Assembly: GCA_012520795.1 (NCBI GenBank)
Contig: JAAYNP010000086.1
Coordinates: 1-64,000, forward strand
DNA from: Bacillota bacterium
GTDB taxonomy: Bacteria; Bacillota; Limnochordia; Darwinibacteriales; DTU012
Direction: 5' to 3'
Length of the DNA: 64,000 nucleotides
Shown in pieces: positions 1 through 64,000 of this stretch; position 1 is the first letter of the stretch, and each line of letters starts with the position of its first letter. A program made the translations under genes and the position numbers. Under the pieces are notes generated by a model. It saw only the letters and a program-made list of their open reading frames with translations, was not told the DNA's origin and did not search any database.

Positions 1-19
1 CTCCTTAGATACTTGTAAC

Positions 20-267
20 AAAAAACTCTCATCCCATAAGGGACGAGAGCAACCCGCGGTACCACCCTAGTTAAGGCTCATCCTTAAGCCTTCACTTGTC
101 AGCGATAACGGGACTACCGATCAACCTACTGCCAGTTCAGCTGATAACTCCGAGGTGATCTTCAAAGAAACCTTGGTACCGGGCTCCCACCTGGTCCCGG
201 CTCTCTGTGACCGCAAATTTCTTCTACTCTCCTCTTCACAGTCTATTGCCTGTTTCCAATTTAATTA
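20..267 (-). promoter_or_regulatory. T-box leader, AUC (Ile) specifier; controls a gene left of the window (probably ileS)
   Basis: Minus strand: T-box AGGGTGGTACCGCGGG (rc 53..68), intrinsic terminator (rc 26..49 plus U-tract), Stem I distal motif AGGTGGGAGCC, specifier loop with AGUA on the 5' side and AUC followed by A on the 3' side (AUC = rc 157..159). Confidence 0.9.
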
Positions 268-273
268 TAACTA

Positions 274-302
274 ATTATACTGAACTGTATCAGTAAAGTC
301 AA
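274..302 (-). promoter_or_regulatory. Sigma-A type promoter of the Ile T-box leader
   Basis: TTGACT (rc 297..302), 17-nt spacer, TATAAT (rc 274..279). Confidence 0.75.
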
Positions 303-320
303 GACTTGCCAGCTCTTCCG

Positions 321-1154
321 TTACAGCACTGGCCGTCCCTCAGCCCCCTCTTCCTTGTCAGCATCGCTCAACTCCCTTGCCCGCACTGCAGCAGCCCGCA
401 CGGCTTCGATGAGGGCGGAACGAAAGCCTTTGGCCTCCAATACCGCTAAGCCGGCAATGGTAGTCCCTGCCGGCGAAGCAACCATGTCTTTAAGCTCACC
501 GGGATGTTTACCCAATTCCAACATGGCGGTTGCACCTTGTACAGTCAAGGCAGCCAGCTGCAGTGCCAGATTCCGGGGCAAACCTGCCAGTACGCCCCCA
601 TCAGCCAGTGCCTCAATCAGTACATAGACGTAGGCCGGCCCGCTCCCACTAAGGGCAGTGACTGCGTCCATCAATTTTTCCTCTACTTCCACAACTTCGC
701 CGAGACGGCCAAAAATGTCCTCGATTAATGCCAGATCTTGTACACTTACCTTCTTGTTCCGCGCCAGCGCTGTAACACCCTGCTGAATCAATACTGGTGT
801 GTTGGGCATTGCCCGTATAATCCTTGCCTTTGAACCAAGCTTTTCCTCCAAACCGGCAATAGACAAGCCGGCTATGATGGATACAAACAGCTGATCTCCA
901 ACTTCATGGGCAATTGAGGCCGCCACAGTCTTAACTGCCTGCGGCTTCACAGCCAGTATTACCAAATCGGAACCTCTGACTGCCGCAGCATTGTCCTTAC
1001 CGGTGCGAATGCCGCCATACTCAGGATTGTTTGCTTGCTCAGGCAGCCGCGGATCACTGGCGCTGATGTCAGCCGGACTGCATATGCCGCAATTGATGAT
1101 CCCTCTAAGCAAGGCTGAACCCATATTTCCCAATCCGATGATACCGATTTTCAT
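321..1154 (-). CDS. proC: Pyrroline-5-carboxylate reductase
   Basis: MKIGIIGLGNMGSALLRG Rossmann motif and ALSGSGPAYVYVLIEALADGGV signature; start set at MKIG, about 9 nt after GAAGGGG. Confidence 0.95.
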   Translation of the reverse strand: MKIGIIGLGNMGSALLRGIINCGICSPADISASDPRLPEQANNPEYGGIRTGKDNAAAVRGSDLVILAVKPQAVKTVAASIAHEVGDQLFVSIIAGLSIAGLEEKLGSKARIIRAMPNTPVLIQQGVTALARNKKVSVQDLALIEDIFGRLGEVVEVEEKLMDAVTALSGSGPAYVYVLIEALADGGVLAGLPRNLALQLAALTVQGATAMLELGKHPGELKDMVASPAGTTIAGLAVLEAKGFRSALIEAVRAAAVRARELSDADKEEGAEGRPVL

Positions 1155-1194
1155 CTGTGACATCCCCTTCCAGATTGATACAAGCACTGCGGTA

Positions 1195-2454
1195 TTACTC
1201 TCTAATCTGACCTTGGCCAAGAATCACATACTTGATGGTAGTCAGCTCCTTCAGCCCCATAGGCCCCCGGGCATGCAGTTTTTGGGTGCTGATGCCAATT
1301 TCAGCTCCCAGGCCAAACTGATTGCCATCGGTAAAGCGGGTGGAGGCATTGACATATACCGCCGCGGCATCAATTTCCCGCAAGAATCTCTGGCTCCTGC
1401 TGTAGTCGTGAGTGACAATCGCTTCTGAATGCTTCGTGCCGTAGGTATTGATATGCCGGATGGCTTCATCGAGGCTTTCAACAACTTTAACTGCCAGGAT
1501 ATAATCGAGATACTCTGCATGCCAGTCACTTTCCTCAGCCCTCTTGATCTGCGGCAGGATCTGGCATGCCCTGGGGCAGCCCCGCAGTTCCACTTCTTTT
1601 TTCTTCAGCAGAGCGAACAGAGCCGGCAGGTATTCTCTTGCCAGTTCCTGATGAACCAGGAGGGTTTCAACCGCGTTGCACACACCAGGGCGGCTGGTTT
1701 TTGCATTGTCGGCAATCTTGAGGGCCATGTCCAGATCGGCGCCCTCGTCAATATAGACGTGGCAGTTACCTATTCCTGTCTGGATTACCGGGACTTTGGC
1801 TTCATTAATCACTCGCTGAATCAATCCGGCTCCACCTCTGGGGATCAACACATCCAAGTATTCATGCATGTCGAGCAGAATTGAAACTGCCTCCCGGTCG
1901 GTCTTGGAAACCAATTGGATACAGCCTGGAGGCAGCCCAAACTCCTGAAGGACACCGGCTGCAGCCTGCACCAAAATTCTGTTTGAATGGACAGCTTCTG
2001 ATCCCCCCCGCAGAATCACGGCATTGCCGGCCTTGAAGCAAAGGCCGGCAGCATCTATCGTCACGTTTGGGCGGGCTTCATAAATCATGCCCACAACGCC
2101 CAAAGGGACCCGCATTTTCCCTACTTGCAGGCCGTTTGGCCTTCTCGGCATCTCCATGATTTCACCCACAGGATCAGGGAGCCGGGCCAACTCCCGAAGG
2201 CCCTCCGCCATAGCCTCTATTCTGGATTCATTAAGCGTAAGCCGATCAAGCAGGGCTTTACTCAAACCGGCAGCCTCGCCTGCCTTGAGATCCTTGTTAT
2301 TCTCCTCCATAATCTCTCGCTTGGAGTTCACCAGTTTCCCGGCAATCGCCTCCAATACCTTGTCCTTGACATCTGTAGAAAGGTTTGCCAAAACCTGGGC
2401 AGCCTCCTTGGCAGCTCTACCCTGTTTTAGCAGCTCTTCTCTGAGACTCATCAC
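1195..2454 (-). CDS. proA: Gamma-glutamyl phosphate reductase
   Basis: VIYEARPNVTIDAAGLCFKAGNAVILRGG and ARGPMGLKELTTIKYV motifs; next to proB and proC. Confidence 0.96.
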   Translation of the reverse strand: MMSLREELLKQGRAAKEAAQVLANLSTDVKDKVLEAIAGKLVNSKREIMEENNKDLKAGEAAGLSKALLDRLTLNESRIEAMAEGLRELARLPDPVGEIMEMPRRPNGLQVGKMRVPLGVVGMIYEARPNVTIDAAGLCFKAGNAVILRGGSEAVHSNRILVQAAAGVLQEFGLPPGCIQLVSKTDREAVSILLDMHEYLDVLIPRGGAGLIQRVINEAKVPVIQTGIGNCHVYIDEGADLDMALKIADNAKTSRPGVCNAVETLLVHQELAREYLPALFALLKKKEVELRGCPRACQILPQIKRAEESDWHAEYLDYILAVKVVESLDEAIRHINTYGTKHSEAIVTHDYSRSQRFLREIDAAAVYVNASTRFTDGNQFGLGAEIGISTQKLHARGPMGLKELTTIKYVILGQGQIRE

Positions 2455-2463
2455 ATCAACCCC

Positions 2464-3306
2464 TTATAGGTCACTACACCCGGTGGTGCTCTTTTCCCGC
2501 TGCTTTGGTTTTGCCACAAAGGTGGTCCCAATTTTGCCACCTGTTTGGTTTTCCAGCATCTCCACAATTTCCAAGATTACACTGTTCCTGTAGGCAGGGC
2601 CGACTACGGTTGTGATACCGGCACATGTGGCGATTCTTGCGGCTGCCACTTTTGTTTTCATGCCGCCAGTGCCCACACTGGTGGTGTTGCCACCGGCATA
2701 AGCTTCTATCTCTGTCGAAATCTCTTCCACAATGTCGATCTTTATTGACTGATCATCCAAATGAGGGTCTGCCCGGTAAAGGCCTTCCACATCCGAAAGC
2801 ATGATCAACAGGTCTGCACCGACAAGGCGAGCAACCAAAGCAGACAGCATATCGTTGTCGCCAAACTTGATCTCGTGGGTTGCCACTGTATCGTTTTCAT
2901 TAATGATGGGAATTACTCCCCACTTCAGCAAATTGATCATTGTATTAAATGCATTGAAGTTATGCTGGGGGTCTTCCAAATCATATGCTGTTAACAGAAT
3001 CTGGGCCCCAATGGCCCCGTACTCCCGCAAAAAGCGGTTGTAAACAGCCATTAGCTGCGCCTGGCCGACCGCGGCCAAGGCCTGCTGCTCAGGGATCTGC
3101 TGCGGCCGCTCGTGAACACCCATTTCGCCCATGCCGGTAATGATCGATCCGGAAGTAACGAACAGAACCTCCCGCCCCTCGTTTTTCAAATCCACCATTT
3201 GGCGTAGAAAATGATCAATCCGGTTAAAATTAAGCCTACCTCCATTATGGGTTAAAGAACTGCTGCCAATTTTGATCACAATGCGCTGATATCTCACCTT
3301 GGTCAC
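2464..3306 (-). CDS. proB: Glutamate 5-kinase (without C-terminal PUA domain)
   Basis: VIKIGSSSLT, IINENDTV, FGDNDMLSALVA, GTGGMKTKVAAA; about 280 aa, ends after the kinase domain. Confidence 0.95.
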   Translation of the reverse strand: MTKVRYQRIVIKIGSSSLTHNGGRLNFNRIDHFLRQMVDLKNEGREVLFVTSGSIITGMGEMGVHERPQQIPEQQALAAVGQAQLMAVYNRFLREYGAIGAQILLTAYDLEDPQHNFNAFNTMINLLKWGVIPIINENDTVATHEIKFGDNDMLSALVARLVGADLLIMLSDVEGLYRADPHLDDQSIKIDIVEEISTEIEAYAGGNTTSVGTGGMKTKVAAARIATCAGITTVVGPAYRNSVILEIVEMLENQTGGKIGTTFVAKPKQREKSTTGCSDL

Positions 3307-3324
3307 CTCTGATCTAGTCCTTTA

Positions 3325-3648
3325 AGAAAAAGCCCCGTTCCCTTGTAGGAACGAGGCTTCTGCTCGCGGTACCATCCTTCTTGGTTCACATAATTGAACC
3401 CCCTCAGGGCAGAATTTGTTTCACCACCAGCATAGCACCTTCGGTTCTGGTGATGAGACAAAACGGCATTCACGATAACGGGTGAAACCGGAAAGGCTTG
3501 CTTTATATCACCTTCGGCTTCCAGGTGGGTTGATCAAAAAAGTTACTGCCGGGCTCTCACCATCCCCGGCTCGCTAAGAATAACTGCCTTTTAATCGGGC
3601 CTGTTCATCGCCTTTACAACACTCAATTTCTTTTCTGCTGTTATTGTT
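3325..3648 (-). promoter_or_regulatory. T-box leader, CCC (Pro) specifier, upstream of proBAC
   Basis: AGGATGGTACCGCGAG (rc 3363..3378), terminator AGCCTCGTTCC..GGAACGGGGCTTTTTC (rc 3325..3358), GGTGAGAGCCCGG distal motif, CCC followed by A then CCUG pairing with CAGG (specifier rc 3527..3529). Confidence 0.9.
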
Positions 3649-3653
3649 TACAA

Positions 3654-3682
3654 ATTATACCGGAAATCACGGAAGCTGTCAA
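3654..3682 (-). promoter_or_regulatory. Consensus sigma-A promoter of the proBAC T-box leader
   Basis: TTGACA (rc 3677..3682), 17-nt spacer, TATAAT (rc 3654..3659). Confidence 0.85.
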
Positions 3683-3689
3683 CAGGAAA

Positions 3690-4298
3690 CTACAGCTCCG
3701 GTTCAATCTCTTCCTCCAGTTCGTCTGCGGATTCGCATTCTAATTCGCCTTCCAACTGGCTGCTTAATTCCCGGTAGACTTTAGTGGCTGCAGATTCGTC
3801 TTGAAGCTGGACCTCACTGATTTTGACATCTTCAAGCATAGCCCATATGGTCTCCATCAGCTGCTTCATCCGTTTTTTGAATTTAAGCTCTATCTCCGCC
3901 AGTTCTTGCAGGCGGCGCTGCATTTGATGCAGCTGATCCTGATGCTCCTGGATAATCTGTCTCGCTTTGTACTTCGCCTTTTCCAGGATCACATTTGCCT
4001 TTACATTGGCCTCATCGATGATCGATTGGGCTTGTTGACTGGCAACTTCTTTGGCCTCCGTCGCAGTTTCCCTGGTCAGCGTGATTAACCCGTAGATATC
4101 CGACTCTTTATTCTGATACTTGCGCAGTTCCTGTTCCAATTGCTGGATTTGCTCATGCATGGCCTGGTTTTCTTTGAACAAGTCTTCATACTTACTGACA
4201 ATCCGGTCCAGAAAATCATCAACTTCTTCCTGATTGTACCCCCTGAAGGAACGCTTGAACTCTGCATTGTGAATATCGATTGGCTTAAGCATCCGCAT
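3690..4298 (-). CDS. divIVA: DivIVA-family septum/pole protein
   Basis: KPIDIHNAEFKRSFRGYNQEEVDDFLDRI N-terminus with coiled coil; next to ylmH/yggT/sepF. Confidence 0.93.
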   Translation of the reverse strand: MRMLKPIDIHNAEFKRSFRGYNQEEVDDFLDRIVSKYEDLFKENQAMHEQIQQLEQELRKYQNKESDIYGLITLTRETATEAKEVASQQAQSIIDEANVKANVILEKAKYKARQIIQEHQDQLHQMQRRLQELAEIELKFKKRMKQLMETIWAMLEDVKISEVQLQDESAATKVYRELSSQLEGELECESADELEEEIEPEL

Positions 4299-4320
4299 AA
4301 ATCCCCCTTACCATCCATCC

Positions 4321-5112
4321 TTATATCATCCGTTTCAAGACTAAACCAACCCTACCCTTCTTTGTAGTGCTGGTAATTTGTTCCACGACAACCCTTCCCC
4401 GGCTTCTTACTGACAGCACATCACCGAGATGGATCTCGTGGGCGGGATTGGTGATCGGTTTCCAATTCACCTTAACCCGTTCGTTCTTGATTTCCCGCAC
4501 AATCTTCGTCCGTGAAGTGCCGAAACCGGCAGCGGCAACAGCATCAAGCCGCATCGAAGCCACTGTAGCCTTAATCTCCCGGACCCGCTCTGGCTCAACA
4601 GCCATCTGTTCCGGATCAATCTCCCATACCTCCACAGGCACCTGGTGTACGTATCGCCAATGCTGGAGAATATAATCGGCAACCTCTGCAGCGGCAACAA
4701 CCTGGCATCCATCAGCCAAACAGATAATATCTCCGAGTTTTTCACGCTTCAGCCCCAATCCAACCAGCGCGCCAAGGTAGTTACCATGCTTCACTTCGAC
4801 AAAGTTAAGGTTGCCTCGCGCCTGCAGTACCCTGATGGGGGATCTTATAGCCTCAGTCAGGAAGAACTGGGGATATATCACCAACCGGGACCGCTCCGCA
4901 CGGTTATAGCCACCAAATGCCATCACGCCGACTTCTGCAATCGCAGACAATACGCTTTTCGCCACCTTCTGCTCGTAAGGATCATAAAAATCCGTTATTT
5001 GCGGGCGGTTTAGCTTCCAAGCCAGTTCTGCAGCATCTATTACCCTAATCCCTATCTGTCGTTCCTGCTCTCCCTTCAGGTGAGCGATGAGTCTTTCTCG
5101 ATCCACACACAA
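4321..5112 (-). CDS. ylmH: S4-domain RNA-binding protein, YlmH family
   Basis: C-terminal S4 domain (MRLDAVAAAGFGTSRTKIVREIKNERVKVNWKPI); position between divIVA and yggT. Confidence 0.9.
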   Translation of the reverse strand: MCVDRERLIAHLKGEQERQIGIRVIDAAELAWKLNRPQITDFYDPYEQKVAKSVLSAIAEVGVMAFGGYNRAERSRLVIYPQFFLTEAIRSPIRVLQARGNLNFVEVKHGNYLGALVGLGLKREKLGDIICLADGCQVVAAAEVADYILQHWRYVHQVPVEVWEIDPEQMAVEPERVREIKATVASMRLDAVAAAGFGTSRTKIVREIKNERVKVNWKPITNPAHEIHLGDVLSVRSRGRVVVEQITSTTKKGRVGLVLKRMI

Positions 5113-5121
5113 ACCTCCTGG

Positions 5122-5385
5122 CTAGAATAGAAGCGCAACCAATAGTTCAATCACTATTGGCTGGACTATGGACAACAGCAAAAATACAATGAGCGGCGAA
5201 AAATCAATCATAGATGCCGGTGGAAGCAAATTGCGCACCGGCCGCAAAACTGGTTCCGTGATTTGGTAGAGAAAGACAAATACAGGATGAGTCCGGTCAA
5301 GATTCGGAAACCAGCTGATAAGCACCCGTGCCATCAAAATCAATCTATAAACTCGAAAAATACTGTTTACCAATCTTATAATCAT
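5122..5385 (-). CDS. YggT family membrane protein
   Basis: ISWFPNLDRTHPVFVFLYQITEPVLRPVRNLLPP, typical YggT motif. Confidence 0.92.
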   Translation of the reverse strand: MIIRLVNSIFRVYRLILMARVLISWFPNLDRTHPVFVFLYQITEPVLRPVRNLLPPASMIDFSPLIVFLLLSIVQPIVIELLVALLF

Positions 5386-5433
5386 CAGCGCACCACCTTC
5401 TGTTGCGATTAAACCCCTTACACCTTGGGCAGC

Positions 5434-5868
5434 CTACTCGCCGAAATCATCAAGATCAAAGAGGGTGGTTTCTATCTCCCCCTCAATGGTGACCGATTGA
5501 GGTGCAAAGAAGAAAATCATATCTGCCAGCTTGCGCATGTTGCCATCGATCGCATAGGTGGCTCCACTCATAAAATCAACAATTCTTCGCGCTTCGTCAA
5601 GCTCCAGATGGTTTAACCTTACAATCAAAGGATGTTTCTTTAAATGCTCTACATAATCCCTGACCTCTTCGAAATGGATCGGGTCAATGATGATCACCCG
5701 AACGGGCCTTGCTCCCCCTTCCAGGCTCACTAGATTGCCTTTCCGCACCAACCTGGTCTCGTGCTGTTTTTGCTGAACCTTCGTTTCCTGATCCCCACCT
5801 TCTGCTTCTTCTGCTTCCAGATCGCGCACACCAAGCAAAGCCAATACTTTATCCAAAAAAGAAGCCAT
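5434..5868 (-). CDS. sepF: Cell division protein SepF
   Basis: DEARRIVDFMSGATYAIDGNMRKLADMIFFFAPQSVTIEGE SepF core. Confidence 0.95.
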   Translation of the reverse strand: MASFLDKVLALLGVRDLEAEEAEGGDQETKVQQKQHETRLVRKGNLVSLEGGARPVRVIIIDPIHFEEVRDYVEHLKKHPLIVRLNHLELDEARRIVDFMSGATYAIDGNMRKLADMIFFFAPQSVTIEGEIETTLFDLDDFGE

Positions 5869-5870
5869 CC

Positions 5871-6545
5871 CTACTCCTCCTCCATGAATAGAGCAGAACC
5901 TATTCTGACCATTGTTGCTCCCTCTTCAACCGCAACCTCAAAATCATTGCTCATGCCCATGGACAACACATCGGCATCTGATTTGACCCTAGCGCGCAGC
6001 TGTTCATGCAATCTGGCCAAAGCCTGGAAACAGCTGCGGGTTTTTTCAGGTTCAACATAGGGGGCCATTCCCATTAAGCCCCGCAGATTCAAATTCGGGC
6101 ACTCACGAATTAATATTCTGGCAAAATCCAGCACATCGCCAATTCCAAGGCCGTGTTTCGCATCCTCGCCGCTGATATTCACCTGAATCAAGACATTGAT
6201 CTGCTTGTCCCATTCTGCAGCTTTCTGGTTTAACAGCGTGGCAATTTTGAGGCGTTCAAGGGAGTGGATCAGGTCAAAATCTCGGCAGTATTTAACCTTA
6301 TTAGACTGCAGCGGGCCAATCAGATGCCACTTCACCTGCGGGAACAGCCCGCTCCGCCTTTGACCTGGTATCGCCCGGTTCTCTCCGAATGTACCGACTC
6401 CCAGTTCAATCAACTGCTGAACCGTTCGATCTGAGACAGCCTTGGTTACGGCAACCAGTGTAATTGAACTTGGGTCTCTGCCCGTCCGGGCACAAGCTTG
6501 AGAAATCCTACTGCGGATCGTCTGCAGGTTTTGTTGCAAATCCAT
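5871..6545 (-). CDS. YggS family PLP homeostasis protein
   Basis: LVAVTKAVSDRTVQQLIELGVGTFGENR; KWHLIGPLQSNKVKY; LSMGMSNDFEVAVEEGATMVRIGSALF. Confidence 0.96.
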   Translation of the reverse strand: MDLQQNLQTIRSRISQACARTGRDPSSITLVAVTKAVSDRTVQQLIELGVGTFGENRAIPGQRRSGLFPQVKWHLIGPLQSNKVKYCRDFDLIHSLERLKIATLLNQKAAEWDKQINVLIQVNISGEDAKHGLGIGDVLDFARILIRECPNLNLRGLMGMAPYVEPEKTRSCFQALARLHEQLRARVKSDADVLSMGMSNDFEVAVEEGATMVRIGSALFMEEE

Positions 6546-6609
6546 ACCCGATCTCTCCTAATCATCTCCTTTTCAAAATTCGCTATTCCAATCCTGCTTT
6601 CCTCCTCGC

Positions 6610-7428
6610 TTAAGCCAACAACAACACCATCAGGCCAACAAACCAGGTATAGTAAACAAAGTAGACCAGCCTGCCCCTGCGGATGGTGCTGAGCAGCAGA
6701 CGAATAGCGAGATATCCTGCAGCAGCCGCAAATATGGTGCCCAAGGCCAAAGCCGGCAATGATTCTCCTATGTTGGGAGAACCGAGCAGTTCCTTGACAG
6801 CCAGCACCTGTGAACCGAGTACAGCCGGGATACTGAGGAGAAAGGAAAACCTGGCTGCACTTTCCCGGTTGACCCCCCGCAGCATCCCTGCGGCAATCGT
6901 CGTCCCTGAACGGGAAATCCCCGGCAGTACGGCCAAAGCCTGGCCCAGGCCAATCAAAAGCCCGTCCGGAAAACTGATTTCTTCGATCGGTTTGACCCCC
7001 TTGCGGGTTCGAGCCGCGATGAAGAGAATCCCACCGGTAACGCACAGCATCGCCCCGGTGAACGCAGGATTGTCAAAAAACCGGACAATCCAATCATCAG
7101 CCACAAGCCCTACAAGAGCTATGGGAATCGTGGCCAAAACGATCACGAGCAAAAGGCGGCAGTTGGCATCTTCTCTCACCAGCTGAGGGGCTCTGGCCGG
7201 GTTTCTCAATATGGTAAATCCTGATCTCGCCAAAAGGGTTACTTCCGGCCAAAACGCAAGAAAAACAGCAATCAAGGTCCCTAAGTGCAGCATGATTTCT
7301 AAAAGCATCCCTGGTTGTTCGACCTGCAGCAGGGTGCCAAACAATACCAAGTGCCCTGACGAACTGACGGGCAGAAATTCAGTCAAGCCCTGGATGATAC
7401 CCAAAATCACTGCTTTCCATACTTCCAC
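6610..7428 (-). CDS. uppP: Undecaprenyl-diphosphatase
   Basis: GIIQGLTEFLPVSSSGHL and GISRSGTTIAAGMLRG motifs. Confidence 0.97.
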   Translation of the reverse strand: MEVWKAVILGIIQGLTEFLPVSSSGHLVLFGTLLQVEQPGMLLEIMLHLGTLIAVFLAFWPEVTLLARSGFTILRNPARAPQLVREDANCRLLLVIVLATIPIALVGLVADDWIVRFFDNPAFTGAMLCVTGGILFIAARTRKGVKPIEEISFPDGLLIGLGQALAVLPGISRSGTTIAAGMLRGVNRESAARFSFLLSIPAVLGSQVLAVKELLGSPNIGESLPALALGTIFAAAAGYLAIRLLLSTIRRGRLVYFVYYTWFVGLMVLLLA

Positions 7429-7486
7429 TTAGACCCGCTCCCATGCTGTAATGGTTTGATCTGGCTCTAATAACTTCCGCTTATAA

Positions 7487-8416
7487 TCAGTTGATTCCTG
7501 CCATTTTGCTAACAATGCGCACCAACGGATCGATCAAGAACAGGGCACATACAGCCGTGACGGCATTGAACAGTGTATGGGCGTTGGCAATTTGCCGCCC
7601 CAAATCCGGCGAGGTTAACGACACAATCCCGGCAAAGCACTGAATCACCGGCAGCATGATCACCACACCGAGTACGTTGAAGATCAGATCAGCATAGGCT
7701 GTTGCCTTTGACTCCCGGCTCATGCCAATACTGGACAAGAGCGTCGTCAGAACAGTGCCGATATTGGAACCAAAAGCTATGGCTATCGCTCCTATAAGCG
7801 AGATCGCCTGTGCCCTACCAAGGACGATCACGACACTGGTGACCGCACTGCTCGATTGAACGATGGCCGTAACAGCGATGCCCACAAATACGGCAGCCAA
7901 TACATGGTTGCCAAGCTTTATCAGGGCTGATTGAACCCAGTGGTGGGCCAAAACAGGAACCAAAGTGAGTTTTAGAAGCAGCAAGCCCAAGAACAAGCCG
8001 CCCAAACCGATCAAAGCCATCCCCAACTTGTTGGTTTTACGACTCAAGGGCAATAAAAAAAGCCCGCAAATAATCAAAGGCGCAATCATGTGGGACATGT
8101 CCAGCGCTGCAATCTGCGCAGTAATGGTTGTCCCAACGTTTGCACCCAAAATGACTCCGAAGGCTTGTTTTAGACCCAGCACCCCGGCATTGACCAGAGC
8201 TACCATCACAGCCGCAACAGCGCTGCTGCTCTGCACTAATGCCGTAACAACAGCGCCGGAAACCATACTGACAAGCGGATTAAAGGTAAATCGCGCCAAT
8301 ATCCGCCGCAGGCGGATTCCCATTGCTGCCTGAATACTTTCACTGGTCAAACGCAGGCCGGTCAGGAATATGGAAATGCTTAAACTGAACTTAACCAAAA
8401 GCTTCACAGTTTCCAT
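7487..8416 (-). CDS. Na/Pi cotransporter family protein
   Basis: Two inverted QSSSA repeats (TALVQSSSAVAAV, TAIVQSSSAVTSV) in a multispanning membrane protein. Confidence 0.93.
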   Translation of the reverse strand: METVKLLVKFSLSISIFLTGLRLTSESIQAAMGIRLRRILARFTFNPLVSMVSGAVVTALVQSSSAVAAVMVALVNAGVLGLKQAFGVILGANVGTTITAQIAALDMSHMIAPLIICGLFLLPLSRKTNKLGMALIGLGGLFLGLLLLKLTLVPVLAHHWVQSALIKLGNHVLAAVFVGIAVTAIVQSSSAVTSVVIVLGRAQAISLIGAIAIAFGSNIGTVLTTLLSSIGMSRESKATAYADLIFNVLGVVIMLPVIQCFAGIVSLTSPDLGRQIANAHTLFNAVTAVCALFLIDPLVRIVSKMAGIN

Positions 8417-8445
8417 GGCACAAATATATGCCGCCTGGAATTGGA

Positions 8446-8661
8446 TTATACTCTGTGATGTATATATACAATGCTGCCGGGTTGAAAAGCCGGATGGAGA
8501 TAGGCTTCAGGATCAGTGCTCAAAATCCTCACCACCCTGCCCCGGGCTGCATCAATCGGCTCAACCTGCATTAAACACCCATCAATTTCCATTTCATGAA
8601 AGTTGGCGCAAGCAGTGCCTTCTGCCCAGATCTCTTCATCGGGGATGATTGAATAAAGCAA
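8446..8661 (-). CDS. YlzJ-like small protein (TTG start)
   Basis: MLYSIIPDEEIWAEG..., directly downstream of tepA as in Bacillus ymfB-ylzJ; the longer ORF 8446..8784 overlaps tepA. Confidence 0.75.
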   Translation of the reverse strand: MLYSIIPDEEIWAEGTACANFHEMEIDGCLMQVEPIDAARGRVVRILSTDPEAYLHPAFQPGSIVYIHHRV

Positions 8662-8662
8662 G

Positions 8663-9502
8663 TCAATGCCCTCCCCTCGTGGGATATCCACCGTAACCGG
8701 ACGGAACTTGCGGATAGTGCGGCGGATAGCTGGGCGGCTGAGGCCAATAGCCGGGCTGATGGACAAAGCGCTGCTGTTTGCCAAAGCCGGGATGATCGAT
8801 AAACATCTTCAACTTGGCGATAGCGGCACCAAGGCCGCCAACCTCGTCAATCAAGCCACAGTTGACTGCCTCTTCCCCAATCAAGACTTTCCCCACATCC
8901 CGCACCAGTTCTCCAGTGCGAAACATCATTTCCCTGAGCTGGACTTCAGCAATCCGGGAGTTGTCCACTATGAACCTGATAATCCGATCCTGCATCTTGT
9001 CCAGGTAATCATAAGTCTGCGGCACCCCGATCACCATCCCGGTCAAACGAATGGGATGAATAGTCATGGTTGCGGTTTCTGCAATAAAGGAATAATCGGC
9101 AGCCACGGCGATGGGTGTCCCGATGGAGTGGCCTCCGCCCAGTACCAGCGATACTGTAGGTTTGGACATTGTCCTGATCATCTCGGCGATGGCCAGTCCG
9201 GCCTCGATATCACCGCCAACCGTGTTTAAAATGATCAGCAGCCCTTTAATCTTAGGGTTTTGCTCAATGGCAACCAGTTGGGGGATGACATGCTCATACT
9301 TTGTGGTTTTGTTGCGGGGAGGCAAGATCAGATGGCCTTCCACCTGGCCGATAATGGGCAGGACATGAAACAGACTTGCCTCATTTGGCAAGTTCATCTG
9401 GCCAAAATGCCGGATTGCCTGGATCGATGCCTGCTCATGGCCGGGCGGGTTGGGCTGCTGCGGTTGACTGGGTTGGCCGGGAACATTCGGTACTGCGGGC
9501 AT
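8663..9502 (-). CDS. tepA: ClpP-class serine protease, TepA/YmfB family
   Basis: [45 protein letters not shown]; synteny with RNase J. Confidence 0.9.
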
Positions 9503-9566
9503 ATATTATCCCTTCCTTTCCTCATCTAGAGCTAGTATGAGGAAAAACTCGGAGAAATAAACCGGG

Positions 9567-11234
9567 CTATACTTCCATGATGATCGGCAATATCATCGGC
9601 CGGCGTTTCGTCTGTTCATAGAGATAGCGGGATAACCCTTCCCGGACACCCTGTTTGAGCATACCCCACTCAGTCACGCCTCGATCGTCATATTCATCCA
9701 GCACTTCCCTGACCTTTTCCCGGGCTTCTTCAATCAACTGCTCCGACTCTCTTACATAGACGAACCCTCTTGTAACAATATCTGGCCCTGCAAGAAGTTC
9801 GCCGGTGCGGCCGTTGATGGTAACCACCACGATCAAGATTCCATCACTGGCCAATTGGCGCCGATCCCGGAGCACAATATTGCCGACATCACCCACTCCC
9901 AAGCCATCAACATATACCCGGCCGGCATTTACTCGTTCCGCTACTTTAAGCCCTTTTGCCGTAAATTCCAGTACCGAACCTAATTCTGCGATACAGATGT
10001 TTTCTTTGGGCACACCGGTTATTTCCGCCAATTCAGCATGTTTCATCAGCATCCGATGTTCCCCGTGAATAGGCACAAAAAACCTGGGTTTAGTCAAGTT
10101 CAAGAGCAGTTTTAACTCCTCCTGCTTGGCGTGGCCCGATGTATGAATACCGAAATGCGGCTCATAAACCACGGTTGCCCCTTCTTTAAACAAATGATTG
10201 ATGATTTTGCCGACACTCTTTTCGTTACCGGGTATGGGATTGGCGGAAATGATTACTGTATCACCTGGAGCAATCGCCAGTTTCCCATGTTCCGCCATGG
10301 CAATCCTGGTCAGAGCCGACATTGGTTCGCCCTGTGAACCGGTGGTAATGATCACCACTTTGTTTGCCGGAAGTCTGTCAACCTGTTCCACATCAACGAG
10401 CATCCCATCAGGGATCTCCAAATAACCCAGTTCCTGGGCAATGGAAACTACATTCACCATGCTGCGCCCCACGACACAGATCTTTCTGCCTTGGGCTTGT
10501 GAAGCACTGATGATCTGCTGCAAACGGTGCACGTTTGATGCGAAAGTGGCCACAAAGATACGGCCTTCAGCTCTGGCAAACACACGGGCGAATGTTTCCC
10601 CCACTGTCCGCTCCGATTCCGTGTATCCCGGGCGTTCAGCATTGGTTGAATCGGACAGCAGGCAAAGGACTCCTTCATTTCCAAACTGAGCAAGCCTGAA
10701 CAGATCGGTCACCTTGCCGTCGATTGGGGTCTGGTCGAATTTGAAATCGCTGCAGTGAACCACAATCCCCAATGGTGTCCGTACAGCAATAGCAACCACA
10801 TCGGGAATACTGTGATTTACATGGATGAATTCGACATCGAAAGATCCAATCGCAACCCGATCACCCGCCTTGATTTCGTGAAGCGCGGTTGTGCGTTCCA
10901 GGCCTTGCTCCATCAGCTTTAATCTGAGCAGCCCTAAGGTGAGTTTCGTTCCGTAAACCGGGATATTAAACTGTTTCAATAAAAACGGGACTCCACCTAT
11001 ATGATCCTCATGGCCATGAGTAAGGACAACTGCCTTGATTCTGCTCGCATTTTCCAAAAGATACGTGGTGTCGGGAATAACCAGATCTACCCCAGGCATA
11101 TCGTCCTCAGGGAACATGACTCCTGCATCAATGACAATAAGCTCATTGTTCCATTCGAAAACGGTCATGTTCTTGCCGATTTCGCCTATGCCGCCGAGGA
11201 AAATGATCCTAAACTTATTACTTTTTTTTGCCAT
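9567..11234 (-). CDS. Ribonuclease J
   Basis: Beta-lactamase motif LTHGHEDHIGGVPFLL, HCSDFKFDQTP, VPIHGEHRMLMKHAELA; 555 aa. Confidence 0.96.
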   Translation of the reverse strand: MAKKSNKFRIIFLGGIGEIGKNMTVFEWNNELIVIDAGVMFPEDDMPGVDLVIPDTTYLLENASRIKAVVLTHGHEDHIGGVPFLLKQFNIPVYGTKLTLGLLRLKLMEQGLERTTALHEIKAGDRVAIGSFDVEFIHVNHSIPDVVAIAVRTPLGIVVHCSDFKFDQTPIDGKVTDLFRLAQFGNEGVLCLLSDSTNAERPGYTESERTVGETFARVFARAEGRIFVATFASNVHRLQQIISASQAQGRKICVVGRSMVNVVSIAQELGYLEIPDGMLVDVEQVDRLPANKVVIITTGSQGEPMSALTRIAMAEHGKLAIAPGDTVIISANPIPGNEKSVGKIINHLFKEGATVVYEPHFGIHTSGHAKQEELKLLLNLTKPRFFVPIHGEHRMLMKHAELAEITGVPKENICIAELGSVLEFTAKGLKVAERVNAGRVYVDGLGVGDVGNIVLRDRRQLASDGILIVVVTINGRTGELLAGPDIVTRGFVYVRESEQLIEEAREKVREVLDEYDDRGVTEWGMLKQGVREGLSRYLYEQTKRRPMILPIIMEV

Positions 11235-11361
11235 AAATAAAAACCGCCTCCATCTAAGTTCTCAACTGCAGATCGAAACTCGTTCAACAACATTCAGCCT
11301 ACCGCCGCCCAGTTTTCAATGGTAGGCTCTCAAACAATTCCCGGACAAAATCGTTAGGTCT

Positions 11362-11390
11362 ATTATAAACAAGTTAACTTACTTTTACAA
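11362..11390 (-). promoter_or_regulatory. Sigma-A type promoter of the RNase J transcript
   Basis: TTGTAA (rc 385..390 of 11.0 kb, i.e. 11385..11390), 17-nt spacer, TATAAT (rc 11362..11367). Confidence 0.65.
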
Positions 11391-11399
11391 CCCAACAGG

Positions 11400-11431
11400 G
11401 TTAAAAAAGGAGCACCATCTACTGGTGCTCC
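11400..11431 (-). terminator. Intrinsic terminator overlapping the dapA stop codon
   Basis: Minus strand GGAGCACCA-GTAGA-TGGTGCTCC-TTTTTTAA; 9-bp perfect stem containing the last dapA codons and TAG. Confidence 0.88.
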
Positions 11432-12306
11432 AACAACCCAAACCTTTTTAGCGTTGCTTTAATCGTTTCTGCTTCGGCTTCCGTCACATCCACCAACGGC
11501 AGCCGCACCGGCCCTGTCTCAATCCCCATATATTCGAGGCTGCGCTTGACCGGCACCGGATTAGTAGTGATGAACATCATCTTAAAGATGGGCAGCAGCT
11601 CCAAATGGATGCTGGTGGCTTCCTGGACCCTGCCTGCCAGGAATGCTTCGACCATAGCCTTAATCCTCCGGCCCACCAAGTGGGCAGCTACACTCACCAC
11701 TCCGCAGCCTCCGACTGCCAAGATTGGCAGGGTAAGACTATCGTCACCGGAAAAAATCAGAAAGTCATCTGGGGTTATGGAACGCAGGTAGCTTACTTGT
11801 TCAAGATTGCCGCTGGCTTCCTTGATGGCTGCAATATTGGGGTTCTCTGCCAGACGGGCCACAGTCTCCGGCAGCAGGTTTACTTGTGTCCGGCCTGGCA
11901 CATTGTACAGCATAATTGGCAAGCTGGAAACCTCAGCTATGGTCTTGAAGTGCTGGTACAACCCTTCCTGGGATGGCTTATTATAGTAAGGCGTGACCAG
12001 CATGATGCCATCGGCACCGGCCTTTTCAGCAGCCTTTGTCAAAGCGATCGTTGCTGCGGTATCGTTGGATCCGGTACCGGCAATCACCTCAGCGCTGCCG
12101 CCCAAATCATTGACAATTTCAGTGAACAGCTGTACCTTTTCCTCAAAAGCCAGCGTTGCTGACTCGCCGGTTGTCCCACAAACAACAACACCATCGGAAC
12201 CATTGTTCACCAGAAGTTCAGCAAGCCGCACGGCTTGTTTGTAATCCACGGAGCCATCCTTTTTCATGGGCGTTACCATTGCTGTATAAATTTGACCTGC
12301 TTTCAC
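11419..12306 (-). CDS. dapA: 4-hydroxy-tetrahydrodipicolinate synthase
   Basis: [36 protein letters not shown]. Confidence 0.97.
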
Positions 12307-13539
12307 TCACATACCCTCCTTCGCTAACTCGAATTCCGCAAATAAAGCACGTACAGCAGCCAACAAATCCTTTTCCCTTATCAAGCACGAGATATTTGCA
12401 TGGGAGTCGGTTGTTTGGAAGATCGGCACATTCGCCTGCTCCAGACTGCGGACCACCCGGGCCATCACTCCGGGTACACCATGCATGCCGGCGCCAACAA
12501 CAGACACCTTTGCATATCCTTGATCGACTGTGACATTCAAGCCCAGTCCGGCCAAAACCTGTTCTACCACTTTTACCTTGTCATCGTCTATAATAAAAGC
12601 AATCAGTTGTGGCGACAAGTAGATCAAATCTATGCTGATTTGGTTCCGGGCCAACAGGTCAAATACCTGCAGTGTCACCTCTGACTGGTTGAAATCAGCC
12701 AACCCGCTGATCTTGACATGGGCGCGCCTTGGCAAATGGGCAATCCCTGTTACAACCCGGTCAGAGATCTTAGCACCGCCCTTCTTTCCTCCTGGGCCTG
12801 GAGCAATAGTAGTGCCGAACCCGGTTTGATCCGTACCAAGAACCTTCAGTTCAATCCGTGCCTCCATGGCGATCTCAACTGCCCGGGGGTGCACTACTTT
12901 TGCCCCTAGATGGGCGAGTTCCATCACTTCGTTGTAAGTAAGCGCTGCAATTGTGGGAGCATCCGGGATCAACCGGGGGTCAGCCGTCTTGACTCCGTCC
13001 ACATCAGTATAAATCTCCACAATCCGGCACTCCAAGGCGGCAGCAATCGCTACAGCTGTTATATCACTGCCGCCCCGTCCCAAGGTTGTGATCTTTCCGG
13101 ATGGGGACTGCCCCTGAAACCCGGCTATGACAGGAACACATTTCTCGGAGCTGGCCTCAATGACTGCTTCGGGATCAACTGAGATGATTCTTGCATTGCC
13201 AAAGCTCTGATCCGTGACAATCCCCGCCTGCCACCCTGTCATGGCCCGGGCGCGGCACCCCAGTCTGTTAAGGGTTTCTGCAAGGATCACGGCCGAGATA
13301 ACCTCGCCGCAGCTTAAAAGCAAATCAAGATTCTGGGGATCCGGGTTCTTGCTGACGCTGTGTATCAAATCGATTAAACTGTCGGTAGCGTATTTGTCAC
13401 CGGCTCTTCCCATTGCAGAAACCACTACCACAGGAGCACAGCCGGACTCGATCTTCTCAATGATTCTTTGGGCAACCAGATGACGCAAGTTGTCCGTTGT
13501 CAGAGAGCTGCCGCCAAATTTCTGTACACAGAATTCCAC
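12307..13539 (-). CDS. dapG: Aspartate kinase (GTG start)
   Basis: VQKFGGSSL, TLGRGGSDITAVAIAAAL, C-terminal ACT domains; start chosen after GAGGTGAG. Confidence 0.93.
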   Translation of the reverse strand: MEFCVQKFGGSSLTTDNLRHLVAQRIIEKIESGCAPVVVVSAMGRAGDKYATDSLIDLIHSVSKNPDPQNLDLLLSCGEVISAVILAETLNRLGCRARAMTGWQAGIVTDQSFGNARIISVDPEAVIEASSEKCVPVIAGFQGQSPSGKITTLGRGGSDITAVAIAAALECRIVEIYTDVDGVKTADPRLIPDAPTIAALTYNEVMELAHLGAKVVHPRAVEIAMEARIELKVLGTDQTGFGTTIAPGPGGKKGGAKISDRVVTGIAHLPRRAHVKISGLADFNQSEVTLQVFDLLARNQISIDLIYLSPQLIAFIIDDDKVKVVEQVLAGLGLNVTVDQGYAKVSVVGAGMHGVPGVMARVVRSLEQANVPIFQTTDSHANISCLIREKDLLAAVRALFAEFELAKEGM

Positions 13540-13544
13540 TGTAC

Positions 13545-14576
13545 TCACCTCATGCCGGCAATCAGATTCTCCCCAATTTGCACCGCATTCAGCGCCGCTC
13601 CCTTCCGGATTTGATCGCCCACTGCCCAAAGGTTCAATCCGGATTCCAAGGACGTATCTTCCCGGATGCGGCCAACCCAGACCAAGTCCTTGCCGGATGT
13701 ATCCAGAGGCATCGGATAGCTTTGGGCTTCCAGATCATCAACCAATTTCAGGCCTGGAGCACTGCTGATCAGCCTTCTGCAATCTTCAGCAGTCAATTTC
13801 ACTTTTGTTTCCACATTGATCGATACGCAGTGAGAGCGCATGACCGGCACCCTTACTGTTGTAGCCGTTATCCTCATTGTCGAATCAGCGAATATTTTCT
13901 GGGTTTCCAGAATCATTTTCCATTCTTCTCTAGTATAGCCCTGCTCACCGGGAACATCTACTTGGGGAATGATGTTGCCGGCAATGGGATAGTGCTTGGG
14001 TAATCCTTTTACGGGCAATACCTGGGCTTCGATCGCCTCGCCCCGGGCATAGGCTTTGGTTTGGGCCTCCAATTCTTCCATGGCGGCATAGCCTGCCCCT
14101 GAAACAGCTTGATAGGTGCTGACTACGACTCTCTCAATCCCTGCATAATCGTAAATGGGCTTTAAAGCTACGCACAGAATGATCGTGGAACAGTTAGGGT
14201 TGGCAATAATCCCCTGGTGACCCTGTGCAGCTGCCATGTTTACTTCCGGCACGACCAGCGGTACATGGGGATCCATGCGGAAGGCACTGGAATTGTCAAT
14301 CACAGTGCAGCCAGCGGCTACTGCTGTTGGAGCCCATTGCCTGCTAACCTCTCCGCCAGCGGCAAAGAATGCCAAGTCCACCCCTTCAAACTGATCTGCA
14401 CCAACAGCCTCGACAGTGTGCTCGCGGTTGTTGAAGACTACCCTTTTACCTGCTGATCGAGGTGATGCCAAGACCTTTAGTGATTTGACCGGAAACTGCC
14501 TTTCCTCCATATTCTGAAGTAGTTCCCGGCCTACGGCTCCCGTGGCTCCCAAAACAGCAACATTCACTGCTCTCAC
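13545..14576 (-). CDS. asd: Aspartate-semialdehyde dehydrogenase
   Basis: VAVLGATGAVGRELLQ, IIANPNCSTIILCVALKPI, VSTYQAVSGAG. Confidence 0.97.
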   Translation of the reverse strand: MRAVNVAVLGATGAVGRELLQNMEERQFPVKSLKVLASPRSAGKRVVFNNREHTVEAVGADQFEGVDLAFFAAGGEVSRQWAPTAVAAGCTVIDNSSAFRMDPHVPLVVPEVNMAAAQGHQGIIANPNCSTIILCVALKPIYDYAGIERVVVSTYQAVSGAGYAAMEELEAQTKAYARGEAIEAQVLPVKGLPKHYPIAGNIIPQVDVPGEQGYTREEWKMILETQKIFADSTMRITATTVRVPVMRSHCVSINVETKVKLTAEDCRRLISSAPGLKLVDDLEAQSYPMPLDTSGKDLVWVGRIREDTSLESGLNLWAVGDQIRKGAALNAVQIGENLIAGMR

Positions 14577-14588
14577 TGCTGTTCCCTC

Positions 14589-15191
14589 CTACTTTGCTTG
14601 CCTCACCGTTCTTTCTATCAGAACTGGCTGCATTTGCTGATGTGAGACCGCAGCCATCATTGCCGGTATGATCAAATTCATGTCCGCTACAAGCGAATTC
14701 GGTTTGTGTTCCGGGTTATCCTGGCCGAACGGTACAAAGAACACATTGCGTGTATTTAACAGCACCCCGATGTTCTTGGCATTCATACCCAGGCCGTCAT
14801 TGGTGGATATGGCCAACAGCACAGGCCTGCAGTTGCGAAGCACAGCCTTTGCCGCCATGGTAACTGCTGTGTCCGTAATGGAATTGGCTAGCTTGGCAGC
14901 TGTATTGCCAGTGCAAGGGGCGATAACCATGAGATCCAATAACTGTTTCGGCCCGATTGGTTCCGCATCAACAATTTCTATTATAACAGGTTTGGCGGCC
15001 AACTGCTCAAATTTCTTGATAATTTCTCTGCCTTTGCCAAACCGGGTGTCCGTGAACGCCACCGCATGAGAAGCAATCGGATAAAGATCCACACCAAGCG
15101 ACACCAACTTCTCAATTTGAGGCCATACATCCTGGTACGTACAGTGACTCCCGGTAATTGCAAAACCAACCCGCAAGCCCTCAAGTTGCAT
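14589..15191 (-). CDS. dpaB: Dipicolinate synthase subunit B (SpoVFB)
   Basis: Flavoprotein-like fold, GFAITGSHCTYQDVWPQIEKL, VIAPCTGNTAAKLANSITDTAV; next to dpaA. Confidence 0.95.
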   Translation of the reverse strand: MQLEGLRVGFAITGSHCTYQDVWPQIEKLVSLGVDLYPIASHAVAFTDTRFGKGREIIKKFEQLAAKPVIIEIVDAEPIGPKQLLDLMVIAPCTGNTAAKLANSITDTAVTMAAKAVLRNCRPVLLAISTNDGLGMNAKNIGVLLNTRNVFFVPFGQDNPEHKPNSLVADMNLIIPAMMAAVSHQQMQPVLIERTVRQAK

Positions 15192-15195
15192 GCTC

Positions 15196-16083
15196 TCAGC
15201 CTCCCAAAAGCGTTTTGAGCAATGGAGGAATGCAATCAGAGAGGATCTTGCCGGCAGTAACCGGTGCAACCCTGCCGGGCAGTGACAATGCCAAAATCGC
15301 CTTAATCCCAAGGCGTTCGGCAGCGGCAAAGTCTACGCCGCCGGGTGCTGCTGCCAAATCAATAATTACCGTGTCCGGCTTAAGGCGTTCAAGATAACTT
15401 TCAGTAATCACCAAGGCGGGTATGGTATTATAAATCAAATCAAAATCAACAATAGTATTCAACTCAGAAAGCAAAACCGGGTGCAAACCGATCTCGACTG
15501 CCCTGGCCAAACGCGCTTTGTTCCGATCGACAGCCGTCACCTTTGCTCCCAGCGCCGCCAGTTTTCCTGCAAGCGTTTGGCCGCAGCGGCCGAAACCGAC
15601 TACCAGGCAGCGAGAGCCGTGAATTGTAATGGGTAATTCTTCCATACCAAGCTGGATTGCTCCTTCTGCCGTCGGTATGGAATTTAAGATTGCAATCTCA
15701 TCGATATCAGCAGTCTCGACCAACCTAAGACCGTGCTCTACGGCCAACCGGGCAATCACTGGTTTGGCAACGCCGATTAAAACCACAGTATCCGGTGCCA
15801 GGGTTGGCAGAATTACGGTTAAGTCGATGGGTTCCAGATCATCCAGGCGAGTAAAGATTTTACCGTCCAAATCCGTATTCGCTACAGGGGCGACCACCAC
15901 CTGGACTCCGCTCACGGCTGCGAATGGATCACGAAAATGCTTGGCCGGTTTCAGGCCAGGATCGGGAGGAAAGCCCACCAAACGCAAATCAGTCCTCAAT
16001 TCCAATAATGTCTTTGCCAATTCCAATTCGCGCCGATCACCGCCTAGCATGGCGACAGGCAGTCCGGCTAGATCCCTGTTCAT
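15196..16083 (-). CDS. dpaA: Dipicolinate synthase subunit A (SpoVFA)
   Basis: IPTAEGAIQLGMEELPITIHGSRCLVVGFGRCGQTLA; start after GGAGG. Confidence 0.95.
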   Translation of the reverse strand: MNRDLAGLPVAMLGGDRRELELAKTLLELRTDLRLVGFPPDPGLKPAKHFRDPFAAVSGVQVVVAPVANTDLDGKIFTRLDDLEPIDLTVILPTLAPDTVVLIGVAKPVIARLAVEHGLRLVETADIDEIAILNSIPTAEGAIQLGMEELPITIHGSRCLVVGFGRCGQTLAGKLAALGAKVTAVDRNKARLARAVEIGLHPVLLSELNTIVDFDLIYNTIPALVITESYLERLKPDTVIIDLAAAPGGVDFAAAERLGIKAILALSLPGRVAPVTAGKILSDCIPPLLKTLLGG

Positions 16084-16156
16084 GAAACAACCTCCTCCCC
16101 AAATCACTCAAGGTTAGTATATGAGTCGGGTTGGAGGTCTGTGAATTGCGCTTCTG

Positions 16157-16936
16157 CTACCACAAGAGCTGTTCTAACCCATAGACAACACCTGTCAAAG
16201 TATGGATCTTGCGAATCGCCAGAAGCACGCCGGGCATGAAACTCTCGCGGTGAGTTGAATCATGCCTGATGGTCAACAGCTGCCCGGAAGAACTGAATAC
16301 TATCTCTTGATGGGCGACATAACCGGGCAGGCGCAGGCTGTGAATATGTACCCGTCCGCTCTTTGCTCCTCTGGCTCCTGCGAGCATTTCACTTTGATCC
16401 GGATTGGCCGGCTGCTGCCCGCTGAGTGCCTGATTGATCATCTCAGCCGTTTTGATCGCAGTGCCGCTGGGGGCGTCTTGCTTCTGCCGATGATGATACT
16501 CGATTATTTCCACATGGGGGAAGTACTTGGCAGCCTCCTGGGCAAACCGCATCATCAGCAGTGCGCCTATGGCAAAATTGGGAGCGATGAGAGCGGCCCA
16601 ATCATCCCTGGTGACACTGGCTTGCAGTTCGCCAATCTGATCTGAAGTGATTCCAGTGGTCCCAACAATCACACGGATCCCTTTGTTCATACAGGTTTTG
16701 ATGTTCTCCATGACCACGCTGGGCGAGGTGAAATCAACCACCACATCGGGGTTGGTGGCAGAGATGGCCTCCTCCAGATTGGTGAAGACGGCAAGCTCAC
16801 CATATTGGTTGTGGGGCTTTGTTTCAACCGCCGGATCGGCACCGGCGACAACCTGCATGTCGGTTTCTTTACCAACTGCTTTGATCACTTCGCTCCCCAT
16901 TTTGCCTAAAGCTCCACTGACTATGACGCGCTTCAT
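16157..16936 (-). CDS. dapB: 4-hydroxy-tetrahydrodipicolinate reductase
   Basis: VIVSGALGKMGSEV, VGTTG, IIEYHHRQKQDAPSGTA. Confidence 0.97.
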   Translation of the reverse strand: MKRVIVSGALGKMGSEVIKAVGKETDMQVVAGADPAVETKPHNQYGELAVFTNLEEAISATNPDVVVDFTSPSVVMENIKTCMNKGIRVIVGTTGITSDQIGELQASVTRDDWAALIAPNFAIGALLMMRFAQEAAKYFPHVEIIEYHHRQKQDAPSGTAIKTAEMINQALSGQQPANPDQSEMLAGARGAKSGRVHIHSLRLPGYVAHQEIVFSSSGQLLTIRHDSTHRESFMPGVLLAIRKIHTLTGVVYGLEQLLW

Positions 16937-17003
16937 ACCCTATCTCCACCTCACCTGAAATGATCCATTTTTCTGGATCGGTTCAGGAAAATCCTGCTGA
17001 TTG

Positions 17004-17035
17004 GAAAAAGAGACTGCGGCTGCAGTCCCTTTTTT
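17004..17035 (-). terminator. Intrinsic terminator after the stress-protein gene
   Basis: Minus strand GGGACTGC-AGCC-GCAGTCTC-TTTTT. Confidence 0.75.
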
Positions 17036-17042
17036 CTCACCT

Positions 17043-17546
17043 TTAGTTGTTTTCACCACCGTGGCACTCCACGTCTCGAGCGCCATTGCGGCGCAAGATG
17101 GCACTGGCCTCATTGGCTTTGTCACCGCTCGTCTCAATTACAGCCAGAATGCCTCCTGCCTTTAGTTTTTGTTCATATTCCCGGCCTCGTTCCTCGGGAA
17201 TGCCCAAGTCGATTAGACCACCGGCAATCCCACCTGTTACTGCCCCCGAAAGAGCTCCTGCCAAAGGCCCGGCAGCTACAATTGGGCCAATGCCAGGTAT
17301 CGCCAGTGCCCCTACACCGGCCAGAATACCCGCAAGCCCACCTAAAGCACCTCCCCATGCCGTACCGTCAGCAATGTTTTCATTGGTGCCGAATTCTCCG
17401 CCGACTTCCATGTCGCTCTTTTTTGCCTTGCCTTGTTCTTTGGCAATGATTGAGATTTCGTTCTCTGTAAATCCCTTTTCTCGTAACGCTTTCACTGCCT
17501 TTTCTGCAGCTTCAGTTTGATTGAATACCCCTATTACTGTCGACAA
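17043..17546 (-). CDS. General-stress-like protein with Gly-rich central region
   Basis: VIGVFNQTEAAEKAVKALREKGFTENEISIIAKE plus Gly/Ala-rich region, typical of this protein type. Confidence 0.75.
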   Translation of the reverse strand: MSTVIGVFNQTEAAEKAVKALREKGFTENEISIIAKEQGKAKKSDMEVGGEFGTNENIADGTAWGGALGGLAGILAGVGALAIPGIGPIVAAGPLAGALSGAVTGGIAGGLIDLGIPEERGREYEQKLKAGGILAVIETSGDKANEASAILRRNGARDVECHGGENN

Positions 17547-17607
17547 CTATCTAATCCCCCTTTCCTGAAATGGGTACACCGTTATTCTACCCATCAAAGA
17601 GGGCAAA

Positions 17608-17892
17608 TTATTCTAAATCAAGTCTGCGGACAATATCTTCATAGTCCTGAGCCTTTGTCAAATCAACAATGATCAAGTCTCTTCCAATTTTTTTGATGCC
17701 CTGCCAAGGGACGACTATCATCCTTTTGTGAAACCAACTCTTGCCGTAAGGGATGATAATCGAATCGACAACACCGGTTTTGGTGTTGATGATTAAATCA
17801 GTGTCATTGACAACACCAAGGCGGATTCCCTCATCAAAGCACACGATTTCTTTCCCGGCCAAATCGGAATATCGCACACCAACCAGCTCCAC
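17608..17892 (-). CDS. PRC-barrel protein, YlmC/YmxH family
   Basis: LAGKEIVCFDEGIRLGVVNDTDLIINTKTGVVDSIIIP; near the dpa cluster as in Bacillus. Confidence 0.9.
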   Translation of the reverse strand: MELVGVRYSDLAGKEIVCFDEGIRLGVVNDTDLIINTKTGVVDSIIIPYGKSWFHKRMIVVPWQGIKKIGRDLIIVDLTKAQDYEDIVRRLDLE

Positions 17893-18057
17893 CCAGTGAG
17901 AATTCCGAGCATTGCTATTCTATGCAATGCGTATGCAAAGATGAACAGCCAATCCAACAATTGCCTGAACAGCCATGTTTTGTTCTTTGTACTGATCTGC
18001 CAGCTATGCTACTATACTAGTAGTTATCATTATCCTTAACCAGAGAGGAGGGCGCCT

Positions 18058-19143
18058 GTGAATCAGAACATTCTGATTCCCGTTCTGACACTGCTGTTTT
18101 ATCTGACCACTATTCTTAGTGGCGGTCAGGGCCCTGCCCTTAACCAGTCTCTTTTGCCAGATCAAAACACTGCACAGCAAAACACAGCTGCAAAGCTGCA
18201 TGACAAAGCTGTGCTCGGCTATTACCTTTTGGATACCGCTTCATACAACAGTTTGATTCAAAACAGCAATTCCTTGACTGGAATCGCTCCGTGGAGTTGG
18301 GGCTTGGACAGCTATGGCGATCTACATGCAGACTTCGACCCGGAATCATTGGCTCAGGTGCTCCAGTTTGCCGGTACCCGCAGGATTGAGACCTATGCGC
18401 TGATTCATAACATGTTTAACGGCAGTTTTGACAGCAGGATTGTTTCTGCGCTATTGGAAAATGATCTAGCCCGTGCCAGGGCTATCAATCAAATCCGTTC
18501 AACACTCAAAGATTGGGGGCTTACTGGAGTCAACCTTGACCTGGAAAACATCCCCCCATCACACCGGCAAGCCTTGACTGATTTTGTTGCCGAGTTGAGC
18601 AGTGCTTTGCACGAAGAAGGCCTGAAAGTTACCATGGCAATACCGGCGAAGACAGCCGATGATCCTGCTCATGGCTTTTCCGGAGCCTATGATTATGCAG
18701 AGTTGGGCAAGCATGTTGATCAACTGGTGATCATGGCCTATGACCAGCATTACCGCACTGGGCCGGCAGGCCCGATTGCCTCAATCGATTGGGTGGAAGC
18801 GGTTGTCAAGTTTGCAACAACCCAAGTCCCAGCAGGCAAGATCGTATTGGGTATCCCCAACTACGGCTACGATTGGCCCAAATCCGGCATCGCATCTGCT
18901 TTGACCTACGATCAGACCATGCAGTTGGCTGCTGCCGAAGGAGCACACATCCGGTGGCATAAGGAGCACAAGGTTCCCTATTTCAGCTACGGCAATGGCC
19001 GCCAAGTCTGGTTTGAAAACCGCTACAGCATCAAATACAAACTGGAACTGGCAAACCAATACAGACTGCACGGCATAGCCCTATGGCGGCTAGGCCAGGA
19101 GGATCCCGGCATTTGGAATGTGATCGACACAACACTGAAATAA
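18058..19143 (+). CDS. Glycoside hydrolase family 18, spore/cell-wall type
   Basis: LTGVNLDLENIPPSHRQALTDFVAEL catalytic motif; AYDQHYRTGPAGPIASIDWVEAVV; N-terminal hydrophobic segment. Confidence 0.9.
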   Translation: MNQNILIPVLTLLFYLTTILSGGQGPALNQSLLPDQNTAQQNTAAKLHDKAVLGYYLLDTASYNSLIQNSNSLTGIAPWSWGLDSYGDLHADFDPESLAQVLQFAGTRRIETYALIHNMFNGSFDSRIVSALLENDLARARAINQIRSTLKDWGLTGVNLDLENIPPSHRQALTDFVAELSSALHEEGLKVTMAIPAKTADDPAHGFSGAYDYAELGKHVDQLVIMAYDQHYRTGPAGPIASIDWVEAVVKFATTQVPAGKIVLGIPNYGYDWPKSGIASALTYDQTMQLAAAEGAHIRWHKEHKVPYFSYGNGRQVWFENRYSIKYKLELANQYRLHGIALWRLGQEDPGIWNVIDTTLK

Positions 19144-19161
19144 ACCAGTTCCCGGCAGACA

Positions 19162-19195
19162 AGAGTTCCGCAAAGCAAGTTTTTTGCGGAACTCT
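19162..19195. terminator. Bidirectional-looking terminator between convergent genes
   Basis: GAGTTCCGCAAA-GCAAGTTT-TTTGCGGAACTC. Confidence 0.7.
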
Positions 19196-19197
19196 CT

Positions 19198-20190
19198 TTA
19201 ATTGTTCAAAATCTGTGATACCGGCACTATGCTGTAGCCTCGTTTATGCAGCTGCTCAATGATGAGCGGCAGGGCCTGCAGCGTCGGCTCGGTGGGATGC
19301 ATCAGGACAAAAGCTCCATTTTGAATCCGGGTGACCACTCTGTCAATAATCACCGTTGGAGCCGGGCGCTGCCAGTCAACGGTATCAATCGTCCACAGAA
19401 TCGTCTTGTACCCAAGCTCAGCCGCAACCGCCACCGTCTCCTTGTTGTAATCACCGGCAGGAGGAGCGAACAGCATTGGCTTTTGCCCTGTAATATCCAT
19501 AATCTTGTCTTCGCCAGTCAAGATCAGATCCTGGATTTGATCGCGCGTCATCTCGCTCGCCATTCCATGCCAACCTCCGTGGTTGCCGATTTCATGGCCC
19601 GCCAATGCGATCGCCGCAGCCAAACCCGGATACTTTTCAGCCCAGGTTCCAGTTAGAAACCATGTTGTAGCCACTTCATACTGCTTAAACACCTCCAGCA
19701 TGGCTGGAATAACTTCATGTCCCCAATCAACATTGATCATCAGGCTAACAAAAGGTTGGTCAGCCGGGCCTCGGTAGTAGGGTGTGAAATTGGCTTGGGT
19801 GATCGATGGTATCACGGGGACTGTCACCAGGTTCAGCAGAGTGTTTGCCGAAGCATTCATAATCAAATCAATTGTGGCATTAATGTCAATCACCCGGCCT
19901 ACCCGTTCAGGGCTGACTTGGCCATTTTGCCAATCATAACTGGCATTCCTTGCCTCAACGGCTGCTGTGGCACTAAGCTTAAGGACTGTATCATACAATT
20001 CATTTTTCAACATCCCGCCCACATCTTGGCCGGCAATCTTGACTCCCGGCTTGACCCCATGAATCCACCGGATAATAGAATCATACATGGTTAGGCTTCC
20101 AAGAATCAGCAGAACAACTGCGACCACAGCGGCCATGAGCATCAGTTTTTTCCTGGTGATCACCAGGGAGAACCAAAAATCTCTAGCCAT
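19198..20190 (-). CDS. Membrane-anchored polysaccharide deacetylase-like protein with N-terminal extracytoplasmic domain
   Basis: TM segment, about 130-aa domain, NodB domain with NHGGWH and FAPPAGDYN; start MARDFWF overlaps the upstream stop (ATGGCTAG). Confidence 0.82.
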   Translation of the reverse strand: MARDFWFSLVITRKKLMLMAAVVAVVLLILGSLTMYDSIIRWIHGVKPGVKIAGQDVGGMLKNELYDTVLKLSATAAVEARNASYDWQNGQVSPERVGRVIDINATIDLIMNASANTLLNLVTVPVIPSITQANFTPYYRGPADQPFVSLMINVDWGHEVIPAMLEVFKQYEVATTWFLTGTWAEKYPGLAAAIALAGHEIGNHGGWHGMASEMTRDQIQDLILTGEDKIMDITGQKPMLFAPPAGDYNKETVAVAAELGYKTILWTIDTVDWQRPAPTVIIDRVVTRIQNGAFVLMHPTEPTLQALPLIIEQLHKRGYSIVPVSQILNN

Positions 20191-20974
20191 GAGGCTGCTC
20201 CCCTTTCCGCCAATGCTGAATCCCATTATGGTCAATATAATAGTTCTCTCGGTAGATTAATTCACCAACAGGGACGATTTCATATCCTTGAGCAATCAGT
20301 TCCGGAAGGATCCGGCGCAAAGCCCGGGGTGTTTCCGGAGCTGCGTTGTGAAACAGGACAATAGACCCCGGCTCAATTTTGCTCATCACCCTTTGGTAAA
20401 TCTGATCAGCCGTCGTATTTTTCCAATCCAGCGAATCAACGGACCATTGGATTGTATAGTAACCTAGAGAATCAGCTGCCTTGATCACGGTATTGTTGTA
20501 TTCGCCAAAAGGCGGGCGGAAAAGGAATGAATTCTGCCTGGTCAGCTCATAAATCATGGCATGGTTCCGTTCCAGTTCCTTGACAACACCCTCAAAGCCA
20601 AGGTTGTTCATATGCGGGTGCGAATAGCTGTGGTTGCCAATCTCATGCCCTTCTTCCGCGATGCGGATTACATAGTGGGGGTATTTGTCAACCCAGTAAC
20701 CTGCCAGGAAAAATGTGGTTTTAACCTGATGCTGCCTTAAAATATCCAGAATCTCCTCTGTCAAATCAGTCCCCCAGGTAGCATCAAAAGAAATGGCGAG
20801 CTTCTTGGCTTCAGTGCTGACAGCGTAGATTGGCACTAAGCGGTTGGACATCACACTGATCACGTGAGCAATCATTGGCTGAATGGTTTCATGGTAAATA
20901 CTGAACACGATTAATAAAAAAACTCCAAATAGCAATACATGAGCAAGGTTGAGCTTGAATGTGTAAATGCGCAT
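20183..20974 (-). CDS. Polysaccharide deacetylase, PdaB-like
   Basis: SFDATWG, GHEIGNHSYSHPHMN, FRPPFGEYNN; N-terminal TM. Confidence 0.88.
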   Translation of the reverse strand: MRIYTFKLNLAHVLLFGVFLLIVFSIYHETIQPMIAHVISVMSNRLVPIYAVSTEAKKLAISFDATWGTDLTEEILDILRQHQVKTTFFLAGYWVDKYPHYVIRIAEEGHEIGNHSYSHPHMNNLGFEGVVKELERNHAMIYELTRQNSFLFRPPFGEYNNTVIKAADSLGYYTIQWSVDSLDWKNTTADQIYQRVMSKIEPGSIVLFHNAAPETPRALRRILPELIAQGYEIVPVGELIYRENYYIDHNGIQHWRKGEQPHG

Positions 20975-21003
20975 CCTGATCTCCTCCTCATGTATTCATA
21001 TTC

Positions 21004-21037
21004 AAAAAAAAAGAGGTAAATAACATGTATTTACCTC
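21004..21037 (-). terminator. Intrinsic terminator after the DinG-like helicase gene
   Basis: Minus strand GAGGTAAATA-CATGT-TATTTACCTC followed by T9. Confidence 0.9.
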
Positions 21038-21070
21038 AAATCATGCCTTAACCCCGTTGTACGGAAAATG

Positions 21071-23134
21071 TCAATACCAGGCTTTAAGCCTCCGTTCAAT
21101 CTCCTGCAGGCTTGCATAGTGGACAGGGCACTTGGGCAGGGACTTTAGAAAAAGCTTACCGTAGCTTCGTTCCATGATCCGGTGGTCACAGATGAGAATC
21201 AGCCCCCGATCCGTTCTTGTCCGGATTAGGCGGCCGCACCCTTGCCTGAATTTTAAGACAGCCTGCGGCAGGAAATAATGCATAAATGGATTGATCCCGC
21301 TTTCCTGCAGCTGCTCACTGCGGGCTTTTACAATCGGATCCGTAGGTACCTTAAACGGCAGTCTGGTAATAATCACTGCAGACAAGGCATCGCCTGCCAC
21401 ATCCACCCCTTCCCAAAAGCTGTCAGTGCCAAGGAGGATTGCACCTGAATTGGCCTGGAACTGCTCCAACATTTCTGCGCGGGACATTTCCCCCTGTGCC
21501 AGGATCAGGAAGCGGCGGTGAAGCTCCCGCTTCACCATTTCCTCGAGGGTTTGCTTAAGCATTGAGTATGACGTAAAAAGAATGAAGGCGCGGCCTTGAG
21601 TCAGATCCAGGATAGGCTCCAGATGTCCCACCAGTTCAGGGACAAACCCCGGTCGATCAGGCGGCGGCATATCCTTTACGACTGCCAGGTAGACTTGGTT
21701 TTCGTAATCAAAGGGAGATTCAAATATGGCACTGGCTATGTCCCACTGTTCACTCCCGCTGATGCCAATACTGTCGCAGAAATATGCAAAATCCTGGTTG
21801 ACAGTCAAAGTGGCGCTGGTAAAGATGGCCGACTTGACTTGAAAAAGCAGGTGCTCTCTTAATTGGGTACCAACATGTATCGGCGCTGATTGCAGCAGGC
21901 AGCCTTGCTGTTTGGGCTGTTTCTTGACCCAGTAAACATAACTGCCGTCATCTGCTTCCATCAAGAACTCCAGATCGGCAATCACTGCTTCCACGCGCTT
22001 TTGATAAGGTTTTAACTGCTCTCCCAGATCCGCTTCAAGCAGAGAAGCCAACTTGCCGAGTTGTGATGCCAAAGCAGCCAATGCACTATGAAAACGGTCA
22101 TAACAATCAAGCAGCAGCGGTGTCTCCAAGCCTCTGTAGGGAATTGGGACGGCTTCCGATTCCGATTGGTGTGCAAAGAAATCGGCTTCTAAAGCTTGGA
22201 AAAACGCGGCAGCAGCCTCGTCAACGATCCTCAACTGCGGCAGCAGCTGCCAGTCCAAAACAGTGACAAGCTCATCGCCTTCAATTTGATTATCCAGGCC
22301 CATTCGTGCCCGTAAAGCTGCCAGAATCCCACGATTCCTGCCGTGGGGCCGGTGCAAAAACCCAAGCAAACGCCTGATTCTCAGCAGTGAGAGCTGAACG
22401 CTGAAATGCTCGGTGGCAACATCCTCAAAATGATGGGCTTCATCCACCACTATATGGCTATAGGGCGGTAAGACAACTTGGTCCTGCCAACCCACAACTT
22501 GGCGAATGGCAATATCAGCCAGGAGTAAGTGGTGATTGACAATAATGATATCAGCTGTTTCCGCCAAGCGGCGGTTGATAAATACCGGGCATTGGTTGAA
22601 GAAACTGCATTTGTTCCTGCCGCACAGATCTGATTCGGCTTGGATCTGTTCCTTAAGGTCCGGTGCCAATCCATCAAAAGCCCTGTCTATTTCGTTAAGC
22701 GCTTCCTGTTTCAGATAGCCCTCCAATTCAAGCAGCGCTTGGGAATCATCGTAATCCAGCCCCAACTGCCCCTGGCATTCCTTCAATCTAAGCCAACACG
22801 GGTAGTTGTTCCAGCCCTTGACCACTGTCGCATTGAACTTGCAGCCCAGTTTTCTCAAGATGGGGAGATCCTTTTCCAACAGCTGCTGCTGCAGGTTAAT
22901 CGTATTGGTGGACACAACAACCTTTTCGCCCTTTACCCTGGCAAAACAAACGGCTGGATACAGGTAGGCAAGGGATTTGCCTGTCCCTGTGCCTGCCTCA
23001 ATCAAGCCGATATGGCCCTTGGTCAATGTCCTGTAGACAAGATCAGCCATTTTTTGCTGCTGATCCCGGTACTCGTAGCCATCCAAGCTGGCCAGAGGCC
23101 CATTCGGCATAAAAAAAGCACTGTCATACTGCAA
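21071..23134 (-). CDS. ATP-dependent helicase, DinG/XPD family (TTG start)
   Basis: IEAGTGTGKSLAYLYPA, VVDEAHHFED, GTDSFWEGVDVAGDALSAVIITRLPF, QGCGRLIRTRTDRG. Confidence 0.92.
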   Translation of the reverse strand: MQYDSAFFMPNGPLASLDGYEYRDQQQKMADLVYRTLTKGHIGLIEAGTGTGKSLAYLYPAVCFARVKGEKVVVSTNTINLQQQLLEKDLPILRKLGCKFNATVVKGWNNYPCWLRLKECQGQLGLDYDDSQALLELEGYLKQEALNEIDRAFDGLAPDLKEQIQAESDLCGRNKCSFFNQCPVFINRRLAETADIIIVNHHLLLADIAIRQVVGWQDQVVLPPYSHIVVDEAHHFEDVATEHFSVQLSLLRIRRLLGFLHRPHGRNRGILAALRARMGLDNQIEGDELVTVLDWQLLPQLRIVDEAAAAFFQALEADFFAHQSESEAVPIPYRGLETPLLLDCYDRFHSALAALASQLGKLASLLEADLGEQLKPYQKRVEAVIADLEFLMEADDGSYVYWVKKQPKQQGCLLQSAPIHVGTQLREHLLFQVKSAIFTSATLTVNQDFAYFCDSIGISGSEQWDIASAIFESPFDYENQVYLAVVKDMPPPDRPGFVPELVGHLEPILDLTQGRAFILFTSYSMLKQTLEEMVKRELHRRFLILAQGEMSRAEMLEQFQANSGAILLGTDSFWEGVDVAGDALSAVIITRLPFKVPTDPIVKARSEQLQESGINPFMHYFLPQAVLKFRQGCGRLIRTRTDRGLILICDHRIMERSYGKLFLKSLPKCPVHYASLQEIERRLKAWY

Positions 23135-23135
23135 C

Positions 23136-23165
23136 TAACTCACCTCCGATGGCGGGGGTGAGTTA
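23136..23165 (-). promoter_or_regulatory. 9-bp inverted repeat overlapping the helicase Shine-Dalgarno
   Basis: TAACTCACC-CCCGCCATCGGA-GGTGAGTTA; the 3' arm contains most of GGAGGTGAG. Confidence 0.5.
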
Positions 23166-23198
23166 ATAATTCTCCGTAACAGCAAAGATACCTGCAAT

Positions 23199-24014
23199 TT
23201 ACTGCCGGCGCAAGTCCTTACGCCCTAACGAGTCAAGATACTCCAACAGTGGGGTTTGTTCAATAATGCTTGTTAAGGAGCCCTTCTCCGCATAGACATG
23301 AATCCCAACCAAGACCACGAGAATGGCAAGCTTTGCCAAAACCGAAACGTTCATCAGCTCCAGCCCAATAATAGCCCCCAAGACATTGGATCCTACATCT
23401 CCCATCATGGCTTCTCCTCCCAGATCCCAAGGCAAATAGCCTAGTACGCTGCCAAATGCCAAGAGGGCAACCTGAGAATACGATCCAGCGGCGGCCAGAG
23501 GCACTGCCGTCAGCAGAAAGAACTTTCCGGCCCGGCCGGGCCGTACATCCAAAAGGTTTGTGAAATTGGCCCACAAAGCCATATTCAATGCGTTCAACAT
23601 GATGTTTGCCGCCCCACTGGAACTGGCAGCGGCGGCCAACACACTCACAATCATCCCGAAAGCCGCTTTGAGGGCTCCGGTTGTCAAATAACCGTGCTTA
23701 AGGGTACGGAAATGGCCCAAAAAGCCCTGTGCATCACGGCTACCAAGGGTATCGTCTATTAAGCCCAAGAAAGCAAATCCCAGCACAGTAATGATGGCAA
23801 TCGTTCCCTGCTGCAGCGGGATTTCCCCGGTAAACAGCAGCATGATTACAGCTGGAATTATCGTCAGGCTGAAAACCAAACCCAAACCCACTGGAACTTC
23901 CAAATTTTGGTAATTATGGGCGGTCAGCCTCGGCCTAATCATCTTGATTAGCAACGGTGTCAAGTACACCGTACTGGCATAGACAGCAGCTGATAACACA
24001 ATTGGCCAGTACAC
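23199..24014 (-). CDS. Glycosyltransferase family 4 / MraY-like membrane protein
   Basis: Multispanning; FLGLIDDTLGSRDAQGFLGH, MGDVGSNVLGAIIGLE; GTG start inferred just after the GT2 stop. Confidence 0.88.
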   Translation of the reverse strand: MYWPIVLSAAVYASTVYLTPLLIKMIRPRLTAHNYQNLEVPVGLGLVFSLTIIPAVIMLLFTGEIPLQQGTIAIITVLGFAFLGLIDDTLGSRDAQGFLGHFRTLKHGYLTTGALKAAFGMIVSVLAAAASSSGAANIMLNALNMALWANFTNLLDVRPGRAGKFFLLTAVPLAAAGSYSQVALLAFGSVLGYLPWDLGGEAMMGDVGSNVLGAIIGLELMNVSVLAKLAILVVLVGIHVYAEKGSLTSIIEQTPLLEYLDSLGRKDLRRQ

Positions 24015-24016
24015 CT

Positions 24017-24697
24017 CTATCGATGCCTCCAAGCTCGAATGAGAACTCTTCCTATCTGCCACAACTGCCTGCCGCGGTGGCAAAAGCCGGCCCAATTGCG
24101 GCCCGACGCCCGGTGTGTGATAGGCAAGTCAATCTCCACTACCCGATAACCTTTGCGCAAGGCACTAATGGTCAAGGCTGCTTCTACTCCAAAGCCTGAA
24201 GCGAAGCCGCCGCAATCAGCCAACACCCGGTGGCGGACAGCCCGCTGCCCCGACAGCGGGCTGCGCATCTCGCGCCCGGTAAGACACTTGATCCCCCACC
24301 CTGCAACTGCCTTGGCAATTCCGAAACCCATCCCGGCTCCAGAATCGCTTTGTTCCTTGCCGACAGCGGCTATACTCATATCCGCTTGGTTATCCAGCAG
24401 CGGTTCCAACAAAGACCGAACATGAACAGCACTGGAACGCAAGTCGGCATCGACCAACAGGTAAATATCGGCCGGATAGGCCTGCCAGCCGGCATTGAGC
24501 GCTTCGCCTTTGCCCCGGTTGTCGGGCAGATTAATCAGCTCCACTGGATAGTTCAAAGCGATCTGGGCTGTTGCATCGGTAGAACCGTCATTGATCACAA
24601 CAATCCGGCCTACACCTTCAATCTTGGCAACAGCCTCAATTGTTTCGCCAATCCGTTCTGCTTCATTGTAGGCGGGAATCAAAGCGGTGACTTTCAT
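24017..24697 (-). CDS. Glycosyltransferase family 2
   Basis: VTALIPAYNEAERIGETI, VINDGSTDAT, LLVDADLRS. Confidence 0.93.
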   Translation of the reverse strand: MKVTALIPAYNEAERIGETIEAVAKIEGVGRIVVINDGSTDATAQIALNYPVELINLPDNRGKGEALNAGWQAYPADIYLLVDADLRSSAVHVRSLLEPLLDNQADMSIAAVGKEQSDSGAGMGFGIAKAVAGWGIKCLTGREMRSPLSGQRAVRHRVLADCGGFASGFGVEAALTISALRKGYRVVEIDLPITHRASGRNWAGFCHRGRQLWQIGRVLIRAWRHR

Positions 24698-24704
24698 GAG
24701 CGCT

Positions 24705-25424
24705 TCACTCCGATTCCAATCCTGGTACTAGGGCAACTGCCGCATCTCCGTACCCGTAGGTTCCTGTCGAGCCTGCGCCCAATCCCCAAACCATTGCCAA
24801 CTCGCCCAAGAACAGATCACCAATATTGATTATCAAAGCATCTTGAGCCCACGCCGCGAGACCAGGATTGGAGCCGTATGGGTGGAGGATGCAGATCTGC
24901 CAATCCATCCTCCGCAGATAGTCAACGCCCTGTTTTGCTGCATCGGAACACTGATCCCCAATCCAGATCACGGCAATTGGCCGGTGAAGATCCAAGGCGC
25001 CCAACTCTGCATACAGCGGCTCAAGGCCACCAACTGTCGATGGCAGCATGATTGTACCGGCCACCCGGGCACCTGCAGCCTCCAAGGCAGCTGTCAATCT
25101 TGCGGCCGGCCAGGCTTCTTTTCCGTCGGCGAACAAAACCACCTGATGTCCGGACAGCCGATCAGCAATTAAAGCATGGCGGATCAAATCCCAACCCTCT
25201 AGAATCAGTGCTTCCCTCAGTTCAGCCTGCTTGAGGTTTGCTTGAAAATCTTTTGTCCGGGCCTGCAGTTGATTAAACCTGTCTTCGAGCTCATTGATAA
25301 TACTGTTTTGCTCTTGAACCAGTAAATCGTCCTGAAAGAGGATACTTCCTACCAGGATTCCCAGAAACAGGCTGAAAAACACAGCCACCAATGTTGCAAC
25401 ATGATATCTAAAGCCAATGTGCAT
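24705..25424 (-). CDS. SteB/MctB-like (copper transporter family) membrane protein
   Basis: FRYHVATLVAVFFSLFLGILVGSILFQDDLLVQEQNSIINELEDRF N-terminus; next to SteA. Confidence 0.85.
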   Translation of the reverse strand: MHIGFRYHVATLVAVFFSLFLGILVGSILFQDDLLVQEQNSIINELEDRFNQLQARTKDFQANLKQAELREALILEGWDLIRHALIADRLSGHQVVLFADGKEAWPAARLTAALEAAGARVAGTIMLPSTVGGLEPLYAELGALDLHRPIAVIWIGDQCSDAAKQGVDYLRRMDWQICILHPYGSNPGLAAWAQDALIINIGDLFLGELAMVWGLGAGSTGTYGYGDAAVALVPGLESE

Positions 25425-25428
25425 CTGG

Positions 25429-26550
25429 TCACAATCCTCCTAAGAACAGCCTCAGCTCCAACCACAGCAGTCTGATTAAGTCCCGCCAGGAAGTTGCCAG
25501 GGCCAGCAGCAGAATTACCGGTATTAGAGCTGCGATCAGTAAAGGAACGTGCAAAAGCCCAGCTTTACCCGTATAAAGCTGGCTAACGCCTTTGGCATCA
25601 ACCAAAACCGAACCTACCTTCATTCTCGTCAAAAACGTGGAAGCCATTCCCGGCCTGCCTTTTTCCAAAAAATCGATCAGGTTGGAATGCAGCCCTACAG
25701 CGACAATCAGCTTGGCCCCCAGTTCATATGCGAGCAGCAAAGCAATGTCTTCACTGGTGCCTGGTGCCGGGAACACTTTGTAGTCAACATTCAATGCACT
25801 CAGTCTTCTTGCTCCCGGGCTTTTCCCATCCTGGTATGCATGAACCAAAATTTCGGCACCGCATCCAAGAGCCGTCTCCGTAATGCTGTCCATGTCACCA
25901 ATGATCAAGTCAGGCTTGAGGCCGAATTCCAGCAGAGCATCCGCTCCCCCGTCAACACCGATCAGTACCGGGTTCATGTCCTCGATATATGATCCGATGG
26001 CTTCCAAATCAGCCCTGTAACCCGCTCCCCGCACCACCACAACAACATGCCTGCCCGCAAGGTTGACCCGAACCTTGGGTATGATCACGTTGTCGAGGAT
26101 CAGGTGTTTTTCTTTCTGTATATGGGCAATGGTATTGTCTACAAACTTGGATACTTCCCGGTCAAGGTTTTTACGGGCTTGTTCCATGAGTTGATCAACG
26201 ATTTCAACTGTCACCAAACGCCCGCTGGCAAGCAAGGCATCGTTGCGATATACGTTTTCATTAATGACCTGGAGCAACTCTCCATCGTTGATCGATGCAA
26301 AAATTGCCTCACCCAACCGGTCAATGAGGGTAACCCCTCTTTCCATCAGCAGCTTTGGGCCCAAGTTTGGGTAGCGGCCGGTGATGGAATCGGCAGCGTT
26401 GAGCACGACACTGATTCCACAATCGGCAAGCTGCTGTGCTCCAAGGGCGTCAAGATCCGGGTGATCGATGACGGCTATCTCGCGTGGTTGCAAATGTTTG
26501 GCCAAATCCTTTGTTTTCCGGCCTAACCTTGCTTTGCCACTGTAATCCAT
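25429..26550 (-). CDS. SteA-like protein (TPK-like domain, C-terminal TM)
   Basis: GVDGGADALLEFGLKPDLIIGDMDSI; C-terminal hydrophobic segment. Confidence 0.85.
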   Translation of the reverse strand: MDYSGKARLGRKTKDLAKHLQPREIAVIDHPDLDALGAQQLADCGISVVLNAADSITGRYPNLGPKLLMERGVTLIDRLGEAIFASINDGELLQVINENVYRNDALLASGRLVTVEIVDQLMEQARKNLDREVSKFVDNTIAHIQKEKHLILDNVIIPKVRVNLAGRHVVVVVRGAGYRADLEAIGSYIEDMNPVLIGVDGGADALLEFGLKPDLIIGDMDSITETALGCGAEILVHAYQDGKSPGARRLSALNVDYKVFPAPGTSEDIALLLAYELGAKLIVAVGLHSNLIDFLEKGRPGMASTFLTRMKVGSVLVDAKGVSQLYTGKAGLLHVPLLIAALIPVILLLALATSWRDLIRLLWLELRLFLGGL

Positions 26551-26572
26551 GGCAGCACCCCTATAAAATGCT

Positions 26573-26604
26573 TAAAGGACGAAGAACAGGCTCCTCGTCC
26601 TTTC
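26573..26604 (-). terminator. Hairpin terminator after spo0A
   Basis: Minus strand AAAGGACGA...TCGTCCTTT between the spo0A stop and the SteA-like gene. Confidence 0.65.
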
Positions 26605-26632
26605 TAATATTGACCATTAACTGCAGGTTTAA

Positions 26633-27385
26633 TCATGGGAGAGAAAACGTCATGTTTATAATATCTGCCATTTTGGCAATAAAAGTAGAGTTGGTAGGCT
26701 TGCCCCTGGCGGGATCAATCGCATATGGAAAAAGCTTTTGAAGCTGTTCAAGATCACCTTTTGTCCATGCCGCATCTATTGCGTAGCGAATCGACCGCTC
26801 TACATGGCCGGCCCCCGTATGGTTGCTGCGGGCAACAGCCGGATAAAGCCTTTTGGTAATTCCGTTCAGCCAAGCGTGATCCTGACTGGCCAGCAAGATG
26901 GCATCAATCAGGTAGCGGTGGCCTTTGTAGTTGGGCGGGATGCCGAGATTGGCCAGATAACCGGCTAAGAACTGCCGCATGGGGCCCCGGTTGCGTCCGT
27001 AGAGGGGGTCAAAGCCGCTGCCCAGGTAATAATGAATCCATTTGATCCTGGCAATCAAGGCCCTTGGTTCAAACGGCTTAATAAGGTAATAGGCTGTTCC
27101 CAGCTCACTCAAGCCTGTAACGAAGTGATCATCTGCGATTCTTGATATGACCAGGACTCTAGTCTGCGGCTGCAGCCTCATGGTTTTCTGAACAAGGCCC
27201 ATCCCCCGTTCAATTGGCTGCATACAATCGAGAACCGCCACATCTGGATACTTGCCCGCTACCAGTTCCAGAAAGCCTTCATCGGTTGCCGCCAGGTGAG
27301 GCTCGATCTCAGGCTCGCTTTCCAGTTCGTCAAGGAAAGCGCTGCAGAATTCCCAGTCATCATCACGGAGCGCAACCTTGATCAA
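26633..27385 (-). CDS. spo0A: Sporulation master regulator Spo0A (divergent receiver)
   Basis: C-terminal LNGITKRLYPAVARSNHTGAGHVERSIRYAIDAAW and AKPTNS-like GKPTNSTFIAKMAD; downstream of spoIVB. Confidence 0.95.
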   Translation of the reverse strand: MIKVALRDDDWEFCSAFLDELESEPEIEPHLAATDEGFLELVAGKYPDVAVLDCMQPIERGMGLVQKTMRLQPQTRVLVISRIADDHFVTGLSELGTAYYLIKPFEPRALIARIKWIHYYLGSGFDPLYGRNRGPMRQFLAGYLANLGIPPNYKGHRYLIDAILLASQDHAWLNGITKRLYPAVARSNHTGAGHVERSIRYAIDAAWTKGDLEQLQKLFPYAIDPARGKPTNSTFIAKMADIINMTFSLP

Positions 27386-27414
27386 CTAAGGGCACCTCCC
27401 AATCTGGAATGACG

Positions 27415-28743
27415 TTAACAAGCAGCTGTCAACACTTGCCTGGTGGGCTCGGCAGTACCGATCCCCGATTCATATACCATCCACTCGATAAATCCACCGT
27501 AACCCATCCGTGGATCGTTGACAAACACATGGGTGATCGCTCCGATCAGTTTGCCGTTCTGGACAATCGGGCTGCCGCTCATGCCCTGGATGATGCCGCC
27601 TGTTTTGCTTAAAAGCTCAGGATCGACCACCCGCAAAATCATCCCTTTGTCATCCGGCTGAGACTGACGGTAGATTTTGGTGACCTCCACATCAAACTCT
27701 TGAATCTGCTCCCCGTCAATTACTGTGTAGATTTTTGCGGGGCCGGGCTTGACTTCATGGTTAAACGCAATCGGAATCGGCTCCATGAAATAAGGATTAT
27801 GCAGTCTGGCAACAAGCATGCCAAAGATGCCAAACTTTGAGTTCTTTTCGATAGAGCCGATTACAGCTTGATCCACAAACACACCCAGCTTCTCGCCGGG
27901 CAAGCCCCGAATTCCCTGCTTGACACTCTGGATACTTGCGCTGACTATGCTGCCGCTGCTAATCTCCACACCTCTGCCCAGCCCATCTGTAATTGTGTGG
28001 CCTAAAGCCCCATACCTACCTGCTTGGTCAAAGAAGGTCAGTGTCCCCACTCCACTGGCGGGATCCTCCAAAAACACGCCCAACAGGTACACCTGCCGCT
28101 GGGCGCCCCTTAAATCGTCCTGCACCGACAAAACCGGGGTGACCTCAGCAGTCAGGCGCTGGCCATTCCGGTGAAGCTCAATGGTGAGGGTCGAGGCTTG
28201 AGGAGCTAGTTCGTTAACGATTTGGCCGACTTGCTCGGGCTGGGTGACATTTCTGCCTGCGATGGATATGATCACATCACCGGGCTGCAACCCGGCGTCA
28301 GCCGCCGGGTAATACTCTCCGCCATCTATACCCCTTACCGGTACTATGCGGCTGATCACCAGTCCGATAGGGTTGACCATCACCCCTATGGAATGGCCGC
28401 CGGGAAAGAGCAGCACCTCCGGGACAACATCAACCACCAAGTCGCGCACGGGGATAAATCCAAACAGGCGCAGTTGATAATACTGCTTACCGACCTGGTC
28501 CGCCCGGAAAAAAAACTTCCCCTCCGAGGTGGGGACGTTCAAACCTGCTCCATCAACGAGACAAAACGGCAGCTGTACAGATAGCGACAGTTCAGTCCCG
28601 GGAAACAACCTAATATCACCCGGGATTCCCGCCATGCTTGCCAGCGGCATGGTGGAAAGCAGGCCAAATACGACTAATGCAGGTATCAGCAACAACCAGT
28701 TGTACCTTTTTTTCACACCCGGATACTCCCCTCGCAACATCAT
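27415..28743 (-). CDS. spoIVB: SpoIVB peptidase
   Basis: PDZ domain (GLQPGDVIISIAGRNV) plus SA-family serine peptidase (GIIQGMSGSPIVQNGKLIGAITHVFVNDPRMGYG). Confidence 0.96.
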   Translation of the reverse strand: MMLRGEYPGVKKRYNWLLLIPALVVFGLLSTMPLASMAGIPGDIRLFPGTELSLSVQLPFCLVDGAGLNVPTSEGKFFFRADQVGKQYYQLRLFGFIPVRDLVVDVVPEVLLFPGGHSIGVMVNPIGLVISRIVPVRGIDGGEYYPAADAGLQPGDVIISIAGRNVTQPEQVGQIVNELAPQASTLTIELHRNGQRLTAEVTPVLSVQDDLRGAQRQVYLLGVFLEDPASGVGTLTFFDQAGRYGALGHTITDGLGRGVEISSGSIVSASIQSVKQGIRGLPGEKLGVFVDQAVIGSIEKNSKFGIFGMLVARLHNPYFMEPIPIAFNHEVKPGPAKIYTVIDGEQIQEFDVEVTKIYRQSQPDDKGMILRVVDPELLSKTGGIIQGMSGSPIVQNGKLIGAITHVFVNDPRMGYGGFIEWMVYESGIGTAEPTRQVLTAAC

Positions 28744-28785
28744 TTGCTTGTATCGTACCCGGGTTGGATAAGTTTATTTCAGGAA

Positions 28786-30456
28786 CTAGCTGGTATTTGC
28801 CTGTTTCAACAGCTCTTTGGCATGGGCTGCAGTCGCTTTTTGACCGGCTTGGCCGCCAAGCATCCTGACCAATTCTTCGATTCTTTCCTCCTGATCCAGC
28901 ATAGTTACGGACACACTGGCCCTGCCGTCCTTTTCTCGTTTTTCCACATAGTAATGGTGCTCGGCAAAGCTGGCAACAACAGGCAGGTGTGTCACCACAA
29001 ATACCTGAGACTCCTTGCTGAGATTGCGAAGTTTCTGGGCAACACTGCGGGCTGTCCTCCCTCCGATTCCGCTGTCCACTTCATCAAAAACCAAAGCGGG
29101 GATCCGATCAATCTCCACCAGGCAGTTCTTCAGTGCCAGCATAATCCGGGACATCTCGCCACCTGATGCAATTTTAGCCAATGGTTTAAGCTCCTCGCCG
29201 ATGTTTGGCGAAATCATAAACTCCACCGCATCAATCCCTGTTTCATCCAAGGGCTGATCGGCAAACCTTACTTCAAACCTGGTTCCTTCCATATTCAGAT
29301 CAGCCAGGTGTTTCTCAATCTGTTTTTCCATAACCTTTGCACACTCATGCCTTTTTTGCCGCAGATCGCTGCAGAGAAGGGCCAATTCTGCGCTGAGGGC
29401 ATCTTCGTCCGCCTTCAGTTTCTCAATCGTTATCTCGCTCTCTTCAAGTACTGCCAGCTCCTTTTTAATCTGCTCGGCATAAGCCAAGATGGCTTCCTCG
29501 GATTCACCATACTTGCGCTTCAAGGCCCTCAACAGCGCTAATCGGTTTTCAATCTGCTCCAGTGCGTGAGGATCGCGATCAAACCCCTCCATGTACTGAC
29601 GCAAGTCCCGGGAACCTTCCTCGAGCTGAACCAAGGCCTGGTGGAACAATTCGGATATGGAAGTGATTTCCGGGTCAAAACGGGCTAACGATTCAAGCTC
29701 ACTGACGGCTTGTGCAAGCTGATCATACAGCGGAGGCTGATCGGTATGCTCCTGCAGCCTGGCATAAACACTCTCGGCCGTTGTGGTAATCCGCTCAATA
29801 TTGGCCAGGCGTTGATGCCGGCGGAGCAGCTCTGCCTCCTCCCCAACTTCCAGCTGTGCATGGTCTATTTCATTAATCTGAAACTGCAGCAAATCAATGC
29901 GTACCAAACGTTCCCGCTCCTGATTCTGCAGGCGCTCTCTTTCTTTCTTTACCAGCACATACTTTTCGTACCAGCTCTTGACAATTTGGCGCAGGTTTTG
30001 GATTCCGACCCCTCCAAAGGCATCAAGCATGTCCAAATGGCGCGGGACATCAAGCAGACTTTGATGATTATGCTGGCCGAGGATATCAACCAAGTGCCTG
30101 CCGAGAAGTGAAAGTTGGTTTACCGAAGCCAGATTGCCGTTGAGCCAACAGCGGTTGCGCCCACTGCGGTGAATCTCACGGCTGACAATCAGCTCGGAAT
30201 CAAAACTAATCCCCCAATCGGAAAGCACTGGGAAGGCCGTTTCCGGTACTGTGAACACTGCTTCGATCAACGCCCGCTCACTGCCTGTGCGGATCATTTC
30301 CAACGATGCCCGTGCACCCAAAAGCAGGCTTAAGGCATCAATGATGATTGATTTTCCTGCTCCGGTTTCTCCGGTCAGCACACTAAAGCCTTCATAGAAT
30401 GATAAATGAACATGCTCGATTAGGGCAAAGTCTCTAATCTGCAGTTCCTTCAGCAC
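28786..30456 (-). CDS. recN: DNA repair protein RecN (GTG start)
   Basis: VLTGETGAGKSIIIDALSLLLGARA; LVFDEVDSGIGGRTA; start after GAGGTGGAG. Confidence 0.96.
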   Translation of the reverse strand: MLKELQIRDFALIEHVHLSFYEGFSVLTGETGAGKSIIIDALSLLLGARASLEMIRTGSERALIEAVFTVPETAFPVLSDWGISFDSELIVSREIHRSGRNRCWLNGNLASVNQLSLLGRHLVDILGQHNHQSLLDVPRHLDMLDAFGGVGIQNLRQIVKSWYEKYVLVKKERERLQNQERERLVRIDLLQFQINEIDHAQLEVGEEAELLRRHQRLANIERITTTAESVYARLQEHTDQPPLYDQLAQAVSELESLARFDPEITSISELFHQALVQLEEGSRDLRQYMEGFDRDPHALEQIENRLALLRALKRKYGESEEAILAYAEQIKKELAVLEESEITIEKLKADEDALSAELALLCSDLRQKRHECAKVMEKQIEKHLADLNMEGTRFEVRFADQPLDETGIDAVEFMISPNIGEELKPLAKIASGGEMSRIMLALKNCLVEIDRIPALVFDEVDSGIGGRTARSVAQKLRNLSKESQVFVVTHLPVVASFAEHHYYVEKREKDGRASVSVTMLDQEERIEELVRMLGGQAGQKATAAHAKELLKQANTS

Positions 30457-30467
30457 GGTGCTCCACC

Positions 30468-30953
30468 TCATTGTCCATAAAGCAATTCTTCCAGTTTCCG
30501 GTACAGTTCTCCGGCAATCCCCTTTGGCCTTTTTTGATTCTGTTCTCCTTCGGTGCGGACTACCAGGAAAATCACATCATCGCCGGCCAATGAGGCAATC
30601 ACGCCTTCCCACTTAAGGTCATCAAGGACTGCCGCCACCGCATTGGCCCCTCCGGGATATGTCTTGATAATCAAGAGATTTCCGCTAAAATCTATCCCCC
30701 GGACATAATCTTCAAAAACACGGCGGGCGCGCCGATTCAAATCTCCCTTCACTGTGCCCTGAGGCAGGGCATACTTATACCCTCCTTTGCCGTCGGGTAC
30801 TTTTGCCAACCGCAGCTCTTTAATGTCACGGGACACGGTAGCCTGAGTAACCTTAAACCCGGTATGATGCAGATAAACCATCAATTCTTCCTGGGTTTCA
30901 ATATCCCGTTCCTGGATCAGTTGTAAAAGATAGTGTTGGCGCTTGCTTTTCAC
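30468..30953 (-). CDS. argR: Arginine repressor
   Basis: RQHYLLQLIQERDIETQEELMVYLHHTGFKVTQATVSRDIKELRLAK. Confidence 0.96.
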   Translation of the reverse strand: MKSKRQHYLLQLIQERDIETQEELMVYLHHTGFKVTQATVSRDIKELRLAKVPDGKGGYKYALPQGTVKGDLNRRARRVFEDYVRGIDFSGNLLIIKTYPGGANAVAAVLDDLKWEGVIASLAGDDVIFLVVRTEGEQNQKRPKGIAGELYRKLEELLYGQ

Positions 30954-31837
30954 TGGTCGTATTCCTTTCTGCTCGTGATTGTCTTTAACCGGCTATTGAG
31001 AATCGTGAAGAAATTCCGTTCCTTAAGCTTGACAAATTTAGCCTTGACATCGGCCTTGGCCACCTCCACCTGATCATGGCTCTGCAGAGGAAAACCGGAT
31101 TGCCCGTCAATGGTCAGCATGATGTCTTTATGGCTGGCTTCCACAATCACCTTTACAACTGCGTCATGATGAACAACTACTGAGCGGGCGGCCAAAGTAT
31201 GAGGACAGATCGGTGTAATAATCAAGCAGTCCAATTGCGGTTCCACAATCGGCCCGCCGGCAGACAGTGAATAGGCTGTGGAACCGGTTGGGGTGGCTAC
31301 AATGATGCCGTCAGCCTGATAGTCCACTACAGGCTGATTATCCACAAAGGTGCGGACTTGAATGATCCGGGCAAATGTGCCGCGGGCGATCACTGCGTCA
31401 TTCAAAGCCCGGTAACTGGCTACTGCTTTACCATCACGGATGATTCTGCACATTATAAACATTCGTTCCTCAATACTGTATTCCTTGTTAATCAAGGCTG
31501 TGAGGGCAAACTCCAGCCTATCAGTTTCCAACTCGGTAAGAAACCCCAAATGGCCGACGTTGACACCAAGAATCGGCAGATCATATTCCGCGGCATCCCG
31601 AGCCGCCCTCAAAAGTGTACCATCCCCTCCCAGCACCAGGAGGACATCCAAATCTGAGACCTGTCCATCCTGCCAAGCAAGATCCCCTCGGCCGATCAGC
31701 TGTGCAGCCTTTGGATCCAGCCAAGGCACGGCACCCTGCGCCTCCAGAAAACCAACAACCTCTTGCGTCAATGATAGCGCCAGTTTTTTACCTATATGAG
31801 GTATAATGCCAATTCTAATCAGCCTTGCCACCCCCAC
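30950..31837 (-). CDS. nadK: NAD kinase
   Basis: LLVLGGDGTLLRAAR; NVGHLGFLTE; DGIIVATPTGSTAYSLSAGGPIV. Confidence 0.96.
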   Translation of the reverse strand: MGVARLIRIGIIPHIGKKLALSLTQEVVGFLEAQGAVPWLDPKAAQLIGRGDLAWQDGQVSDLDVLLVLGGDGTLLRAARDAAEYDLPILGVNVGHLGFLTELETDRLEFALTALINKEYSIEERMFIMCRIIRDGKAVASYRALNDAVIARGTFARIIQVRTFVDNQPVVDYQADGIIVATPTGSTAYSLSAGGPIVEPQLDCLIITPICPHTLAARSVVVHHDAVVKVIVEASHKDIMLTIDGQSGFPLQSHDQVEVAKADVKAKFVKLKERNFFTILNSRLKTITSRKEYDQ

Positions 31838-32649
31838 TTGTTCAGCTCAGAATCCTTGGCCACGGCCCTGAGAGTCTGTTCAACCAGTTGAGCATGATCG
31901 ATGACAGAAGCCTGCTTGCCAAAATAAGCCAAATACTCAATATTCCCCTGCGGGCCCAGGATCGGAGAATAGTCGATATTCATCAAGCCGGCGCCAAATT
32001 CCTGCAGCTGCCCCAGCAATTCAAGCAGCAGCTGGCGATGAACTCCAGGATCCCGGACCACTCCTTTTTTGCCCACCAGCTCCCGGCCCACTTCAAACTG
32101 AGGCTTGATCAGTGCAATGATTTGTCCCGCATCGGTAAGCAAATCAAGCAAACCGGCAAAAAACTTGGTTAATGAGATAAAGGCAACATCAACAACTGCC
32201 AAATCCGCCAATTGATCAAGCTTGTCCTTGGTAAGGTAGCGGATATTCGTACGTTCCATCACCACAACTCTGGGATCATTCCTCAGCTTCCAATCCAACT
32301 GCCCGTACCCCACATCCACAGCATATACCTTTGCGGCACCGTTTTGCAGAAGGCAGTCGGTAAACCCCCCGGTGGAGGCTCCTACATCGATGGCAATCAC
32401 ACCCTGGACATCAACATGAAAAACCTCCAGGGCTTTCGCCAGCTTCAAGCCGCCGCGGCTTACATAAGGATGAAGGCTGCCCTTGATTTCGATATTTACC
32501 CGGGAATCAACGGCGGTACCGGGTTTCTCGATCTTTTTATTGTCAGCGTAGACCAACCCTGCCATAATCGACCGCCGGGCTTGTTCCCTGGATGGAAAAA
32601 GCCCTTTCTCCACCAGAAGCTGGTCGATACGCTTTTTCTGATATCCCAT
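31819..32649 (-). CDS. tlyA: TlyA family rRNA (cytidine-2'-O)-methyltransferase
   Basis: N-terminal S4 domain (KKRIDQLLVEKGLFPSREQARRSIMAGLVY) plus AIDVGASTGGFTDCLLQ. Confidence 0.95.
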   Translation of the reverse strand: MGYQKKRIDQLLVEKGLFPSREQARRSIMAGLVYADNKKIEKPGTAVDSRVNIEIKGSLHPYVSRGGLKLAKALEVFHVDVQGVIAIDVGASTGGFTDCLLQNGAAKVYAVDVGYGQLDWKLRNDPRVVVMERTNIRYLTKDKLDQLADLAVVDVAFISLTKFFAGLLDLLTDAGQIIALIKPQFEVGRELVGKKGVVRDPGVHRQLLLELLGQLQEFGAGLMNIDYSPILGPQGNIEYLAYFGKQASVIDHAQLVEQTLRAVAKDSELNKWGWQG

Positions 32650-32661
32650 GATCTGCTTTCA

Positions 32662-34533
32662 TCAACTCCTGCTGTATTCCAAGTGGGCTTGGAGATGCCG
32701 GCGGACGGCGGCGGCAATTTTCGCCGGTGTCAGGCCGTAAATCTCATGCAGTTCCCCAATCGTACCCTGGGGAACAAACTGATCCGGATAACCGAAGGTG
32801 ATCACTCGTTTTCGGCCTGACGCAGCATAGAATTTTGCCACCCAACTGCCAAAGCCTCCCACAACCACATTGTCTTCCAGCGTAAACACCAGATCGGTAC
32901 CCTTGGTCAGGTGATCCAGGGCCTTTTCGGACAGTGGCTTCAACAAACGCATGTTCACCACCCTGCAGGCGATATCCGGCTGCAGTAGAGCGGCTGCTTC
33001 CACCGCCGCATGCGCCAGGGTACCCACAGCCAGGATCACACAGTCTTCTCCTTCGGCCAAAAGCTCGCTGCCGATCATTCTGGCAGGATCAAAACTCAGG
33101 CTCGGATCCATCTTAGTCTCACTCTTCGGGTAACGGATCGCCACTGGGTGCTCCTGCTGCAAAGCCCATTTCAGCATGGCTTCCAGTTCTGCACCATCTT
33201 TCGGAGCCAGTATAATCAGGTTTGGGATATGGCTCAAGTAGCTCAAATCAAATATGCCATGATGGGTGGGCCCATCCTCACCAACAACTCCACTGCGGTC
33301 GATTGCAATCACGACCGGCAAATCCTGAAGGCAGATATCATGGAGAATCTGGTCATAGCCTCTCTGCAAAAATGTTGAATAAATGGCTGCCACCGGACGC
33401 ATCCCCTGAACTGCCAACCCTGCCGCGAAAGTCAGGGCATGCTGTTCAGCAATCCCTACATCAAAGAACCGCTCCGGAAAAGCCCTGGAAAATTCTGTCA
33501 ATCCGGTACCATCGGGCATTGCCGCAGTGATTGCCACAATTCTAGGTTCAGTCTTGGCCAGTTTGACCAGAGCTGTCCCAAACGCATTGCTGAAACTGAC
33601 AGCTCGTTCATACCCCTGTTCCGGCTCTGCACTGCCGAAATTGGGGCCCAAACCGTGGTACTGGATAGGGTTCTCTTCGGCTGGAGTGAAACCCTTGCCT
33701 TTCTGTGTAATGGCATGGATCAAGACCGGCCCGCCCCGTCTGATCCCATCCTGCAGCGCCCGCTGCAGCTGTCTGATGTTGTGGCCGTCAAAAGGGCCAA
33801 AGTAGGCAAAGCCCAATTCTTCAAACAGCTGGCCCGGCAGCAGGCTCTTAACTGCATCTTTCAACGATGAACCCAAGCGGCTGGCGGGGCCTCCAATCGC
33901 CGGGATCCTCCTGATAAAACTCTCCAACTCGGACCTGGCCTTGTGCAAAGTTGGATCAAGGCGGAGCCTGTTCAAGTAGTTGCTCATGGCCCCGACATTT
34001 TTGGCGATGGACATGGCGTTGTCGTTCAAGACTACTACCAAATCGACACCCAGCTGGCCGGCGTGATTCAGTGCCTCAAAAGCCATTCCTCCTGTGAGAG
34101 CTCCGTCCCCGATAACGGCCACCACCTTGAAGCTTTCTTGGTTCAGATCACGGGCAATGGCAATGCCAAGAGCTGCTGAAATTGAAGTTGAACTGTGTCC
34201 GGCGCGAAATATGTCGTGCGGGCTTTCTTCCGGGACCGGAAAGCCGGAAATGCCGCCTAACTGCCGCAAAGTACCAAAATTGTGGTATCTGTTGGTCAGC
34301 AATTTATGGGGATAGCATTGATGCCCCACATCCCAGATGATCTTGTCCTCAGGGCTGTTGAACACTGAGTGTAGAGCAATGGTCAGTTCCACCACACCTA
34401 GATTGGCACCCAAATGCCCACCTGTATGTGTTACCGTAGTAATGATCTTGTCGCGGATTTCCTGTGCCAGGGCAGTCAATTGCTGATAGTCTAATTTGTG
34501 TAAATCTTGCGGAGATTGAATTGACTCCAACAA
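32662..34533 (-). CDS. dxs: 1-deoxy-D-xylulose-5-phosphate synthase
   Basis: GHLGANLGVVELTIALHSVF; VIGDGALTGGMAFEALNHAG; AEQHALTFAAGLA. Confidence 0.97.
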   Translation of the reverse strand: MLESIQSPQDLHKLDYQQLTALAQEIRDKIITTVTHTGGHLGANLGVVELTIALHSVFNSPEDKIIWDVGHQCYPHKLLTNRYHNFGTLRQLGGISGFPVPEESPHDIFRAGHSSTSISAALGIAIARDLNQESFKVVAVIGDGALTGGMAFEALNHAGQLGVDLVVVLNDNAMSIAKNVGAMSNYLNRLRLDPTLHKARSELESFIRRIPAIGGPASRLGSSLKDAVKSLLPGQLFEELGFAYFGPFDGHNIRQLQRALQDGIRRGGPVLIHAITQKGKGFTPAEENPIQYHGLGPNFGSAEPEQGYERAVSFSNAFGTALVKLAKTEPRIVAITAAMPDGTGLTEFSRAFPERFFDVGIAEQHALTFAAGLAVQGMRPVAAIYSTFLQRGYDQILHDICLQDLPVVIAIDRSGVVGEDGPTHHGIFDLSYLSHIPNLIILAPKDGAELEAMLKWALQQEHPVAIRYPKSETKMDPSLSFDPARMIGSELLAEGEDCVILAVGTLAHAAVEAAALLQPDIACRVVNMRLLKPLSEKALDHLTKGTDLVFTLEDNVVVGGFGSWVAKFYAASGRKRVITFGYPDQFVPQGTIGELHEIYGLTPAKIAAAVRRHLQAHLEYSRS

Positions 34534-34555
34534 GTAGTGTACGCCCCCTTTGATG

Positions 34556-35122
34556 TTATTTGCGGTTCTTAGCTTTGTCTGTTTCGATTATTCTTAAACC
34601 CACTCTTTCCAGTGCATATAATACTCTTCCTGCCGCCTGCAAGATATCAGTTGATCGGTTGATGGCAAAGCTTTTGGCATAAGCCTTCCCACCAACAGTA
34701 ACGGCAGTGACAAACCCAATCAATAAGGTGTTGGCAATGCTTTCCCTAATCCCTGGGTAGTTGAGGGCAAAACGGAACACAATTGCAGCGCCAATCGCCC
34801 CACTGATCGTGCCGGCAATATCACCAACCACATCATTGCAAAAAGACGCGACTCGATCAGCGCTGCGCACCAACCAAATGCTGTGTTTGGCTCCCGCGAC
34901 CTTGTCAGTAGCCATGGCATGGAACGGGGCTTCTTCTCCTGAAGCAGCCGCAGTACCGATAATGTCAAAGACAATCCCTAACAGAACAATAAAAAAAAGC
35001 AGTATCAAGCTGATGGCAAGAGGGGAAAACTCTAGGACAGCATTACTGCTGAAGTTAATCAAAACAGAGATTAAAAAAGTAGTCACACCAGTAATCAAAC
35101 TGCGTTTTAGGTGTTTTTTCAT
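34556..35122 (-). CDS. oapA: OLE-associated membrane protein A (OapA)-like protein
   Basis: 188 aa, several TM segments, DVVGD (DxxxD) motif, DIIGTAAASGEEAPFHAMATDKVAGAK; lies directly downstream of the OLE-like RNA and upstream of dxs. Confidence 0.85.
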   Translation of the reverse strand: MKKHLKRSLITGVTTFLISVLINFSSNAVLEFSPLAISLILLFFIVLLGIVFDIIGTAAASGEEAPFHAMATDKVAGAKHSIWLVRSADRVASFCNDVVGDIAGTISGAIGAAIVFRFALNYPGIRESIANTLLIGFVTAVTVGGKAYAKSFAINRSTDILQAAGRVLYALERVGLRIIETDKAKNRK

Positions 35123-35152
35123 CTAAACCCTTTCCCGCGATATGTAATAATA

Positions 35153-35770
35153 AGTGAATGACAGCGGACTGAGTAAAGATTGTGGCTTAGGTCTAGCAGG
35201 TTTTCCCAAAGATCTTCCAGCTCGTCACCGAAGCCGGCGGTTTCCCCTTTCCGATCTTTTTGCCATGTCGCCAATGGCAAGGCTAGATTACCACTTAGTC
35301 CACACCGTAATCCTCAATCCACCTTCGTTTGCACGAAACAGTCTAGGAGTTTTCCTCGACACCAATTTGCCCATCTCTAGCCTCTTTTGCAGTACGGGTT
35401 TCAAGCTGTGGATACCTTGGCCTTTGGTACCCATGTTAACAACTGCTATCCCCCCAATACCGCTCAAGGCAGGCTACTCTATACACAGCACATGGTTCGA
35501 ATGGGCTATGTTAGCGTACCGAGTATAGGTTCACTCCTAAGCCGTAGAGGTACAGTCTCCCGTACCACCACGAACTTAGGTCTCCGTGATAAGAGGGACA
35601 AAGCCTACATGCCGTTGTAGATTGCCCTCTTATCTTAACCCCCAGCAGCAACCCCCGACTGGGCGTTGAAGGCCACCACCAGAGACTTCATCGATGTGCC
35701 CTTAAACGGATTTTTAGGCCCGTCTTCGAGATGAAATTGGTGACTAGAATACTGCGTCATTCACTCAGAT
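35153..35770 (-). ncRNA. ole: OLE (Ornate, Large, Extremophilic) RNA
   Basis: About 615-nt ORF-free gene between ispA and the OapA-like gene; terminal 10-bp helix AGTGAATGAC (rc 35756..35765) / GTCATTCACT (rc 35153..35162); own promoter; synteny ispA-OLE-oapA-dxs. Confidence 0.88.
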
Positions 35771-35778
35771 TCAATTAC

Positions 35779-35807
35779 ATTATAACAGATCTTCTGCCGA
35801 TCTTCAA
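35779..35807 (-). promoter_or_regulatory. Sigma-A type promoter of the OLE-like RNA
   Basis: TTGAAG (rc 35802..35807), 17-nt spacer, TATAAT (rc 35779..35784), starting a few nt after the ispA stop; predicted TSS near 35772. Confidence 0.75.
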
Positions 35808-35810
35808 TCT

Positions 35811-36689
35811 CTACGATTCCCGGTTTACAACATATTCAGCCAATTCAGCCAAAATATTCTGATTGGGCAGTCCATCTGCATAGCGTTTGCACTGTTCCAC
35901 GCATTTAACCGCCTGATTTTTGGCTTCTTCCAGCCCAAGCAGGGTCACATACGTGGATTTGCCTTTCCGGACATCGGCTCCCGTGACTTTGCCCAGCTTC
36001 GCTATGTCGCCGGCAACATCAAGAATATCATCTGTAATCTGAAATGCCAACCCTAGGTTTTCACCATATAAGGTAATTGCTGATAACTGTTGGTCATTGG
36101 CACCGCCAATTAAAGCTCCGCCCCTTAGTGCTGCCAAAAAAAGCTTGCCGGTCTTATGGCGGTGGATGTATTCCAGGGTCAGCTCATCGACTTCATGCCC
36201 TTCAGACTGAAGATCTACGGCCTGCCCTCCCACAAGCCCTTGAGAACCGCATGCAACCGCAACTTCCTGAATCAGACGGATCACCAGTCCACAATTGGGG
36301 CCCTTCATTCTGCTTAATGTTTCAAACGCTAGAGTCAAAAGGGCGTCGCCGGCCAGGATGGCAACTCCGTCGCCAAAGACCTTATGGTTCGCCAGTTTGC
36401 CGCGGCGGTAATCATCGTTATCCATGGCCGGCAGATCATCATGAACCAAAGAGTAGGCATGAATCATCTCAATAGCACAGGCATACTCCAATGCCTGGCT
36501 GTCCTCTTTGCCGACTGCGCGGCATGCTTCCATCGCTAAAATCGCCCGCAGCCGTTTACCTCCTCCCAGACATGAATAACGCATTGCCCTGTGAATAACA
36601 TCCGGTGGTACCGTAACATCGGGCAGCAGCTGAGAAAGCCGCTCTTCCACCAGCATTGCTTTTTCCTTCAGATATGCCTTGAGTTCCAT
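35811..36689 (-). CDS. ispA: Farnesyl/geranyl diphosphate synthase
   Basis: LVHDDLPAMDNDDYRRG and QITDDILDVAGD aspartate-rich motifs. Confidence 0.97.
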   Translation of the reverse strand: MELKAYLKEKAMLVEERLSQLLPDVTVPPDVIHRAMRYSCLGGGKRLRAILAMEACRAVGKEDSQALEYACAIEMIHAYSLVHDDLPAMDNDDYRRGKLANHKVFGDGVAILAGDALLTLAFETLSRMKGPNCGLVIRLIQEVAVACGSQGLVGGQAVDLQSEGHEVDELTLEYIHRHKTGKLFLAALRGGALIGGANDQQLSAITLYGENLGLAFQITDDILDVAGDIAKLGKVTGADVRKGKSTYVTLLGLEEAKNQAVKCVEQCKRYADGLPNQNILAELAEYVVNRES

Positions 36690-36692
36690 TGC

Positions 36693-36953
36693 CTACTCAG
36701 TCTCCTTTTGCGCAAAGGGTTCAGTTACAGACTCCCCATTCCGCTCCAACAGTATCTCAATTTTGGCCTCAAACTGATCCAATTTGGCTCGGCAAAGGCG
36801 GGCTAATTCAACCCCTTTTTCAAACAGCTGCAAAGATTCGTCAAGACTTACCGTCCCGTCCTCCAGCTTCCTTACCACTTCTTCCAGATCTTTAATGGCT
36901 TCTTCGAAAGTAATCTCTTGTTCACTCAAGGGTTTTCGTTCCTCCTTCCTCAA
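36693..36953 (-). CDS. xseB: Exodeoxyribonuclease VII small subunit
   Basis: FEEAIKDLEEVVRKLEDGTVSLDESLQLFEKGVEL. Confidence 0.96.
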   Translation of the reverse strand: MRKEERKPLSEQEITFEEAIKDLEEVVRKLEDGTVSLDESLQLFEKGVELARLCRAKLDQFEAKIEILLERNGESVTEPFAQKETE

Positions 36954-38139
36954 CCTGACACAACAAGCTGCCTGATTTCAGCCTTACCGTAACCCACTCT
37001 CCACAGCTGACCTGGCGGGTATCGGTAACCACACTTTGGTCCATTTTCTGGCATACCGCATAGCCCCGGGCTAACACTGCCAGTGGGCTGAGGCTGTCCA
37101 ACTTGCCGGCGAGGTTCTCCAAGGCTTGTTTGGTAATACTGAACCGGTGTGCCATAATTCTGCTGATAGTGGATATCAATTCATCAATGCGCTGCTGTTC
37201 CCGTTGGATGCGCTCCTCAGGCCGGAGAAACACCCGCCGTTCAGTCAGATAAGCCACTGCCTGACGTTTTTCATGCAGCGTTTTTTCCACAGTCATAATC
37301 AGCTGTTTCATATATTGATCAACCATCTGGGCCAAATCACGATAGTCCGGGACAGCTAACTCCGCCGCAGCCGAAGGCGTTGGCGCTCTTAAATCAGCTG
37401 CAAAGTCGGCAATCGTGAAGTCGGTTTCATGGCCAACCCCGCTGACTACTGGTATGGGGCAAGCAGCAATAGCCCGGGCTACGTTCTCGTCGTTAAAGCT
37501 CCACAACTCCTCAATTGATCCTCCGCCTCGGGCCAGTATGATCACATCCAGGTCGCTGCGGCCAGCGGCTAGCTCGAGCGCCGCTATGATACTTGGCGGC
37601 CCTGCTTCACCCTGCACAATAGCAGGAATGACCAGAATATCCATTGCAGGGTAGCGCCTGCGGATTACACTGATGCAGTCCCTTACCGCAGCACCCGTTG
37701 GCGAGGTAATGATCCCAATTTTGCGAGGTAAAAACGGCAGCTTCCGCTTGCGCTCAGCGGCAAACAAGCCCTCTTGCGCCAGCTTTTGCTTTAAAGCTTC
37801 AAACTGCATATGCAAAGCCCCAACACCTTGAGGCAGCATCTGGTCCACATAGATCTGGTATTCCCCGTTGGGTTCATAAACGCCAAGAGACCCGATGACA
37901 ATTACCGTATCGCCATCCTGGGGAACGAACGTCAGCCTGGCATTGCGGCTGCGGAACATCACCGCTTTGATTCTGCTGGTTTCGTCTTTCAAGGTGAAAT
38001 ACATATGGCCCGATGTATGGTGCTTGAAATTGGAGATCTCGCCCTCCACAGCTATGTTGTGGAACTGAGGCTGCTCCAATGAAGCCTTGATCATTTTGGT
38101 TAGCTCACTTACCGTAATCACTTGTGGCTGGTTCATCAA
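36922..38139 (-). CDS. xseA: Exodeoxyribonuclease VII large subunit
   Basis: VEGEISNFKHHTSGHMYFTLKD; IGIITSPTGAAVRD; ARGGGSIEELWSFNDE. Confidence 0.97.
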   Translation of the reverse strand: MMNQPQVITVSELTKMIKASLEQPQFHNIAVEGEISNFKHHTSGHMYFTLKDETSRIKAVMFRSRNARLTFVPQDGDTVIVIGSLGVYEPNGEYQIYVDQMLPQGVGALHMQFEALKQKLAQEGLFAAERKRKLPFLPRKIGIITSPTGAAVRDCISVIRRRYPAMDILVIPAIVQGEAGPPSIIAALELAAGRSDLDVIILARGGGSIEELWSFNDENVARAIAACPIPVVSGVGHETDFTIADFAADLRAPTPSAAAELAVPDYRDLAQMVDQYMKQLIMTVEKTLHEKRQAVAYLTERRVFLRPEERIQREQQRIDELISTISRIMAHRFSITKQALENLAGKLDSLSPLAVLARGYAVCQKMDQSVVTDTRQVSCGEWVTVRLKSGSLLCQVEEGGTKTLE

Positions 38140-38203
38140 ATCCCTCCCTCAATAAAGTTCTCTCCAGATGAGTTAATACCTTCTCCAACCAAGAACGCAC
38201 AAT

Positions 38204-38226
38204 AAAAGCCGGCAAGGCCCGGCTTT
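38204..38226 (-). terminator. Intrinsic terminator downstream of the 52-aa smORF
   Basis: Minus strand AAAGCCGG-GCCTTG-CCGGCTTTTATT, overlapping the smORF stop. Confidence 0.7.
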
Positions 38227-38384
38227 CATTCTGTCTGCTGTTTGCTTTTGAAGAATGATTTGATCACCACGTCCGTTAAGGCACCCAGGATCATGCCCAG
38301 TAAAACCCAGGCAGCATAGCCCGGCGCTACCCAATGGCCTGCTATCAGGCCGGCTACCGCCCCGATTACAAGCTTATACCACAT
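38226..38384 (-). CDS. Small membrane protein (52 aa), absent from the supplied ORF track
   Basis: Hand translation MWYKLVIGAVAGLIAGHWVAPGYAAWVLLGMILGALTDVVIKSFFKSKQQTE*; AGGAGG 8 nt upstream. Confidence 0.75.
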   Translation of the reverse strand: MWYKLVIGAVAGLIAGHWVAPGYAAWVLLGMILGALTDVVIKSFFKSKQQTE

Positions 38385-38419
38385 CTGCATCCCCTCCTGA
38401 TCCACCGTATTCTCCCTGA

Positions 38420-39418
38420 TCAGAAAACATGACGCAGATATGAACGGCCGCTAACCGCAATCCCCGAGAATACGGCCGCACCAACCGCATTATCCACGCT
38501 GAATTCCGGTGCGGCAAAGTACAACCCCAGCTCAGGCAAGCGCCTGACCAAATCATCCCTGATAAGAGAATTCGCACAAACGCCGCCCACCAGCAGCACC
38601 CGATCAATGGCGGTTACCTTCGATGCCCACTGAAGCAGTTTCGCTGTTGTACGGGCAATGTTCAACAACACGGCCTTGGCTATATCCGCTTTTGTGATTC
38701 CATCAGATGAATTTTCCCTGTGTTCGGCCAAAAGGCGCAGTGCCGCCGCCTCCGCTCCGGAAAAACTTATCCTGCCTGCATTGTGATAGGAGGGAATGGA
38801 AACGGGGGTTTCACTGGCCAATGCCAGCTTTTCCAGATCAGGGCCAGATGGAAACGGCAGACCCATTGCCACTCCAATCCGGTCAATCAGCTGCCCGGCA
38901 TGCAGATCAGAACTGCCTCCCAAATGCCTGATCTGAAAACCGAACTCTCTTGTCACTGCAACTTCCAAAACGTCCGAAGTCCCGCCCGACAAATGCAGAG
39001 CCAGAAAACGATCACAATCAGGGCCCCGGGCACTGAACAGCCCGGCCCAGAGATGATTCTCCTGATGTGACAAAGAAAAGCATGGTACATTAAGAAGCGA
39101 ACCAATACTCTGGGCCAAACTTGCACCCGCCACAAAAACAGGCATGTAAGAGCCTTCCATCGGGCGCGGATTGTGGCTTGCAGCAACAGCCTTCAGTTTC
39201 CGGCGGAGATCCGGTACTAGGGCAGCAACCTGCCCCATAATTACGGGAGAGTGTTTTATGTGCCAAAAAAAGGCCTCCGATTGGCGAAGGCCCCTTTGAC
39301 CGGACTCAACCGGCAGCAGCTGCCTGATATTGGCGATTAGTCGTGCTTGATCATCCACGACTGCAGCAGAAGTTGTATAGTTGCTGGTATCTATGCCCAA
39401 GAAATAATGCTTACTCAT
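38420..39418 (-). CDS. TsaD/Kae1-like (Gcp family) paralog
   Basis: LGIDTSNYTTSAAVVD, HQENH (HxxxH), LHLSGGTSDVLE, VDNAVGAAVF; shorter than canonical TsaD. Confidence 0.85.
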   Translation of the reverse strand: MSKHYFLGIDTSNYTTSAAVVDDQARLIANIRQLLPVESGQRGLRQSEAFFWHIKHSPVIMGQVAALVPDLRRKLKAVAASHNPRPMEGSYMPVFVAGASLAQSIGSLLNVPCFSLSHQENHLWAGLFSARGPDCDRFLALHLSGGTSDVLEVAVTREFGFQIRHLGGSSDLHAGQLIDRIGVAMGLPFPSGPDLEKLALASETPVSIPSYHNAGRISFSGAEAAALRLLAEHRENSSDGITKADIAKAVLLNIARTTAKLLQWASKVTAIDRVLLVGGVCANSLIRDDLVRRLPELGLYFAAPEFSVDNAVGAAVFSGIAVSGRSYLRHVF

Positions 39419-39833
39419 CTGGATTCCTGCCTAGATAATCTACCACCGTACCCAACACACCATTAATAAACTTGGAGGCTTGCAGATCACTGAAATCCTT
39501 GGCCAATTCCACTGCTTCATTAACAGCTACCTTGGCGGGGATGTCCGGCAGATACTTCAATTCATACACTGCCAGTCTCAGGATATTCCTGTCAACATAC
39601 GACATCCGCTCAATAGACCAGTCTTTCGCGAAACCAGCAATGAGCTTGTCGATTTCCTGAATATACTGTCTTACACCTGTAACCAAGGTATAGGCAAATT
39701 CTTGAGCTGAAGCCGTCAGGCCTTCCTTCGCATCTGATCGGCTCCACGCCTCATCCGGTGAAGATTGTGTCAGATCAATCTGGTATAACAACTGCAGCGC
39801 CTTTCTGCGAGCAAGGCGTCTGCTCAAGCCCAT
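39411..39833 (-). CDS. nusB: Transcription antitermination factor NusB
   Basis: SRRLARRKALQLLYQID; VDRNILRLAVYELKY; VAVNEAVELAKDFSDLQASKFINGVLG. Confidence 0.96.
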   Translation of the reverse strand: MGLSRRLARRKALQLLYQIDLTQSSPDEAWSRSDAKEGLTASAQEFAYTLVTGVRQYIQEIDKLIAGFAKDWSIERMSYVDRNILRLAVYELKYLPDIPAKVAVNEAVELAKDFSDLQASKFINGVLGTVVDYLGRNPDE

Positions 39834-39854
39834 GCACCTCCATACCAGCTGTGG

Positions 39855-40379
39855 CTATGTGGTTGGATCCTGCTGTGGAAGGACTCCTGTCACCATCACG
39901 TTAACAGCTGCAGCTTCAATACCGACTGTTTGCCGCAAATAATCAACCACACTGGACTGAACTGTTTCGGCCAACTGAGGGATTTGATAATCCGGCAGCA
40001 GCTGCAGCCTCAAATGCAGTTGTAAAGGTTCAACCTCACCGATGCTGACCTTGGCGCCTTTAATCCCTTCAATGGCGTGCACGGCTTGATAAACCAGCTC
40101 GGAAATTGTTTGAATGCTAATCCTCACATCGCCCAGAGGAGTCTGGCTGACAATAGCCCGCTTATCGGGCTTCATCTCATTTATCAGCATCAGCACAAGG
40201 TACGAAGCCAGCAAAAACAGGATCAACACCAGCAAGAACGCATCCAGTCCCACTGATTGGATTCTAATCAACCAATCGAACAACAGACTATTCCCCAAGG
40301 CAGCCATAGTTATCAATACACAAAAGCCAAGCAGAACGAATACTACAACCAGTATGATTACCCGATCGAGCGCAACCAT
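39855..40379 (-). CDS. amaP: Alkaline shock response membrane anchor AmaP
   Basis: Two TM segments plus Asp23-like C-terminus, adjacent to asp23. Confidence 0.88.
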   Translation of the reverse strand: MVALDRVIILVVVFVLLGFCVLITMAALGNSLLFDWLIRIQSVGLDAFLLVLILFLLASYLVLMLINEMKPDKRAIVSQTPLGDVRISIQTISELVYQAVHAIEGIKGAKVSIGEVEPLQLHLRLQLLPDYQIPQLAETVQSSVVDYLRQTVGIEAAAVNVMVTGVLPQQDPTT

Positions 40380-40380
40380 A

Positions 40381-40806
40381 TTACTTCACCCTTGTAGGCA
40401 GCTCATCCGGAGGCGGCTCTTCCGGAGGTTGCTCCTCTTGAGCAGGCTGTGGAAAATGAACACCTAAAACATGGATATTGACTTCCTCCACATCAAGCCC
40501 TGTCATGCCTTCAATGGCTTGCTTGACATTGTTTTGGATGTTGTTGGCCACCTCGGGAATGGATATCCCGTAATTCACGATGATGAACAGGTCCACTGCA
40601 GCTTCGTGCTCTCCAACCTCGACCTTGACTCCCTTGGACAGGTTTTTCCTACCCAGCATTTCAGCAATCCCGCCGGCTATGCCGCCGCTCATCCCTGCCA
40701 CTCCTTCAACCTCCGTGGCAGCCAAGCCGGCGATTATGCCTACGACTTCATTGGCAATTTTGAGTTCACCTAAACTGACACGTTGCTCTTCTGCCATAAT
40801 TGGCAC
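40381..40806 (-). CDS. Asp23/Gls24 family envelope stress response protein
   Basis: ATEVEGVAGMSGGIAGGIAEMLGRKNLSKGVKVEVGEHEAAVDLFIIVNYGISIPEVANNIQ. Confidence 0.95.
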   Translation of the reverse strand: MPIMAEEQRVSLGELKIANEVVGIIAGLAATEVEGVAGMSGGIAGGIAEMLGRKNLSKGVKVEVGEHEAAVDLFIIVNYGISIPEVANNIQNNVKQAIEGMTGLDVEEVNIHVLGVHFPQPAQEEQPPEEPPPDELPTRVK

Positions 40807-40831
40807 CTCCTCACATAGGTATTATAACAAA

Positions 40832-42217
40832 TCACCTAGTGTTTGACAATTTCCGGTCTGCCGCCAGTCTTGCTGCCAACCGCTGCAAAAAACTGGTTCC
40901 ATATTCTCCTGCCTTAAACTTTGGATCGTTCAAGACACACTGATGAAAACTGATGTTGTGCTTGATCCCAACAATTTCCATTTCTGAAAGCGCACCTAGC
41001 ATACGGTCAATTGCCTCTTCCCGATCTCCTCCCCATGCGATTAGTTTGCCAAACATGGAATCATAGTATGGTGAAATCTCATATCCCTGGTAGACATGGC
41101 TGTCCCAGCGAATACCATGGCCGCCGGGAATATGGATACTTGAGATCACTCCCGGTGACGGGAGAAAGTCATTGTCGGGATCTTCGGCATTTAATCGGCA
41201 CTCGATTGCATGGGCTGTTGGAACACGCTTGGATTGGTCATATTCCAGTTCTGCGCCGGCCGCTATCTGAATCTGAGCCTTGACCAAATCGATGCCGTAC
41301 ACCATTTCGGTAACTGGATGTTCCACTTGAATACGGGTGTTCATCTCCAGAAAGTAAAAACTGCTGTCCTGATCCAACAAAAACTCGATCGTACCAGCAT
41401 TGACATAATTCACTGCCCGGGCGCCTTTCACGGCTGCACTGCCGATTTGCTGCCGTAACGCTGCAGTTACCACTGGAGAAGGGCACTCTTCAATCACCTT
41501 TTGATGGCGCCGCTGCAGCGAACACTCCCGTTCGCCAAAATGCACGATATTGCCATAATGATCGCCCAAAAGCTGAATCTCGATGTGCCTGGGATTGGCA
41601 ATATACTTCTCAATGTATACCTGATCATCGCCAAAGGCGGCACCCGCCTCTGCCCGGGCCAGCCTGTACCCTTTGAGCAATTCGTCTTCATCGTTGATTA
41701 CCCGCATTCCCTTGCCGCCCCCACCGGCGACAGCCTTAATCATCAACGGATAGCCGATTTTGCAGGCCAGGGCCACCAACTGATCCTCATTGGCAACCGG
41801 GCCGTCGCTGCCGGGAATGACAGGGACACCGGCTTGTTTCATGATTGCCTTCGCCTGTGCCTTATCTCCCATCTTCTCTATTTGAGCCGCACCAGGCCCG
41901 ATCCAGATCAGCCCATAATCTTCACAGATCTCGGCAAAGTCAGCGCGTTCGCTAAGATAACCATATCCGGGATGAATAGCATCAGCTTTGCTCAAGACTG
42001 CAGCGGTGATAATATTGGGGATATGCAGATAGCTGGATTGCGAAGGTGGCGGCCCAACACAGACAGCCTCATCGGCACACTTTACATGCAGAGAGTTGCG
42101 ATCCGCTTCAGAATAGATTGCCACTGTACCAATACCCAGCTCTCGGCAGGCGCGAATGATTCTCAGGGCAATCTCGCCGCGGTTGGCAATCAAAACTTTC
42201 CCGAACATACCCATCAC
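40832..42217 (-). CDS. accC: Acetyl-CoA carboxylase biotin carboxylase subunit
   Basis: FGKVLIANRGEIALRIIRAC; GGGGKGMRVI; FLEMNTRIQVEHPVTE. Confidence 0.97.
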   Translation of the reverse strand: MMGMFGKVLIANRGEIALRIIRACRELGIGTVAIYSEADRNSLHVKCADEAVCVGPPPSQSSYLHIPNIITAAVLSKADAIHPGYGYLSERADFAEICEDYGLIWIGPGAAQIEKMGDKAQAKAIMKQAGVPVIPGSDGPVANEDQLVALACKIGYPLMIKAVAGGGGKGMRVINDEDELLKGYRLARAEAGAAFGDDQVYIEKYIANPRHIEIQLLGDHYGNIVHFGERECSLQRRHQKVIEECPSPVVTAALRQQIGSAAVKGARAVNYVNAGTIEFLLDQDSSFYFLEMNTRIQVEHPVTEMVYGIDLVKAQIQIAAGAELEYDQSKRVPTAHAIECRLNAEDPDNDFLPSPGVISSIHIPGGHGIRWDSHVYQGYEISPYYDSMFGKLIAWGGDREEAIDRMLGALSEMEIVGIKHNISFHQCVLNDPKFKAGEYGTSFLQRLAARLAADRKLSNTR

Positions 42218-42220
42218 CCT

Positions 42221-42679
42221 CTATTCTGCTGATTCAATCAGGAATAAGGGTTGTCCATATTCCACCGGTTGGCCGTTTTCCACCAAAATTTCCACCACTC
42301 GGCCGCCGTATTCAGATTCAATCTCGTTCATTAGTTTCATCGCTTCAATGATACAGAGCGTCTGCCCCTTTTCGACAAACGAACCCACCTCAACATAGGG
42401 ATCGCTGTCCGGGGACGGAGCACGGTAAAAGACGCCGACCATTGGTGCCAGTACCTCCCGCAGCCTGTCGAGCTGTTCCCGGACTGTTTCTGGTTCGGTC
42501 TCCTGGTCAACTGCGGCAGTGGCACTGGACGGCTTTTCTATTACAGGTTCAAACATCTGTTGAGACTGTGCCCTCAATTTGCTTAGATGCAGTTTCATAT
42601 TTTCCAGTTCCAATTTCATCTCGGTGATCTCGCTGTCGCTGAATATGGCAATTAACTCTTTAATCTCAGAAATCTTCAT
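42221..42679 (-). CDS. accB: Biotin carboxyl carrier protein
   Basis: [18 protein letters not shown] biotinylation motif; start [10 protein letters not shown] after GGGAGG. Confidence 0.96.
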
Positions 42680-42836
42680 CGGCAACCTCCCCAACCACAT
42701 CAATACGGAAATACTGTTATTTTCGACGCCGGCAGCCAATGTCCTGTCCCTCTGGTATACTTTTCCACAGCAGGCAGATTTAATACAGAGAAAAACCACG
42801 GCAGAACCTTGGTTCTCGCGCTGCCTGACTAGTATG

Positions 42837-43430
42837 TCACGATTTCGTCAGCTCATCGATAATCGTGATCCGATCCAGACGGATGTTCGTCAGCCGGTGT
42901 ACCAGATCGCCGATCATTTCCACTTCTAAACCGCTTAAAGTTACAGGAACCACAATTGTAGCCGAATCGTTATCGATCAGAACAACAGCATCGAGATACC
43001 CATTAACTCTCAATAAGTTTTCCAGCTCGGTTTCTTTTGCGATATTGTTCATGATCCCGATCAATTCATCCTGTAGTTCCTGGCGCCGGTTTGGGTCAAG
43101 TCCTGCGTCATTGAGCATGGCCTGTAAAAGATCAAGCTTCTGGCTGCGCACTTTTTCCCGCTCGATACGATACTCTGCGAATTTGGTCGGCACAGAGGTT
43201 ACGGTTACCACTACCCCTTCTTCCAACTCCTTCACCGTCCGGGGTGATTGGGCGAAAACATCTTCTAATTGATCAGAATCTCCGCTTTCCTGTTCCCCTT
43301 TCCGGCCTAAACTGGTGTCGACATCTACAGCCGCATCTTTTCCGTAAAACCCCGCCCAGAAAGTAACCCCAACCAAGACCAGGATGATCAGCAGCAACAC
43401 AACTTTGCGCGCATGAATAACACAGTACAT
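42837..43430 (-). CDS. spoIIIAH: Stage III sporulation protein AH
   Basis: TM plus SpoIIIAH-like domain; first in reversed spoIIIA order. Confidence 0.93.
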
Positions 43431-43438
43431 TCGTCTAC

Positions 43439-43987
43439 CTACCTCTTTTCCTTGGATTTTGCCAATACCTCAATCTTGTAAGCCGGCAGCTGCAGCACTG
43501 TTTGAGCAGCTTTGAAGATCTGGTGCCGGATATGGGGGTTATCAGCTCCCGCCGCCACAATGAGCACACCCCTCAACTGTGGTTCATACGATTCAAGGAC
43601 CAGCGGCACATCAGATGCCTGACTGCCTGCCCGTAGAACAATGGGAGCCCTGGTCAGGCGTGTTTCCCCGTCCCTGTTCTCTTCCGACAGCGACTCTGCA
43701 ACCACAACCCGGCTGCTTCGCTCCAGAGTCACAAATACTTCCACAGCTCCAACGCCGGCAATTTGAGCCAGGGTATGCGACAGGCGTTCCTCGATTTCCG
43801 CCGCATAGCCCTGGCCTGAGCTGAAGCTGCCCACAGAAAGTGATTGTTGTGACTGCGATGAATCCGAATCGGCCCGAGGTGGCTGCAGCGAAGGTGATTG
43901 GAGCAGCATCAAACCAATCCCGACAGCTGCCAATAAACCAACCCAACTGAGCAGCTTCCGCTGTGAGGCTGTCAATCGCTCAAACAC
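43439..43987 (-). CDS. spoIIIAG: Stage III sporulation protein AG (GTG start)
   Basis: RLSHTLAQIAGVGAVEVFVTLERSSRVVVAE; GVLIVAAGADNPHIRHQIFKAAQTVLQLPAYKIEVL; start after AGGAGGAAG. Confidence 0.93.
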   Translation of the reverse strand: MFERLTASQRKLLSWVGLLAAVGIGLMLLQSPSLQPPRADSDSSQSQQSLSVGSFSSGQGYAAEIEERLSHTLAQIAGVGAVEVFVTLERSSRVVVAESLSEENRDGETRLTRAPIVLRAGSQASDVPLVLESYEPQLRGVLIVAAGADNPHIRHQIFKAAQTVLQLPAYKIEVLAKSKEKR

Positions 43988-44004
43988 ATTGCTTCCTCCT
44001 CGCC

Positions 44005-44541
44005 CTAAACCATCTCCACATAAATAACTGACTGATCGATCTGCAAATAACGGGCTGCGACCTTCACTGCCCATTCTCTAAGCGTAAGCTGTTTCGCAAG
44101 GGGCAGCTGATCAGAAGCCGATACCGGCCATATTGCAACTTGAACTTGGGAAACGGAGCCGTCTTCTGCCAAAGTAATGATGACTTGAGCGTTCTCAATA
44201 GATTCACTGCTGATTAACAGAGCCTCAAGCTGGGCAGCCGCGCTGCTGCTGATCAACGGCCACATCGGCTCCATGCCGGCAAACTGGATTTCAGCGCCTG
44301 GATACGTTACATCATGATTGGGCGTCCAGGACGGCCCTGCAGTTCCAAGTGCAATGATTGTGCTGTCCCAATTTGAAGCAACCATCGTCAAAACTGGCTG
44401 CAGCATTGCCGCCACAATCACCAGTCCCATAATCAGCTTGGCAAGCTTTTTGCTGTCATTTTCCGGCAGCAATAGATCGAAAAAGGCAGTAAACAGGACC
44501 AACCCCGCCAGCATCCGTACCCACTGTTGCCACAGACTCAT
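44005..44541 (-). CDS. spoIIIAF: Stage III sporulation protein AF
   Basis: Two N-terminal TM segments; operon position. Confidence 0.9.
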   Translation of the reverse strand: MSLWQQWVRMLAGLVLFTAFFDLLLPENDSKKLAKLIMGLVIVAAMLQPVLTMVASNWDSTIIALGTAGPSWTPNHDVTYPGAEIQFAGMEPMWPLISSSAAAQLEALLISSESIENAQVIITLAEDGSVSQVQVAIWPVSASDQLPLAKQLTLREWAVKVAARYLQIDQSVIYVEMV

Positions 44542-44545
44542 CGTT

Positions 44546-45739
44546 TCACCTCATTACGGCTGCCAAATTGCCAATGCCAACCAGAATTGTTATGACCAGA
44601 AAGAACATCAAAGCCACCGTGGCCAACGAGACCATGACCAGAGTCAAGGCGCCCGCCATGCTTGTTACAGCTGAACTGATCCGTTGATCACCAATCGGTT
44701 CTATCAAAGCCGCAGCCAGCCGGTAGATCAGGACTATCACCCAAATTTTGATTACCGGCAACGCCACCAGAAAGAAAATAACCGCCATGCCAAAAACGCC
44801 AAGAGTGTTTTTGATCAATAACGAGCCTCCAACCACTACCTCCACAGCATTAGCAAACATCGACCCGATTACAGGCACCACATTGCTGGTGACAAACTTT
44901 GCGGCCCTGAGGGCAACTCCGTCAGCTACAGGCGCTATTGCTCCCCGCACTGCCAGTACCCCCAGGAATATTGTGAAAATCAAGGAAAGCAGGCTTGTAG
45001 CCAGATGCCTCAGCAAGCTGCTTAAACGAGACAAGGGGAAATCCGGGGCAATGTGAGCCAGAAGGCCAATAACGGCGCTGACATTCAGCAGCGGAAACAG
45101 GACAGTCCGAATCAGGAATGTAACCCCGCTGACAACCGTAATCAGCACCGGATGGAATATGGTTGCAGAAGTGATTGCCCCGACACTGGCCACCATGGTT
45201 GCCATCAAAGGCAGCAGCGCGTACATGAAAGATACCATGTCGTCAATTGTCTGATAGGCTAATCCCAACGCCGACTGGAAACTCTGCAGGCCGACATGGA
45301 TTGTAACCAGAAAACAGACCAGGAAAGCAACATTTGCCAACTCTTTGTTGTCCACTGAGAGCTGCAGCTGGCGAATCAGCGCTGTGAACAAACCGATCAA
45401 GAGCAGCTGCCGGATCAGGTATGAGCTTAAAATCACTTCTTTAAAAACAGTCTGAAAAACCGTACCCAGGATATCCAGCAGGTTGAGTTTGCCCAAACCC
45501 TGGCCTGTAATTGTCCGCCAATCAAGCCTGGGAATATACTCGTGGTAGTCAGGTTCAATTTTGTCGACAAACTCGATCAGCTGATGCAGGTCTAGCGCCT
45601 GCAGCTGTTCCTGCACCGACCGGGCGAGAAAATCGTTGGAATTGGATTCGGCTTCGGCTGGACCGGCACAAAATACAACCACACCAATAATGACTATTAT
45701 CCTGAATGTGATCGAATCCCTGGCCACCACTAACCCCAC
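44546..45739 (-). CDS. spoIIIAE: Stage III sporulation protein AE
   Basis: Polytopic; FVTSNVVPVIGSMFANAVEVVVGGSLLIKNTLGVFG. Confidence 0.95.
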   Translation of the reverse strand: MGLVVARDSITFRIIVIIGVVVFCAGPAEAESNSNDFLARSVQEQLQALDLHQLIEFVDKIEPDYHEYIPRLDWRTITGQGLGKLNLLDILGTVFQTVFKEVILSSYLIRQLLLIGLFTALIRQLQLSVDNKELANVAFLVCFLVTIHVGLQSFQSALGLAYQTIDDMVSFMYALLPLMATMVASVGAITSATIFHPVLITVVSGVTFLIRTVLFPLLNVSAVIGLLAHIAPDFPLSRLSSLLRHLATSLLSLIFTIFLGVLAVRGAIAPVADGVALRAAKFVTSNVVPVIGSMFANAVEVVVGGSLLIKNTLGVFGMAVIFFLVALPVIKIWVIVLIYRLAAALIEPIGDQRISSAVTSMAGALTLVMVSLATVALMFFLVITILVGIGNLAAVMR

Positions 45740-45742
45740 CTA

Positions 45743-46132
45743 TTAACCTAATATTGCCAACACCGCTGTTAGAATAGCTTCCACTACAGGCAGAGCAATC
45801 ATCACGATCACTACTTTGCCGGCCAATTCGACTACTACCGCCATGGCGTTTTCATCGGCGTCACGGCAAACCTCCGAGCCGAATGAAGTGACATAGACAA
45901 TAGCAATCGCCTTCAAGATTGGAGCAGTGTAGAAGGAATCGACTCCAGCTTTGGCAGACAAGCTGTTCAATACGGCGGTAACTTGAGCCAAGTGAGGTAA
46001 AAACAACAGGGCTGTGACGGCAATGAAGGCGGTTGATGCAAGAACTGCCCAGGGCTTGTTGATCTCCCGCAGCTGAGTCTGGATCACTACCAGGACAATT
46101 GCCAGGCCGGTAATCAATGGGACCCACAGCAT
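45743..46132 (-). CDS. spoIIIAD: Stage III sporulation protein AD
   Basis: ILKAIAIVYVTSFGSEVCRDADENAMAVVVELAGKVVI. Confidence 0.95.
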   Translation of the reverse strand: MLWVPLITGLAIVLVVIQTQLREINKPWAVLASTAFIAVTALLFLPHLAQVTAVLNSLSAKAGVDSFYTAPILKAIAIVYVTSFGSEVCRDADENAMAVVVELAGKVVIVMIALPVVEAILTAVLAILG

Positions 46133-46148
46133 ATTCGTTCCTCCCTAC

Positions 46149-46346
46149 TCACCAACGGAAGACAGCCTCAACATTGTCAAAAAGACGGGATACCATCTGT
46201 ACCAGCCATAGGAGTACAATGATCACCCCTGCCAGGCTCAACATTTGAGCCTGTTCCTGCCTGCCCGCCTGCTGGAGAAAAATGTTCAGCACTGCCACAA
46301 GGATCCCTAATCCGGCGATACGATAAATTGGTGTCAAGTCGGTCAT
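46149..46346 (-). CDS. spoIIIAC: Stage III sporulation protein AC
   Basis: Two-TM protein of 65 aa, GILVAVLNIFLQQAGRQEQAQMLSLAGVIIVL; operon position. Confidence 0.94.
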   Translation of the reverse strand: MTDLTPIYRIAGLGILVAVLNIFLQQAGRQEQAQMLSLAGVIIVLLWLVQMVSRLFDNVEAVFRW

Positions 46347-46358
46347 GCTGATACCCTC

Positions 46359-46874
46359 CTAAATTAGCATCAATACTACTAGTGCACCGACACAGAAGCC
46401 AAGATAATTCCAGAGCCGTACCATCTTATCGCGCTCTTGCTCCGCCTTGGCAATGCTTTGCTGGAGCCTTGTCTTCAACAGTTCAAGATGTTTGAGCTGG
46501 TCTTCAGCATCGCTGCGGCCCAACACGGCTCCTATTTGGCTTACCAGTTCCACATCTTGTTGAGAGAATCCGGCATCTGCCAAAACCGGCAGCGACTGAT
46601 TGAAGGCTTCGGCAGCACTAATACCGCTGTTGCTGGTAAGTTGAGCGGCAAATTGATTAAAAAACGCGGCCACAGGATTGCCGATCTGAGCTGCAATGCG
46701 GCTGCATGCTTCTGGCAAAGATGATCGGGTATAGTGGATTTCAGTCGCCAGCATCTGGACGGCCGTGGCCAGGCTTTGCAGGTTTTGCGGGCGTATACTG
46801 TAGGATCTGGCCATAGTCAATCCCCCAACGCCGCAGGCAGTAATCACAATTGCTGCGCCAATCAAGCGTAGCAT
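46359..46874 (-). CDS. spoIIIAB: Stage III sporulation protein AB
   Basis: LATAVQMLATEIHYTRSSLPEAC; KMVRLWNYLGFCVGALVVLMLI. Confidence 0.94.
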   Translation of the reverse strand: MLRLIGAAIVITACGVGGLTMARSYSIRPQNLQSLATAVQMLATEIHYTRSSLPEACSRIAAQIGNPVAAFFNQFAAQLTSNSGISAAEAFNQSLPVLADAGFSQQDVELVSQIGAVLGRSDAEDQLKHLELLKTRLQQSIAKAEQERDKMVRLWNYLGFCVGALVVLMLI

Positions 46875-46911
46875 CCTATCACTCCCATCATGCTAACTAT
46901 CTTTATGCAAG

Positions 46912-47805
46912 CTAATCCAATTTGAGAACCTGTTCAACAGTTCCCGGCCCATTGCGCCTGGACAGCACTATGGCCTGCTTGAAAGCAGTGCCACCCTGTC
47001 TAATCCAGGTATGCTGCTTCACACTTAACCACTCGCTCCCATGGCATGAGGCCACTACCGAAACCCCGGCTCTGGCCGCGTCAGCCAAAGCCAGGCCATC
47101 ATCGGGATGGCCAGCCTCATCGGTAATGATTACTTGCGGCGCCATACCCCGGATGGCCATAGGTATACCCTGGGCTTTGGGGCAACCATCCAGTACATAC
47201 GTGCACGGGCCCACATTCAGCTGAGGGGCGCCGCGGTAACAGGCTGCGATTTCTGACCGCTCATCAATTACAACCACGTTAAATCCCTGATTGGAAAGCT
47301 GACGGCAGATGTCCCGCAGCAAGGTTGTCTTGCCACATCCCGGCGGAGATATGACCAGGGTAGATATAATCCGGCCAAACCGAAGAATGTGCGGCATAAC
47401 CGCATCTGCAGCCCCGACGATTTCCCGGGCGAGCCGGATATTGAGCCCGTTGATATATTTGATCGTTTTAATCAGTCCATTCTCAAGGACTACTTTGCCG
47501 CTGATTCCAACTCGGTGTCCCCCGGCCAGTGTGAGATAACCTGCCCGAATTTCATCTTCCAGTGCGTACCACGAGTTTTCGGTCATCATCTCCATTGTGC
47601 GGATGATATCTTCCGCCGTCACCCGGTAGCTGTCCATCAGCCGGCAAACACCTTTGCGATTGATCCCATATTCCATGTGCTGCTCTTTGATTGTCAGCGG
47701 CTGGTTTACCCTTAACCGGATTTCTTCGATCTTGTCCCATGTATGCACGATATCTAGAAAGCGTCTCAAGCTCGGCGCCATAGACCTCAAAAGAAGCGGT
47801 GGCAT
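46912..47805 (-). CDS. spoIIIAA: Stage III sporulation protein AA (ATPase)
   Basis: VISPPGCGKTTLLRDICRQLS Walker A; VVIDERSEIAACYRGAPQLNVG; start set at MPPLLLRS after AAGGGG. Confidence 0.95.
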   Translation of the reverse strand: MPPLLLRSMAPSLRRFLDIVHTWDKIEEIRLRVNQPLTIKEQHMEYGINRKGVCRLMDSYRVTAEDIIRTMEMMTENSWYALEDEIRAGYLTLAGGHRVGISGKVVLENGLIKTIKYINGLNIRLAREIVGAADAVMPHILRFGRIISTLVISPPGCGKTTLLRDICRQLSNQGFNVVVIDERSEIAACYRGAPQLNVGPCTYVLDGCPKAQGIPMAIRGMAPQVIITDEAGHPDDGLALADAARAGVSVVASCHGSEWLSVKQHTWIRQGGTAFKQAIVLSRRNGPGTVEQVLKLD

Positions 47806-47835
47806 GGTGGTGTTCCCCTTGTCAAGTTCTAGTCC

Positions 47836-47865
47836 AATATATGCCTGCTGCGGACAAGTTATGAC
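47836..47865 (-). promoter_or_regulatory. Putative sigma-E promoter of the spoIIIA operon
   Basis: GTCATAAC (rc 47858..47865), 14-nt spacer, CATATATT (rc 47836..47843), about 30 nt upstream of the spoIIIAA start. Confidence 0.65.
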
Positions 47866-47912
47866 AAAAAAGAGCTCCACAGAATTACCAAATCGGTAAC
47901 CTGCAGAGCTCC
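47863..47912 (-). terminator. Intrinsic terminator separating the CD1247-like gene from spoIIIAA
   Basis: Minus strand GAGCTCTGCAGGTTACC..GGTAATTCTGTGGAGCTC-TTTTTT. Confidence 0.85.
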
Positions 47913-47957
47913 CTCACTGCAGTTGTCAGCCTGTACTGCTGTTGTCAAAAGCCGGCT

Positions 47958-48413
47958 TTAATCGCGGCTCTCTTCATCCTCCCCATCTTCATCTGATTCG
48001 AAGTCGTCTTCATCAAAGTCGTCACTGGAATAGACGATCTCCCCACATTCCGGGCAAGCGATCTCCACATCGTCATCGTAGAGAAAACCTTCTTCAAATG
48101 AGATCAGGTTTTGACAATTGGGGCACTCAATTTCAACCATTTCAAACTCATCGTCGAAGTCTTGATCTATTTCTTCATGATCATGGCATTCACACGCATA
48201 CTCTTCCAGATCGGCCAAGTCTGCGTCAAGTGCTTCCAGATAGTCCTCCAGTTCGTCCTGGCCGTAATACAGATCCTCCACATCATCAGCCAAATCGTCC
48301 AGTACTTCGATGAGCCTGTGCATAACAGCCTTTAACTTCTCCGCATTGCCAATATCTTCTGTACTGTCCAGCATCCCGCGCAAATAGGCGATTTTTTCCT
48401 TTATTGCTGCCAA
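47958..48413 (-). CDS. Acidic zinc-ribbon protein (CD1247 N-terminal domain-like)
   Basis: KEKIAYLRGMLDS.. N-terminus; CPNCQNLISFEEG...CPECGEIV two-CxxC ribbon; very acidic C-terminus. Confidence 0.8.
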   Translation of the reverse strand: MAAIKEKIAYLRGMLDSTEDIGNAEKLKAVMHRLIEVLDDLADDVEDLYYGQDELEDYLEALDADLADLEEYACECHDHEEIDQDFDDEFEMVEIECPNCQNLISFEEGFLYDDDVEIACPECGEIVYSSDDFDEDDFESDEDGEDEESRD

Positions 48414-48440
48414 TCCTTACACCCCCTGTTTAGTATTATC

Positions 48441-48998
48441 TTATGCTCTGGAGAGATATTCTCCAGTTCTGGTATCGACCTTGATTACTTCTCCCTGTTC
48501 AATAAACAACGGCACCTGCACTGTGATACCGGTTTCCAGTTTGGCCGGCTTTGTCGCGCCTGTGGCGGTATCACCACGGAAACCAGGCTCAGTTTCGATC
48601 ACCTTAAGATTGACGGTAGTCGGCAGATCTACACCAATGGGAGAGCCTTCGAAGAACTGGATGCCGATGACCATGTTTTCCAGCAGGTATCTTGGTGCGT
48701 CACCCAAATCGTCTCTCCGCAGGCTGATTTGGTTATAGTCATTGGTATCCATGAAGAAATACTCGCCATCGGCTTCATAAAGAAACTGCATCTGCTTCGT
48801 TTCCACGATGGCCCGTTCCACCCGTTCGCCGGCTCTAAAGGTCATTTCCCGGACTGCCCCGGTTTTGACATTCTTGAGCTTTGTCCGAACAAACGCTGCA
48901 CCTTTGCCCGGCTTGACGTGCAAGAATTCGACTACGCTATATACCTCGCCTTCAACTTGAATTGTCAAGCCTGTCCGCAAATCATTAACCGATATCAT
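48441..48998 (-). CDS. efp: Elongation factor P
   Basis: [69 protein letters not shown]. Confidence 0.98.
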
Positions 48999-49028
48999 GC
49001 CTACCTTCCCTTCTGTCTCAATCTATCC

Positions 49029-50090
49029 CTATTCGATGATGGTCAGCTCTTTGGTTAGCTCGGTAAGGATATCACATCCTGATTCAGTGACGACAACCAG
49101 ATCCTCTATCCGCACCCCGCCCCATCCCGGCAAATAGATGCCTGGCTCAACCGTGACCACCATTCTCGGAGCCAGCGGCTCCTCATTAAACTGCGACAAA
49201 CGTGGATCTTCGTGAATCTCCAAACCGACACCATGGCCCAGGCTGTGGCCGAAATTGCGATCATAACCAGCTCTTCTTATTACATCCCTGGCTGCACTGT
49301 CCACCTCTCTACCCGTTAACCCTGGTTTGAGGACGTTTAAGGCCGCCGTCTGGGCTTCAAGGACAATATTGTAGATCTCGAGCTGTTTTGGTTCAGGCCG
49401 GCCAACCACAAAGGTCCGGGTAAGGTCTGAGCAATAACCCTGATAAACACACCCCATGTCGATTACGATAAAATCGCCTGCTTGAATCTTGCGATCGCTG
49501 GGAATGGCATGGGGCAGCGCTCCTCTTGGCCCGGATCCCACAATGGGATCGAAAGCAACTGCCTTGGCTCCCAACCTGCGCATCATGTATTCCAGCTCCA
49601 GAGCCAGCTCAGCTTCGGCCATTCCCGGTTTAATCCGGGGAACCAAAGCAGTCAGCGCCTCCACGGCTATCTTTGCGGCAGCGGCAATCTTCTCGATCTC
49701 GTCAGAGGTCTTTACTCGCCGCAGCTGGGCAACCAAGCCCTTTGTAGGTACAAATTCCACTGCCTCGAACTTCTCCTGCCATTCTGCCAGTTGGTTGACG
49801 GTTATGTATTCGCTTTCAAAAGCAACTCTGCGCACCCGGCGTTCTTCAATCAGCTGCGCCATGGCCTCTTCCAGAGTGGACTGCTGCAGGATGATCTCCC
49901 AGTCAGGGCTCTGCTCGCCTGCCTGTTCCGTATAGCGGAAGTCCGTAATCAAGATATTGGCATCATGGCTAATCCAGACTAAGCCTGCGCTTCCTGTGAA
50001 TTTTGTCAGGTAACGTCTGTGCGTTTGATGCATAGATATGAAAACGTCACAATTAATCTCTGCTAAACGGCTGCGGATCTGATTCAGCAA
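49029..50090 (-). CDS. M24 family Xaa-Pro aminopeptidase
   Basis: [60 protein letters not shown]. Confidence 0.95.
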
Positions 50091-50535
50091 TATTCTTCTC
50101 CTCTCTGCACAGATAATCTATCAAGCCCTGCAGCGCCAATAAGTAACCAAAATCGCCCAACCCGCTGATCTGCCCAATGCAGACAGGTGCTATCACCGAA
50201 GTATGCCTAAAAGCCTCCCGTTGATATATCTGGGATATATGTACCTCTACCGCTGGAATCCCCAAGGCTTTAATGCAGTCGCGAATAGCATACGAATAGT
50301 GAGTGAAAGCACCGGGATTGATAATCAGGCCGGCGGCCTCGCGGTGCTTATGCAGAAAATCAATAATCTCGCCTTCTCCATTAGCCTGGAAACAGCTGAG
50401 GCGGAAGCCCTGTTTGTTGGCGGCAATTGTCACCATCCGCTCAATGTCAGCCAGCTTTGCTTCTCCGTATATCTCAGGTTCCCGGGTACCAAGCAAATTG
50501 AGGTTTGGGCCATTGACAAGCAAGATTTCCATCAT
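50053..50535 (-). CDS. aroQ: Type II 3-dehydroquinate dehydratase
   Basis: [38 protein letters not shown]. Confidence 0.97.
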
Positions 50536-51062
50536 GCCTCACCTGCATCCAAAAAATTCAAAACCGTTTCCACCACTTGAACCGCCGCCACATCTGATGT
50601 ATCGATCATGGCGTCAGCAAGCTGTTGATACCAATGCTCTCTCTTAGCCAACAGATCCGTAATCGTATCCAAGGGTTTTTCGTTATTTAGAAGCGGCCGC
50701 TCCAGGCTGCGGCCAACCCGCTTCATGATCACTCCAGGCCGTGCCTTAAGCCAGACGATTCTGCTCCCTGCAGTACGGCTTTGTTCCAACAAAGCGCGGG
50801 CCGCAGAATGAGTTACGATCCCGCCTCCGGTGGCAATAACCTGGCCGGAACCCTGCAGTATCCCCTGCAGTACCTCCACTTCAACCTGGCGAAAATACTC
50901 TTCCCCACGGTAGTGGAAAATATGAGCAATAGTGCATTTAAGCTCGCGTTCAATCTCGTGGTCTGTGTCTATGAAGGACCATTTCAACCGTTGAGCGCAG
51001 CTGCGGCCAACAGTTGTTTTCCCCGTTCCCATGAATCCAATCAGGATCAGATTCCGGACCAT
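50532..51062 (-). CDS. aroK: Shikimate kinase
   Basis: [42 protein letters not shown]. Confidence 0.95.
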
Positions 51063-51149
51063 ATGCTCAGCCTCATAAGTGTTTGATTTCAACAAAGGTT
51101 CTTTCTCTATCCATAATGGAAATTCCTGCAAAAAGAAACAACTCCCATT

Positions 51150-52259
51150 TCAGGAGCTGCTTGATGACCAGTGAATGGAACGCTTATCACCGATTAGGTT
51201 GGCCCTGAGTGAATAACCTACGCCCCGGGGAATGGTCAGCCGGCATGAAACCCTTTGCCTGCGGGCGGAAATCCATCCTAAACCGTGAATGCACAGATCC
51301 TGGTTTAGTTCGATGGTTAATTCAACCTGATCCCACTCATCCAGCCTGCAGCTGCCGCACGTTTGGGCAAGCCAGCGGGTTACCTTGCCCGCATTGGCCC
51401 GCTGCCAGGTTACCTGAGACGCGGTAAAGCCAATCATCACCACGTCCTCATTGGCCTGCGGGTGTACGGCTGCCAGGCCCGGTACAACCAAAGCGCTGCG
51501 AGTATTGACTTGATACAGGCTGACATTGAGCCTTCGGGCAGGAATCAGTTTTACAGCACAGTCTGGGCAGACCAGATCCGTAAGCCTGCCTTTAGGCACC
51601 ATGCCTGGCGAGTCACTGAGAATCAAGCTGTGATCCAGGTTCCAGCGGGTCAGTGCCACCGTTGTGCCGGGAAATACAGCTGTAGTAGGCATAAGAGCAG
51701 ATTCTCCGCCCTGGTGCTCCAAGATTTTCACAATCAAGCTGGACTTGCCTACATTGGTAACACCTACAACAATCCATTTCCGGGCTGAAGACCTGGCCAT
51801 CAGCTCCAGCAAGCCGTCAATTCCATAACCCGTAGTACCGCTTACAGCAACCAGTTCTGAGTCAATTCCCAGCGCCTTGAGTTTGTGTTTCGCCCAGAGT
51901 TTGACCTCCTGAACTGTGGTTTTACGAGGCAACAAATCCACTTTGTTCAGAGCGATGATCTGCTGATGTTTCCGCAACAGCCGATCAATGTTCCTGGGAA
52001 TGCTGGCTTCAAAATCCATCAGATCCAGGATCAGTACTACGCCTTCGGCCCACTTAAGGCCTTCCTGGACTATCTGCAGCCCATCAAATCCATCAGTGTA
52101 TGCCTGATCCTTGCCGTAATGCCTGATACGATAACAGCGCTGGCAAAGTACCACTTCTTGATTAGATGTCAGCACGTGCCCGGGTAGATAGCCTAATCCA
52201 CCCGGCTGATCAGATTGCAGCTCGGCGCCGCATCCTAGGCATTGTCTCTGCACCTTCAT
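51150..52259 (-). CDS. yqeH: Circularly permuted GTPase YqeH
   Basis: CLGCGAELQS..CQRCYRIRHYG zinc finger; NKVDLL before GVTNVGKSSLI. Confidence 0.95.
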   Translation of the reverse strand: MKVQRQCLGCGAELQSDQPGGLGYLPGHVLTSNQEVVLCQRCYRIRHYGKDQAYTDGFDGLQIVQEGLKWAEGVVLILDLMDFEASIPRNIDRLLRKHQQIIALNKVDLLPRKTTVQEVKLWAKHKLKALGIDSELVAVSGTTGYGIDGLLELMARSSARKWIVVGVTNVGKSSLIVKILEHQGGESALMPTTAVFPGTTVALTRWNLDHSLILSDSPGMVPKGRLTDLVCPDCAVKLIPARRLNVSLYQVNTRSALVVPGLAAVHPQANEDVVMIGFTASQVTWQRANAGKVTRWLAQTCGSCRLDEWDQVELTIELNQDLCIHGLGWISARRQRVSCRLTIPRGVGYSLRANLIGDKRSIHWSSSSS

Positions 52260-52795
52260 AGCTCTCCTTCATTGCGCCGATTAATGATCTCAGCTGCCAG
52301 CAAACCCTTTTTCACAAACCTGTTCAGCATGCGCCGCTCAAGCCTGCGGACAAGCCGAGTGGTGCTAAACTCATTTTTCCCCAAAGGAGTGATTAAAATC
52401 GTGTGAATGTCCAGGCGGTTCGCCCCCAAGACATCTGTAAACAGCTGATCGCCAATCATTGCCACCTCAGCCGCCTCCTTGTCCAGAAGCTCCAGCGCCC
52501 GCAAAAACGGGCTCCTTGTCGGTTTGTAGGCGCTGATCACCGCAGGTATGTCCATCATTTTGGCAAAATGAATGACCCTTTTCGGCCTGCCGTTGGATAC
52601 AAGGCAGATTCTAAAACCTTCTGATTTTGCTTTGATAATCCAGGCTTTGAACTCCTGATCCAACTCTTCGCTGTCGTAACGGACCAGCGTATTATCGAGA
52701 TCCAACAGCAGTCCCGATATGCCACGCTTGCGCAGTTGATCCAAATCGATATCCGTAATGCGGTTATACACTTGCTTGGGGAGTAACAGCTTCAT
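52256..52795 (-). CDS. yqeG: HAD phosphatase, YqeG family
   Basis: GLLLDLDNTLVRYDSEELDQEFKAWI; VAMIGDQLFTDVLGANRLDIHTILI. Confidence 0.96.
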   Translation of the reverse strand: MKLLLPKQVYNRITDIDLDQLRKRGISGLLLDLDNTLVRYDSEELDQEFKAWIIKAKSEGFRICLVSNGRPKRVIHFAKMMDIPAVISAYKPTRSPFLRALELLDKEAAEVAMIGDQLFTDVLGANRLDIHTILITPLGKNEFSTTRLVRRLERRMLNRFVKKGLLAAEIINRRNEGEL

Positions 52796-52851
52796 AACGA
52801 CTCCTTGCCTGCATGTTTTTCCTTATTATACCACAACTGGTGGCAAACACA

Positions 52852-52875
52852 AAGAAAGGGGCTTCGCCCCTTACA
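52852..52875 (-). terminator. Hairpin terminator overlapping the sigK stop
   Basis: Minus strand AAGGGGC-GAA-GCCCCTT-TCTTTG. Confidence 0.6.
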
Positions 52876-53575
52876 GATCAGCACCCATCCTTTCCTGCAG
52901 TTTGGATAAGGCCCGTTTCTCAATTCTGGATACATATGAACGGGAAATACCCATCTTCTGGCTGATTTCACGCTGAGTCTGCCTTTCTGACTGTCCCAAG
53001 CCATAGCGCAGCTCCAATACCTGTTTCTCCCTCTTACTCAAATACTTGAGCTTATCCTGCAGCTCAGCCTGATCTGCCTGTAATTCAACCTGATCAAACA
53101 CATAATCCGAATCAGTCCCAAATATGTCAATCAGGCTTAATTCATTCCCCTCCCGATCTGAACCAATCGGATCGTAGAGCATTACTTCACGCTTCAGTTT
53201 CTTGGTCGTCCTAAGATGCATCAACACCTCGTTCTCAATACAGCGGGCAGCATATGTTGCCAATCTCGTTTGTTTATCAGCATCGTAAGTATTAATGGCC
53301 TTAATCAGCCCTATCGTACCAATTGAGATTAAATCTTCCAGATCCTCACCCTTTTTATCGAACTTCTTGACAATATGGGCTACAAGCCTGAGGTTGCGTT
53401 CTACCAAAATGTTGCGGGCCTCGATAGAGCCCGCTTTCATTTTATCCAATAAATCCTTTTCCTCCTCTGGAGTCAGAGGTTTGGGAAAGACATTGCTGTT
53501 GGTGATATAAGAGACAAGCAGGGCTGCGCCCTGGACTATCCAATCAAAGGCGGCAAATACCAAGGAAGGAAGCAT
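52871..53575 (-). CDS. sigK: RNA polymerase sigma-K factor, uninterrupted
   Basis: FPKPLTPEEEKDLLDKMKAGSIEARNILVERNLRLVAHIVKKF; LMHLRTTKKLKREVMLYDPIGSDREGNELSLIDI. Confidence 0.93.
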   Translation of the reverse strand: MLPSLVFAAFDWIVQGAALLVSYITNSNVFPKPLTPEEEKDLLDKMKAGSIEARNILVERNLRLVAHIVKKFDKKGEDLEDLISIGTIGLIKAINTYDADKQTRLATYAARCIENEVLMHLRTTKKLKREVMLYDPIGSDREGNELSLIDIFGTDSDYVFDQVELQADQAELQDKLKYLSKREKQVLELRYGLGQSERQTQREISQKMGISRSYVSRIEKRALSKLQERMGADL

Positions 53576-53718
53576 TGTGTCACCCCCTCAAGATCAAAGC
53601 CTGATCATAAAACCTCCACTCTACAGCTTATGACCTTAAGCTGGGTTTTGTGCCTGTCTGCTTCCTCAAACCCAAATATATGCCGGATACCACCGCGTCA
53701 GCCGGCCGCATCGCCTTA

Positions 53719-53934
53719 TTACAGATTGCTCAGTCTATCATTGGTCTTCTTCAAATAATGCACAGCCCCAATCCTGTCCGCAAGTTCTTGGGCTTTACGG
53801 TAGCAAAACCTGGCTGCCGCGTCATTTTCCTTTTCCAAATAGTAATCTCCCAATCTCATAAAATAACGAACCTTTTTCTTCGGAAGTTGAGGCATGCGCC
53901 ACAGCAGGCGCAAAAACCACGGGCCGCTTTCCAT
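53719..53934 (-). CDS. Small TPR-like hypothetical protein
   Basis: 71-aa ORF with helical repeat KVRYFMRLGDYYLEKENDAAARFCYRKAQELA. Confidence 0.5.
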   Translation of the reverse strand: MESGPWFLRLLWRMPQLPKKKVRYFMRLGDYYLEKENDAAARFCYRKAQELADRIGAVHYLKKTNDRLSNL

Positions 53935-54114
53935 TCAGGCTATCACTCCATCAAAATCCCAGTAATCATGATATTAATCAGGATATCATATACAAGCCGC
54001 AGGGGCAATATCCATCTTTCGCTATGTCCTTCAGGTATTTCCTTTGACTTGCGCACTGTTCTCATGTTATGCTAAGAAACCGTAACAAGCTAGTTTGGAT
54101 AAGGAGGGATTGAA

Positions 54115-54843
54115 ATGAAAACAGGCATGCTCAAGTCTTTCGCAGTGCTGATCTTGATCATCCACTGTGCGGCAACCATTGCTTACGCTGCCGTTTCAGT
54201 CGACAACCTTTCACTCGTCCTGACCGCTAAATACAAGGCAAATCCTATATTCGGTACAGTCCGGGCAGCAGAATCCGGGCTGCCACTCCATTCGGGGAGT
54301 GTTTCTCTTAACGGCCAATCTGCGCCCATTAAAGACGGGCACTTCACACTGGCTGAGGTTCCCCTGGGAAGGCATACTTTGCAGATAACCGGCCCCTACC
54401 GCCAACCAACTACGGTAACCATTACTGTTGAACCGGGGCTTAACCGATTTGATCTGCAAATCGGCTCCAGTTTCAGCCAGGAAGAAATCGATGCCCTCGC
54501 CAGGATAACCCGGGCTGAAGCTGAAGGTGAAGCGGCCGCGGGCAAAGCTGCGGTTGCTGCAACCGTACTCAACAGGGTCAAGAGCGAACGCTACCCGGCA
54601 ACCATCATCGGAGTGATCTATCAGAGAATCAACGGGCGCTATCAATACTCGCCGGTGGCTGATGGCAGGATCAATCTTCCTCCACGCCCTGAGGATTATC
54701 AGGCCGCATTTCAAGCACTGGCCGGTTTTGACCCCTCAAATGGAGCAACCGGATTCTTCAATCCGGCGAAAACTTCCGACCGATGGGTCCGTTCCCACCC
54801 AGTGACTGCCGTAATCGACAGGCACACATTTTTCAGATACTAG
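54115..54843 (+). CDS. Secreted cell-wall hydrolase, SleB/CwlJ (Hydrolase_2) type
   Basis: Signal peptide; LARITRAEAEGEAAAGKAAVAATVLNRVKSERYPATIIGVIYQ; N-terminal carboxypeptidase-regulatory-like domain. Confidence 0.9.
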   Translation: MKTGMLKSFAVLILIIHCAATIAYAAVSVDNLSLVLTAKYKANPIFGTVRAAESGLPLHSGSVSLNGQSAPIKDGHFTLAEVPLGRHTLQITGPYRQPTTVTITVEPGLNRFDLQIGSSFSQEEIDALARITRAEAEGEAAAGKAAVAATVLNRVKSERYPATIIGVIYQRINGRYQYSPVADGRINLPPRPEDYQAAFQALAGFDPSNGATGFFNPAKTSDRWVRSHPVTAVIDRHTFFRY

Positions 54844-54846
54844 AGA

Positions 54847-54873
54847 AAGCTGTTTGCCGTACGCAAACAGCTT
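54847..54873. terminator. 11-bp hairpin between convergent genes
   Basis: AAGCTGTTTGC-CGTAC-GCAAACAGCTT, poor U-tracts on both strands. Confidence 0.5.
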
Positions 54874-54904
54874 CTCACTCTTCGAACCGGGAAAATATGC
54901 TGGA

Positions 54905-55771
54905 TTATTCTCCACCCATACCGGATGTACCCATTGTCTCCACAATCTTACTCTGATTGATCACAAAGATAATAATTGGTACCGCCATCATGATCACCGT
55001 GATTGCCGCTGATACACCCGCACGGGCGATACCTCCGGTGGCGACCTGGCTTAATGCGTAAGGTAGAGTCTTTAACTCCTCCCGATAGATAAACAATGCC
55101 CCGGTCTCTCTCCACAGGTTTTGAAACACGAGAATAATCAGGGTCAACCAAGCTGGCTTAACAATGGGCATTGCAATCTGGGCATAGATCCTAAACTCGC
55201 CGGCGCCGTCTATCCGGGCTGCTTCTAGAAGTGAATCATGAACCATGGACGCCATAAACCTACTCACAAGATACAAACCCAAAGTCCACTGCCAATGAGG
55301 TATTATTACTGACCAATAGGTGTTGATCAAATTCAGCCGAGACATCAGCAAGTAATTTGGGATCGCGGTTACAGTCGGTGTAAACATCAGGGACAAGACA
55401 ATGATCTGCTCAATTGCTTTTCTACCGGGAAAAACATGTTTCGCCAGGGCGTATGCAGCCAGCGATCCAGTGAGTACGTTCCCTGCCATACCGACCAGCA
55501 CAATGAACAGTGAGTTAAACAAATATCTGGTAATCGGGACCCAGGATTTCCCCATCAATACCAGTAGATCGTTAAAGTTGTTTAAGGTGGGGTTCCTCAC
55601 GAAAAACTGTGGTGGGAACAGCCACAATTCATTGAGGGGCTTAAAGGCCTGGCTGATTGTATAAACCATGGGCATTGCCATAAATGCCGCTCCGATCGCC
55701 AGAAAGAAGAATATGACCAAATCTCCACCAGTAGAACGGGATAAACGTTTCTTCCTGATTCTGATTGCCAC
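54905..55771 (-). CDS. ABC sugar transporter permease (MalG/YtcP type)
   Basis: EAARIDGAGEFRIYAQIAMPIVKPAWLTLIIL EAA motif; six TM segments. Confidence 0.92.
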   Translation of the reverse strand: MAIRIRKKRLSRSTGGDLVIFFFLAIGAAFMAMPMVYTISQAFKPLNELWLFPPQFFVRNPTLNNFNDLLVLMGKSWVPITRYLFNSLFIVLVGMAGNVLTGSLAAYALAKHVFPGRKAIEQIIVLSLMFTPTVTAIPNYLLMSRLNLINTYWSVIIPHWQWTLGLYLVSRFMASMVHDSLLEAARIDGAGEFRIYAQIAMPIVKPAWLTLIILVFQNLWRETGALFIYREELKTLPYALSQVATGGIARAGVSAAITVIMMAVPIIIFVINQSKIVETMGTSGMGGE

Positions 55772-55782
55772 TGCGATCCCTC

Positions 55783-56769
55783 CTAGTTGCCGACCTTATG
55801 CAGCATCCGCTGCACTAATCTCTGACTGCCTACCATCACACAGAACAACAGTACGGATATGGCTGATGCATATCCCATTTCGTAGCGCACATTACCATAG
55901 TCCAGCAGGTGCTGCATGACCGTCCAGGTAGCATAATCCGTCGGGTTCGGCCCTGTCAAGGCCTGGATATTGCCGGCGGCATTGAACGACCCCGTAATGG
56001 ACATGATCGCTCCAAACATCAAAAAACCACGCATTGCCGGTAATGTCAGATACCACAATTCCTGCCACCTGTTCTTGATCCCATCGATGGCACCAGCTTC
56101 GTACAATGTGGGGCTGATTCCCTGCAGACCAGCTATGAAAGCCAGGAATGCCGTTCCCAGGCTCATCCACAGTGATACAATAATTACGATGGTCATCATG
56201 TACTTGGGATCAATCAGCCACCCGATTGGCCTGTCAATTATGCCTAAGTTAAGCAGATGAGCGTTGATATAACCATAAGTGTCCGTAGCAAACATGGTCT
56301 GCCAGATAACATACACATTCCCAGAAATCGACGGAGCATAGAAGAGCAGTGTGATAAACGCCCTCACCTTTGGCTGCAGTTCGTTGATAAACCAGGCAAC
56401 CAGGAAACTCACAATATAGCTGACAGGGCCTGTTATCACTGCAAACAACAGCGTGTTTTTGACAGCAATCAGGAATACTTCATCAGCCAAAAACAGACGG
56501 ATGTAATTGCCCCATCCAACCCAAGTCGGAAACTCAAGCATGTTAAAGTAGGTAAAGCTGAGCACAATTGATAGGAGCACAGGTATCACCGTAAATATTG
56601 TAAACAACAACAAAAACGGTGCTACGAATGCATATGAACGCCAGCTCTTTTTCATCTGGGCCCAGAGGCTATCCTTATGCTCAATCCCTGGACTGACCAT
56701 TTGTCTACGTGAAACTACAGAACTCACAAGAGCCCCTCCAATCCTGGAAATATTGTCTGGTGATTCCAC
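55783..56769 (-). CDS. ABC sugar transporter permease (MalF/LplB type)
   Basis: YEAGAIDGIKNRWQELWYLTLPAMRGFLMFGAI EAA motif. Confidence 0.92.
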   Translation of the reverse strand: MESPDNISRIGGALVSSVVSRRQMVSPGIEHKDSLWAQMKKSWRSYAFVAPFLLLFTIFTVIPVLLSIVLSFTYFNMLEFPTWVGWGNYIRLFLADEVFLIAVKNTLLFAVITGPVSYIVSFLVAWFINELQPKVRAFITLLFYAPSISGNVYVIWQTMFATDTYGYINAHLLNLGIIDRPIGWLIDPKYMMTIVIIVSLWMSLGTAFLAFIAGLQGISPTLYEAGAIDGIKNRWQELWYLTLPAMRGFLMFGAIMSITGSFNAAGNIQALTGPNPTDYATWTVMQHLLDYGNVRYEMGYASAISVLLFCVMVGSQRLVQRMLHKVGN

Positions 56770-56805
56770 CTTGGGAAACCCTGACGTGGAATCACCCGAT
56801 GCTGT

Positions 56806-59800
56806 CTACTGCTTCTCCACCTCTAATCTATATAAGTGGGTATAATGACTCCAGTAGAGGTCCTTCAACCCTTGGTCCAGCTTGCTGTAATCTGTTTCCA
56901 GACCAAACTCCTCGCGTTTGCGGACTATCTCTTCATTGATTTTACGGTTATATTCCAATATCGATTCGCGCAGCGGCTCATTCTTGATGACTACCGCCCG
57001 GAACAGCCAATCAAACTGGCGGTTGACGTAATAGCCTCCCAAAACGGCAGGTACTCCTTCCACCCACCGCCACTGCTCCATGAGCACATCGCGGGCCTCA
57101 ACATCCCACGGCAGTCGGGTGAGGGCTTCCACGTTGGCAGTGGCATAGCGGGCCGCTGCCCCCATCAAGCTCTCCATTTCCCGTCCAAACCGGGCTTGAA
57201 CCTCGGTTGAAGTCCACCATTTGAGGAACTCCCATGCCCATTCCTTCTTCTTGGACACTTCCAGAATTACCGCACCAGATGTACCGGCAGGCACAGCCAC
57301 AGCACCGGGAGCTACCGCTGTTCCCGCCACAGGCACTGTGCGGTTAATGGTCCCGTCTTCCATCACAGTGCCGGGTACCACGGTCATACCCCATTCACCC
57401 CGCAGTTCCGGCGCAAATACCTGCAGTTGGTTGTACAAGCCGTAGTTGGCAATCACCAATGGCATTTCACCCATGCGGAAGCGGTTGTCTTCCCTGTAAT
57501 CGAGCAGCATATTATGCAGAGTGTACAGCTGGGTCAGTTCCTTGAAGGTCTGAACTGCCACCTCCGCGTCAAGGTTTGTCATGATAACGTCCTCTTTGAA
57601 TAGGGGAATCCCTTGCTGATATAGGAACATCTGGTAAGTACCCATGTTCAACCTGATGCCGAAATCCATGTTTTCTTTCTGCAGTTCTGGAATGATGGCA
57701 TAGACATCGTCCCAAGTCTGGGGTACTTCAAGCCCCAGCTCCGCCAAAATATCCTTGCGATAAAACAGCATGGGGAAACCCTGGACTTCAGGCAGGGCAT
57801 ACACCTTGTCTCTAAAACTAAACGGCACAAAAGCGCTTTTCATAAACCTTTGGGCTACTTCATCGAAATCCTCGAACTGCCGCAGATCCGCCAAGGCATT
57901 ACGGAAGGCCAAGTCCATGTTGGAAGCGCCCAAAGCCACATCTGGAGCGGTTCCGGCGATAATCGAGGGGATAATCAGTGAATCCATGCTCTGAATCAAT
58001 TCCATATCAACCGGGATTCCTGTTTCCGGTGTAAAGCTGTCTTCGATCATTTGTTTCAAAGCCTGCGCCTGATCGCGCCCGGAACCGATCCAGACCCGCA
58101 GGACTTCATCGGTATCTTTAATCAATCCCCGATCGCCAACACGGGTATAATCATAGGTAAAAGACGCGAGGAACGCCCTAATCTCATGCATCCAGGTCTG
58201 GAGTGCCGTCGGTTTTGGATTAGGCAGCTTTTGATCCGGCGATGCTATGATAATAAAATCAATCTGCACCGGCTGCTCAATCGTTTGATTCAGCCAGGTC
58301 CCCATAGACCCCACGTTATCGCGGTATTCACCCAAGAGGCTGGGGATGGCATGAGGCCTTTCGGCCATATCCTCAAGCACCCGGGCAAATGAGGTCAGTG
58401 TGGCAACATGGCCGCCTTTCTGGCCAGTATAAGCCTCAAATTCGTCAGCAACGCTCCGAAGGACTGCCGCCTGTTCCCTCAAAGCAGGAATCAATCCGGG
58501 AATCTTCTGATCAAGCTGATAGCTCCGGAGCGGATCCGGTTGGCCGGAAGTAATCATGATAATTCGGCGATAAATGGTATTAAGGTCATAAATCAGGTTC
58601 TCGATTCTCCGGACCAAACCGGAAACATCGCCCAAAACCGCCGTAAGAGTCAACTCATGTTTGCCGGCTTCCAGATAGACCAGTGCTGTTTCTCCGTCGT
58701 CGGTCGTGGGGACAACCATCTCGTAACGGTTATCAAATCTGAACCTAAGGGCGTCAGCTTCCATAAACGGCACCTTGCCGTCAATTTTCAGCTGTCTCGA
58801 CGTGTAAATCCCCCGCCGCTGATCCTGCTTGCCCTTGATGGCAATCTGATACAAGCCGCTCTCCGGGACGTCGATTTCCCAAGCAGCCCAATCTCCGATC
58901 GCCTTCCAACCAGTACCGCCAATGCTGTTAAGCCGGATTTCGGAAGGATGATAAGGTACAACGGTAGGATCGCCCACATCATGGACAGGCATGATGGTCG
59001 GGCTGGAGCGGTACGCCGCAGCTTCTCCCTCAATTTGAATAAACACACCCGAAGTCGGCTTATACCCTGATGCTTCATATTGCGGTTTGACTTCGGTATA
59101 GGGCAAGGGCTTCTCATATTGGAACACCCTCAGGGAGTGGATGATAAGGGCTTCAGATACTGCTTCTAATCTTATTGTATTAGTCCCTTCCTTGAAATAA
59201 AACAAAAATGGAAACCGTTCATAACCGGCGGGATCGACAAACGCCGCTGTATTCCAACGCGGTATCTCAATCTGCCTTGGCCGAAGTTGGTTGCCATATA
59301 TGTCTACTTCAATCGGGCCTGCGTCTCCCCAACTCCTGTGCAAGACAATGTAGCCCGCTTCAGAAAAAGGCCTGACCCCATTAATCGCCACAGCCCTTTG
59401 GACCGATGCGCTGCGGCCTGGTACAGGGTAATAAGTAATTTCGATATTATATAAGCCGGCTTCTTCAACCTCTATTTCCCACTCAACATATCCACGCTCG
59501 CCTGTCTGGACAGATATGCCAGGCATTCCTTCAAAATCATAGAGCAATTTGATTTCTGCATCCAAATTGGAAAGGCTTACAGCCGGAATCAGGATCTCCC
59601 GATCTGGCCTGACGGCGTCCGGATATTGCGCCAAATACTCGGGATAGGTTATGGCACGCTTGTAAGCAGTAAGCTGTGCTGTCGCCGACCCAATAGAATC
59701 ATCGCCATCCGGAACCTCTGCTGCCGAATCCTCCGCTGCCACTGCTTGAGGATCATTATCTGCCTGAGCCCCCACCAGGTGCGGCAAGCCAATAATGCCA

Positions 59801-59892
59801 AACGCCAGAACAAAAGCAAGAAGCATAGTGGTAAGAATCGCAGCTTTTCTGTTTCTGTTTCCCCACATTTTCGAGATAGTCTCCTTTCTCAT
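56806..59892 (-). CDS. Very large extracellular solute-binding protein with N-terminal carbohydrate-binding-like domains
   Basis: Signal peptide; two beta-sandwich-like segments (GYVEWEIEVEEAGLYNIEITYYPV, GDWAAWEIDVPESGLYQIAIKGKQ); C-terminal family 1 SBP (ALPEVQGFPMLFYRKDILAELGLEVPQTWDDVYAII). Confidence 0.88.
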   Translation of the reverse strand: MRKETISKMWGNRNRKAAILTTMLLAFVLAFGIIGLPHLVGAQADNDPQAVAAEDSAAEVPDGDDSIGSATAQLTAYKRAITYPEYLAQYPDAVRPDREILIPAVSLSNLDAEIKLLYDFEGMPGISVQTGERGYVEWEIEVEEAGLYNIEITYYPVPGRSASVQRAVAINGVRPFSEAGYIVLHRSWGDAGPIEVDIYGNQLRPRQIEIPRWNTAAFVDPAGYERFPFLFYFKEGTNTIRLEAVSEALIIHSLRVFQYEKPLPYTEVKPQYEASGYKPTSGVFIQIEGEAAAYRSSPTIMPVHDVGDPTVVPYHPSEIRLNSIGGTGWKAIGDWAAWEIDVPESGLYQIAIKGKQDQRRGIYTSRQLKIDGKVPFMEADALRFRFDNRYEMVVPTTDDGETALVYLEAGKHELTLTAVLGDVSGLVRRIENLIYDLNTIYRRIIMITSGQPDPLRSYQLDQKIPGLIPALREQAAVLRSVADEFEAYTGQKGGHVATLTSFARVLEDMAERPHAIPSLLGEYRDNVGSMGTWLNQTIEQPVQIDFIIIASPDQKLPNPKPTALQTWMHEIRAFLASFTYDYTRVGDRGLIKDTDEVLRVWIGSGRDQAQALKQMIEDSFTPETGIPVDMELIQSMDSLIIPSIIAGTAPDVALGASNMDLAFRNALADLRQFEDFDEVAQRFMKSAFVPFSFRDKVYALPEVQGFPMLFYRKDILAELGLEVPQTWDDVYAIIPELQKENMDFGIRLNMGTYQMFLYQQGIPLFKEDVIMTNLDAEVAVQTFKELTQLYTLHNMLLDYREDNRFRMGEMPLVIANYGLYNQLQVFAPELRGEWGMTVVPGTVMEDGTINRTVPVAGTAVAPGAVAVPAGTSGAVILEVSKKKEWAWEFLKWWTSTEVQARFGREMESLMGAAARYATANVEALTRLPWDVEARDVLMEQWRWVEGVPAVLGGYYVNRQFDWLFRAVVIKNEPLRESILEYNRKINEEIVRKREEFGLETDYSKLDQGLKDLYWSHYTHLYRLEVEKQ

Positions 59893-59984
59893 CTCTCATC
59901 GCAGTAACCAAAACTGATTCAAACCCAATAAGCCTGACATGTATTAATTAAGCACCGTGAAAACAAATCCTTTATATTAAGGTA

Positions 59985-60003
59985 TTAATACTAGTTAATA
60001 CTA
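59985..60003. repeat. TTAATACTA direct repeat, 10-bp period, upstream of the SBP gene
   Basis: TTAATACTA-G-TTAATACTA read directly. Confidence 0.6.
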
Positions 60004-60201
60004 CGAGAACGTACTGTTGCTAAGTAAACAAACCCTCCGCCTGTCAATGAACCTCCTTTGCTTCTTGTTCCCGCTTCATAATCTGATATATATCCCCGCA
60101 ATATATAATTAACCATTGATTCCGATTTCCCTTCCAGAAAGCAGAACTTTTTTGCCTGCCTGGGACAGCTCAGCCGGTCGACCAGCCCCGAAAACACAAG
60201 C

Positions 60202-61050
60202 TTAACTCGGCATTTGGCCTTGTTCGCCTAGAATTGCCTTCAACATCTTGCACAACTGCCCAGATGCTTCAAGGGCTGCTTTGTATCCTAAATCCACATA
60301 CTCGTCGACAGGCCAGAAATTGAAAGGGTTTAGTTTTCCAAGCTGCGGCTGAATCACCGCATCGACATACTGCAGCTGAATTCGCTCGTGCTGGCGCTGA
60401 AGAATGTGGGTTGCATGGATCAACGACTTAAGAACCGTCCGCGGCCTTAAACTGGCCAGGTTCGCATGGAGATCAACACCAATCACATATTCGGCGCCCA
60501 AAGACTGGCAGACACTCGCCGGCAGGTTCTGCACCAACCCGCCGTCCACCAACAAGCGGCCCTGGTATTCCACGGGAAGATAGATTCCCGGCACGTTACA
60601 GCTAATCCGCACCGCATGGGCCACACTGCCGTGGTCAATCACCACCAGCTCTCCGGTAGCAAAATCACAAGCAGTGGCTGCAAACTTGATTCTCAAGTCA
60701 TCAAAGCTTATATTCCCTAGGATCCTGTTGATCCAGTTTTCGATACCTTCAGAACTCATCAGGCCGCTTTTGAAAGCCACAGGTTTTGCCAAAAACAACC
60801 AATCAGCCTGTTTTGCCACCTGGTACATCTGATCACTGGACACACCGCCGGCCCATACTGCCCCTGCGGCAGCGCCTGCAGAGGTTCCCGCTATCACATG
60901 AACCGGCAATCCTATTTCTTCGATAAAACGCAGCACACCTATATGAGCAAGCCCATAGGCACTGCCTCCCGCCAGGGCTAGGCCAATCCGAGGCTGCTTG
61001 TGCATTTCCAGAAACCTGGCAATCAAAGATCCTAATTCCACACTTGTCAC
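60202..61050 (-). CDS. Patatin-like phospholipase (RssA type)
   Basis: GLALAGGSAYGLAHIGVLRF; GTSAGAAAGAVWAGG; LLVDGGLVQNLPA. Confidence 0.94.
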   Translation of the reverse strand: MTSVELGSLIARFLEMHKQPRIGLALAGGSAYGLAHIGVLRFIEEIGLPVHVIAGTSAGAAAGAVWAGGVSSDQMYQVAKQADWLFLAKPVAFKSGLMSSEGIENWINRILGNISFDDLRIKFAATACDFATGELVVIDHGSVAHAVRISCNVPGIYLPVEYQGRLLVDGGLVQNLPASVCQSLGAEYVIGVDLHANLASLRPRTVLKSLIHATHILQRQHERIQLQYVDAVIQPQLGKLNPFNFWPVDEYVDLGYKAALEASGQLCKMLKAILGEQGQMPS

Positions 61051-61076
61051 TCCCAGTCACCAGTTCTCAGTATATC

Positions 61077-61105
61077 AGTATATCAAATCACAAATTTTAG
61101 TACAA
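61077..61105 (-). promoter_or_regulatory. Sigma-A type promoter of the patatin-like gene
   Basis: TTGTAC (rc 61100..61105), 17-nt spacer, TATACT (rc 61077..61082). Confidence 0.55.
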
Positions 61106-61155
61106 TCAAACCGCGGTATTATGCTATAATAAACAAAGATTGATAGAGGGAGTGA

Positions 61156-62226
61156 TTGACGCTGGATATCAAAGAAATCCTGATTAACCTGTCCGAAGGC
61201 ACAGGCGTTTCCGGCTATGAACTCGGCATTGCCGCCTACCTGGAGCGGAAATGCCCTTGGGCTGACGAAATCCGCCGGGACAAACTGGGCAATTTGATCA
61301 TGCTCAAACGGGCCAGGCCGGCAGCGGATCCACCTTGCCGGCCCAAAGTAATGCTGGCCGCCCACATGGACGAAATTGGCCTGATAATCACCAAGATCGA
61401 AGATGAGGGGTTTTTGCGGTTCAGCACTGTCGGCGGCATTGATCAAAGGGTTTTGCTCGCCCAGGAAGTTGTCGTCCATGGAAAAACTGAACTCCCAGGT
61501 GTAGTCGGGGCTAAACCGCCACATGTCCAGACTCCGGAGGAACGGAACAATGCCGTGCCGATGGAACAGCTGTATATCGATGTAGGTTACAGCTCAAAAG
61601 AACAGCTGAACGGGCTGGTGAGCATCGGCGATTTGGCAACAATTAACCGCAAGGTAGTGAATCTCAGCAGCTCGCTCATTGCGGGCAAGGCCATGGATGA
61701 CCGGGCTGGTGTGGCTGTGATGCTGGAATGCCTCAAGGCTCTGGCCAACATGAACCACGTTGCTGACGTGTATGCTGTTGCCACAGTCCAGGAAGAGGTC
61801 GGTGTCCGGGGCGCCACCACCAGTACATTCGGAATTGTACCGGATATCGGCATTGCCTTGGATGTTGGCCACGGAGACATGCCCGGTGTGGCAGATCATT
61901 TGACCATTAGTATGGGCAATGGGCCCGGCATCGCCTTAGGGCCGCATGTACACCCCAGTCTCCACAACCGATTTGTGCAAATCGCCAAGGACTGGAACAT
62001 CAGCTTCACCCTGCAACCGGCAGTGAGGCCCGGCGGCACCGATGCCTTCGCAATCCAGATTACTCAGGCGGGAATCCCCACAGCCCTGTTGTCTCTACCC
62101 TTAAGGTATATGCACACCCCCGTTGAAACCCTGGATTACGAAGATGTACGGAAAACAGGGCGCTTGCTGGCTCGATTTATCGCTGAACTAGATCAGGAAT
62201 TTGTGGAGGGATTAAAGTGCTTTTAA
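61156..62226 (+). CDS. M42 family aminopeptidase, copy 1 (TTG start)
   Basis: AAHMDEIGLI, AMDDRAGVAVMLE, ATVQEEVGVRGA, YMHTPVE metal/catalytic motifs. Confidence 0.94.
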   Translation: MTLDIKEILINLSEGTGVSGYELGIAAYLERKCPWADEIRRDKLGNLIMLKRARPAADPPCRPKVMLAAHMDEIGLIITKIEDEGFLRFSTVGGIDQRVLLAQEVVVHGKTELPGVVGAKPPHVQTPEERNNAVPMEQLYIDVGYSSKEQLNGLVSIGDLATINRKVVNLSSSLIAGKAMDDRAGVAVMLECLKALANMNHVADVYAVATVQEEVGVRGATTSTFGIVPDIGIALDVGHGDMPGVADHLTISMGNGPGIALGPHVHPSLHNRFVQIAKDWNISFTLQPAVRPGGTDAFAIQITQAGIPTALLSLPLRYMHTPVETLDYEDVRKTGRLLARFIAELDQEFVEGLKCF

Positions 62227-63242
62227 AAAGACTGACTGAGGCATGCGGCGGGCCGGGCCAAGAGGACGAAGTCCGGGATCTGATCCGGACTGAGATTACT
62301 CCTCTTGCCGATCAAGTCACAACTGACGCCCTGGGTAATCTGATTGCGGTCAAAAACGGTACCAAAGCAGGACCAAAAGTGATGATTGCCGCCCACATGG
62401 ATGAAGTTGCCCTGATGGTCATGAGCATCGAGAAATCCGGTATGCTCAAATTCAGCCCCATTGGCGGAATCGATCCAAGGGTTCTGGTCGCCAAGGCGGT
62501 GGTAATCGGCATAAACCGGGTACCCGGAGTAATCGGCTCCAAACCAATCCATTTGCAAAAACCGGATGAACGCAAGAAAGCGCTGTCCATCGACGAATTG
62601 TACATCGATATTGGCGCTTCCAAAAAAGAAGAAGCAGAACGGCTGGTCAGCATTGGTGAGCTGGCTTACTTCACAACAGAATTCACCACAATCGGCCCTG
62701 ACCGGTTCAAGGCAAAAGCCCTGGATGATCGAGTTGGCTGCGCGATGCTGATTGACATCCTTAAAGAAAATTATCAGTTATCGCTGTACGGCGTATTTAC
62801 GGTACAGGAAGAAGTGGGTTTGCGCGGTGCTGGCACCGCCGCTTACCAGATCCAGCCTGACCTGGCTTTGGTGCTTGAAGGAACGACAGCCTCCGATGTG
62901 CCAGAGATTCCTGAACACAAACATGCCACCACTGTAGGCAAAGGCCCAAGCCTGACTGTCATGGACAGCTCAGTGATTCCCGATCCACGCCTGGTGGCGA
63001 AACTGATGCAGCTGGCACAAAAACACGGCATTCCGGTACAATATCGGCGCAACACAGCGGGAGGCACTGATGCCGGTAAGATCCAACAAAGCTGCGAAGG
63101 CGTGCCAGTTGCGGTGATTGCCCTGCCCTGCCGCTATATCCACTCGCCTGTGGCTGTCGCCAGCCAAACCGATTATGCTCATGCTGTCAAGCTTGTTAAA
63201 GTATTCTTACGCAGTTTGGAAGAAGAAGGAGGGTACAAATAA
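62217..63242 (+). CDS. M42 family aminopeptidase, copy 2
   Basis: AAHMDEVALMV, ALDDRVGCAMLID, FTVQEEVGLRGA, YIHSPV. Confidence 0.95.
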   Translation: MLLKRLTEACGGPGQEDEVRDLIRTEITPLADQVTTDALGNLIAVKNGTKAGPKVMIAAHMDEVALMVMSIEKSGMLKFSPIGGIDPRVLVAKAVVIGINRVPGVIGSKPIHLQKPDERKKALSIDELYIDIGASKKEEAERLVSIGELAYFTTEFTTIGPDRFKAKALDDRVGCAMLIDILKENYQLSLYGVFTVQEEVGLRGAGTAAYQIQPDLALVLEGTTASDVPEIPEHKHATTVGKGPSLTVMDSSVIPDPRLVAKLMQLAQKHGIPVQYRRNTAGGTDAGKIQQSCEGVPVAVIALPCRYIHSPVAVASQTDYAHAVKLVKVFLRSLEEEGGYK

Positions 63243-64000
63243 TGAAGAGCCTGATCAAGGATCTTGTGGAAAGCTATGGCCCAACGGGCTTTGAAACAGA
63301 AGTAATTGACAAAATCCGGGCTTATGTCACTGATTACGTTGATGAATGTTATGTGGATTCCCTTGGCAATTTGATCGCCCGTAAAAAAGGCAGCGGCAAG
63401 AAAGTGATGTTTTCCGCCCATACCGACGAGATTGGTGTCATCGTTACCTACATTGATGATGACGGATTCCTGCGCTTCAGCAATGCCGGAGGGTTGAATC
63501 TTCTGACTTTGCTCGGCAATCGGGTCCGCTTTGCCAACGGCACCATTGGCGTGATCGGCAGGGAAAAAGGTGAGCTTAAAGACCTGTCCTTGGATAAGCT
63601 GTTTATTGACATTGGTGCCAGAACCAAAGAAGACGCTCAGAAAAGGGTCTCAATCGGTGATTTCGCCATCTTCCACCGCGAATTCACTGACCTGGGGCAG
63701 CGCCTGGTGGCCAAGAGCATGGATAACCGGATTGGCTGCGCGGTCTTAGTCGAAGCGATTCGCAAGCTGGAACATGCTGATCACGATCTCTTCTTCGCCT
63801 TCAGCACCCAAGAAGAGGTAGGCCTGCGGGGAGCCCGGACTGCAGCATATGGAATTGACCCTGATCTGGGAATCGCTGTTGATGTAACCAGGACCGGCGA
63901 TACACCGGAAGCGCCCCGCATGGACGTAAGCCTGGGCGAGGGAGCAGCGATCAAGGTCAAGGACTCCTCTGTGATTGCCCATCCCAAGATTAAGGACCTG
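63242..64000 (+). CDS. M42 family aminopeptidase, copy 3 (partial, runs off the window)
   Basis: Hand translation from ATG 63242: MKSLIKDLVESYGPTGFETE...FSAHTDEIGVIV...SMDNRIGCAVLVEAI...FAFSTQEEVGLRGARTAAYGIDPDLGIAVDVT; absent from the ORF track because it is open at the edge. Confidence 0.94.
   Translation, partial: MKSLIKDLVESYGPTGFETEVIDKIRAYVTDYVDECYVDSLGNLIARKKGSGKKVMFSAHTDEIGVIVTYIDDDGFLRFSNAGGLNLLTLLGNRVRFANGTIGVIGREKGELKDLSLDKLFIDIGARTKEDAQKRVSIGDFAIFHREFTDLGQRLVAKSMDNRIGCAVLVEAIRKLEHADHDLFFAFSTQEEVGLRGARTAAYGIDPDLGIAVDVTRTGDTPEAPRMDVSLGEGAAIKVKDSSVIAHPKIKDL

Follow-up and report, generated by a model that had tools for sequence, protein, structure and literature searches.

The question raised by this locus is what occupies the gap between the genes ispA and oapA on the minus strand of the analysed stretch of 64,000 nucleotides (below, the window), and whether it gives rise to an RNA of its own. 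The gap measures exactly 688 nt (35123–35810, with the ispA stop at 35811 and the oapA start at 35122), as stated in an earlier note on this DNA, which had proposed an OLE RNA gene at 35153–35807 and seen no coherent minus-strand ORF; the longest ORF on this strand comprises 59 aa. The search with the Rfam OLE covariance model, which that note had named as decisive for the identity of the RNA, gave a match to 35776–35142 (minus strand) spanning the full model (RF01071, positions 1–616) with 491.9 bits and an E-value of 1.6e-142, i.e. about ten times the gathering score of 50 bits. The interval 35142–35776 is a full-length OLE RNA and an ordinary member of this known class. Thus, the gene lies where the note had put it, but the limits were different, as the interval 35153–35807 takes in the promoter. 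A search of the genome determined the OLE copy number as one, with no second OLE. The only other Rfam matches above threshold in the whole window are two T-box leaders at 36–248 and 3344–3617 (minus strand), both above the Rfam gathering score. The RNA gene and its adjacent genes are:

35811–36689, minus strand: ispA (farnesyl diphosphate synthase), upstream neighbour; NCBIfam NF045485 above cut-off
35142–35776, minus strand: ole, the OLE RNA gene; full-length RF01071 match, predicted transcript start near 35772, fold z -8.5
34556–35122, minus strand: oapA, a 188-aa membrane protein and partner of OLE RNA; homologues in 112 of 150 genomes, CNNM-like fold matches
32662–34533, minus strand: dxs, downstream neighbour; NCBIfam TIGR00204 above cut-off

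Profile searches gave the gene order nusB, xseA, xseB, ispA, ole, oapA, dxs, FtsJ/S4-type methyltransferase, NAD kinase, argR, recN, spoIVB. The isoprenoid/nusB/recN-type neighbourhood of OLE RNA is hence present here, and the nusB/xse/ispA/dxs/recN surroundings that the earlier note had listed were recovered. In Bacillota, 2,822 OLE RNAs have been described; among the genomes searched, 54 of 61 relatives and 218 of 300 members of the phylum carry one.

In order to assess the helices by covariation, we aligned 151 distinct OLE RNAs that had been collected from whole genomes; their mean pairwise identity is 64%. The elements considered are:

35756–35765, minus strand: 5' strand of the closing helix P1, AGTGAATGAC; pairs with 35153–35162
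35153–35162, minus strand: 3' strand of the closing helix P1, GTCATTCACT; pairs with 35756–35765
35728–35742, minus strand: 5' strand of P3 and P3.1, 15 pairs; pairs with 35360–35377
35360–35377, minus strand: 3' strand of P3 and P3.1 with a 3-nt bulge at 35369–35371; supported by covariation and length in the 151 OLEs
35586–35637, minus strand: P6 hairpin, in the area of the bS21 site known from the literature; from the Rfam structure, named according to helix order
35419–35422, minus strand: GGCC palindrome in the P9 apical loop; predicted from the sequence as dimer loop

P1 consists of ten perfect pairs and measures 613 nt end to end, precisely as read from the two ends before (AGTGAATGAC/GTCATTCACT). 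Its proposed function as a closing helix is borne out by the family: among the 151 OLEs, 91.9% of the cells are canonical, as compared to 32–61% if the partner strand is slid by 1–4 nt, and GC, AT, TA and CG are exchanged at most pairs, which amounts to many compensatory changes. In the literature, this helix is the one called P1 (PMC12265935). For P3 (35742–35734/35368–35360) and P3.1 (35733–35728/35377–35372), canonical pairs over the 151 OLEs make up 83–97% at the outer four positions of P3 and 94–100% at the inner four of P3.1; the variable pairs are those beside the internal bulge. Despite this strong covariation, the structure line of RF01071 leaves the columns of P1, P3 and P3.1 unpaired; the model is therefore improvable at these three helices.

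For the P3/P3.1 stem, 12 bp have been given as typical and a crossing of the membrane has been proposed (PMC12265935). The stem has 15 pairs in the window, and the family mean is 14.3 (sd 1.2). This constancy fits a membrane-spanning stem but is no proof of it: P4, P5 and P6 are about as constant in length or more so, which makes stem length non-specific as a test of the model. In contrast to P4–P6, the lengths of P7 and P8 vary widely in the family. P6, in whose region the bS21 site is located (PMC12054373), has a length of 52 ± 0.6 nt in the 151 OLEs, and the GGCC of the P9 loop is the kissing loop of the OLE dimer, bridge B3 (PMC12286853). Folding of the whole RNA gave -244.9 kcal/mol versus -195.7 kcal/mol for shuffled sequences (z -8.5).

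These findings bear on two other readings of the gap. It contains a plus-strand ORF of 124 aa, the longest on this strand, and could in principle harbour a protein-coding gene; however, conservation follows the RNA helices with their compensatory changes and the covariance model covers the whole gap, so that we regard a coding function as extremely improbable. Similarly, we see hardly any chance that the window's OLE is a decayed or non-functional copy. Decay is known from two congeners described below, but nothing in the window points to it: the match to the model is complete, the P1, P3, P6 and P9 features as well as oapA are intact, and the RNA is 89.7% identical to that of G003, a genome of the same genus.

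Compared with the OLE RNAs RF01071 of Halalkalibacterium halodurans and Clostridium acetobutylicum, the common properties are the full-length match, P1, P3/P3.1, P4–P9, the GGCC of L9, an own promoter, the ole-oapA order by isoprenoid genes, and the genes for OapA, OapB, OapC and bS21. In contrast to the Rfam consensus, the P8 loop of the window's OLE is enlarged by 22 inserted nucleotides and the outer part of its P9 stem is shorter; both regions are length-variable in the family. The variant 1 and variant 2 OLEs of the TANB77 and RF39 clades belong to the same family, but their P7/P8 are short or absent, and in variant 1 the OapB site is frequently missing (PMC11332333). As the match of the window's OLE spans the whole model, it is of the full-length type. 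Three seemingly shortened OLEs were rejected as variants: the matches in G004 and G044 begin at base 1 of a contig, and the copy in G030 runs into a contig end. Nor is the OLE of G004 deleted at its 5' side, as the missing 5' part sits at the end of another contig.

The promoter, which the earlier note had read directly after the ispA stop, is found exactly there:

35779–35807, minus strand: ole promoter TTGAAG-N17-TATAAT; from sequence and scan; 73 of 136 OLE loci have a promoter at this position versus 2.9 expected

It consists of TTGAAG (35807–35802), a 17-nt spacer and TATAAT (35784–35779), with a TG preceding the -10 element. The pattern alone is near chance, as a scan of the stretch found 2 where 1.3 were expected. 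The evidence is its position: promoters agreeing in at least 10 of 12 bases occur at the corresponding place in the above 73 loci, the expectation of 2.9 being derived from shuffles, and their -10 element is mostly located 28–30 nt ahead of the conserved GCAGTA. Judged from the sequence, transcription would start near 35772 and yield an RNA of about 620–630 nt. A scan of the stretch found no terminator between ole and oapA; consequently read-through from the ispA operon is probable, and a free OLE RNA would require processing of the transcript, which has been described in H. halodurans (PMC11332333, PMC9723947). In that organism, OLE is a discrete RNA of about 630 nt with its own promoter plus operon transcription (PMC9723947), and it undergoes 3' processing (PMC9723947, PMC11332333).

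The same arrangement, with oapA following immediately in the same orientation and the scan revealing no terminator ahead of it, would also be expected of a structured cis-regulatory leader of an oapA-dxs mRNA from which no free RNA arises. We consider such a leader very unlikely, given the length of the RNA, the joining of both ends by P1, the discrete and 3'-processed RNA of H. halodurans, and two genomes in which OLE and oapA occur apart. One of these is G072, whose oapA (C73; L055, L088) has no OLE detected within 3 kb upstream, though the genome has an OLE; ole and oapA seem unlinked there.

The other genome is G006, which harbours two intact OLEs that are 86.8% identical. Each is the nearest relative of the other among those sampled, and they are thus probably the result of a duplication within this lineage and not of contamination. 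The first sits in the ispA-oapA-dxs locus. The second (L040:2855-3493, corresponding to G006:C52:8354-8992) has no oapA beside it; it possesses its own TATAAT, and its P1 differs in sequence but still pairs. On its 3' side follow an LPG_synthase_TM protein and a CNNM + CBS/CorC (MpfA-type) gene that is interrupted by a frameshift. A NiCo riboswitch (L040:3602-3680) and a cation-efflux gene are arranged divergently to this OLE.

That OLE precedes the gene of its membrane partner OapA, as had been claimed, is evident from oapA being the next gene and from the family: of the 69 named loci whose flanks were long enough, 68 have OLE immediately ahead of oapA in the same orientation. All of the 112 OapA-positive genomes (out of 150) are OLE-positive, and the OapA-negative ones listed are also without OLE, according to a comparison of the two tables by eye. 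Most OapA relatives in the phylum have an identity of 34–51%; within the genus it reaches 85%. Comparing the OapA sequence alone with Pfam, NCBIfam and PDB gave nothing useful; PF01595 was weakly matched by 11 of 22 OapA relatives. An AlphaFold2 model of moderate confidence (pLDDT 80) had its best PDB fold matches among CNNM Mg2+ transporters, with MtCorB on top (probability 1.00, E 0.014). The fold of OapA is therefore predicted to be CNNM-like, which is in line with the published relation between OapA and MpfA. The model resembles the CNNM transmembrane domains of the MpfA/CorC transporters, but OapA lacks the CBS and CorC_HlyC domains borne by the CNNM proteins of G001, G002 and G008. The genes of the other partners are also present in the genome. 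OapB is encoded between map and infA (L047:7502-7852) and matches PDB 7k9b, 'OLE-associated protein B', with an E-value of 3.8e-14; OapC/YbxF is encoded between rpoC and rpsL (L048:2465-2713) and matches YbxF, PDB 4lck, with an E-value of 4.8e-13; a bS21 gene exists as well. The sequence thus holds the parts for each published OLE contact, the contacts themselves being predicted.

Family membership, promoter, helices and all partner genes are established for this locus, and we are highly confident that it encodes a P1-closed RNA, made from its own promoter, that would dimerise, be anchored by OapA and form, with its partners, a stress-tolerance RNP. For binding, membrane location, dimer and phenotypes we rely on the H. 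halodurans work and the cryo-EM of clostridial OLE. By analogy, transcription of ole would start at its own promoter, probably supplemented by read-through from the ispA operon. The RNA would be closed by P1, and a dimer, as published (PMC12286853), would be formed through loops including the GGCC of P9. OapA from the next gene would bind the RNA and anchor it at the membrane, and OapB, OapC and bS21, whose genes lie in other parts of the genome, would join the RNP, OapC near the P5 kink turn (PMC9723947). According to the published function (PMC9723947, PMC11332333, PMC12054373, PMC12265935, PMC12286853), the RNP most likely aids survival under excess Mg2+, alcohol, cold or poor carbon sources, a stress role demonstrated only in H. 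halodurans, and OapA may act close to Mg2+ export.

The genus offers a natural comparison. Among four sampled congeners, G003 and G004 possess OLE and OapA, whereas no OLE was found in G001 and G002; a search of G001 found no OapA either. The matches of ispA and dxs are spaced by about 250 nt in G001 and 360 nt in G002 versus 1,280 nt in the window. The relevant loci are:

G001:C52:44757-45009 (L194): ole-oapA remnant between ispA and dxs
G002:C85:30460-30821 (L193): ole-oapA remnant between ispA and dxs
G001:C66 and C50, G002:C97 and C65 (L216, L220, L215, L218): genes of MpfA-type CNNM-CBS-CorC_HlyC proteins

In both gaps, ispA is immediately followed by the intact ole promoter, and a P6-like hairpin and fragments of oapA are still present. 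In G002, short bits of OLE from its 5' and 3' ends and from the GAGGAAAACTCC region have survived as well. As these short gaps hold only remnants, the sequences indicate that ole and oapA were lost together while ispA and dxs stayed adjacent. Seemingly defective ole genes in organisms without OapA have been mentioned earlier (PMC11332333). A further observation concerns G074, where the oapA match is in two fragments with a stop (C15:392037-392316) and the OLE match is weaker (E 5e-48); a decay of the pair may be in progress.

G001 and G002 each have two MpfA-type CNNM-CBS-CorC_HlyC proteins (PF01595), and no CNNM (PF01595) was found in the OLE-positive G000, G003 and G004. OapB and OapC are kept in nine of nine genomes tested. 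The congener genomes are draft assemblies, so that single absences are soft and weight is put on the pattern over five congeners. In the family the exchange is not absolute: CNNM is missing from the OLE-bearing genomes G005 and G007 but accompanies OLE in G006 and G008. An anticorrelation of OLE and MpfA has been published (PMC11332333).

One could go further and assume that OLE-OapA and MpfA-type CNNM exporters interchange in this genus and that, after the loss of OLE, the old promoter still makes a short RNA with only the P6-like, bS21-site hairpin, i.e. a reduced OLE without its membrane half. We regard this as doubtful. Promoter, P6-like hairpin and U-tract are alike in G001 and G002, whose four-fold sites are saturated (31–32% identical), and the remnant hairpin of G002 has a fold z of -5.8. 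However, nine other gaps between conserved genes from the same 40 kb, some of which may contain uncalled genes, all align better (z 15–54 versus 11.8); consequently a special conservation of the remnants is unsupported, and we rejected the idea that a reduced OLE is kept by selection as a small RNA. The U-tract that follows GGCCAGCTTTG belongs to an oapA fragment and is unconvincing as a terminator (fold z -0.8 and 0.06), and an Rfam search of both remnants gave no credible family. We treat the loss in the congeners and the second OLE of G006 as leads, with putative functions.

What the window adds is one more OLE RNA among several thousand, and its interest lies in the comparison. In a single genus, CNNM exporters are absent from three species with OLE, and two species that have lost ole and oapA possess two each, which reproduces at short distance the OLE/MpfA anticorrelation known from the literature (PMC11332333). 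This makes the genus a place to ask whether the task of OLE-OapA is the same as that of Mg2+ export.
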